Positions 1 to 37,113 of a stretch of DNA of 37,113 nucleotides are shown here, in pieces (position 1 is the first letter of the stretch; each line of letters begins with the position of its first letter). This DNA comes from Lysobacteraceae bacterium (GTDB lineage: Bacteria; Pseudomonadota; Gammaproteobacteria; Xanthomonadales; Xanthomonadaceae), in contig JANINR010000068.1 in NCBI GenBank assembly GCA_024508915.1, positions 1 through 37,113 of the forward strand, given 5' to 3'. The notes under the pieces are model-generated. The model did no database searches. It was not told the origin of the DNA and saw only the letters and a list, made by a program, of their open reading frames with translations. Position numbers and translations under genes: made by a program.

Positions 1-1161
1 GCGCCCGCTCACGCTGCCGCCAGCGGGCGCGGGCGTCGCGGACGGCGGCGCGGCGACCGCGGCCTGCGCCGCATCCTGCAATGGCCGGAACGCCAGCATC
101 CGCAACACCGCCATCTCGAAACCCGCGCGCGGCGCGGGCGCCAGCGGCAGGTCGCGGCGCGCGTTCAGGGCCATCTGGTACCAGAGCTGCACGACTTCCG
201 GGCGCAGGCGACCGGCGAGGTCCGCCACGTGCACGCCCGCACCTTCGTCGCCGCCCGTCGCTTCCGGCACGAGCTGGCGCACCTGCACGCGGTGCAGCGC
301 ATCGGCGAGCGCGTCGAGCACGTCGTTCCAGTCCGGCGCGAATTCCGACAGCGCCGCGACTTCGCGCATCAGGGCCGCGCCGTCGCCGTCGGCCAGCGCC
401 GACAGCAACGCGCCGACGCGGGCCCGGTCGACGCTGCCGAGCATCGCGGCGACGCTGGCCTCGTCCAGCGTCCCGCCTGCGTAGGCGATCGCCTGGTCCA
501 GCAGCGACAGCCCGTCGCGCAGGCTGCCGTCGGCGGCCCGCGACAGCGCGCGCACGGCGGCCGCATCGGCCGCGATCCCTTCCGCGCCGAGGATCATCGT
601 CAGCTGGCCCGCGATCTGGTCCTCGTCGAGCCGCTTGAGGTTGAACTGCAGGCAGCGCGACAGCACCGTCACCGGCAGCTTCTGCGGGTCGGTCGTCGCG
701 AGCAGGAACTTGACGTGCTCCGGCGGCTCCTCGAGCGTCTTCAGCAGCGCGTTGAACGCCGCCTTGGAGAGCATGTGCACCTCGTCCACCAGGTACACCT
801 TCACCCGGCCGCGCGAGGGCATGTACTGCGCGTTCTCGATCACCTCGCGGACGTCGTCCACGCCGGTGTTGGAGGCGGCGTCGATCTCCAGCAGGTCGAT
901 GAAGCGGCCGGCGTCGATGTCGCGGCACGCGTTGCACTCCCCGCAGGGCTCGGCCGAGGTGCCGCGCTCGCAGTTGAGCGACTTGGCGAAGATCCGGGCG
1001 ATGGTGGTCTTGCCGACCCCGCGGGTGCCGGTGAACAGGAAGGCATGGTGGACGCGGCCGGATTCGAGGGCGTTGGTCAGGGCACGGACCACGTGCTCCT
1101 GCCCGACCAGCTCGGCGAACCGCTTCGGGCGCCACTTCCGGGCGAGGACCAGGTAGGACAT
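1..1161 (-). CDS. dnaX: DNA polymerase III subunit gamma/tau, partial (C-terminus beyond window)
   Basis: This is the clamp-loader ATPase of DNA polymerase III, which loads the beta sliding clamp at the replication fork. The visible N-terminal 387 residues begin MSYLVLARKWRP, the usual family start. They contain a Walker A motif (GTRGVGKTT, about residues 45-53), four zinc-binding cysteines (C64, C73, C76, C79), the DEVH Walker B-type box near residue 126 and the SRC sensor motif (TVLSRC). The reading frame is open to the window edge, so the tau-specific C-terminus and any programmed frameshift site lie outside. The start at 1161 is clear from homology, and CACAAT lies five bases before the ATG as a possible -10. 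The gene is divergent from tRNA-Ser(GGA). Identity is certain; only the 3' end is missing. Confidence 0.97.
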   Translation of the reverse strand, partial: MSYLVLARKWRPKRFAELVGQEHVVRALTNALESGRVHHAFLFTGTRGVGKTTIARIFAKSLNCERGTSAEPCGECNACRDIDAGRFIDLLEIDAASNTGVDDVREVIENAQYMPSRGRVKVYLVDEVHMLSKAAFNALLKTLEEPPEHVKFLLATTDPQKLPVTVLSRCLQFNLKRLDEDQIAGQLTMILGAEGIAADAAAVRALSRAADGSLRDGLSLLDQAIAYAGGTLDEASVAAMLGSVDRARVGALLSALADGDGAALMREVAALSEFAPDWNDVLDALADALHRVQVRQLVPEATGGDEGAGVHVADLAGRLRPEVVQLWYQMALNARRDLPLAPAPRAGFEMAVLRMLAFRPLQDAAQAAVAAPPSATPAPAGGSVSGR

Positions 1162-1183
1162 GGCCCATTGTGGCACGAGCAGG

Positions 1184-1189
1184 TAGAAT
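1184..1189 (+). promoter_or_regulatory. Putative -10 element (TAGAAT) of tRNA-Ser(GGA)
   Basis: TAGAAT matches the sigma-70 -10 consensus at five of six positions and is followed by a GC-rich discriminator (TGCCCGCCC), a form common at stable-RNA promoters. It lies about 45 bases before the mature tRNA. No convincing -35 is seen at 16-18 bp, so this is tentative. Confidence 0.4.
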
Positions 1190-1234
1190 TGCCCGCCCTG
1201 GACGTGGCCGGGACGGCGCGCCGGAGGGTCCAGC

Positions 1235-1327
1235 GGAGAGGTGTCCGAGTGGTTGAAGGAGCACGCCTGGAAAGTGTGTAAGCGTCTAAACCGCGCTTCG
1301 GGGGTTCGAATCCCCCTCTCTCCGCCA
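1235..1327 (+). tRNA. tRNA-Ser(GGA)
   Basis: A complete class II tRNA with a long variable arm. The acceptor stem GGAGAGG pairs with CCTCTCC, followed by discriminator G and an encoded CCA. The anticodon loop CTGGAAA gives anticodon GGA, reading UCC and UCU. The T-loop GGTTCGAATCC is canonical. It lies between dnaX (divergent) and the SRP RNA gene on the same strand. Confidence 0.96.
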
Positions 1328-1360
1328 AATTTCCAAGCAGGCTCGCCTGCAAGTTTCCAT

Positions 1361-1468
1361 GGTGGCCCCGCCGGCCCCTCGCGACGCTAGGTCGAAAACC
1401 CCGCCAGGGCCGGAAGGCAGCAACGGTATCGATCGACGCGGGCGCCGAGGCAAGTTGGCGGGGCCGCC
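1361..1468 (+). ncRNA. ffs: 4.5S signal recognition particle RNA (bacterial small SRP RNA)
   Basis: This RNA binds Ffh and directs ribosomes making membrane proteins to FtsY and the Sec translocon. The ends pair as a long helix (GGTGGCCCCGCC with GGCGGGGCCGCC). The apical region holds the conserved asymmetric and symmetric loops around AGGGCCGGAAGGCAGCAAC, matching the family signature GGTCCGGAAGGAAGCAGC. The length of about 108 nt fits the small SRP class without an Alu domain. CGCTAGGTCG and GACGCGGGCGCCG also align with the E. coli RNA. A short T run follows at 1472-1475. The exact ends are inferred from pairing. Confidence 0.9.
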
Positions 1469-1472
1469 GCCT

Positions 1473-1516
1473 TTTCCATGCTGCGCATGGAAACCCAAAA
1501 TTTGCTGCGCAAATTT
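1473..1516 (+). terminator. Two adjacent perfect hairpins downstream of ffs
   Basis: The first hairpin is TTTCCATGC-TGC-GCATGGAAA (1473-1493). The second is AAATTTGC-TGC-GCAAATTT (1498-1516), which extends to 12-bp arms with one mismatch through flanking CCC/GGG. Both have the same TGC loop, and the SRP RNA 3' end lies just upstream. They could terminate or stabilise the RNA; a repeated palindromic element is the alternative. The structure is seen directly and the role is inferred. Confidence 0.5.
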
Positions 1517-1561
1517 CGGGCCCCGGCTATGTATCTCCACAACCCCCGCCGCTTCGCGGCG

Positions 1562-1582
1562 CCCCCCTTAACTTAAGGGGGG
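1562..1582 (-). terminator. Palindrome at the 3' end of the moa run
   Basis: CCCCCCTTAA-C-TTAAGGGGGG has perfect 10-bp arms and a one-base centre. The palindrome overlaps the last codons and the TAA stop of moaE. A second hairpin (CGCCGC-TTC-GCGGCG, about 1547-1561) follows directly in the direction of moa transcription. There is no long T tract, so termination is probable but not proven. The same palindrome could stop transcripts arriving from the ffs side. Confidence 0.5.
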
Positions 1583-2029
1583 CTCTCCTCCATGCGAATT
1601 TCCCGCTGGCGGGTGATCCGGGTGGAGCCAGGCGGAATCGGCGTCGGCGTAGCGCTCGTGCTTCCAGATGGGGACGCGCGCCTTGACCTCGTCGATGATC
1701 CAGCGGCAGGCGGCGAACGCCGCGTCGCGATGGGCGGCGACGACGCCGACCCACACCGCGAGTTCTCCGATCGACAGGTCGCCCGTGCGATGCACGCACG
1801 CGGCATCGAGGATGTCGAAGCGCGCGACGGCTTCCGTGAGGATCGCCTCGCCCTCGCACTCCGCGAGCTCGGGATACGCTTCGTAGCGCAAGCCCGCCAC
1901 CGCGCGCCCCGCGTTGTGGTCGCGGACCCAGCCCTCGAAGCTGGCGTAGCCGCCGACGCGCGCGTCGAGCAGCCCGGCACGCAGCGTGGCCGTGTCGAAC
2001 GGCGTGTCCGAAAGCCGGAAGCGTGCCAT
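1568..2029 (-). CDS. moaE: Molybdopterin synthase catalytic subunit MoaE
   Basis: MoaE is the large subunit of the MoaD2-MoaE2 molybdopterin synthase. It transfers sulfur from the MoaD C-terminal thiocarboxylate to cyclic pyranopterin monophosphate. The 153-residue product begins MARFRLSDTPFD and carries the typical GLRYEAYPELAE segment, the HRTGDLSIGE region and the VPIWKHE motif containing the conserved active-site lysine. Length matches the family (about 150). The ATG at 2029 is one base past the moaD stop, implying translational coupling. It is the last gene of the kdkA-moaACDE run and its end lies inside a terminator-like palindrome. A longer upstream reading in this frame is not supported, because moaD occupies it in another frame. 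Confidence 0.95.
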   Translation of the reverse strand: MARFRLSDTPFDTATLRAGLLDARVGGYASFEGWVRDHNAGRAVAGLRYEAYPELAECEGEAILTEAVARFDILDAACVHRTGDLSIGELAVWVGVVAAHRDAAFAACRWIIDEVKARVPIWKHERYADADSAWLHPDHPPAGNSHGGEPPLS

Positions 2030-2030
2030 C

Positions 2031-2273
2031 TCAGCCGCCGGACACGGGCGGGATGAACGCGACGTCGCTGCCCGCGCGCGGCGCATCGCTCCACGCCGCG
2101 AACGCCCCGTCCACCGCGACGCGCAGGCGCTCGCGCGGCAGCGCGAACCCGTGTCGTTCCCGCGCCCGCTCGTAGAGCGCGGCCAGGTCGGCCGCATCGG
2201 TGTCCACGTCCTCCGTCGCCATGCCGGCGGCATCGCGCAGGCTGGCGAAGTACAACAGCGTCAGCCTGGTCAT
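2031..2273 (-). CDS. moaD: Molybdopterin synthase sulfur carrier subunit MoaD
   Basis: MoaD is a ubiquitin-like sulfur carrier of 80 residues. It begins [17 protein letters not shown], a typical beta-grasp start, and ends in PVSGG. The C-terminal Gly-Gly is adenylated by MoeB and converted to the thiocarboxylate used by MoaE. The start ATG overlaps the moaC stop as ATGA, and the stop is one base from the moaE start. Order and spacing fit a coupled moaC-moaD-moaE operon. No family residue is missing. Confidence 0.95.
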
Positions 2274-2809
2274 CGCGCGCGCTTCCGCCCCGCCGCCGGC
2301 GCCGCGGCGCGCGCGCCGAAGTCGCGCCTGCCGCCGTGCTTGCCGAGCAGCTTCGCCGGCCCGAGCACGATCGCATGCGAGAGCGCCTTGCACATGTCGT
2401 AGACCGTGAGCGCGGCGACCGTGGCCCCGGTCAGCGCCTCCATCTCCACGCCGGTCCGATGCGTCGTGCGCACCGCGCATTCGATGCGAAGTTCGCGCTC
2501 GCCATGCCAGCGCACGTCGAAACGGCAGCCGTCGATGGGCAGCGGATGGCAGAACGGCACCAGTTCGTGGGTCCGCTTGGCCGCCATCGTTCCGGCGACG
2601 ATCGCGGTCTCGACCACGCCGCCCTTGGCGCTGCGCAGCCCGCTGGCGCGCAGCTCCGCGGCGGCGGCCGCCGGGAAGCGCACGCGGCATTCGGCGACGG
2701 CTTCGCGCGCGGTCGCGGGCTTCGCGGACACGTCGACCATCGCCGGGAAACCGCGCGCGTCGATGTGCGTCAACGCCGGCGCGGCGGTCTTCTTCGCTTT
2801 CGCGGCCAT
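2270..2809 (-). CDS. moaC: Cyclic pyranopterin monophosphate synthase MoaC
   Basis: MoaC acts after MoaA in molybdenum cofactor synthesis, converting 3',8-cyclo-7,8-dihydro-GTP to cyclic pyranopterin monophosphate. The 179-residue protein holds the family signatures CHPLPI (residues about 97-102) and [19 protein letters not shown] (about 130-148), which carry active-site residues. It is slightly longer than the usual 160 or so because of a basic, Ala-rich tail ending GRKRAR. The ATG shares one base with the moaA TGA (TGATG), and its stop overlaps the moaD start by four bases. The tail is the only unusual part. Confidence 0.95.
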
Positions 2810-3843
2810 CAGCCCCCCACCAGGTACATTTCGACGCGCTTGCGCGCGGAGCCGGCCGCTTCGCCGCGCAGCTCGCTGTAGCGGTCGGCGCGGCCGCGCC
2901 AGGCCGCGGCGATGCGCGCGTCGAGCGCGTCCCCGCCTTCGGCCAGCGCCGCGCGCAGGTCGTGGCCCTCGCCGGCGAACAGGCAGGTGTAGAGCCGCCC
3001 GTCGGCGGACACGCGGGCGCGGTGGCAGTCGCCGCAGAACGGCGCGCTGACCGAACTCACGAACCCCACTTCGCCGCCGCCGTCCGCGAAGGCATGGCGC
3101 GCCGCGACTTCGCCGCGGTAGTCCGGCGCCAGCGCGCGCAACGGCCAGCGCGCGTGCAGGCGGTCGCGCAGCTCGGCGGACGGCACCACGCGCGCGCGGT
3201 CCCAGCCGTTGCAGGTGCCGACGTCCATGTATTCGATGTAGCGCACCACGTGCCCGCGTTCGCGCGCGAACGCCGCCAGCGGCAGCACCTGGTCGTCGTT
3301 CACGCCGCGCTGCACGACGCAGTTGAGCTTGATCGGCCCGAAGCCGGCGCGTTGCGCCGCGTCCAGTCCGGCCAGCACGTCGGCCACGTCGCCGCGCCCG
3401 CCGGACAGGGCGCGGAAGCGCGCGGGATCGAGCGCATCCAGGCTCACCGTCAAGCGCCCCAGCCCGGCATCGCGCAACGCCTGCGCGTGCGCGGCGAGCA
3501 GCGAACCGTTGGTGGTGAGCGCCAGGTCCTCGATCCCGGGGATCGCCGCCAGCCGCGCCACCAGCTCGGGCAGCCGCTTGCGCAACAGCGGCTCGCCCCC
3601 GGTCAGGCGCAGCTTGCGCACGCCCAGGCGCGCGAAACCGCGCACCAGCCGCTCGATGGCGTCGAACGTGAGTCGTGAGCCGCTGTCCATGCCATGGTCG
3701 TCGGCGATGCGGTCCGCGGGCATGCAGTACGGGCAGCGGAAATTGCAGGCTTCGATCACCGACAGCCGCAGGTCGCGCAGCGGGCGGCCGAGGCGGTCCT
3801 TGGGCGCGGAGTCCGCCGGCGGTGCTTGCACGATTGCGGCCAT
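2809..3843 (-). CDS. moaA: GTP 3',8-cyclase MoaA (radical SAM)
   Basis: MoaA performs the first step of molybdenum cofactor synthesis, radical cyclisation of GTP. The N-terminal radical SAM [4Fe-4S] motif is CNFRCPYC (C33, C37, C40). The second, substrate-side cluster is C270, C273 and C287. TGGEPLLR (residues 81-88) is the SAM-binding GGE region, and the C-terminal Gly-Gly, needed for catalysis in studied homologues, is present (YLVGG). The product is 344 residues, normal for the family. The ATG at 3843 follows the kdkA stop by two bases, so the gene is likely read from the kdkA promoter. No molybdenum-cofactor riboswitch can fit upstream because kdkA is immediately adjacent. Confidence 0.97.
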
Positions 3844-3845
3844 GC

Positions 3846-4619
3846 TCAGGTGCCCTGGCGCCAGACGGCGTCGTAGGCGCGGTGCAGGCGCGCGAAGTCG
3901 CGCAGCACGGCGCCATGGTCGCGCGCGCCGCGCAGCTTGAGCAGCGACCGGCGCAGGCGCGCGAGGTTCGCTTCGCGCCAGCCGGTGGCGGGGATGCGCA
4001 GCGTCGACTTGTCGAAGTCGATGAGCGCGCCCTTGCCGAAGGCATCGAACAGGATGTTGTCCGCGTTGAGGTCGGCGTGGTCCAGGCCGGCGCGGTGGAA
4101 GCGCGCGAGCAGGCGCCCGGTCGATTCCCAGGGCGCGGCATCGGCCTGCCGCGCCGCGAGCGTGCCGAACGAGGTCACGCCCGGCAGGCGTTCCACCAGG
4201 ATCGCGGCGCGATAGCGCAGGCCCTCGCGCCAGTAGCAGGCCGCCAGCGGCCGCGGCACCGGCAGGCCCAGCGTGTGCAGCGCGCGCGTCAGCCGGAACT
4301 CGGCGAAGCTGCGGGTGCGGTCGGCGCCGCGCCAGGCGTACGCGTCGCGGCTGAAGCGCGCCGCCAGCCCGCCGCGCCGGTAGTGGCGCAGCACCGCCGC
4401 GCCGAAGGGCCCGTCGACGAACCACGCCGCGCCGCGCCCGCCGGCGGCCACCGGCTCGGCGCGCCCCTCCCACCATCCCGGGTCGAACCATTCCGCCGCG
4501 GCTTGCTGCACGAGCCGCGCGTCGAACAGAATCGAGCCATAGCCCGCCGTCCCCGCCGCGCCGCCGGCGCGCCGGACTTCGAACGGCGTCAGTTGCTCGC
4601 TGGCGTCGAAGGCGACCAT
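3846..4619 (-). CDS. kdkA: 3-deoxy-D-manno-octulosonic acid (Kdo) kinase
   Basis: This cytoplasmic or inner-membrane-associated kinase phosphorylates the Kdo residue of lipid A precursors, as known for Haemophilus- and Xanthomonas-type LPS cores. The 257-residue product has a kinase-like fold. The catalytic loop [10 protein letters not shown] (D183 the catalytic Asp) is followed by LIDFDKS (D201, the DFG-like metal ligand), and the N-terminal WF-rich segment is typical of KdkA. It is divergent from the GT9 glycosyltransferase with only 19 bp between start codons, and both fit LPS core assembly. TAGACT lies exactly six bases before the ATG, suggesting a leaderless transcript. The moa genes follow without a gap, an odd pairing of functions. 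Confidence 0.88.
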
Positions 4620-4625
4620 CCAGCG

Positions 4626-4631
4626 AGTCTA
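4626..4631 (-). promoter_or_regulatory. Leaderless-type -10 element of kdkA (TAGACT-N6-ATG)
   Basis: TAGACT on the minus strand ends six bases before the kdkA ATG, so transcription would begin at or next to the A of the start codon. The same hexamer and distance occur before dnaQ, rlmJ and the DUF6165 gene. No Shine-Dalgarno sequence lies in the spacer (CGCTGG), and no clear -35 is seen. Confidence 0.55.
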
Positions 4632-4638
4632 ACAAGGC

Positions 4639-5712
4639 ATGCACGCAGCTTCTCCCCTCCCGGCCGCGCCCCCGCCCGCCTCCGCCTGCCTGCTGCGGTT
4701 GTCGGCGCTGGGCGACGCGACCCACGTGGTGCCGCTGGTCCGCACCCTGCAGCGGGCCTGGCCGGCGCTGCCGATCGCCTGGGTGATCGGGCGCGGCGAG
4801 CACCGGCTGCTCGAGGGACTGCCCGGCGTCGAATTCATCGAGTACGACAAGCGCAGCGGCCTGCGCGGAATGTTCGCGCTGCGCCGGGCGCTGCGCGGGC
4901 GCCGCTTCGGCGCGCTGCTGCAGCTGCAGGTGGCGGCGCGCGCCAACCTGCTGTCGGCGTTCATCCCGGCGGCGCGCCGGATCGGCTACGACCGCAGCCG
5001 CTCGCGCGACCTGCACGGCCTCTTCGTCGACGAGCGGATCCCGGACCGCCCGGGCGTCCATGTGCTCGACGCCATCGGCAGCTTCTGCGAGCCGCTGGGC
5101 CTGGTCCAGGATCGCGTGCAGTGGGACCTGCCCGTGCCCGGCGACGCGCACGCCTGGGCGCGCGCGCAGTGGGCCGAGGACGGCAAGCCGGCGCTGGTGA
5201 TCTCGCCGTGCTCGAGCCACGTGCTGCGCAACTGGCGCGCCGACCGCTATGCCGCGCTGGCCGACCACGCCGCTGCGCAGGGCTGGCGCGTCGTGCTGTG
5301 CGGCGGACGCAGCGCGCTCGAGCGCGAGACCGCGGATGCGATCCTCGCCGCGATGACGGCGCCCGCGCTCGACCTCGTCGGCAAGGACACGCTCAAGCAG
5401 CTGCCGGCGCTGCTCGCGCGCGCCGCGCTGGTGGCGACGCCCGATTCCGGCCCGATGCACATCGCCAACGCGATGGGCACGAAGGTGCTGGGCCTGCATG
5501 CGGCCAGCAATCCGGCGCGCAGCGGCCCCTATTCCGACCGGCGCTATTGCGTGGATCGCTACGACGATGCCGCGCGGCGCTACCTCGGCAAGCCGGCGGC
5601 CGGACTGCGCTGGGGAACGAAGATCGAGCGCGAGGGCGTGATGGACCTCGTGACCGTGGACGACGCCATCGCGGCGTTCGAACGCTACCGGGCGGACAAC
5701 CCCGCGCCGTAG
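4639..5712 (+). CDS. Glycosyltransferase family 9 (heptosyltransferase-like) protein
   Basis: GT9 enzymes transfer heptose or similar sugars to the LPS inner core at the cytoplasmic face. The 357-residue product starts its first Rossmann domain with CLLRLSALGDATHVVP, the family signature. The C-terminal nucleotide-sugar domain contains VISPCSSHVLRNW (near residue 195) and TPDSGPMHIANAMGTKVLGLH (about 269-289), the conserved donor-binding region. Its neighbours, kdkA (divergent) and DUF6165 (convergent, overlapping by 28 bp at the 3' end), support a role in LPS core synthesis. The exact acceptor and sugar cannot be told. The ATG at 4639 is the only reasonable start before the LSALGD motif, although its ribosome site is poor. 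Confidence 0.9.
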   Translation: MHAASPLPAAPPPASACLLRLSALGDATHVVPLVRTLQRAWPALPIAWVIGRGEHRLLEGLPGVEFIEYDKRSGLRGMFALRRALRGRRFGALLQLQVAARANLLSAFIPAARRIGYDRSRSRDLHGLFVDERIPDRPGVHVLDAIGSFCEPLGLVQDRVQWDLPVPGDAHAWARAQWAEDGKPALVISPCSSHVLRNWRADRYAALADHAAAQGWRVVLCGGRSALERETADAILAAMTAPALDLVGKDTLKQLPALLARAALVATPDSGPMHIANAMGTKVLGLHAASNPARSGPYSDRRYCVDRYDDAARRYLGKPAAGLRWGTKIEREGVMDLVTVDDAIAAFERYRADNPAP

Positions 5713-6098
5713 TCCTCGTACGACTTCTCCTCGACGTAGGTCGAGCCCAGCGCGAGGTTGATGTCCTTCTTGATCCGCGCGCGCTCGTCGTTCTCGACGT
5801 AGACGCTGCGGGCCAGGCGGATGAACTCGGCGTCGAAGGCCTGCGCCTTCTCCTTGACCCGGATGTCGTCCTCGATCACCCACAACCGCTCGTTGACGGC
5901 CTTCAGCCGCGCGCGCAGTTCGGCGACGTCCTTGCCGGCCGCCGGGTGCGCCATCCAGGTGCGCTCCAGCGCCGACAGCTCGTTGCGCACGTTCGCCAGC
6001 TTCGACGGGTCGGTCATGCGCTCGGACTTGATCTGCAGGATCGCGATCTTGTCCAGCAGTTCGCCGTAGGACACGGGGACGAGCAGTTCATCGTTCAT
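5685..6098 (-). CDS. DUF6165 family protein
   Basis: A 137-residue soluble protein without signal peptide or membrane segment, rich in charged helical segments (for example ELRARLKAVNERLWVIEDDIRVKEK), consistent with a coiled helical bundle. It resembles the small uncharacterised DUF6165 family, often found next to LPS glycosyltransferases. Here it sits tail to tail with a GT9 gene, overlapping its last 28 bases. No catalytic motif is visible, so no function is assigned. A role with the glycosyltransferase or kdkA is only suggested by position. TAGACT lies six bases before the ATG, and a large inverted repeat separates the gene from tRNA-Ser(CGA). Confidence 0.85.
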   Translation of the reverse strand: MNDELLVPVSYGELLDKIAILQIKSERMTDPSKLANVRNELSALERTWMAHPAAGKDVAELRARLKAVNERLWVIEDDIRVKEKAQAFDAEFIRLARSVYVENDERARIKKDINLALGSTYVEEKSYEDYGAGLSAR

Positions 6099-6104
6099 GG
6101 CGCG

Positions 6105-6110
6105 AGTCTA
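6105..6110 (-). promoter_or_regulatory. Leaderless-type -10 element of the DUF6165 gene (TAGACT-N6-ATG)
   Basis: TAGACT ends exactly six bases before the start codon at 6098, with spacer CGCGCC and no ribosome-binding site. The region that would hold a -35 is occupied by the inverted repeat at 6115-6172, so this promoter would depend on the -10 alone. Confidence 0.55.
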
Positions 6111-6114
6111 CGCA

Positions 6115-6172
6115 AAAAGGGGGTCAGGCCACCATTTCCGGCGTGCCCGGAATGGTGGCCTGACCCCCTTTT
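6115..6172. repeat. Long inverted repeat (26-27 bp arms) between tRNA-Ser and the DUF6165 gene
   Basis: The left arm at 6115-6141 begins AAAAGGGGGTCAGGCCACC. The right arm at 6147-6172 is its complement, differing by a single extra T in the left arm, with loop CGTGC. Read on the minus strand it is a very strong stem followed by TTTTTG, so it can terminate tRNA-Ser(CGA) transcription. Its near-perfect length and TCAGGCCACC core resemble dispersed REP-like intergenic repeats of gammaproteobacteria (from memory). No transposase is nearby. Confidence 0.75.
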
Positions 6173-6177
6173 GCTGG

Positions 6178-6269
<92 letters not shown>

Positions 6270-6434
6270 GGTGGTCTTCCCCCGCCGCGACGCCGTCGGG
6301 GGCGGGCGAACAGGGCCGCAAATGATACGGGGCGCGGGCGCCAGCGACAAGCGCCGCGGCGCCGTGGTTGTGCCGCGGCCGGCCCGCCCCGATGATTGCG
6401 TTTTCCGGTGGGACGCCACGCCACGACGGGCCGC

Positions 6435-7139
6435 ATGATCGAGTTCGGACACCTCACCCACGTCGGCCTCAGGCGCGAGCTGAACGAGGACACGTATTAC
6501 GGCGACAGCGACCTGGGCCTGTGGCTGGTCGCCGACGGCATGGGCGGGCACGAGTACGGCGAGGTCGCCAGCGCGCTCGCCCGCGAGGCGATCGTGCGCG
6601 AGGTCCGCGAAGGCGCGCCGCTCGCGCAGGCCATCCGCACCGCCGACGAGGAGATCATCCGCGCGTCGCGCAAGCGCGGCGATGCCCTGCCGATGGGCAC
6701 CACGGTGGTGGCCGCGCGCGTCGCCGGGCGCCGCTTCGAGGTGGCCTGGGTCGGCGACAGCCGCGTCTACCTCTGGCGCGACGGCAAGCTCGCCCAGCTG
6801 TCCCAGGACCACAGTTACGTGCAGGAGCTGATCGGCCGCGGCGAGATCAGCGTCGAGCAGGCGCGCAGCCATCCGCACCGCAACGTCGTGACCCAGGCGC
6901 TGGGCGTGACCGACCCGCAGCAGCTCAACGTCGAGACGCTCTCCGGCGAACTCGATGCCGGCATGCAGCTGCTGCTGTGCAGCGACGGCCTGACGGAGGA
7001 AGTCGACGACGCCCGCATCGCGCAGGCGCTGTCGCACCTGGACTGCAGCGCGCAGGAATGCGTGGACGAGCTGGTCGCGGCCGCCCTCGATGGAGGCGGT
7101 TCGGACAACGTGACGGTGGTGCTGGTCCGCCAGGCCTGA
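6435..7139 (+). CDS. PP2C-family serine/threonine protein phosphatase
   Basis: A cytoplasmic metal-dependent phosphatase (PPM/PP2C, Stp1-like) that removes phosphate from Ser/Thr residues. All family motifs are present: RRELNEDT (D19), VADGMGGHE (D34, G35, metal ligands), GTTVV, VGDSRVYLWR, LCSDGLTEEV and the final GGSDNVTVVLV. The length of 234 residues is that of a stand-alone catalytic domain, with no FHA or membrane part. A TTG at 6396 would add 13 residues without similarity or ribosome site, so the ATG at 6435 was chosen. No partner kinase lies nearby. It is convergent with dnaQ (37 bp gap). Confidence 0.93.
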   Translation: MIEFGHLTHVGLRRELNEDTYYGDSDLGLWLVADGMGGHEYGEVASALAREAIVREVREGAPLAQAIRTADEEIIRASRKRGDALPMGTTVVAARVAGRRFEVAWVGDSRVYLWRDGKLAQLSQDHSYVQELIGRGEISVEQARSHPHRNVVTQALGVTDPQQLNVETLSGELDAGMQLLLCSDGLTEEVDDARIAQALSHLDCSAQECVDELVAAALDGGGSDNVTVVLVRQA

Positions 7140-7176
7140 TCCCGACGCGCGGGGTTGGCCGCGCGGGCGGCGCGAC

Positions 7177-7950
7177 TCAGGCGAGCGCGGCTTCCGCGGC
7201 TTCCGCGGCTTCCAATCGCTCCGCGTCGCCGGAAGCCGCGACCAAGCGGTCCCAGACCGCAACGCCGCCGGCCTTCTTCCGCAGTTGCTCGAGGCGGGCC
7301 GCGTGCGACTCCAGTTCCCCGGCGGTGACCAGCACCCGCGGCCGCGCCGATGCGCTGCCCGCCACCGGCGCCAGCGCGACCACCGTCGCCCCCGGCGACT
7401 CCGCCGCCAGCGCGTCGAAGCCGATCTCGCCCTGCCCCGCGGTCAGCGCCAGGTAGGCGTCGGCAAGCAGCTGCGCATCGAGCAGCGCGCCGTGCAGCTG
7501 CCGGTGCGAGTTGTCCACGCCCAGTCGCCGGCACAGCGCGTCCAGCGAGTTGCGCTGGCCGGGGAAGCGCTGCCGCGCCAGCTCCAGGGAATCCTCCACG
7601 CTGCAGCGCTCGCGCAGCGGCGCGTGGCCGCGGCCCAGCCGCGCCAGCTCGTTGTCGAGGAAGCCGATGTCGAACGCCGCGTTGTGGATCACCAGTTCGG
7701 CGCCGTCGATGAACGCGAGGAATTCCTCGACCACCTCGGCGAACTTCGGCTTGCCGGCGAGGAACTCGCGCGTCAGGCCGGTGACTTCCTGCGCGCCGGG
7801 CTCGAAATCGCACTCCGGGTCGAGGTAGCGCTGGAACGTGCGGCCGGTCGGCCGGCGTTCGACGAGTTCCACGCAGCCGATCTCGACGACGCGGTTGCCC
7901 TTTTCCCAGGACAGGCCGGTGGTTTCGGTGTCGAGCACGATCTGGCGCAT
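7177..7950 (-). CDS. dnaQ: DNA polymerase III epsilon subunit (3'-5' proofreading exonuclease)
   Basis: The proofreading exonuclease of the replicative polymerase core, bound to DnaE through its C-terminus. The DEDDh residues are visible: DTETTGL (D7, E9), HNAAFDIGFLDNE and the final HGALLDAQLLADAYL (His and Asp). Length is 257 residues. The C-terminal tail ends in an Ala/Glu-rich stretch made by three tandem 9-bp repeats. The rnhA gene lies 23 bp upstream on the same strand, an old and common pairing. TAGACT lies six bases before the ATG, suggesting its own leaderless promoter in the rnhA-dnaQ gap. Confidence 0.96.
   Translation of the reverse strand: MRQIVLDTETTGLSWEKGNRVVEIGCVELVERRPTGRTFQRYLDPECDFEPGAQEVTGLTREFLAGKPKFAEVVEEFLAFIDGAELVIHNAAFDIGFLDNELARLGRGHAPLRERCSVEDSLELARQRFPGQRNSLDALCRRLGVDNSHRQLHGALLDAQLLADAYLALTAGQGEIGFDALAAESPGATVVALAPVAGSASARPRVLVTAGELESHAARLEQLRKKAGGVAVWDRLVAASGDAERLEAAEAAEAALA
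7188..7214 (-). repeat. Three perfect 9-bp tandem repeats in the dnaQ C-terminal coding region
   Basis: GCGGCTTCC occurs three times in succession. On the coding strand it reads as Glu-Ala-Ala units just before the dnaQ stop. Repeats of three codons can change copy number without breaking the frame. Confidence 0.85.
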
Positions 7951-7956
7951 GGTCGC

Positions 7957-7962
7957 AGTCTA
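7957..7962 (-). promoter_or_regulatory. Leaderless-type -10 element of dnaQ (TAGACT-N6-ATG)
   Basis: TAGACT, preceded by GCGC, ends six bases before the dnaQ ATG at 7950. It lies between the rnhA stop (7974) and dnaQ, so dnaQ can be transcribed separately from rnhA. The spacer GCGACC has no ribosome-binding site. Confidence 0.55.
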
Positions 7963-7973
7963 GCGCGGGCGCG

Positions 7974-8438
7974 CTAGCGCCGGAACGCTTCGGCCTGCGC
8001 GCGCGCGAGGGCGTCGACGCGATCGTTGTCGGGATCGCCGCTGTGGCCCTTCACCCAGCGCCAGTCGATGCGGTGCCGCGCGCATGCGGCCTGCAGGCGC
8101 TCCCACAGGTCGCGGTTCTTCACGTCGCCGCCGCCGGAGGTGCGCCAGTTGCGGCGGATCCAGCCCGGCAGCCATTCGGTGATGCCCTGGCGCACGTACT
8201 GCGAATCGGTGTGCAGCACGATCACGCACGGCTCGCTCAGGGCCTCGAGCGCCATGATCGCCGCCATGAGCTCCATGCGGTTGTTCGTGGTCAGCGCCTC
8301 TCCGCCGGCGAGCTCGCGCTCGCGGCCGCGGTAGCGCAGGAGCGCGGCCCAGCCGCCCGGGCCGGGATTGCCCAGGCACGCGCCATCGGTGTGGATGCCG
8401 ACTTCCTTGCGCGCGGCCGGCGCCTTCGCCGCGGTCAT
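7974..8438 (-). CDS. rnhA: Ribonuclease HI
   Basis: Cleaves the RNA strand of RNA-DNA hybrids, removing primers and R-loops. The 154-residue product has the catalytic residues in order: [11 protein letters not shown] (D18), NNRMELMAA (E55), HTDSQYV (D77) and the DNDRVDALA box (final Asp and basic surroundings), plus WVKGHSG, the usual histidine loop. Its ATG overlaps the stop of the upstream methyltransferase gene as ATGA, so the two are co-translated. dnaQ follows. Confidence 0.96.
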
Positions 8439-9106
8439 GCGGCGGGCGCCCCGGCGCCGGCGCCGATCCGCATCGGCTTGCGCGCACGCACGGGCGTCAG
8501 CGGCACGACCCGCTTGTGCGCGCGCAGCACCCAGGCCGCGCGCACGCCGGGACCGTGCTGGAGCGTCGTGTCCACGATCGCGGCCCAGCGCGGTCCGATG
8601 CCCTGCGAGACCGGATCGGGCGCCAGCCCCGCGGCGCGCAGCCGCCGCCGCCACGGTTGCGGTTCCGACGCCCCGGGCCCGCCGCCGCCCCAGCGCCAGC
8701 GCCACGGCGAGAGCGGATTCAGGCAGTAGACCGAGAGCGACGCGCCCGGGACCAGCACCCGCGCGCACTCGGACAGCAGCGCGGCGGTCTCGGGCCCCGA
8801 CAACGCCGGATGCTGGAGCACGATGGCGGCGATCGATTCGTTGGCCAGCGGCAGGGGCAACGCGCAGCGCACGGCGCCGGCCCAGCCGCCCGCGCCGGGA
8901 CGGAGCGGCAGGCCGGGACCAGCCAGCCCTTCGGCGCCGGCGGCGGCCGGCCCCAGCCACAGCCAGGGCTGTCCCGGGCGCTCCCCGAGCAGCCCGCGCA
9001 GGTGCGGCCACTCGCTGTCCAGGAGCGCCTGGCCAGGCAGGGAGGCGAACCAGGAAGGGGCGGGACCGGGTTGACCGGTCGCGGAAGGCACGGGCATGGT
9101 CGCCAT
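8435..9106 (-). CDS. SAM-dependent methyltransferase-like protein
   Basis: A 223-residue protein with a degenerate class I methyltransferase fold: a glycine-rich [12 protein letters not shown] segment, [48 protein letters not shown] (the strand 4-helix-strand 5 region ending in a typical N-P-L-S) and a conserved C-terminal R/K-rich tail. It lies directly before rnhA, overlapping it by four bases, an arrangement I recall from other proteobacteria. The substrate is unknown. An alternative ATG at 9097 is preceded by CAGAAT seven bases upstream and could be the true leaderless start. It is divergent from gloB. Confidence 0.75.
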
Positions 9107-9136
9107 TCTGCGGGCCACCCCGCCAGGACGCCACCC

Positions 9137-9907
9137 ATGCTGCTCGAGCCGCTGCCCGCCTTCGCGGACAACTACATCTGGACCCTCCGCGACGCCCCGG
9201 CCGGCGCGCCCGTGGTGGTGGACCCGGGCGATGCCGCGCCGGTGCTGGGACTGTGCGACCGCCTGGGCGTCGCGCCCGCGGCCCTGTTGCTGACCCACCA
9301 CCACCCCGACCACGTGGGCGGGGCCGCGACGCTGCTGCAGCGCTGGCCCACGCTCCCGGTGTTCGCGCCGGAGGACGGGCGCATCGACCTGCCCTGCCGG
9401 CGCGTCGGCGATGGCGACGTGGCGGTCGCCGGCCCCTGGCGCTTCGAGGTCCTCGCGGTGCCCGGCCACACCCGCAGCCACGTGGCCTTCCATGGCCACG
9501 GGCTGCTGTTCTGCGGCGACACCCTGTTCAGCCTCGGGTGCGGGCGCTTGTTCGAAGGCACGCCGGGGCAGATGCTGGCGTCGCTCGACCGCCTGGCCGC
9601 GCTGCCCGGGGCGACCCGGGTCTGCTGCGGGCACGAATACACGCTGGCCAACGCCGCCTTCGCGGCCGCGGTCGATCCCGCCAACCCGGCCCTGCGCCGG
9701 CGCACCGAGGAGGCCCGCGCGATGCGCGACCGGCACCGGCCCACCCTGCCGGCGACGCTCGCCGGCGAGCGCGACGCCAATCCCTTCCTGCGCATCGACG
9801 AGGGCGCCGTGCTCGATGCGGTCGCCGGATACCTGGGGCGGCCCCCGGTCGACCGGGTGGACGCCTTCGCCGCGTTGCGGCGCTGGAAAGACGGATTCGC
9901 CGCGTGA
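9137..9907 (+). CDS. gloB: Hydroxyacylglutathione hydrolase (glyoxalase II)
   Basis: Hydrolyses S-D-lactoylglutathione to D-lactate and glutathione, the second step of methylglyoxal detoxification. The 256-residue product has the metallo-beta-lactamase motif [10 protein letters not shown], then [25 protein letters not shown] and CGHEYT, which together bind the two metals. The C-terminal glutathione-binding domain contains NPFLR. It starts [15 protein letters not shown], the usual family beginning. The gene ends by overlapping the GTG of the lytic transglycosylase gene (GTGA). Confidence 0.96.
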
Positions 9908-10938
9908 CGGCCGCCTCGCGCGCGACCCGGCTGGCGCCGATCCTCGCGGTCGCGCTGGCACTGCTGCCCGGCACCGGGCGCTGCGGGGATCCGCCGCCGC
10001 CGCAGGCAGCCGCGACCGAAGCGTCCGCCGCGACCCGGAGCGGCCTGGAGATCTACGCGCGTTTCCGCGAGGGACTGGCGGATCCGGACTGCCCGGTCGA
10101 CAGCAGCAGCGCGCGCTGGCGCAAGCACTTCGCCCACGCGCCGCAGCGGCTCGGCGCCGATGGCGACGACGCGCTCGCGCTGTTCGGCTACGTCGTCGAC
10201 GCGCTGCGCGAAGCGGACCTGCCGACGGAGTACGCGCTGATCCCCTTCGTCGAAAGCGGCTACAAGCCGGGGGCGCGCAGCCGCTCGGGCCCGGCCGGGC
10301 TCTGGCAGATGGCGTCGGTGACCGCCCGCCACCACGGCGTCCCGATCCGGCCCGGCTACGACGGGCGACTGTCGCCCGTGGATTCCACGCGCGCCGCGGT
10401 GCGCTACCTCAAGACCCTGCACGGCATGTTCGCCGGCGACTGGCGGCTCGCGGTGATGGCCTACAACGCGGGCGAATACCGCGTGTTCGGCGCGCTGCGC
10501 CGCTCGCACCAGGTCGCGCGCGACGCGGATCCGGAAAAGCTCGCGACGCTGTCGGGCATCACCCGCGCCTACGTGCGCAAGCTTCAGGCGCTGTCCTGCC
10601 TGCTCGATCGCGCCGACGAGCGCGAGGCATGGCTGCAGGCGATGGATCGCCCGATCCCGGTCCTCGAGGCCGTGGACGTGCCGGACGAAGCGCGCGACCT
10701 CGGGCGCTGGGCCGCGGATGCCGGTCGCGATGCCGCGATGGTGCGCCGGCTGAACCCGGCGCTGGCGGCCGGGCGGATCGCGCGCGGCCACCGCACGCTG
10801 CGCGTGCTCGCGCCGATGCCGCCGATGCCCGAAGCGCACGCGATGCCCGAAGCGCCCGCGGTGCCCGAACCGGTCGCGGCGCCCGACCCGCTCGCGGCCG
10901 CCGCGAGTGGCCCCGCGACCGCGACACAGGCACACTAA
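9904..10938 (+). CDS. Lytic murein transglycosylase (SLT domain, MltD-like)
   Basis: A secreted peptidoglycan lytic transglycosylase. The start is a GTG overlapping the gloB stop, followed by a signal peptide (hydrophobic [13 protein letters not shown], residues 11-23, with a Cys at 27). The SLT domain has the catalytic glutamate in [21 protein letters not shown] (E117), then [10 protein letters not shown], typical of MltD-type enzymes. MltD proteins usually carry LysM repeats. Here the 344-residue protein ends instead in a Pro/Ala/Glu-rich tail encoded by four 18-bp repeats. A cut near residue 26 is likely, but no classic lipobox is seen. Confidence 0.88.
10823..10894 (+). repeat. Four degenerate 18-bp tandem repeats in the transglycosylase tail
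   Basis: The units at 10823, 10841, 10859 and 10877 begin CGATGCCCGAAG, CGATGCCCGAAG, CGGTGCCCGAAC and CGGCGCCCGACC. They encode [18 protein letters not shown] and APDPLA. The first two units differ at one base; the later ones have drifted. The tail is proline-rich and probably extended. Confidence 0.85.
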
Positions 10939-10969
10939 CGCCCTGTTTCCGCTTCCGACGGACGTCACC

Positions 10970-11758
10970 ATGGGATTCCTGCAGGGCAAGCGCGCACTGG
11001 TCACCGGCATCGCCAGCCAGCGCTCGATCGCCACCGGCATCGCCGACGCGATGCACCGCGAAGGCGCCGAGCTGGCGCTGACCTACCAGAACGACAAGTT
11101 GAAGTCGCGCGTCGAGGACGCCGCCAGCGAGTACGGCACCGACATCGTGCTGCCGCTGGACGTCGCCGACGACGCCCAGATCGACGCGTGCATGGCGGCG
11201 CTGGGCAAGCGCTGGCCGGAGGGCTTCGACATCCTGGTCCACTGCATCGCCTTCGCCCCGCGCGAAGCGATCGAGGGCGATTTCCTCGACGGCATCAACC
11301 GCGAGCGCTACCACATTGCGCACGACATCAGCGCGTACTCGCTGGCGGCGCTCGGGAAGGCCGCGCGCCCCCTGATGAAGGGCCGCAACGGCGCGATCCT
11401 CACCTTGTCCTACCTGGGCGCGGAGCGCGCGCTCGCGAACTACAACACGATGGGGGTCGCGAAGGCCTCGCTGGAAGCCACCGTTCGCTACATGGCGATG
11501 GCGCTCGGCCCGGAGGGCACGCGCGTCAACGCGATCTCCGCGGGCCCGATCCGCACCCTCGCCGCGTCCGGCGTCGCGAACTTCCGCAAGATGCTCAGCC
11601 AGTTCGAGGCCGCCGCGCCGCTCCGCCGCGCGGTGACCATCGAGGACGTCGGCAACACCGCCGCGTTCCTGTGCTCGGACCTCGCCCGCGGCATCACCGG
11701 CGAGATCACCTACGTGGACGCCGGCTACAACATCATGGGGATGAGCGGGATCGAGTGA
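10970..11758 (+). CDS. fabI: Enoyl-[acyl-carrier-protein] reductase [NADH]
   Basis: Catalyses the last reduction of each fatty acid elongation cycle in the cytoplasm. The 262-residue short-chain dehydrogenase begins [21 protein letters not shown], the FabI-type cofactor loop. The active-site pattern is Tyr-x6-Lys in YNTMGVAK, with the additional FabI tyrosine in [20 protein letters not shown] is the substrate-loop signature of the triclosan-sensitive class. It lies 31 bp after the transglycosylase gene on the same strand and is convergent with ppiD. Confidence 0.97.
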
Positions 11759-11766
11759 TCCCGTGC

Positions 11767-11791
11767 GGGACGCCGCGACCCGCGGCGTCCC
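11767..11791. terminator. GC-rich hairpin between convergent fabI and ppiD
   Basis: GGGACGCCGCG-ACC-CGCGGCGTCCC has perfect 11-bp arms and a three-base loop. It lies between the two stop codons and could act for both strands. There is no T tract on either side, so it is a probable rather than proven terminator. Confidence 0.55.
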
Positions 11792-11806
11792 CGTCCGGCG
11801 CGAGCC

Positions 11807-13780
11807 CTACATCCGGTCTTCGGCGACCGTGATCCGCATGCGCCGGCGCAGGTTCCTGACGATCTCGTCCATCGTCTCCATCGCCGCCACCTGGCCCATC
11901 TGCTGGCGCAGCTGCTCGCGGCGGTCGGGCGGCGCCTGCTTCGGGTCGCCCGGCACCACGTGCGTGACCTGGTAGACGACGATCCGGCCGTCGCCCAGCA
12001 CCTTGCTGCCGACGGTGGTCTTGCCCGCTTCCGGCGCGGGCGCCGCGAAGACGGCCGCATTCGCCTCGGCATCGGGGATCGGGATCCCGCGCGGCAGGCC
12101 CGGCATGGTGGTGGCGGCCAGGCCGCGCGCACCGGCCACGGCGTCGAACGCCTTGCCCGCGCGGACCTCGGCGACGAACGCGTCCGCGGCAGCCGACGCG
12201 CGCTTCGCGGCGCGGTCGTTGCGGATCGCCGCGATCACCTGCGGCGCGACCTCGGAGAGCGGCCGGCGGTGCGCGGCCTCGTGCGCCACGACGCGGATCA
12301 GCACGCTGTGGTTGGGCCCGATCTCGATCGGATCGCTCACCGTGCCGTCCTGCACCAGCGCGTCCGAGAACGCCGCGCGCTGCACGGCCGGGTTGGCGGC
12401 GATCCCGTCGCCGGCGCCGCGCGCGAACGGCGCGGTGCGCTGCACCGGCAGGTCCGCCGCCTTCGCCGCGGACGCGAGCGAGGTGGGATTGCGATAGACC
12501 TGGTCCACGAGCTTGCCGGTCAGGTCGTTGAACAGGCGCTCGCGGTCCGCGTCGCCCTGTTCCTTCGCGAGCTGCGCCCGCGCATCCTCGAACGGCGTCT
12601 GCCGGCCCGCCTTGACCTCGCGCAGCTGCAGCACGTGCCAGCCGAACTCGGTCTTCACCGGCCCGGCGATGTCGCCCTGCTGCATCTTGAACAGCGCGTC
12701 CTCGAACGGCTTGGTCATCATGCCCTCGACCACCCAGCCGAGGTCGCCGCCGGCGTCCTTCGAACCGGTGTCGTCGGAATCCTTGCGGGCCAGCGCGGCG
12801 AAGTCCGCGCCCGGGGCGCGCGCCGCGGCGGCGATCGCCTCCGCGCGCGCCCTGGCGGCGGCCTGCGCGGCGGCGTCGGCCTTCGCGTCGACCTTCACCA
12901 GGATGTGCGACGCCAGCCGCTGCTCGGGCTCCTGGAAGCGCGCCTTTTCCTGCTCGTAGCGCTGCTTCAGCACCGCGTCGGTGGCCGGCGGCGGCGCGAT
13001 GGCGCTGCCGTCGATGTCCACGTACTCGAGGGCCACCGTTTCCGGCGCCATGTACTCGCCGGCGTGCGCGTCGTACCACTTCTGGATCTCGGCCGCGCTG
13101 ACCGCGCCGGCGTCCGGCGAAGGCGCCGGCAGGATCGCGAAGGACGCGTCGCGCTTCTCGTCGATCAGGCGCAGCACCGCGTCGACCTCGGCATCCGTCG
13201 CGAAACCGGAGGCCGCCACCTGGCGCGGGATCAGCGTGCGCTCCAGGTCGTCGCGCACCAGCTGCTGGAACTGCACCGGCGAGCGCTGCGGCACCTGCGA
13301 GGCGAGCACGAGCTGGTATTGCTGCGGGTTGAACTTGCCGTCCACCTGGAACGCCGGGATCGACTCGATCTCGCGGCGAACCTGCGCGTCGCCGACCGCC
13401 ACGCCATCGCGCACGGCCATCATCCGCAGCACGCGCTCGTCGATCATCGCGTCGACGATGCGGCGCTTGTTCTCCTTCGACTCGAAGGCGCGCGGGTCGA
13501 ACGCCTCGCCCTGCGCTTCGCGGGCGGACTGGCGCTCCTGCTCGAAGCGCTGGCGGAAGTCGGCGGCGTCGATCTCCTCCGCCTGCCAGAGCTTGCTGGC
13601 CGGCCACCAGTGCGGCGCGCCCGCCCACCACGTCGGCGGGGCCTCCACCTTCGCGACCCAGGTCGCGTTGTTCTGGTGCAGGTACTGCTCCATGCCGAAG
13701 AACGCGAACGGGATGGTGAGCAGCCCGAGCACGGTGCCGGCGATCCAGCCGGAGGTCTTGTCGCGGAGTTTCTGCAGCAT
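11807..13780 (-). CDS. ppiD: Peptidyl-prolyl cis-trans isomerase PpiD (SurA N-terminal/parvulin periplasmic foldase)
   Basis: A membrane-anchored periplasmic chaperone near the Sec translocon. The 657-residue product begins MLQKLRDKTSGWIAG with one transmembrane helix (residues about 12-30). The SurA_N-like chaperone domain follows, and a parvulin domain occupies about residues 286-390 (LASHILVKV through TEFGWHVLQL). A tryptophan-rich stretch (TWWAGAPHWWPASKLWQ, 50-66) follows the anchor. An in-frame ATG at 13825 was rejected because MLQKLRDKTSG is the family start and TAGACT, a likely -10 at 13813-13818, lies downstream of 13825. The gene follows the tRNA-Val/tRNA-Asp block, as in related genomes. 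Confidence 0.93.
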   Translation of the reverse strand: MLQKLRDKTSGWIAGTVLGLLTIPFAFFGMEQYLHQNNATWVAKVEAPPTWWAGAPHWWPASKLWQAEEIDAADFRQRFEQERQSAREAQGEAFDPRAFESKENKRRIVDAMIDERVLRMMAVRDGVAVGDAQVRREIESIPAFQVDGKFNPQQYQLVLASQVPQRSPVQFQQLVRDDLERTLIPRQVAASGFATDAEVDAVLRLIDEKRDASFAILPAPSPDAGAVSAAEIQKWYDAHAGEYMAPETVALEYVDIDGSAIAPPPATDAVLKQRYEQEKARFQEPEQRLASHILVKVDAKADAAAQAAARARAEAIAAAARAPGADFAALARKDSDDTGSKDAGGDLGWVVEGMMTKPFEDALFKMQQGDIAGPVKTEFGWHVLQLREVKAGRQTPFEDARAQLAKEQGDADRERLFNDLTGKLVDQVYRNPTSLASAAKAADLPVQRTAPFARGAGDGIAANPAVQRAAFSDALVQDGTVSDPIEIGPNHSVLIRVVAHEAAHRRPLSEVAPQVIAAIRNDRAAKRASAAADAFVAEVRAGKAFDAVAGARGLAATTMPGLPRGIPIPDAEANAAVFAAPAPEAGKTTVGSKVLGDGRIVVYQVTHVVPGDPKQAPPDRREQLRQQMGQVAAMETMDEIVRNLRRRMRITVAEDRM

Positions 13781-13868
13781 GGAATGGGCATCGGCCGGGA
13801 ACGTAGCCGCCCAGTCTACCCGCATCGCGGGGCCCGGAAAACGCGCCCGCCCCGAAAGCGCGGGCCCG

Positions 13869-13943
13869 CAAAAGCAAAGGCCCGCATCGCTGCGGGCCCC
13901 GTGCCTGGAAAAGCGAAGGCCCGCATTGCTGCGGGCCTTGCTT
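13869..13943 (-). terminator. Tandem terminators behind tRNA-Asp
   Basis: Two near-identical hairpins lie in tandem: GGCCCGCA-TCGC-TGCGGGCC (13879-13898) and AAGGCCCGCA-TTGC-TGCGGGCCTT (13916-13939). On the minus strand each stem is followed by a T-rich run (TTTGCTTTT and TTCGCTTTT), so both fit rho-independent termination of the tRNA-Val/tRNA-Asp transcript before ppiD. Confidence 0.75.
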
Positions 13944-13951
13944 CGAATCGA

Positions 13952-14028
13952 TGGCGGAGTGGACGGGACTCGAACCCGCGACCTCCGGCGTGACAGGCCA
14001 GCATTCTAACCGACTGAACTACCACTCC
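13952..14028 (-). tRNA. tRNA-Asp(GTC)
   Basis: A 77-nt tRNA. The acceptor stem GGAGTGG pairs with CCACTCC, with discriminator G and encoded CCA. The anticodon loop CTGTCAC gives GTC. The D-arm TAGTTCAGTCGGTTAGA and T-loop GGTTCGAGTCC closely match E. coli tRNA-Asp. It is read after tRNA-Val and ends before the tandem terminators. Confidence 0.96.
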
Positions 14029-14077
14029 GCGGAGCCGGGCATGATACAGACCGGCGCGGAGGCCCGCAAGCCTCCGA

Positions 14078-14152
14078 TGGTGGGTGCTGAGGGGATCGAA
14101 CCCCCGACCCTCTCCTTGTAAGGGAGACGCTCTACCGCTGAGCTAAGCACCC
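14078..14152 (-). tRNA. tRNA-Val(TAC)
   Basis: The acceptor stem GGGTGCT pairs with AGCACCC, with discriminator A and encoded CCA. The anticodon loop CTTACAA gives TAC. The D-arm TAGCTCAGCGGTAGA and T-loop GGTTCGATCCC are canonical. It lies between the hupB terminator and tRNA-Asp on the same strand. Confidence 0.96.
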
Positions 14153-14199
14153 GCGACGCGGATGATACCGGAGCCGCGGCGCGCGCCGCCCCGGAACGA

Positions 14200-14223
14200 A
14201 GAAGCCCGGCTTGCGCCGGGCTC
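14200..14223 (-). terminator. Rho-independent terminator of hupB
   Basis: AGCCCGGC-TTGC-GCCGGGCT (14203-14222) lies 28 bp past the hupB stop. On the minus strand the stem is followed by TCTTCG, a weak T run. The position and perfect 8-bp stem support termination of hupB before tRNA-Val. Confidence 0.65.
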
Positions 14224-14250
14224 CGTCGGGAATCGTGTCGCGGGCGCGGA

Positions 14251-14523
14251 TCAGTTCACCGCGTCCTTCAGCGCCTTGCCGGGCTTGAAGCCGGGGTTCA
14301 TCGAGGCGGCGATCTTGATCTCCTCGCCGGTGCGCGGGTTGCGGCCGGTGCGCGCGGCGCGCTTGCGCACGTCGAACGTGCCGAAGCCGACGAGCGTCAC
14401 GGTGTCGCCCTTCTTCAGCGCACTGCTGATGGTGGAGATCATGGCATCGACCGCGCGCCCGGCGTCGGCGCGCGAGATGTCGGCGGCGCCAGCGACGGCT
14501 TCGATGAATTCGGCTTTGTTCAT
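14251..14523 (-). CDS. hupB: DNA-binding protein HU-beta
   Basis: A 90-residue nucleoid protein that bends and compacts DNA as a dimer. It begins [22 protein letters not shown], has the core [24 protein letters not shown] with the beta-arm RNPRTG that enters the minor groove, and ends [14 protein letters not shown], all typical of HU. It lies directly downstream of lon, the standard tig-clpP-clpX-lon-hupB order. It has its own promoter (14562-14590), so it need not rely on lon read-through, and a GGAG ribosome site before the ATG. Confidence 0.97.
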
Positions 14524-14561
14524 TGCTTGCTCCAGTACGGCGCGTTCGGCCGGAAGCGGTC

Positions 14562-14590
14562 GTTATACCAGCGCCCCGGAAGCGAGGCAA
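14562..14590 (-). promoter_or_regulatory. Sigma-70 promoter of hupB
   Basis: On the minus strand TTGCCT (14585-14590) and TATAAC (14562-14567) are separated by exactly 17 bp and lie about 40 bp before the hupB ATG. Four of six and five of six consensus bases match. This is one of the few fully spaced sigma-70 promoters in the window. Confidence 0.7.
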
Positions 14591-14649
14591 CACGGAAACC
14601 GAGGCGTGGCGCGGTTTCCAGCGGAATCCGCGCCCGCCCCGACGCGCCG

Positions 14650-17082
<2,433 letters not shown>

Positions 17083-17105
17083 GTGGGCTCCATTGGCTGA
17101 CATGG

Positions 17106-17134
17106 TTATGGGGCCGGGGTGAAAGGGATGCAAG
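17106..17134 (-). promoter_or_regulatory. RpoH (sigma-32)-like promoter of lon
   Basis: On the minus strand CTTGCAT (17128-17134) is followed after 14 bp by CCCCATAA (17106-17113). The heat-shock consensus is CTTGAAA and CCCCATNT. The expected start point is about 20 nt before the chosen lon ATG, leaving a short leader with GGAG. lon is a classic sigma-32 gene in E. coli. Confidence 0.6.
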
Positions 17135-17137
17135 CGG

Positions 17138-17166
17138 AAACGCGCCGCCGCCCATGCGGGCGGCGG
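17138..17166 (-). terminator. Rho-independent terminator of clpX
   Basis: CCGCCGCCC-ATGC-GGGCGGCGG (17145-17166) is a perfect 9-bp stem followed on the minus strand by CGCGTTT. It lies about 50 bp past the clpX stop and just before the lon promoter, separating the two transcripts. Confidence 0.65.
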
Positions 17167-17215
17167 AATGTCAATATCAATCAACGACTTGCGGCAGAAG
17201 CCGCGGCCGTCCGGG

Positions 17216-18502
<1,287 letters not shown>

Positions 18503-18620
18503 TGTCCCCGCTTACCTGCTGCAGCCGCGATGGCGGCCCGAGAATAGCACAGCGCTCCGGAAGCCTTCCCGGACCCGCTGCTCATGATGGATTGCCTGCC
18601 GGATCAATCGCTTGCGGCCA

Positions 18621-18640
18621 GCCCGGGCGGGCGCCCGGGC
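18621..18640 (-). terminator. GC-rich hairpin in the clpP-clpX gap
   Basis: GCCCGGGC-GGGC-GCCCGGGC is a perfect 8-bp stem just past the clpP stop. There is no T tract, so it may only attenuate or protect the clpP mRNA end rather than end transcription. Confidence 0.4.
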
Positions 18641-18652
18641 CTGCCGCCGCGC

Positions 18653-19276
18653 TCAGGCGGCCTGGATGGAGTCCTCGGGCCGGCGCTCGAGGACCTGGTC
18701 GACCAGGCCGTACTCGCGCGCGGCCTCGGCGCTCTTGAAGTTGTCGCGCTCGGTGTCGCGGGCGATGGTGTCGAGCGCCTGGCCGGTGTGCTTGGACAGG
18801 ATCTCGTTCAGGCGCTGGCGCATCGCCAGGATCTCGCGCGCGTGGATGTCGATGTCCGTCGCCTGGCCCTGGAAGCCGCCCAGCGGCTGGTGGATCATCA
18901 CCCGCGAATTGGGCAGCGCGTAGCGCTTGCCCTTCGCGCCCGACGCCAGCAGCAGCGCGCCCATCGAGGCGGCCTGGCCGACGCAGATGGTGCTCACGTC
19001 CGGCTTGATGAACTGCATGGTGTCGTAGATCGCCATGCCGGCGGTGACGATGCCGCCGGGCGAGTTGATGTACAGGCTGATGTCCTTCTCGGGGTTCTCG
19101 GCCTCGAGGAACAGCATCTGCGCGACGATCACGTTCGCGACGTGGTCGTCGATCCCGCCGACGAGGAAGATCACCCGCTCCTTCAGCAGGCGCGAATAGA
19201 TGTCGTACGCGCGCTCGCCGCGGCTGGTCTGTTCGACCACCATCGGCACGAGGTTGAGGGCCTTGGTCTCGCTCAT
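18653..19276 (-). CDS. clpP: ATP-dependent Clp protease proteolytic subunit ClpP
   Basis: A tetradecameric serine protease chamber working with ClpX. The catalytic triad is visible: S104 in [11 protein letters not shown]129 in [10 protein letters not shown] and D178 in ERDNF, all offset by seven residues from E. coli mature numbering. The 207-residue length and the SLYINSPGG oxyanion region are normal. It starts 23 bp past tig, fitting one tig-clpP unit. Confidence 0.98.
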
Positions 19277-19299
19277 GGTTTCGTTCCGCCTGCGGCTGT

Positions 19300-20592
19300 T
19301 CAGCCGATCGCTTCCTGGAAGGTGAGGGTCTGGTCGGTGTGCGTGGCGCGCTCGGCGATCCAGTCGATCACCTGCTCCTCCATCGCACGCGACTGCAGTC
19401 CCTGCATCAACTGGGGGTCGTTCCGGTACAAGTCAATGACCTGCTGCGGCTCCTCGTAGGTCGAGGCGATCAGGCGCATGAGTTCGTTCAGGCGGCGCGG
19501 GTCCAGGCGCAGGTCGTTGCGGCGGGCGACCTCGCCCACCAGCAGCGCGAGCAGCACGCGCTTGCGCGCCGGCTCCAGGAACGCCTTGTGCGCCTCGTCC
19601 GGCACCGCGGCGCCCTGGGCGGCCGCCTGGGCCAGGGCCCGGGCTTCCTGCTCGACCAGGCGCGGCGGCAGCTCGGTGGAGGCGAAGGACGCGGCCAGCG
19701 CCTCGCCGACCTCGCGGCGCAGGCGGCCCATCAGCGCGCCCTTGAGCTCGCGCTCGAGGTTGCTGCGGATGTCGGCGCGGAACTGCGACAGTTCGCCGCT
19801 GCGCACGCCGAAGCTGCGGATGAAGGCGACGTCCACTTCCGGCAGGACGCGCTCGGAGACGCGCTCGGCGGCCAGGTGCACCTGCGCCGTGCGACCGGCC
19901 AGCTGGGGCACGCGCCAGTCGGCGGGGAAGGCCACGTCGACCGTCTTGCTGTCGCCGGCCTTCATGCCCACCAGCGCCTTCTCGATGTCGGCGTACATCA
20001 CGCCCGAGCCGATCACCGCGGTGCCGCGCTCCTCGCCCTCGGCGGGCAGGCGCTCGTCGCCGGCCTGCGACCAGGTGGCCAGGTCGACGGCGTCGCCTTC
20101 CTTCGCCGGGCGCTCGACCACGGTCCAGCTCCCGCGCTGCTGGCGCAGGTTCTCGACCATGCGGTCGACGTCGGCCTCGGTGACCTCGGCGGTGTGGCGC
20201 ACGATCTGCAGCTTCGAGACGTCGATCTCGCCGAACTCCGGCATCAGCTCGAAGGTGGCGACGTAGGACAGCTCGCCCTCGCCCGCGGCGTCCGCCGGCT
20301 CGATGCGCGGGTTGCCGGCGATGCGCAGGTCGTTCTCGCGCACGGCCGAATCGAAGCCCTGGCGGAGGATGCCGTCCAGCACCTCGGCGCGCACCTGCTG
20401 GCCGAAGCGCTGCTCGACCACCGTGGCGGGCACCTTGCCCGGGCGGAAGCCCTTGATCCGGGCGGTGCGCGCGATCTCGCGCAGCCGGCCCCCGACCTGG
20501 GAATCCACGTCGCCGGCGGGCACGCGCAGCGTCATCCGACGCTCGAGGTTGCCCGTGGACTCGACCGAAACCTGCGTAGCTGAACCTGCCAT
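19300..20592 (-). CDS. tig: Trigger factor
   Basis: A ribosome-associated chaperone with prolyl isomerase activity. The 430-residue product has the ribosome-binding domain with the GFRPGKVP signature, where the exposed loop touches uL23. A central FKBP-like domain (GDAVDLATW through VAFPADW) is followed by a long helical C-domain. The ATG at 20592 has GGAG six bases upstream; a GTG three bases earlier is less well placed. The 176-bp region up to tRNA-Leu holds a short hairpin (20736-20751, TGGCGG-TGCG-CCGCCA) and no clear promoter. Confidence 0.96.
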
Positions 20593-20768
20593 CACCCACT
20601 CCGTCCGGCCGCGGCCTCGCCGCGGCGCTCATGCGTTGAAATTGTCGGGAAATTCCGGGAAACGCCGCCGGGGCGACGCCTGCCGCCCCTGCATCCCAGG
20701 GGCCGGGGCGGCGGAACGGGCTAGTTTCGCCGATTTGGCGGTGCGCCGCCACAGATTCCGCGGGCGGT

Positions 20769-20853
20769 TGGTGCGAAAGGCGGGACTCGAACCCGCACGC
20801 CTTGCGGCACCGGTACCTAAAACCGGGGCGTCTACCAGTTCCGCCACTTTCGC
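20769..20853 (-). tRNA. tRNA-Leu(TAG)
   Basis: A class II tRNA. The acceptor stem GCGAAAG pairs with CTTTCGC, with discriminator A and encoded CCA. The anticodon loop TTTAGGT gives TAG, reading CUA and other CUN. The variable arm TGCCGCAAGGCGT folds on itself. It lies after the terminator behind tRNA-Lys, so it may depend on read-through or its own promoter. Confidence 0.95.
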
Positions 20854-20876
20854 GAGCCCCGGATTCTATGCCGGGC

Positions 20877-20908
20877 CAAAAGAAAACGCCCGGCACGGGG
20901 CCGGGCGC
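20877..20908 (-). terminator. Rho-independent terminator behind tRNA-Lys
   Basis: CGCCCGGC-ACGGG-GCCGGGCG (20887-20907) is a perfect 8-bp stem followed on the minus strand by TTTTCTTTT. This is the strongest intrinsic terminator in the window and ends the Pro-Arg-His-Lys tRNA transcript before tRNA-Leu. Confidence 0.85.
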
Positions 20909-20916
20909 TTCGGGAT

Positions 20917-20992
20917 TGGTGGGCCGTCAAGGATTCGAACCTTGGACCTATTGATTAAGAGTCAACTGCTCTACCAACTGAGCTAACGGCCC
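20917..20992 (-). tRNA. tRNA-Lys(CTT)
   Basis: The acceptor stem GGGCCGT pairs with ACGGCCC, with discriminator A and encoded CCA. The anticodon loop CTCTTAA gives CTT, reading AAG. The D-arm TAGCTCAGTTGGTAGA and T-loop GGTTCGAATCC are canonical. Confidence 0.95.
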
Positions 20993-21024
20993 GAAGCGGT
21001 CAATTATACAGCAATGAAGCGAAT

Positions 21025-21101
21025 TGGGGTGGCTGAGGGGACTCGAACCCCCGACATCTGGAATCACAATCCAGGACTCTAACCAACTGAGCTACAGCCA
21101 C
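21025..21101 (-). tRNA. tRNA-His(GTG)
   Basis: The acceptor stem GTGGCTG pairs with CAGCCAC. The discriminator is C and CCA is encoded. The base before G1 (position 21102) is G, giving the extra G-1 that pairs with the C discriminator, a histidine identity element. The anticodon loop is TTGTGAT (anticodon GTG). Confidence 0.96.
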
Positions 21102-21123
21102 CATTGAAGCAACGCGTCGAACG

Positions 21124-21200
21124 TGGCGCGCCCGGCAGGACTCGAACCTGCAACCGCCGGCTTAGAAGGCCGGTGCTCTATCCGGTTGAGCTACGGGCGC
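21124..21200 (-). tRNA. tRNA-Arg(TCT)
   Basis: The acceptor stem GCGCCCG pairs with CGGGCGC, with discriminator G and encoded CCA. The anticodon loop CTTCTAA gives TCT, reading AGA and AGG, rare codons in this GC-rich genome. The D- and T-arms are canonical. Confidence 0.95.
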
Positions 21201-21242
21201 CCGGGCCGGATTGTCGCACCTGCTGCCCTTCCGGGCCGGGGT

Positions 21243-21319
21243 TGGTCGGGGTAGAGGGATTCGAACCCCCGACATCCTGCTCCCAAAGCAGGCGCGCTAC
21301 CAGACTGCGCTATACCCCG
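21243..21319 (-). tRNA. tRNA-Pro(TGG)
   Basis: The acceptor stem CGGGGTA pairs with TACCCCG, with discriminator A and encoded CCA. The anticodon loop TTTGGGA gives TGG, reading CCA and other CCN. The D-arm has the TAGCGCAGTCTGGTAGCGC form usual for proline tRNA. It is the first tRNA of the minus-strand cluster. Confidence 0.96.
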
Positions 21320-21467
21320 CCGATCGGAACGTCTCCGCGGCGCGCCAACGCTGCGAAAGGCCGGCCATTGTCCGGAGCCGGCCGCGGCGTGTCAACGCGA
21401 GCGCCGCGTGCGTCCGGGCCGGGTATGCTGGCCGCGCACCCCGGCAACTTCCAACAGCGAGGCGACG

Positions 21468-22223
21468 ATGCGCAGCGGCAATCCGGTACTGGGCGATTCC
21501 ACCTTCCTCGACGCGGGCACCGGCACGGTCGTCCGGCACGACGCCGGCGCGATGAGCCTGAACGGCACCGTCAACAGGTCGGCCTTCCTGCTCGTGCTCG
21601 TCCTGGCCACGGCGATGTTCACCTGGGCGAAGGCCTACGCCGGCGGCGGCGCCGGCCTGATGCCGTACGTCTGGGGCGGCGCGCTCGGCGGCCTCGCGCT
21701 CGCGCTCGCCACGGTGTTCCGCAAGACCTGGGCGCCGGTGACCGCGCCGCTCTATGCGGCGGCGGAAGGCCTGTTCATCGGCGCGGTGTCGGCGCTGTTC
21801 GAGATGCGCTTCCCCGGGATCGTGCTGCAGGCCGTGGGGCTGACGTTCGGCACCTTCGCGGCGCTGCTCGTGGCCTACCGGAGCGGGCTCGTCCGCGCCA
21901 CGGAGAACTTCAGGCTCGGCGTGGTCGCCGCCACCGGCGGCATCGCCCTGCTCTACCTCGTGAACATCGGCATGCGCCTGTTCGGCTTCGAGGGCATGTC
22001 CTTCATCCACGAGGGCGGCTGGGTCGGGATCGGCTTCTCGGCGGTCGTGGTGGTCGTCGCCGCGCTGAACCTCGTGCTCGACTTCGACTTCATCGAGAAG
22101 GGCATCGAAGGCGGCGCACCGAAATACATGGAGTGGTACGCCGCGTTCGGCCTGCTGGTGACGCTGGTGTGGCTCTACCTCGAGATCCTGCGCCTGCTCT
22201 CCAAGCTGCAGTCCCGCAACTGA
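21468..22223 (+). CDS. Bax inhibitor-1/YccA family membrane protein
   Basis: An inner-membrane protein of 251 residues with about seven hydrophobic segments from residue 38 on (for example FLLVLVLATAMFTWA and VGIGFSAVVVVVAALNLVLDFDFI). The DFDFIEKGIEGGAPKYMEWYAAFGL motif near the C-terminus is the Bax1-I family signature, and the two Asp residues are the proposed calcium or pH sensor of the fold. E. coli YccA modulates FtsH. The length and N-terminal cytoplasmic tail fit. The ATG has a GAGG ribosome site, and TATGCT at 21424-21429 is a possible -10 with a leader of about 30 nt. It faces the isocitrate dehydrogenase gene across a long palindrome. Confidence 0.92.
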   Translation: MRSGNPVLGDSTFLDAGTGTVVRHDAGAMSLNGTVNRSAFLLVLVLATAMFTWAKAYAGGGAGLMPYVWGGALGGLALALATVFRKTWAPVTAPLYAAAEGLFIGAVSALFEMRFPGIVLQAVGLTFGTFAALLVAYRSGLVRATENFRLGVVAATGGIALLYLVNIGMRLFGFEGMSFIHEGGWVGIGFSAVVVVVAALNLVLDFDFIEKGIEGGAPKYMEWYAAFGLLVTLVWLYLEILRLLSKLQSRN

Positions 22224-22230
22224 CGCTTTC

Positions 22231-22355
22231 TTCAGCCACGGATTTCACAGATCCCACAGATTCAAAAGCGTCAAAAAAGTTTGGGCCGCGCAAGCATGCA
22301 CTTGCGCGGCCCAAATCTTTTTCAATCTGTGAAATCTGTGAGATCTGTGGCTGAA
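22231..22355. repeat. Nested inverted repeat between the YccA-like gene and the isocitrate dehydrogenase gene
   Basis: Two palindromes are nested. The inner arms TTTGGGCCGCGCAAG (22280-22294) and its exact complement (22301-22315) enclose CATGCA. The outer imperfect arms lie at 22231-22262 and 22324-22355 and carry repeated CACAGAT units. The outer arms are AT-richer than anything nearby. The whole element can fold into one long stem and likely ends both convergent transcripts. Similar ACAGAT repeats are known to me from other Xanthomonadaceae intergenes (from memory, unchecked). Confidence 0.8.
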
Positions 22356-22364
22356 AAAGTCGTT

Positions 22365-23375
22365 TCAGGCGGCGCGGCGCGCGATGGCCTGGGCGAAGGC
22401 CATGGTGCTGCCGCTGCCGCCGAGGTCGGGCGTGAGCGACTCGCCGGCTTCCAGCGTGGCGTTGATCGCGTTGCGCAGGCGCTCGGCCTTGTCGAGCATG
22501 CCGAGGTGGTCGAGCATCTGCGCCGCGGCCAGGAGCAGCGCGCACGGATTGGCGACGCCCTTGCCGGCGATGTCCGGCGCCGAGCCGTGCACGGCCTCGA
22601 AGATCGCCGCGTCGGTGCCGATGTTCGCGCCCGGCGCGAGGCCCAGGCCGCCCACCAGGCCGGCGCACAGGTCGGAGATGATGTCGCCGAACAGGTTGGT
22701 GGTCACGATCACGTCGAACTGTTCCGGCTTCATCACCAGCTGCATGCAGCAGTTGTCGACGATCAGCTCGTTCGCCTCGATGTCCGGGTACTGCGCGGCC
22801 ACTTCGCGCGCGACCTTCAGGAACAGGCCCGAGGTCGACTTCAGGATGTTCGCCTTGTGGACGATGGTGACCTTCTTCCGCCCGGTGCGGCGCGCCAGCT
22901 CGAAGGCGTAGCGCACGATGCGCTCGGAGCCGCGGCGCGTCGTCTTGGTGATCGAGGTCGCGGTGTCGCCGTCCTCCGACAGCGCCTGGCCTTCGGCGCT
23001 GTACGCGCCCTCGGTGTTCTCGCGCACGGTGACCAGGTCGATGCCCGACGGGAAGCGCGACTTCGTGTTCGGGTGCGATTTCGCCGGACGCACGTTGGCG
23101 TACAGGTCGAAGCGCTTGCGCAGCTCCACGTTGATCGAGGAGAAGCCGCCGCCGACCGGCGTGGTCAGCGGGCTCTTGAACGCGATGCGGTTGCGGCGGA
23201 TCGATTCCAGCGTTTCGGCGGGCAGCAGCTCGCCGGTCTTCTCCAGCGCGGCCAGGCCGGCGTCGGCGAACTCGTAGGCCAGGCCGACGTCCATCGCGTC
23301 GAGCACGTGCAGCGCGGCGTCCATGATCTCCGGGCCGATGCCGTCGCCACGGATGACCGTGATTGTCTGTGTCAT
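22365..23375 (-). CDS. Isocitrate dehydrogenase (NAD+-type, beta-decarboxylating dehydrogenase family)
   Basis: A TCA-cycle enzyme converting isocitrate to 2-oxoglutarate. At 336 residues it belongs to the short, mitochondrial-type branch rather than the longer NADP-type Icd. Visible motifs are ITVIRGDGIGPEIMDA, the substrate loop SPLTTPVGGGFSSINVELRKRFDLYANVRP, VRENTEGAYS and the metal site NLFGDIISDLCAGLVGGLGLAPGANIG, followed by EAVHGSAPDIAGKG. NAD preference is inferred from the family branch. Isopropylmalate or homoisocitrate dehydrogenase is a less likely alternative. CATAAT about 75 bp upstream is a possible -10. Convergent with the YccA-like gene. Confidence 0.85.
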   Translation of the reverse strand: MTQTITVIRGDGIGPEIMDAALHVLDAMDVGLAYEFADAGLAALEKTGELLPAETLESIRRNRIAFKSPLTTPVGGGFSSINVELRKRFDLYANVRPAKSHPNTKSRFPSGIDLVTVRENTEGAYSAEGQALSEDGDTATSITKTTRRGSERIVRYAFELARRTGRKKVTIVHKANILKSTSGLFLKVAREVAAQYPDIEANELIVDNCCMQLVMKPEQFDVIVTTNLFGDIISDLCAGLVGGLGLAPGANIGTDAAIFEAVHGSAPDIAGKGVANPCALLLAAAQMLDHLGMLDKAERLRNAINATLEAGESLTPDLGGSGSTMAFAQAIARRAA

Positions 23376-23481
23376 TGCGGATTCCGAGCGGTGGCGCGGC
23401 GCCCCGGGGGCACCGCGCGATGGGGGGAGGCGGCGAAAAACAGCGCCGTATTATGCCAGACGGCGCGGTATGGACCGGCGG

Positions 23482-23886
23482 TCAGCCGTGGTCGTGCGCG
23501 CCCGGCGCGGCCGCTCCGCCGCTTTCGAGGGTGTCCAGGAAGTCCACGGCGCGGCGCAGGTGCGGGATCACGATCGAGCCGCCGACCACCAGGCCCACCG
23601 AGAACGCTTCGAACATCTCGTCGCGGTCCACCCCCGCCTCGCGGCACTGGGCGACGTGGTAGCTGATGCAGTCGTCGCAGCGCAGGACCAGCGAGGCCAC
23701 CAGGCCCAGCAGCTCCTTGGTCTTCACGTCGAGGGCGCCGGCCTGGTAGGTCTGGGTGTCGAGCGCGAAGAAGCGCCGCACGACCTGGTTGGGCTCGGCC
23801 AGGATGCGCTCGTTCATGCGCTTGCGGAACGCGGTGAACTGCGCGACCCGGTCGGCCTCGCCGCCGGTACCCTCCGCGCCGCTCAT
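23482..23886 (-). CDS. Carboxymuconolactone decarboxylase (CMD)/AhpD-like family protein
   Basis: A 134-residue helical protein with the AhpD-type redox motif CDDCISYHVAQC (CxxC followed by a His three residues on) in ELLGLVASLVLRCDDC. The motif supports thiol-disulfide or peroxidase-related activity rather than true muconolactone decarboxylation. Its ATG overlaps the stop of the glutaredoxin gene (ATGA), so the two products are made together and may act as a redox pair. The true substrate is unknown. Confidence 0.85.
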   Translation of the reverse strand: MSGAEGTGGEADRVAQFTAFRKRMNERILAEPNQVVRRFFALDTQTYQAGALDVKTKELLGLVASLVLRCDDCISYHVAQCREAGVDRDEMFEAFSVGLVVGGSIVIPHLRRAVDFLDTLESGGAAAPGAHDHG

Positions 23887-24188
23887 GCGCCTTCCCCGCC
23901 GAGCAGGGGGTCGAATTTCCCGGCGCGGTGCAGGGCCATCATGTCGTCGTAGCCGCCCACGTGGACGTCGCCCACGAAGATCTGCGGCACCGAGGTCCGC
24001 CCGGTCCGCGCGACCAGGCGCTCGCGCTCGGCCGGGTCCAGGTCCACCCGCACTTCGTCCCAGGCCAGGCCGCGGCTCTTGAGGAAGTTCTTGGCCGCCA
24101 CGCAATAGCCGCACATCGCCGAGGTGTAGACGGTGATCGGAGGCGTGCCGGCGCCTGCGGGCGTGCCGGGGGACGGACTGCTGGACAT
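23883..24188 (-). CDS. Glutaredoxin (GrxC-type)
   Basis: A dithiol glutaredoxin of 101 residues that reduces disulfides with glutathione. The active site is CGYC in ITVYTSAMCGYCVAAKNFL, followed by the cis-Pro loop RTSVPQIFVG and the GGYDDMMALHRAG glutathione-binding end. The start at 24188 (MSSSPSPG) gives a short extra N-terminus; a longer reading has no support. An RpoH-like promoter lies at 24222-24250, suggesting heat or oxidative stress control of this gene and the overlapping CMD-family gene. Confidence 0.92.
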   Translation of the reverse strand: MSSSPSPGTPAGAGTPPITVYTSAMCGYCVAAKNFLKSRGLAWDEVRVDLDPAERERLVARTGRTSVPQIFVGDVHVGGYDDMMALHRAGKFDPLLGGEGA

Positions 24189-24221
24189 CGTTCGGAAACT
24201 CGCGTGGCTTCGGTCGGTCCA

Positions 24222-24250
24222 ATATGGGGCTGGTGGCACGCCTTTTCCAG
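24222..24250 (-). promoter_or_regulatory. RpoH (sigma-32)-like promoter of the glutaredoxin pair
   Basis: On the minus strand CTGGAAA (24244-24250) and CCCCATAT (24222-24229) are 14 bp apart, one base from the -35 consensus and matching CCCCATNT fully. The geometry is the same as before lon. The start point would be about 25 nt before the glutaredoxin ATG. Confidence 0.6.
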
Positions 24251-24300
24251 CCCGCGAACCCCCATTAACCCGCCGTTCCGGCCCAGTCGCCCGCTTCCGC

Positions 24301-24306
24301 TATCCT
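24301..24306 (+). promoter_or_regulatory. Putative -10 element (TATCCT) of the M48 protease gene
   Basis: TATCCT ends seven bases before the ATG at 24314, so transcription would begin next to the start codon. It is a variant of the leaderless arrangement seen before kdkA, dnaQ, rlmJ and two other genes. If the start point falls inside the first codon, the ATG at 24326 could be used instead. Confidence 0.4.
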
Positions 24307-24313
24307 CCGACCG

Positions 24314-25924
24314 ATGCCCGCCCAGATGCCCGAACGCCGGTTCCCCGCCCGCCTGCCCATCGCCGCGATGCTGCTCACGGCGGTGCTGGCCCTGCCGGTG
24401 GCGGCGCAGCAATCCGCGCGCCTGCCGGACATCGGCTCTTCCGCCGCCGCGGTGCTCTCGCCCGCCCAGCAGCGCGAGTACGGGGCGATGACGCTCAGCC
24501 AGCTGCGGTACTACGGCTACACGCTGGAGGATCCGCTGCTGCAGTCCTGGCTGCAGGGCCTCGCCCGCCGCCTCGGTCCGGCGAGCGACGACCCGAAGCA
24601 GCCCTACACGCTGTTCATGATGCGCGACCGGCAGATCAACGCGTTCGCCACGCTCGGCGGCTACATCGGCGTCAACGCCGGCCTCGTGCTCGCGGCGAAC
24701 CGCGAGGACGAAGTGGCCGCGGTCCTGTCGCACGAGATCGCGCACGTGACCCAGAAGCACGTGCTGCGCGGCGTCGAGCAGGCGCAGCGCGACCGCGTCC
24801 CGATCCTGCTGGCGATGCTCGGCGCGATCGCCGTCGCCCAGCACGGCGGCGGCAACTCCTCCGACGACGCGACGATGGCGGCGCTGATGTCCGCGCAGGG
24901 CCTGATGGCGCAGCGCCAGATCGACTACACGCGCGGCAACGAGGCCGAGGCCGACCGCATCGGCATCCGCACCCTCGCCCGCGCCGGCTACGACCCGACG
25001 GCGATGGCCGCGTTCTTCGAGCGGCTGCAGTCGGTGGTGCGCGAGAACCAGGGCCGCGAATCCGCCCCCGACTACCTGCGCACGCATCCGGTCACGACCT
25101 CGCGCATCAGCGAAGCGCGCGACCGCGCCGGCCAGATCGCGGCCGAACAGCCGCGATTCGCGCCGGCCACGCAGGTGGATACCTCCGGAAACCCGCTGCT
25201 GCCGGCGACGCTGCGCATCGGCAGCCTCGCGGCCGTCGGCGCCGGCAATGAATTCCCGTGGGCGAAGGAGCGCCTGCGCGTGCTCAGCGCGGACACGCCG
25301 ATCGCGGCCGTGCGCGAGTACGGCCGGATGGCCCGCGCCGGCGCGCTCGACGACGACGAACGCTACGGCCAGGCGCTCGCGCGCCTGCTCGACGGGCAGG
25401 CCGCGCAGGCCGCCGCCGACCTGCAGGCCCTGCTGGACGCGCATCCAGGCGACACCTGGCTTGAACTCGCGCTGGGCCAGGCCGAAGCGCGCGCCGGCAA
25501 GGTCGCCGCGGCCGACGCGCGTTTCGACGCGCTGCTGGCCCGCATGCCGCGCAGCCCCGAAGTCGCGCTGACCTACGCGACGGTGCTCAACGAGCGCGGC
25601 ACGCGCGCCGCCGGCCAGCGCGCGCAGGACATCCTGCGACCGCTGCTGCCGGTGGCCGCGGACGACCCGGTGTTCCAGCAGGCCTTCGCGCGCGCCAGCG
25701 AGATGGCCGGAGATCCCGTGCGCGCCGGCGAGGCCTATGCGGAGGCGGCCTACCTCAACGGGCGGGCCGAGCAGGCCCTGGTCCAGCTCGACACCCTGCG
25801 CAAGCGCGACGACGTCGACTACTACGCCCGCTCGCGCATCGACGCCAGGATCGCGGCGATCACGCCGGTGGTGCTGGAACTGCGGCGCGAAGGCATCCGC
25901 GACGAGGACCTGGGCCGCCAGTGA
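24314..25924 (+). CDS. bepA: M48 family metalloprotease with C-terminal TPR repeats (BepA-like)
   Basis: A periplasmic zinc protease that assists outer-membrane protein (LptD, BamA) assembly and degrades stalled forms. The 536-residue product has a signal peptide (LPIAAMLLTAVLALPVAAQ, cut near residue 31). The zinc motif is HEIAH (H140, E141, H144), with the third ligand in NEAEAD (about 209-214). After about residue 300, helical TPR-like repeats follow (for example DTWLELALGQAEARAGKVAAADARFDALL). Domain order and length match BepA/YfgC. It is divergent from the stress-linked glutaredoxin pair. An internal ATG at 24326 is possible. Confidence 0.9.
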   Translation: MPAQMPERRFPARLPIAAMLLTAVLALPVAAQQSARLPDIGSSAAAVLSPAQQREYGAMTLSQLRYYGYTLEDPLLQSWLQGLARRLGPASDDPKQPYTLFMMRDRQINAFATLGGYIGVNAGLVLAANREDEVAAVLSHEIAHVTQKHVLRGVEQAQRDRVPILLAMLGAIAVAQHGGGNSSDDATMAALMSAQGLMAQRQIDYTRGNEAEADRIGIRTLARAGYDPTAMAAFFERLQSVVRENQGRESAPDYLRTHPVTTSRISEARDRAGQIAAEQPRFAPATQVDTSGNPLLPATLRIGSLAAVGAGNEFPWAKERLRVLSADTPIAAVREYGRMARAGALDDDERYGQALARLLDGQAAQAAADLQALLDAHPGDTWLELALGQAEARAGKVAAADARFDALLARMPRSPEVALTYATVLNERGTRAAGQRAQDILRPLLPVAADDPVFQQAFARASEMAGDPVRAGEAYAEAAYLNGRAEQALVQLDTLRKRDDVDYYARSRIDARIAAITPVVLELRREGIRDEDLGRQ

Positions 25925-25960
25925 GCGGTGCGGCAGGGCCGCGCACGCGGTCCGGCGGGC

Positions 25961-25989
25961 ATGTCACCGGTCGGTCACAAAACTGTCGT
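25961..25989 (+). promoter_or_regulatory. Pho box with three 11-bp-spaced half-sites before phoB
   Basis: Half-sites ATGTCAC (25961), CGGTCAC (25972) and CTGTCGT (25983) recur at exactly 11-bp steps, the PhoB repeat pattern (7-bp half-sites, 4-bp spacers). TCTAAT at 25989-25994, a five-of-six -10, begins 10 bp after the second half-site, the usual Pho promoter geometry. phoB, phoR, ppk1 and ppx follow. PhoB autoregulation is inferred. Confidence 0.75.
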
Positions 25990-26027
25990 CTAATGCCCGC
26001 ATCGGCCTCCCGCATGCCCGGCACGCA

Positions 26028-26729
26028 ATGCAGAAGCGCATCCTCATCGTCGACGACGAACCCGCGATCCGCGACATGGTCGCCTTCGCCCTGCGCAAGG
26101 GCGACTTCGAACCGGTGCAGGCCGGCGACGCCCGCGAGGCCCAGGCCGCGATCGCCGACCGCATCCCCGACCTGATCCTGCTCGACTGGATGCTGCCCGG
26201 CACCAGCGGACTGGAGCTGGCGCGGCGCTGGCGGCGCGAGGCGCTGACGCGCGAGGTGCCGATCATCATGCTGACCGCTCGCGGCGAGGAGAACGACCGC
26301 GTCGGCGGGCTCGAGGCCGGCGTGGACGACTACGTCGTGAAGCCGTTCTCGGCCCGCGAGCTGCTGGCGCGCATCCGTGCGGTGATGCGGCGCGCGCGCG
26401 AGGACGAGGAAGACGGGAGCGTCAGCGCCGGCGCGCTGCGCATCGACGGCGCCGCGCACCGCGTGTTCGCGCGCATCGGCGGCGATGAACAGCCGGTGCC
26501 GATCGGGCCCACCGAATACCGGCTCCTGCATTTCTTCATGACCCATCCGGAGCGCGTCTACACGCGCTCGCAGCTGCTCGACCATGTCTGGGGCGGCAGC
26601 GTCTACGTCGAGGAACGCACCATCGACGTGCACATCCGCCGCCTGCGCAAGACGCTCGAGCCGGCCGGCCTGGACGCGATGGTCCAGACCGTGCGCGGCG
26701 CGGGCTACCGGTTTTCCGCCGCGACCTGA
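26028..26729 (+). CDS. phoB: Phosphate regulon response regulator PhoB
   Basis: An OmpR-family transcription factor that, when phosphorylated by PhoR, binds Pho boxes. The receiver domain has acidic D9/D10, phospho-acceptor D53 (LILLDWMLPG), T83 and K105 (VVKPFS). The C-terminal winged helix includes LLDHVWGGSVYVEERTIDVHIRRLRKTL and the final VRGAGYRF. The length of 233 residues is standard. A three-half-site Pho box lies just upstream. phoR starts 15 bases past the stop. Assignment to PhoB rather than another OmpR member rests on the phoR-ppk1-ppx neighbours and the Pho box. Confidence 0.94.
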   Translation: MQKRILIVDDEPAIRDMVAFALRKGDFEPVQAGDAREAQAAIADRIPDLILLDWMLPGTSGLELARRWRREALTREVPIIMLTARGEENDRVGGLEAGVDDYVVKPFSARELLARIRAVMRRAREDEEDGSVSAGALRIDGAAHRVFARIGGDEQPVPIGPTEYRLLHFFMTHPERVYTRSQLLDHVWGGSVYVEERTIDVHIRRLRKTLEPAGLDAMVQTVRGAGYRFSAAT

Positions 26730-26744
26730 TGCGACAATCCGGCG

Positions 26745-28060
26745 ATGGCTTCCCTCCTTCGCCCCTGGAACAGGACCGTCGCGTTGTCGGCGCTGCTGCT
26801 CGCCGCCGGGCTCGCGCTCGGCGCGATGGCCGGTCGTCCGTGGGCGGGCCTGGCCTTCGCTGCGCTCGCCGCCTGGGCCTGGCAGGCATGGCGGCTGCGC
26901 GGCCTGCTCGTGCGCCTGGACGGGCGGCGCCGGCTGAAGGCGCCGGCCGGCGCCGGCGCATGGAACGAGGCCGAACGCCTGATGGTCCGCGCGCAGCAGG
27001 ACCTGCGCGCGCGCAAGCGCCGCCTGGTCGGCATGCTGCGTGCGTATCGCGCGCTCGCCGACGCCCTGCCCGACGCGGTGATCGTCGCCGAGCGCGACAG
27101 CCAGCGCATCGCCTGGTTCAACGCCGCCGCCACGCGCCTGCTCGGGCTGCACTATCCGGCCGACATCGACGCGCCGCTGGGCGAGCGCCTGCAGCCGATG
27201 CCGGTCGCGCGCTGGCTCGCGTCGGGCCGCATGGCGGAACCGCTCGGCGACGTGCCCTCGCCGATCGACGCTTCGGTGCGGCTCAGCCTGCGCCTGGTGC
27301 CCTACTCCGAGGACCTGTGGCTGCTGATCGTCCGCGACGTGAGCCGGCTGAACCGCCTCGAGCAGATGCGGCGCGACTTCGTCGCCAACGTGTCGCACGA
27401 ACTGCGGACCCCGCTGACCGTCGTCCATGGCTACCTCGAGATGCTCGATCCCGCGGAGCAGCCGGAATGGGCGCCGATGCTGGCCGAGATGCAGCGCCAG
27501 TCGCAGCGCATGACCCAGCTCGTCGAGGACCTGCTCACGCTGTCGCGGCTCGAAGCGCGCGATTCGCTCGACGAAGAGCAGGTGCCGATGGCGTCCATGC
27601 TGGCCACGCTCCGGCGCGAGGCCGAAGCGCTGAGCCAGGGGCGGCATGAGGTCGTGGTGGCCGACGTCGCCGGCGTGGACCTGTGGGGCTCGGTGCGCGA
27701 GCTGCACAGCGCCTTCTCCAACCTCGTGAGCAATGCCGTGCGCTACACGCCCGCGGGCGGCCGCATCGGCATCGAATTCCGCCGCGACGGCGGCGGCGCC
27801 GTGCTCGCCGTGACCGACAGCGGCTACGGCATCCCCGAGGCGCACCTGCCGCGCCTCACCGAGCGCTTCTACCGCGTCTCCACCAGCCGCTCGCGCGAGA
27901 CCGGCGGCACCGGGCTCGGCCTGGCCATCGTCAAGCACGTGCTGGGCCTGCACCAGGCGCGCCTGTCCATCGAGAGCGAGGTGGGCCGCGGCAGCACCTT
28001 CGCCTGCGTGTTCGGCGCCGAACGGGTGCGCCAGCGCGAATCCATCGCCCGGGAGGGCAC

Positions 28061-28064
<4 letters not shown>
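26745..28064 (+). CDS. phoR: Phosphate regulon sensor histidine kinase PhoR
   Basis: An inner-membrane kinase that responds to phosphate through the Pst/PhoU system. The 439-residue protein has two N-terminal hydrophobic segments (about 11-28 and 33-48) with almost no periplasmic part, a PAS domain (about 100-200) and the H-box VSHELRTPLT (H218). The N-box FSNLVSNAVRYTP and the G-boxes DSGYGIPE and GGTGLGLAIVKHV follow. Lack of a periplasmic sensor fits PhoR. Its stop overlaps the ppk1 GTG (GTGA). GACAAT six bases before the ATG is a weak, possibly internal, promoter. Confidence 0.93.
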
Positions 28065-30153
<2,089 letters not shown>

Positions 30154-30157
<4 letters not shown>

Positions 30158-31695
30158 ACGACGCCCCCCACCTGCGCCTGCGTTCGGCCGCCCTGCCGCT
30201 GCAGGACGGCGACCTGCTCGCCGCGATCGACCTCGGCTCGAACAGCTTCCACATGGTCGTCTCGCGCTACGTGCTCGGGCAGCTGCGCACCGTCGACCGC
30301 ATCCGCGAGATGGTGCGCCTGGCCGAAGGCCTCGACGGCAAGGGCGGGCTGCACCCGGAGGTGCGGGCGCGCGCGCTCGAATGCCTGTCGCGCTTCGGCC
30401 AGCGCCTGCGCGACATCCCGTCGCAGCGGGTCCGCGCGGTCGCGACCAACACCGTGCGCGCGCTCAAGGCGCCGCAGGCCTTCCTGGTACCGGCCGAGAC
30501 CGCGCTCGGGCACGCCATCGAAGTGATCTCCGGCCGCGAGGAGGCGCGCCTGATCTACCTCGGCGTGGCCCAGGCGCAGCCGCCGAAGGCCGGCGAGTTG
30601 CGCCTGGTGATCGACATCGGCGGCGGCTCCACCGAATGCATCATCGGCAGCGGGCTCGACGCCATCGAGCGCGAAAGCCTGCAGCTCGGCTGCGTCGCCA
30701 CGACGGCGCGCTTCTTCGGCGACGGCAAGCTCACCGGCAAGCGCTGGGACGAGGCGCTGCTCGAGGTCGGGGCGCAGTTCCAGCAGTTCGCCGGCGTCTA
30801 CCGCCACCTCGGCTGGCAGGAGACGCTCGGCGCGTCCGGCACGATCAAGGCGGTGGGCGCGATCTGCGCGGAAATGAAGCTGACCAAGGGCGCGGTCACC
30901 GCGGCGGCGCTGCCGCAGGTGCGCGAACGCCTGCTGCGCGCCGGCCGCATCGAGGACATCGACCTGCCGGGACTGTCCGAGGAGCGCCGCCCGGTCATCG
31001 CAGGCGGCCTGCTGGTGCTGGAGGCGGCATTCGCGGCGCTCGGGTTGGAACGGATGGGCGTGAGCAAGGCCGCGCTGCGCGAGGGCGTCCTGTACGACAT
31101 GCTCGGCCGCGGCGGGGCCGACGATCCGCGCGACGCTTCGGTGCTCGCCCTGATGCAGCGCTACGGCATCGACGCGGCGCAGGCGGACCGCGTGGCCCAC
31201 GCCGCCGCGCAGCTCTTCGAGCGCGTGAGCCGGGACTGGCAGCTCGGGGCGGACGACCGCTGGATGCTGGTGCGCGCCGCGCGCCTGCACGAGCTCGGCC
31301 TCGCGATCGCGCACAGCCAGTACCAGGTGCACGGCGCCTACGTGCTGCAGCATTCGGACATCGCCGGCTTCTCGGTCCCGGAGCAGCGCATGCTCGCCGC
31401 GCTGGTGCGCTCGCACCGGCGCAAGGTGCCGAAGTCCGTGTTCGAGTTGATCCCGGACCGGCTGCTGCCGGCGACGCGCCGGCTCGCGGCGCTGCTGCGG
31501 CTGGCGGTGCTGCTGCACCGCTCGCACGAACCCGACGACCTGCCCGACCTGCGCCTGGATGCCGAGGGCGGACGGCTGGCGCTCTCGCTTCCGCGGCGAT
31601 GGCTCGACGCGCGCCCGTTGCTGCACGCCGACCTCGCGCTGGAGCCCGAAGCGTTCGCGGCGCTGGGCATCGAGTTGCGGCTCGCGACGCACTGA
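30154..31695 (+). CDS. ppx: Exopolyphosphatase (Ppx/GppA family)
   Basis: Hydrolyses polyphosphate from its end, releasing phosphate. The 513-residue product has the actin-like ATPase fold: AAIDLGSNSFHMVV (phosphate-1 motif), VISGREEARLIYLGV and VIDIGGGSTECIIG (phosphate-2), then an HD-like C-terminal domain (RAARLHELGLAIAHSQYQVHGAYVLQHS). The ATG overlaps the ppk1 stop by four bases. Synthesis and breakdown enzymes are thus translated together. A strong hairpin lies just past the stop. GppA (pppGpp hydrolase) is a related alternative, but the ppk1 context favours Ppx. Confidence 0.94.
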
Positions 31696-31701
31696 CCGAC
31701 G

Positions 31702-31735
31702 AAAAAAAGGGCGGCGGCATCGCTGCCGCCGCCCT
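31702..31735 (-). terminator. Terminator between convergent ppx and the M28 peptidase gene
   Basis: GGGCGGCGGCA-TCGC-TGCCGCCGCCC (31709-31734) is a perfect 11-bp stem. On the minus strand it is followed by TTTTTTT, making a good terminator for the M28 gene. On the plus strand only TT follows, so it serves ppx weakly. Confidence 0.85.
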
Positions 31736-31757
31736 TCGAACCGCCGAGTCGCCGCCG

Positions 31758-33350
31758 TCAGTCCTGCGCCAGCGGCTTGCGCGGGAAGCGCCGCGCCGAG
31801 GTGGCCGCCTCGTAGACCACCGCCGCCACGACCGCGGAGGCCTGCTTCAGGTCTTCCGCCGATGCGTGGTCGTAGGTGTCCAGGTTGGTGTGGTGGACGT
31901 TGCTGAAGTAGTCCAACCCGTCCTGCACGAACTGGAAGCCGGGCAGGCCGACGCGGTCGAACGAGATGTGGTCGGTGCTGGCGGTGTCGCCGGAGACCAC
32001 ATCGGTCGCGCCGACGTCGTTGAACGGCTTGATCCACGCCTCGAAGATCGGCATCGCCGCCATGTTCTGCTGCGCGTACACGCCGCGGACCTTGCCGGAA
32101 CCGTTGTCGAGGTTGAAGTAGGCCGACAGCTTCTCGTACGCCGGCTTGCGCTGCAGCGCACCCTTGTTCTCGCGGAAGAACGCCGGGATCTTCGCTTCCT
32201 CGGGATCCTTCGGCTCCGGATAGGCGGCGAAGTGCTTCGCCACGTAGTCGGCGGATCCGAGCAGGCCCTGTTCCTCGCCGCTCCACAGCGCGATGCGGAT
32301 GGTGCGGTCGGGGCGCGCGCCCACGGCCTTGAGGATGCGCACGGCCTCCATCATCACCGCCACGCCCGCGCCGTTGTCCGAGGCGCCGGTGCCGGCGTGC
32401 CAGGAATCCATGTGCGCGCCGAGCATGACCACTTCCGAGGCCCTCGGACCGGTGCCCGGGATTTCGGCGATGGTGTTGTAGCCGGGACGGTCGGCGTCGG
32501 TGGTGAAGCGCGAGTCGACGTCGACGCGCATGCGCACGGTCTCGCCGGACTTCAGCTCGCGCATGATCTGGTTGTACTGTTCGGCGATCATCGCCACCTC
32601 GGGCACGCCGGCCGATTCGCCGGCCTTGCGCGAGCCGCCGCCGCTGACGCCGATGATGCCGTTGTCGCGGCTGCTGATGCTGACCGCGGCGAGCACGCCT
32701 TCGTCGACGAGGAACTGGTTGACGAGCGGCACCAGCTCGGTGCGCTCGCGGAAGCGCTTGAGGCGGTCGCCGGCGTCGGCGCTGCGGTCGGCCGGGATGT
32801 CGAACTCGTGCAGTTTCTTCAGCCCGTCGGCGTCGAGGCGGCGGAAGTCCGGCTCGGTGCCCGGCTTGTACTCGCGCGCGTCGCTGAGGAACGCGATCTT
32901 GCCGCGCAGCTTGCCCTTGTACTTCTCCAGGTCGCCCTTCGACTTGATCGACACGGCGATGGCGTCGCCCTCCACCGGGCCGTTCGTGCCGGGCGTCCAG
33001 GCCTTGGGCAGCGCGTACAGCGGGGTCGCGCGCGGCGCGAGCATCTCGACGCGCGAATGGCTGAATTCCCAGCCGCGGCCGAAGTCGAAGGCCTCGTCGT
33101 GGGCGTTGGACAGGCCCCAGCCGGCGAGCTTGCCGCGCGCCCAGGCGTTGGCCTTGTCGGCCGCCGGCGACGCGGTGAGGCGCGGCCCGATGTCCTCGGT
33201 GAGTTCGCGCAGCGTCGCCATGACCTGCGAATGCTGGAAGGCTTCCTGCCGGATGCGGGCGACCATGTCCAGGTCCACCGGTTCCATCGATTGCGCGGCG
33301 GCGCTGCCCGCCGCCATGGCCATGCAGGCCGCCAACAGGTATCGCTTCAA
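31758..33350 (-). CDS. M28 family metallopeptidase with signal peptide
   Basis: A secreted zinc aminopeptidase-type peptidase of 530 residues. The start is TTG at 33350, supported by a GGGGGA ribosome site six bases upstream and a clear signal peptide (KRYLLAACMAMAAGSAAAQ). A PA-like insert (DLEKYKGKLRGKIAFLSD) precedes the catalytic part. The zinc ligands and catalytic residues appear as GAHMDSW, DNGAGVAVMME, SGEEQGLLGS, NLDNGSG and the final HHTNLDTYDH. The family resembles carboxypeptidase Q-type enzymes. The substrate is not known. It is divergent from rlmJ. Confidence 0.92.
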   Translation of the reverse strand: MKRYLLAACMAMAAGSAAAQSMEPVDLDMVARIRQEAFQHSQVMATLRELTEDIGPRLTASPAADKANAWARGKLAGWGLSNAHDEAFDFGRGWEFSHSRVEMLAPRATPLYALPKAWTPGTNGPVEGDAIAVSIKSKGDLEKYKGKLRGKIAFLSDAREYKPGTEPDFRRLDADGLKKLHEFDIPADRSADAGDRLKRFRERTELVPLVNQFLVDEGVLAAVSISSRDNGIIGVSGGGSRKAGESAGVPEVAMIAEQYNQIMRELKSGETVRMRVDVDSRFTTDADRPGYNTIAEIPGTGPRASEVVMLGAHMDSWHAGTGASDNGAGVAVMMEAVRILKAVGARPDRTIRIALWSGEEQGLLGSADYVAKHFAAYPEPKDPEEAKIPAFFRENKGALQRKPAYEKLSAYFNLDNGSGKVRGVYAQQNMAAMPIFEAWIKPFNDVGATDVVSGDTASTDHISFDRVGLPGFQFVQDGLDYFSNVHHTNLDTYDHASAEDLKQASAVVAAVVYEAATSARRFPRKPLAQD

Positions 33351-33457
33351 GGTTCGTCCCCCAAGGACTCCACAGGAACCCCGAGTCTGGCAGGCCGGGG
33401 CGACCGGCGCCCATGCATTCGGTCATGGTCCGGCGGCGCCCGCGCCGGGCCGGCCGC

Positions 33458-33463
33458 TAGACT
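33458..33463 (+). promoter_or_regulatory. Leaderless-type -10 element of rlmJ (TAGACT-N6-ATG)
   Basis: TAGACT ends six bases before the ATG at 33470, with spacer GGGCGC. The same hexamer and spacing occur before kdkA, dnaQ and the DUF6165 gene. The spacer carries GG but is too close for a proper ribosome site. Confidence 0.55.
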
Positions 33464-33469
33464 GGGCGC

Positions 33470-34333
33470 ATGAACTACCGCCACGCCTTCCACGCCGGCA
33501 ACCACGCGGACGTGCTCAAGCACGTGGTGCTGCTGGCGCTGTGCGATGCCCTGCTGGCCAAGCCGGCGCCGGTCTTCGCGCTCGACACGCACGCGGGTCG
33601 CGGCCTCTATGCCCTCGGCGGCGACGCGGCGCGGCGCACCGCAGAAGCCGACGACGGGGTCGCGCGGCTGGAGGCCTCGCGCCCCGGCGGCGGGTTCGCG
33701 ACGCCGGTCGAGCGCTACCTCGCCGCGATCGGCGCCTGCCGCGCGGCACACGGCGCCGACGCATACCCGGGCTCGCCCTGGCTGCTCGCGCATGCGCTCC
33801 GCGCGGACGATCGCATCGCCTGCTGCGAGCTCCAGGACGAGGAGGCGGCGGCCCTGCGCGCCGCCCTCCGCGCCGATCCGCGCGTGGCCGTGCATCGCCG
33901 CGACGGCTACGCGGCGATGAAGGCGCTGCTGCCGCCGACCGTCGACGGCCGGCGCTTCGCGCGCGGCCTCGTGCTGGTGGATCCGCCCTACGAAGCGCAG
34001 CTCGGCGAGTTCGACCTCGCGCTGGCGGCGCTGCGCGAAGGCGTCGCGCGCTGGCCGCAGGGCGTGTTCGCACTCTGGTACCCGGTGAAGCAGCGGCGCG
34101 TGCTGCACCCCTTCCTGCGCGAGGCGGGCAAGCTCGCGGCGAAGGCCGGCGGGGCGCTGCGCGTCGAACTGCTGGTCCGGCCCGACGATTCGCCGCTACG
34201 CATGAACGGCAGCGGCCTGCTGGTGCTCAATCCGCCGTGGCGCCTCGACGCGGCGCTCGCGACGGCGCTCGCCCAGCTCCACGCGTCCCTCGCCGACCGC
34301 TCCGCGCCGCCTCCCCTCCTCGCCCCCCTCTAG
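33470..34333 (+). CDS. rlmJ: 23S rRNA (adenine(2030)-N6)-methyltransferase RlmJ
   Basis: Methylates A2030 of 23S rRNA during ribosome assembly. The 287-residue product starts MNYRHAFHAGNHADVLKHVVL, an RlmJ signature. The SAM-binding DTHAGRGLY (39-47) and catalytic DPPYE (171-175) motifs are present, and the C-terminus has the NPPWRLD motif. It is close to E. coli YhiR in length. It is followed by the palindromic elements at 34355-34672 and probably ended by the first of them. Confidence 0.95.
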   Translation: MNYRHAFHAGNHADVLKHVVLLALCDALLAKPAPVFALDTHAGRGLYALGGDAARRTAEADDGVARLEASRPGGGFATPVERYLAAIGACRAAHGADAYPGSPWLLAHALRADDRIACCELQDEEAAALRAALRADPRVAVHRRDGYAAMKALLPPTVDGRRFARGLVLVDPPYEAQLGEFDLALAALREGVARWPQGVFALWYPVKQRRVLHPFLREAGKLAAKAGGALRVELLVRPDDSPLRMNGSGLLVLNPPWRLDAALATALAQLHASLADRSAPPPLLAPL

Positions 34334-34354
34334 CCGCACGTTGGCTTCGGGGCT

Positions 34355-34470
34355 GGGCGGCGGAAGCGTGCGGGGACTTTCGGGGGACGCCGTGAATACA
34401 TCCCTGTAGGCTCTTCGGCGCCATCCATGGCGCCGACGCCCCCGAAAGTCCCCGCACGCTTCCACCGCCC
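34355..34470. repeat. Palindromic element A (52-nt core with perfect 25-bp arms)
   Basis: Arms at 34362-34386 (beginning GGAAGCGTGCGGGGAC) and 34439-34463 are exact complements, and the match extends to 34355-34470 with one mismatch. The core at 34387-34438 holds its own hairpin, CGGCGCCAT-CC-ATGGCGCCG, and ATACATCCCTGTAGGC. The whole can fold as one stem of about 32 bp with a structured top. It begins 21 bp after rlmJ and likely ends its transcript. See element B. Confidence 0.85.
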
Positions 34471-34554
34471 CCGCACGCCGACTCTCCCCGCTTCGATGAA
34501 GAGCGGAAGAGCGAAGAGCGGCGGCTCGACGAAGCGGCGCGACTCGCTTGGGGT

Positions 34555-34672
34555 GGTCGCCGTGGAGTGCGCAGGCCGGTCCGGGACCGTCGGAGCCATG
34601 GATGGCGACGAAGAGGCTACATGGATGTACTTGTGCCGGGTCCCGGACCGGCCTGCGCACTCCGCGGCGACC
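34555..34672. repeat. Palindromic element B (inverted copy of the core with different arms)
   Basis: Arms at 34564-34587 (beginning GGAGTGCGCAGGCCGG) and 34640-34663 are exact complements, and the match extends to 34555-34672 with one G-T pair. The core at 34588-34639 is again 52 nt and matches the reverse complement of the core of element A at 42 of 52 positions. The arms of A and B do not resemble each other. The core is therefore conserved while each copy keeps its own matched arms. Confidence 0.85.
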
Positions 34673-34683
34673 CGTCACGAAGG

Positions 34684-34723
34684 CGAAGCGCACTCCACGG
34701 ATTCCACGGCGAACTGCGCTTCG
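34684..34723. repeat. Small inverted repeat and partial copy of an arm of element B
   Basis: CGAAGCGCA (34684-34692) and TGCGCTTCG (34715-34723) are 9-bp complements around a 22-base loop. Within it GCGCACTCCACGG (34688-34700) is the exact complement of the left arm start of element B (34560-34572), a better match than the true right arm of B. The rest of the gene-free stretch (34471-34554) shows no feature. Confidence 0.65.
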
Positions 34724-34736
34724 AATCGGGGTGGGG

Positions 34737-35657
34737 TTATTCGGGTTCGGCGACGGCGGACTGCTCGGGCTCGAAGAAGCTCCAGCGGACCTCGGGGAAC
34801 TCGCGCTTCACCGCGCGCTCGACCTCGTCGATCGAATCGAGCAGCGTCCGCGTATCGCTCGACTCGCGCATGCGCGCCTGCACCGACACCATCACCTCGC
34901 TGCCCAGCTGCAGGGTGATCAGGCTGATCACGTGGTCGACCTCGGGCCGCGCCGCGAGGAACGCCCGCAGCTGCGCCTGGCGATGCGGGTCCATGCTCTG
35001 CCCGATCAGCATCGCCTTGACCTCGACCGCGACGAGTACCGCCACCACGACCAGCAGCACGCCGATGGCGACGGTGCCGAGCGCGTCCCACATCGGGTTG
35101 CCGGTGGCCACCGTGAGCATCACCGCCGCCAGGGCGAAGCACAGGCCGAGCAGCGCCGCGAGATCCTCGCCGAAGATCACGACGAGCTCGCTCTGGCGGC
35201 TGCCGCGGAACCACTGCCACAGGCTGCGGTCGCCGCGCACCTTCGCCACTTCCTGCAGGCACGCGCGCATCGAGATGCCCTCGGCCACGATGCCGAACAC
35301 CAGCACCCCGGCCGCCCACCACCACTGTTTCAGCGGCGCGGGATGCTGCAGCTTGTGGATGCCCTCGTACAGGGAGAACATGCCGCCGACGCTGAACAGC
35401 ATCACTGCCACGAGGAAGGACCAGAAATAGACGGCCTTGCCGTGGCCCAGCGGATATTCGGGCGAGGCCGGCTTCCTGGCCTGGCGCATGCCGAGCAGGA
35501 GGAGCAGCTGGTTGCCGCAATCCGCGAGCGAATGCACCGTTTCTGCGAGCATCGCGCTGGAATGGGTGAACCAGGCCGCGACGCCCTTGGCCACCGCGAT
35601 GGCGAAGTTGGCGCCGAGGGCGAAGAAGATCGCGCGGGTCGAGTCGGTTCCGGCCAT
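34737..35657 (-). CDS. Cation diffusion facilitator family transporter
   Basis: An inner-membrane metal/proton antiporter (Zn, Fe, Co or Mn class). The 306-residue product has about six hydrophobic segments and a soluble C-terminal domain after residue 215. TM2 has H42 and D46 (ETVHSLADCGNQ). TM5 has E164-D165 (FGEDLAALLG) instead of the usual HxxxD, a pattern I associate with the ZNT9-like branch. The C-terminus is acidic. The metal is not predictable. It lies 41 bp downstream of the erythromycin-esterase-like gene, and TAGAAT sits six bases before its ATG, so it probably also has its own promoter. Confidence 0.88.
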   Translation of the reverse strand: MAGTDSTRAIFFALGANFAIAVAKGVAAWFTHSSAMLAETVHSLADCGNQLLLLLGMRQARKPASPEYPLGHGKAVYFWSFLVAVMLFSVGGMFSLYEGIHKLQHPAPLKQWWWAAGVLVFGIVAEGISMRACLQEVAKVRGDRSLWQWFRGSRQSELVVIFGEDLAALLGLCFALAAVMLTVATGNPMWDALGTVAIGVLLVVVAVLVAVEVKAMLIGQSMDPHRQAQLRAFLAARPEVDHVISLITLQLGSEVMVSVQARMRESSDTRTLLDSIDEVERAVKREFPEVRWSFFEPEQSAVAEPE

Positions 35658-35663
35658 CCGCCG

Positions 35664-35669
35664 ATTCTA
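35664..35669 (-). promoter_or_regulatory. Leaderless-type -10 element of the CDF transporter gene (TAGAAT-N6-ATG)
   Basis: TAGAAT ends exactly six bases before the ATG at 35657, with spacer CGGCGG. It differs from the TAGACT copies by one base and is nearer to the sigma-70 -10 consensus. Confidence 0.5.
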
Positions 35670-35698
35670 CAGGCGGCTGCCGTGACGACGGGGCGGTC

Positions 35699-37113
35699 TC
35701 AGACGCCGAAGGGCCAGGTCTCCGGCACGCCGCGGCCATGTCCATCGGCGAGGGCATCGACGGCCCGCGTCCGGTCGAACCAGGTCCATGCGTCGTACTG
35801 GCGGGACAGCGAGGACGCGGCGTAGTGGCTCCAGCGCTCGGTGTCGGGACGGTAGACCACGCCGATGTAGCGCTCCAGGCGCTCCGGCGCCAGCGCATCC
35901 CGCACCTCGCCATGGCGGTGGCCCGCGGCGCGCAGGTCGAGCAGCGAGCATGCCGCCGCCGGCTCGAGCGTGCCGGCGTCGTGGAAGAGCCGCTCGACGC
36001 TGTCCGGCCGCGACGGGTTCACGCGCATGACCTGCATCGGCGCGTCCCAGTCCGACGCGGCCGCGACGGTGCCCGCATGGGTGCCGAAGCCGAGCAGCGC
36101 CGCGCCGTCGCCGAACGCCTCGCGCGCGAGCTGGCCGATGTTGTGCTCGCCGCGCACCTCGCCCATCTCGGTTTCGCGCGCGTCGCCGATGTGCGAGTTG
36201 TGCGCCCACACCACCGCCCGCGCGTCCGGTCCTGCGGTCTCGAGCAGGTGCCGCAGCGTCTCGAACATGTGGCTGTCGCGGAGGTTCCAGGACTCGGCCG
36301 ACCCGTAGTACATCGCACGGTAATAGGCCTCGGCATTGCGGACCAGGCGCGCGTTCTGGGCGGCATCGAACCACTCGCGCCCGTCGTGCGCGGCGTATTC
36401 CATGCGCCGGTCCAGCAGCTCGCGCAGCATGTCGGTGACCGCGCGCTCGCACAGCGCGTAACCCTGGGTCAGCGCCATGCGCCCGTAACCGGCGGGTTCG
36501 CTCGCCCAGGGCGCAAGGCAGCCGTAACGGCGGCGCGCGACGGCAGCGGCGTCGGGATCGACCCGGTCCAGGTAGTCGACGACCGCGCGGATGGACCCGT
36601 TGAGGCTGTACAGGTCGAGGCCGTGGAACGACACCTGCCGCGCGGGCGCCTGCGCGAGGTTGAACGCGCGCAACCAGGCGACGAACGCCATCACCTCGCG
36701 GTTGCGCCACATCCATGTGGGGAAGCGCTGGAATGGCGGTTCGGCATCCGCCGGCGGCGGGACGCCCCGCAGGTGGCGGTCGATCGCGGCGGCGTCGGGC
36801 CAGTCGGCTTCGACGGCCACCAGGCGGAAGCCATGCCGCTCGATCAGCCGACGGGTGATCGCGGCGCGGGCGCGGTAGAACTCGGACGTGCCGTGGCTGG
36901 CCTCGCCCAGCAGGACGACGGTGGCCTGGCCGTAGCGATCGTACGGCGCGCCGAAGGCCTCCGCGTCGTCGGGGTCCGGCAGCGGCTCGATCGTGGCCGC
37001 CAGCAGCGCGGGGATGGACGCGCACGATCGGCCGGTGCGGGCCGGCCGCGCGCTTTCCGCGGAAGCCCGTGCGCTGGCGGGCGGCGAGCCTGGCGCGGCG
37101 GCGGCGGCGTCGG
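35699..37113 (-). CDS. Erythromycin esterase family protein, partial (N-terminus beyond window)
   Basis: The visible 470 residues cover most of an EreA/EreB-like hydrolase. The frame is open to the window edge with no start codon, so the N-terminus is outside. Motifs include VVLLGEASHGTSEFYRARAA (catalytic His and Glu), RLVAVEADWPDA, FHGLDLYSLNGS, WAHNSHIGDARETEMG and GFGTHAGTVAAA. The family opens macrolide rings in resistance enzymes, but many chromosomal members have unknown substrates. The neighbourhood is ordinary core genome without mobile elements, so a house-keeping or niche role is more likely than acquired resistance. The start of the visible sequence is Ala/Pro-rich. Confidence 0.85.
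   Translation of the reverse strand, partial: DAAAAAPGSPPASARASAESARPARTGRSCASIPALLAATIEPLPDPDDAEAFGAPYDRYGQATVVLLGEASHGTSEFYRARAAITRRLIERHGFRLVAVEADWPDAAAIDRHLRGVPPPADAEPPFQRFPTWMWRNREVMAFVAWLRAFNLAQAPARQVSFHGLDLYSLNGSIRAVVDYLDRVDPDAAAVARRRYGCLAPWASEPAGYGRMALTQGYALCERAVTDMLRELLDRRMEYAAHDGREWFDAAQNARLVRNAEAYYRAMYYGSAESWNLRDSHMFETLRHLLETAGPDARAVVWAHNSHIGDARETEMGEVRGEHNIGQLAREAFGDGAALLGFGTHAGTVAAASDWDAPMQVMRVNPSRPDSVERLFHDAGTLEPAAACSLLDLRAAGHRHGEVRDALAPERLERYIGVVYRPDTERWSHYAASSLSRQYDAWTWFDRTRAVDALADGHGRGVPETWPFGV

Follow-up and report, generated by a model that had tools for sequence, protein, structure and literature searches.

A hairpin between convergent genes in a Lysobacteraceae genome is a probable copy of a dispersed repeat family associated with the putative nuclease gene GxxExxY

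MITEs and foldback-type elements are short and non-coding, and their terminal inverted repeats match those of a longer, gene-bearing element. REPINs, as described in the accessible part of PMC8049555, are dispersed hairpins with two inverted end-modules and a variable centre. In TIRtrons, terminal inverted repeats that can form genomic families enclose a gene resembling that of a transposase; the enzymes, called TIRYTs, belong to the HUH class, and a GGGGWSAS motif occurs in some of the repeats (accessible part of PMC3733652). The hairpin family described here resembles the REPIN/RAYT system as far as anatomy goes, but fails its defining features, an HUH enzyme and a GTAG-tagged REP unit. The gene found with it belongs to the GxxExxY family, which is named in passing in the accessible text of PMC8934634. 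The link between hairpin repeats and GxxExxY is a new point; no published account of iterons or dispersed hairpins flanking GxxExxY, or of the arm motifs, was found in a search that left preprint servers and most subscription journals outside its scope.

In the window (the whole 37,113-nucleotide stretch analysed) we examined a 113-bp inverted repeat at 22237–22349, which extends to 141 bp with its T-rich borders. It lies, as an earlier note on this DNA had described, between convergent genes, whose 3′ ends face it: BaxI_1 (21408–22223, + strand), which encodes a Bax inhibitor 1-like protein (PF12811), and Iso_dh (22365–23375, − strand), a member of the isocitrate/isopropylmalate dehydrogenase family (PF00180). 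Just upstream of the BaxI gene are five consecutive tRNA genes on the − strand (20772–21319, with starts at 20772, 20920, 21028, 21127 and 21246), and at 1235–1464 on the + strand a tRNA gene is closely followed by a small bacterial SRP RNA (both from Rfam).

The repeat begins with a T-rich border, CGCTTTCTTCAGC (22224–22236, + strand), and a similar stretch precedes the arms in most relatives. The left arm (22237–22261, + strand) consists of three CACGGAT/CACAGAT units, CACGGATTT CACAGATCC CACAGAT, which start at 22237, 22246 and 22255 and are thus spaced by 9 bp. An A-rich asymmetric stretch, TCAAAAGCGTCAAAAAA (22262–22278, + strand), forms a bulge in the hairpin and has one-sided A-rich counterparts in a number of relatives. 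It is followed by a GC-rich inner stem and loop (22279–22316, not assigned to a strand) with 15–16 perfect pairs and a loop of 4–6 nt. The right arm (22325–22349, − strand) carries three inverted ATCTGTG units at the same 9-bp spacing, with starts at 22325, 22334 and 22343 (ATCTGTGAA ATCTGTGAG ATCTGTG in + strand letters), and the right border GCTGAAAAAGTCGTT (22350–22364, − strand; + strand letters) completes the structure. The outer arms are 82% complementary across 45 nt. The earlier note's picture of a perfect inner stem within imperfect, CACAGAT-rich and comparatively AT-rich arms is therefore accurate: the GC content is 0.42 and 0.38 in the outer flanks and 0.64 in the inner stem-loop, against 0.715 for the window. 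No second pair of CACRGAT units with 9-bp spacing occurs elsewhere in the window.

Folded as RNA, positions 22224–22362 of the + strand reached −83.6 kcal/mol compared with a shuffle mean of −33.1 (z −14.8), and the − strand reached −85.4 kcal/mol (z −12.7); 0 of 200 shuffles matched the real folding energy for either strand. Rfam gave no credible match at the hairpin, the scores being 26.2 for isrJ (cut-off 37) and 23.7 for the RhlA thermometer (cut-off 85).

A BLAST-type search of the own genome (G000, of the Luteimonas group; other G numbers denote comparison genomes) with the hairpin returned matches at many places. The 17-bp core pattern CCACAGATTTCACAGAT, allowing up to three mismatches, matched 33 times as against 0 for the reversed control. 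The arm matches cluster into 11 sites including the window, two of which have one degenerate arm. Two extra pattern matches, C151 and C47, look like chance. Of the two layers distinguished in the earlier note, the arms recur at the 10 other sites; for the inner layer by itself, a single weak match of 19 bp (C65, E 3.15) was obtained outside the arm-bearing C59.

The related genome G001 holds 24 sites by our own count from the match list. Its typical element reads TTTAGC-CACAGATNN-CACAGATNN-AAAAGGATT, followed by a variable centre and the mirror image. The idea that the arms wrap arbitrary host DNA was dropped because many G001 centres share a AAAAGGATTGG(K)TTCGCGG-like motif. In a fold test against mononucleotide shuffles, restricted to those 28 elements, from four genomes, in which each side has two strict units, and with the inner part taking in the third unit for some elements, the inner part reached z ≤ −2.0 in 22 of the 28 (15/16 in G001, 3/7 in G000, 1/2 in G006 and 3/3 in G003). 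The members of the family are hairpins of two inverted end-modules spread through intergenic space, with an arm often starting some 11–18 bp from the end of the neighbouring gene. At 49 loci in six genomes the neighbouring genes were in tandem in 24 cases, convergent in 22, divergent in 2 and unassigned in 1; the orientations were called with a simple GC-frame ORF picker, which was apparently wrong for one of the two divergent cases, the gene-bearing locus. Divergent intergenic sites are thus rare.

The longest element of the own genome bears a gene. At C110 the arms lie about 400 bp apart around a 127-aa ORF that is clearly GxxExxY (TIGR04256, 133.3 bits, cut-off 35; PF13366 PDDEXK_3, 137.8 bits, cut-off 22) and the only one found in this genome. 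In all four GxxExxY-positive members of the genus the gene occupies one shared operon site, as judged from one matching flank and, for the other flank, by eye. The gene has therefore probably been inherited in place within the genus, and with this single site it was not itself seen to move there. By eye, loci L043 (G021), L046 (G003), L049 (G006) and L039 (G000) have the gene beside the same acyl-CoA carboxylase/enoyl-CoA hydratase genes; one of the four comes from another genus, which would mean either long-term residence or a hot spot.

The arms of the gene and the dispersed arms vary together. The third unit is AAAGGAT in 35 of 39 dispersed arms and both gene arms of G001, and CACRGAT in 13 of 17 dispersed arms and both gene arms of G000, so that the two kinds of arm co-vary in this unit. 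Arm type varies among 13 GxxExxY loci drawn from the own genome and ten relatives: CACRGAT units at some, and at others arrays of different units, for instance CGCAAAG, CGCGAAG or CGCGGAT. GxxExxY genes often stand in line between host genes of the same direction, for example between fabD and fabG or after radA (L260, L262, L265, L137 and L006), a placement that suggests expression by read-through.

Presence of the gene goes with presence of the repeats in the genus. The four GxxExxY-positive genomes have 34, 42, 8 and 6 CACRGAT pairs, versus 0, 0, 1, 0 and 0 in the five GxxExxY-negative ones (Fisher p 0.008), one of the zeros belonging to G004, which is 76% complete. In the family, GxxExxY was found in 16 of 297 genomes, the gene being fragmented in two of them and interrupted by an in-frame stop in a third. 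Ten or more unit pairs at 9-bp spacing occurred in 6/16 GxxExxY-positive versus 5/281 GxxExxY-negative genomes, at 10-bp spacing in 8/16 versus 16/281, and at either spacing in 10/16 versus 18/281; the threshold of 10 was set after seeing the tables, which were read by eye, and these statistics ignore phylogeny. The 9-bp pattern, which allowed CGCGGAT, has a high background, matching in 273 of the 297 GC-rich family genomes, probably through coding sequence with its period of three codons; the 10-bp-spacing test was added for this reason.

The 18 pair-rich GxxExxY-negative genomes tell against strict dependence on the gene. Those with at least ten 10-bp pairs are G014, G027, G030, G034, G083, G096, G106, G143, G164, G174, G186, G199, G208, G235, G257 and G278. 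A search for PF13366 in 16 of the 18 gave no match over the cut-off and one weak match below it. It follows that the hairpins can survive, or perhaps spread, in genomes where no GxxExxY gene is recognisable; such genomes possibly have another partner or have lost the gene. Conversely, G011, G154 and G269 combine an intact-looking gene with few CRCRGAT pairs, and pairs are also few in G067 (in-frame stop) and in G113 and G128 (gene in pieces).

The association extends to many phyla. A GTDB scan yielded 80 GxxExxY loci from many phyla among the matches listed, with at least 573 related stretches. Seven of the 80 were left out for short flanks, and in the remaining 73 we compared the upstream 250 bp with the reverse complement of the downstream 250 bp, using 532 offset windows of the same loci as controls. 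Flanking inverted repeats exceeded the 99th percentile of the offset windows in 61 of the 73 listed loci. Mismatched upstream/downstream pairs from different loci passed the threshold in 49 of 431 cases, because the loci share similar units. The other 12 loci had no significant flanking repeat, and five of these lacked anything unit-like. At least two units on both sides were found in the right orientation at 39/73 loci, in the wrong orientation at 4/73 and in 2/509 offset windows. Correctly oriented units averaged 2.0 and 2.2 per side and wrongly oriented ones 0.6 and 0.5, compared with 0.26–0.27 for offset windows. Successive units were 9–10 bp apart in 131 cases, with peaks at 10 bp (97) and 9 bp (34).

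Dispersed unit pairs were present in 23 of 25 GxxExxY genomes, a biased rate because the genomes were hand-picked from the 80 loci and mostly have CRCRGAT-like arms; they gave 1345 matches, overlapping neighbouring pairs being counted separately, against 1 for the reversed control. When 30 dispersed copies from outside the genus were tested, 16 folded back above the 95th percentile of control windows and 9 had a strict inverted partner within 260 bp. Plasmids also carry the gene: six of eight records were inspected, and clear inverted arrays were seen in L260 and L262 (CGCGAAG and CACAGAG types), a weaker one in L265 and none that was clear in the other three. Searches for close relatives of three plasmids did not yield a strain-level pair of filled and empty sites; filled and empty element sites were seen at the level of species only. 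The phages searched contained no match to GxxExxY, and neither PADLOC nor PHROGs has a family for the protein.

The predicted structure of GxxExxY points to a nuclease. AlphaFold2 produced a confident model (pLDDT 95, pTM 0.87), whose best match among solved structures is 4ic1, which we take to be Cas4 (SSO0001), at E 1.5e-4 and Z 9.4 over 96 residues with an rmsd of 3.5. The next Foldseek rows include lambda exonuclease and archaeal Hjc resolvases, and the remaining Z-scores are below 8. A sequence search against solved structures gave only a weak match, to 2f8l (E 0.1). In an alignment of 45 of the 80 listed loci, D73, E83, K85, Q97 and Y101 are invariant. Both the modelled fold and the D...(D/E)xK residues are those of the PD-(D/E)XK superfamily, and we regard GxxExxY as a putative nuclease of this superfamily that is Cas4/lambda-exonuclease/Hjc-like.

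The arms are shared between sites, repeats and gene are statistically associated, and the inner stem is terminator-like. We put at about 0.65 the probability that the window hairpin belongs, as a non-coding copy, to a dispersed family of iteron hairpins in which the gene-bearing member harbours GxxExxY, and that this copy has been reused as a bidirectional terminator. A spacing of 9–10 bp places about one unit on each helical turn. The GxxExxY nuclease may bind the inverted arrays of 9–10-bp units, the hairpin (perhaps extruded), or both. Cutting at the arms or hairpin would then lead to copying of the hairpin into new intergenic sites, mostly at 3′ ends of genes, as RAYT does for REPINs. The window copy would owe its retention to termination of both convergent transcripts at its inner stem, in a place where G005, G007 and G008 have a plain hairpin. 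No target-site duplication was seen at the elements by eye.

A broader reading, to which we give even odds, is that GxxExxY proteins are the dedicated Cas4/Hjc-like enzymes of a widespread, undescribed class of mobile repeats and copy non-coding hairpins through genomes of many phyla. These enzymes would recognise inverted arrays of 9–10-bp units with a core of roughly CRCRGAT that drifts by lineage. If this is true, a common gene family that is annotated yet unexplained gains a testable function, and intergenic hairpins of many phyla gain a cause. A PD-(D/E)XK nuclease, and not only HUH transposases, could then maintain hairpin repeats as a second, non-HUH counterpart of RAYT, and the window would offer a clear candidate case of a mobile-type repeat reused as a two-way terminator.

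Alternatively, GxxExxY could be a homing-type nuclease or passenger that invades pre-existing hairpins, the repeats having spread by other means. The many unit pairs kept in 18 of 281 gene-negative family genomes fit this account, as does the confinement of the gene to one site in a genus where short hairpins occupy many, and I-Bth0305I, a PD-(D/E)XK homing enzyme, is among the weak structural matches. However, most of the loci examined, in many phyla, have the gene enclosed by arms with lineage-specific units, and within the genus absence of the gene goes with near-absence or decay of the arms. We therefore consider a homing enzyme or passenger unlikely.

The hairpin might also be an ordinary bidirectional intrinsic terminator with arms extended by chance and nothing mobile about it. 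A terminator scan of 22100–22480 returned two sites, one per strand and both at the inner stem, compared with a shuffle mean of 0.5. On each strand the GC-rich stem is followed by a T tract, the predicted tails being CTTTTTCA (22317–22324) on the + strand and CTTTTTTGAC, as read on the − strand, at 22270–22279. Together with the convergent neighbours this is what a plain terminator would look like, and at the BaxI site G005, G007 and G008 carry other GC-rich hairpins with short T tracts (by eye); G001 and G003 have a different neighbour gene there. Such a terminator would not account for arms at 10 other sites with 9-bp unit arrays in common, nor for arms that track GxxExxY presence in the genus and bracket the GxxExxY gene. 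The strong inner stem is moreover missing in several members, only 3 of 7 G000 elements having z ≤ −2.0. A terminator and nothing more is thus distinctly improbable. Judged from its letters, the window copy, as a member of the dispersed family, has apparently been reused as a two-way transcription stop signal. The composite terminator suggested by the earlier note accordingly holds in so far as the inner hairpin fits an intrinsic terminator on both strands; the nested insertion it offered beside this does not, given that the two layers co-occur, the outcome which that note itself had named as speaking against nesting.

Mobilisation of REP/REPIN or TIRtron repeats by a RAYT/Y1 (HUH) transposase is very improbable for this family. 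The anatomy is suggestive: REPINs and REPs too are described, in the accessible parts of PMC8049555 and PMC3733652, as hairpins whose ends are inverted and whose centre varies, and as rare between divergent genes; and, like the RAYT gene as described in the former, GxxExxY is a single-copy gene that keeps to one site within the genus and is framed by the modules of the dispersed copies. The enzymes differ, however, in that the partner here is a putative PD-(D/E)XK protein and RAYT is an HUH Y1 enzyme, and the end-modules here are arrays of 9–10-bp units, not the GTAG-tagged REP stem-loops of REPINs. A Y1_Tnp (PF01797) or RAYT-type gene is absent from the own genome and from G001. G003 and G006 have one each, and Y1_Tnp also occurs in three of the five genus members that lack GxxExxY, where such repeats are almost absent; Y1_Tnp therefore does not track the repeats.

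The eight Y1_Tnp loci retrieved from the genus (L129–L136) have flanking inverted repeats distinct from the arms; several of these resemble GGGGTCAG and some are of the GGAGCGGCGTAAGCCGC type, and each flank has 0–2 loose unit matches. The GGGGTCAG-like repeats recall the GGGGWSAS motif of some TIRYT repeats and differ from the CACRGAT arms, although the hairpin family shares with TIRtrons a gene flanked by terminal inverted repeats that form a genomic family (accessible part of PMC3733652). The likeness to MITEs and foldback elements lies in short, non-coding copies whose ends match a gene-bearing element; here, however, iterons in tandem make up the ends, the centres cannot be recognised as internally deleted forms of the gene element, and no duplication of a target site could be made out.

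Insertion of one repeat into another is hardly credible, for although GC content differs between the layers (0.64 inside, about 0.40 outside), they occur together at orthologous sites in other species and relatives form one continuous hairpin. A chance origin was rejected as well. In a second species, G006, the inner stem at the BaxI/Iso_dh site is again GGGCCGCGCAAG, and arms of the same type enclose it. At a peptidase site the element, with arms and inner stem, is present in three species (G000, G001 and G005), where the G000 and G005 stems resemble GGGTTCGC and that of G001 resembles GGGCCCGCGC. The G001 elements are single long hairpins whose centre drifts and mostly remains palindromic. 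The hairpin is one unit, not two layers. In G005, which lacks GxxExxY, the hairpin of the peptidase site (L116, about 1950–2045) shows decay of the arm on one side with the inner stem GGGTTCGCGG intact, a single observation that is consistent with retention of the stem for termination once the arms no longer had a partner.
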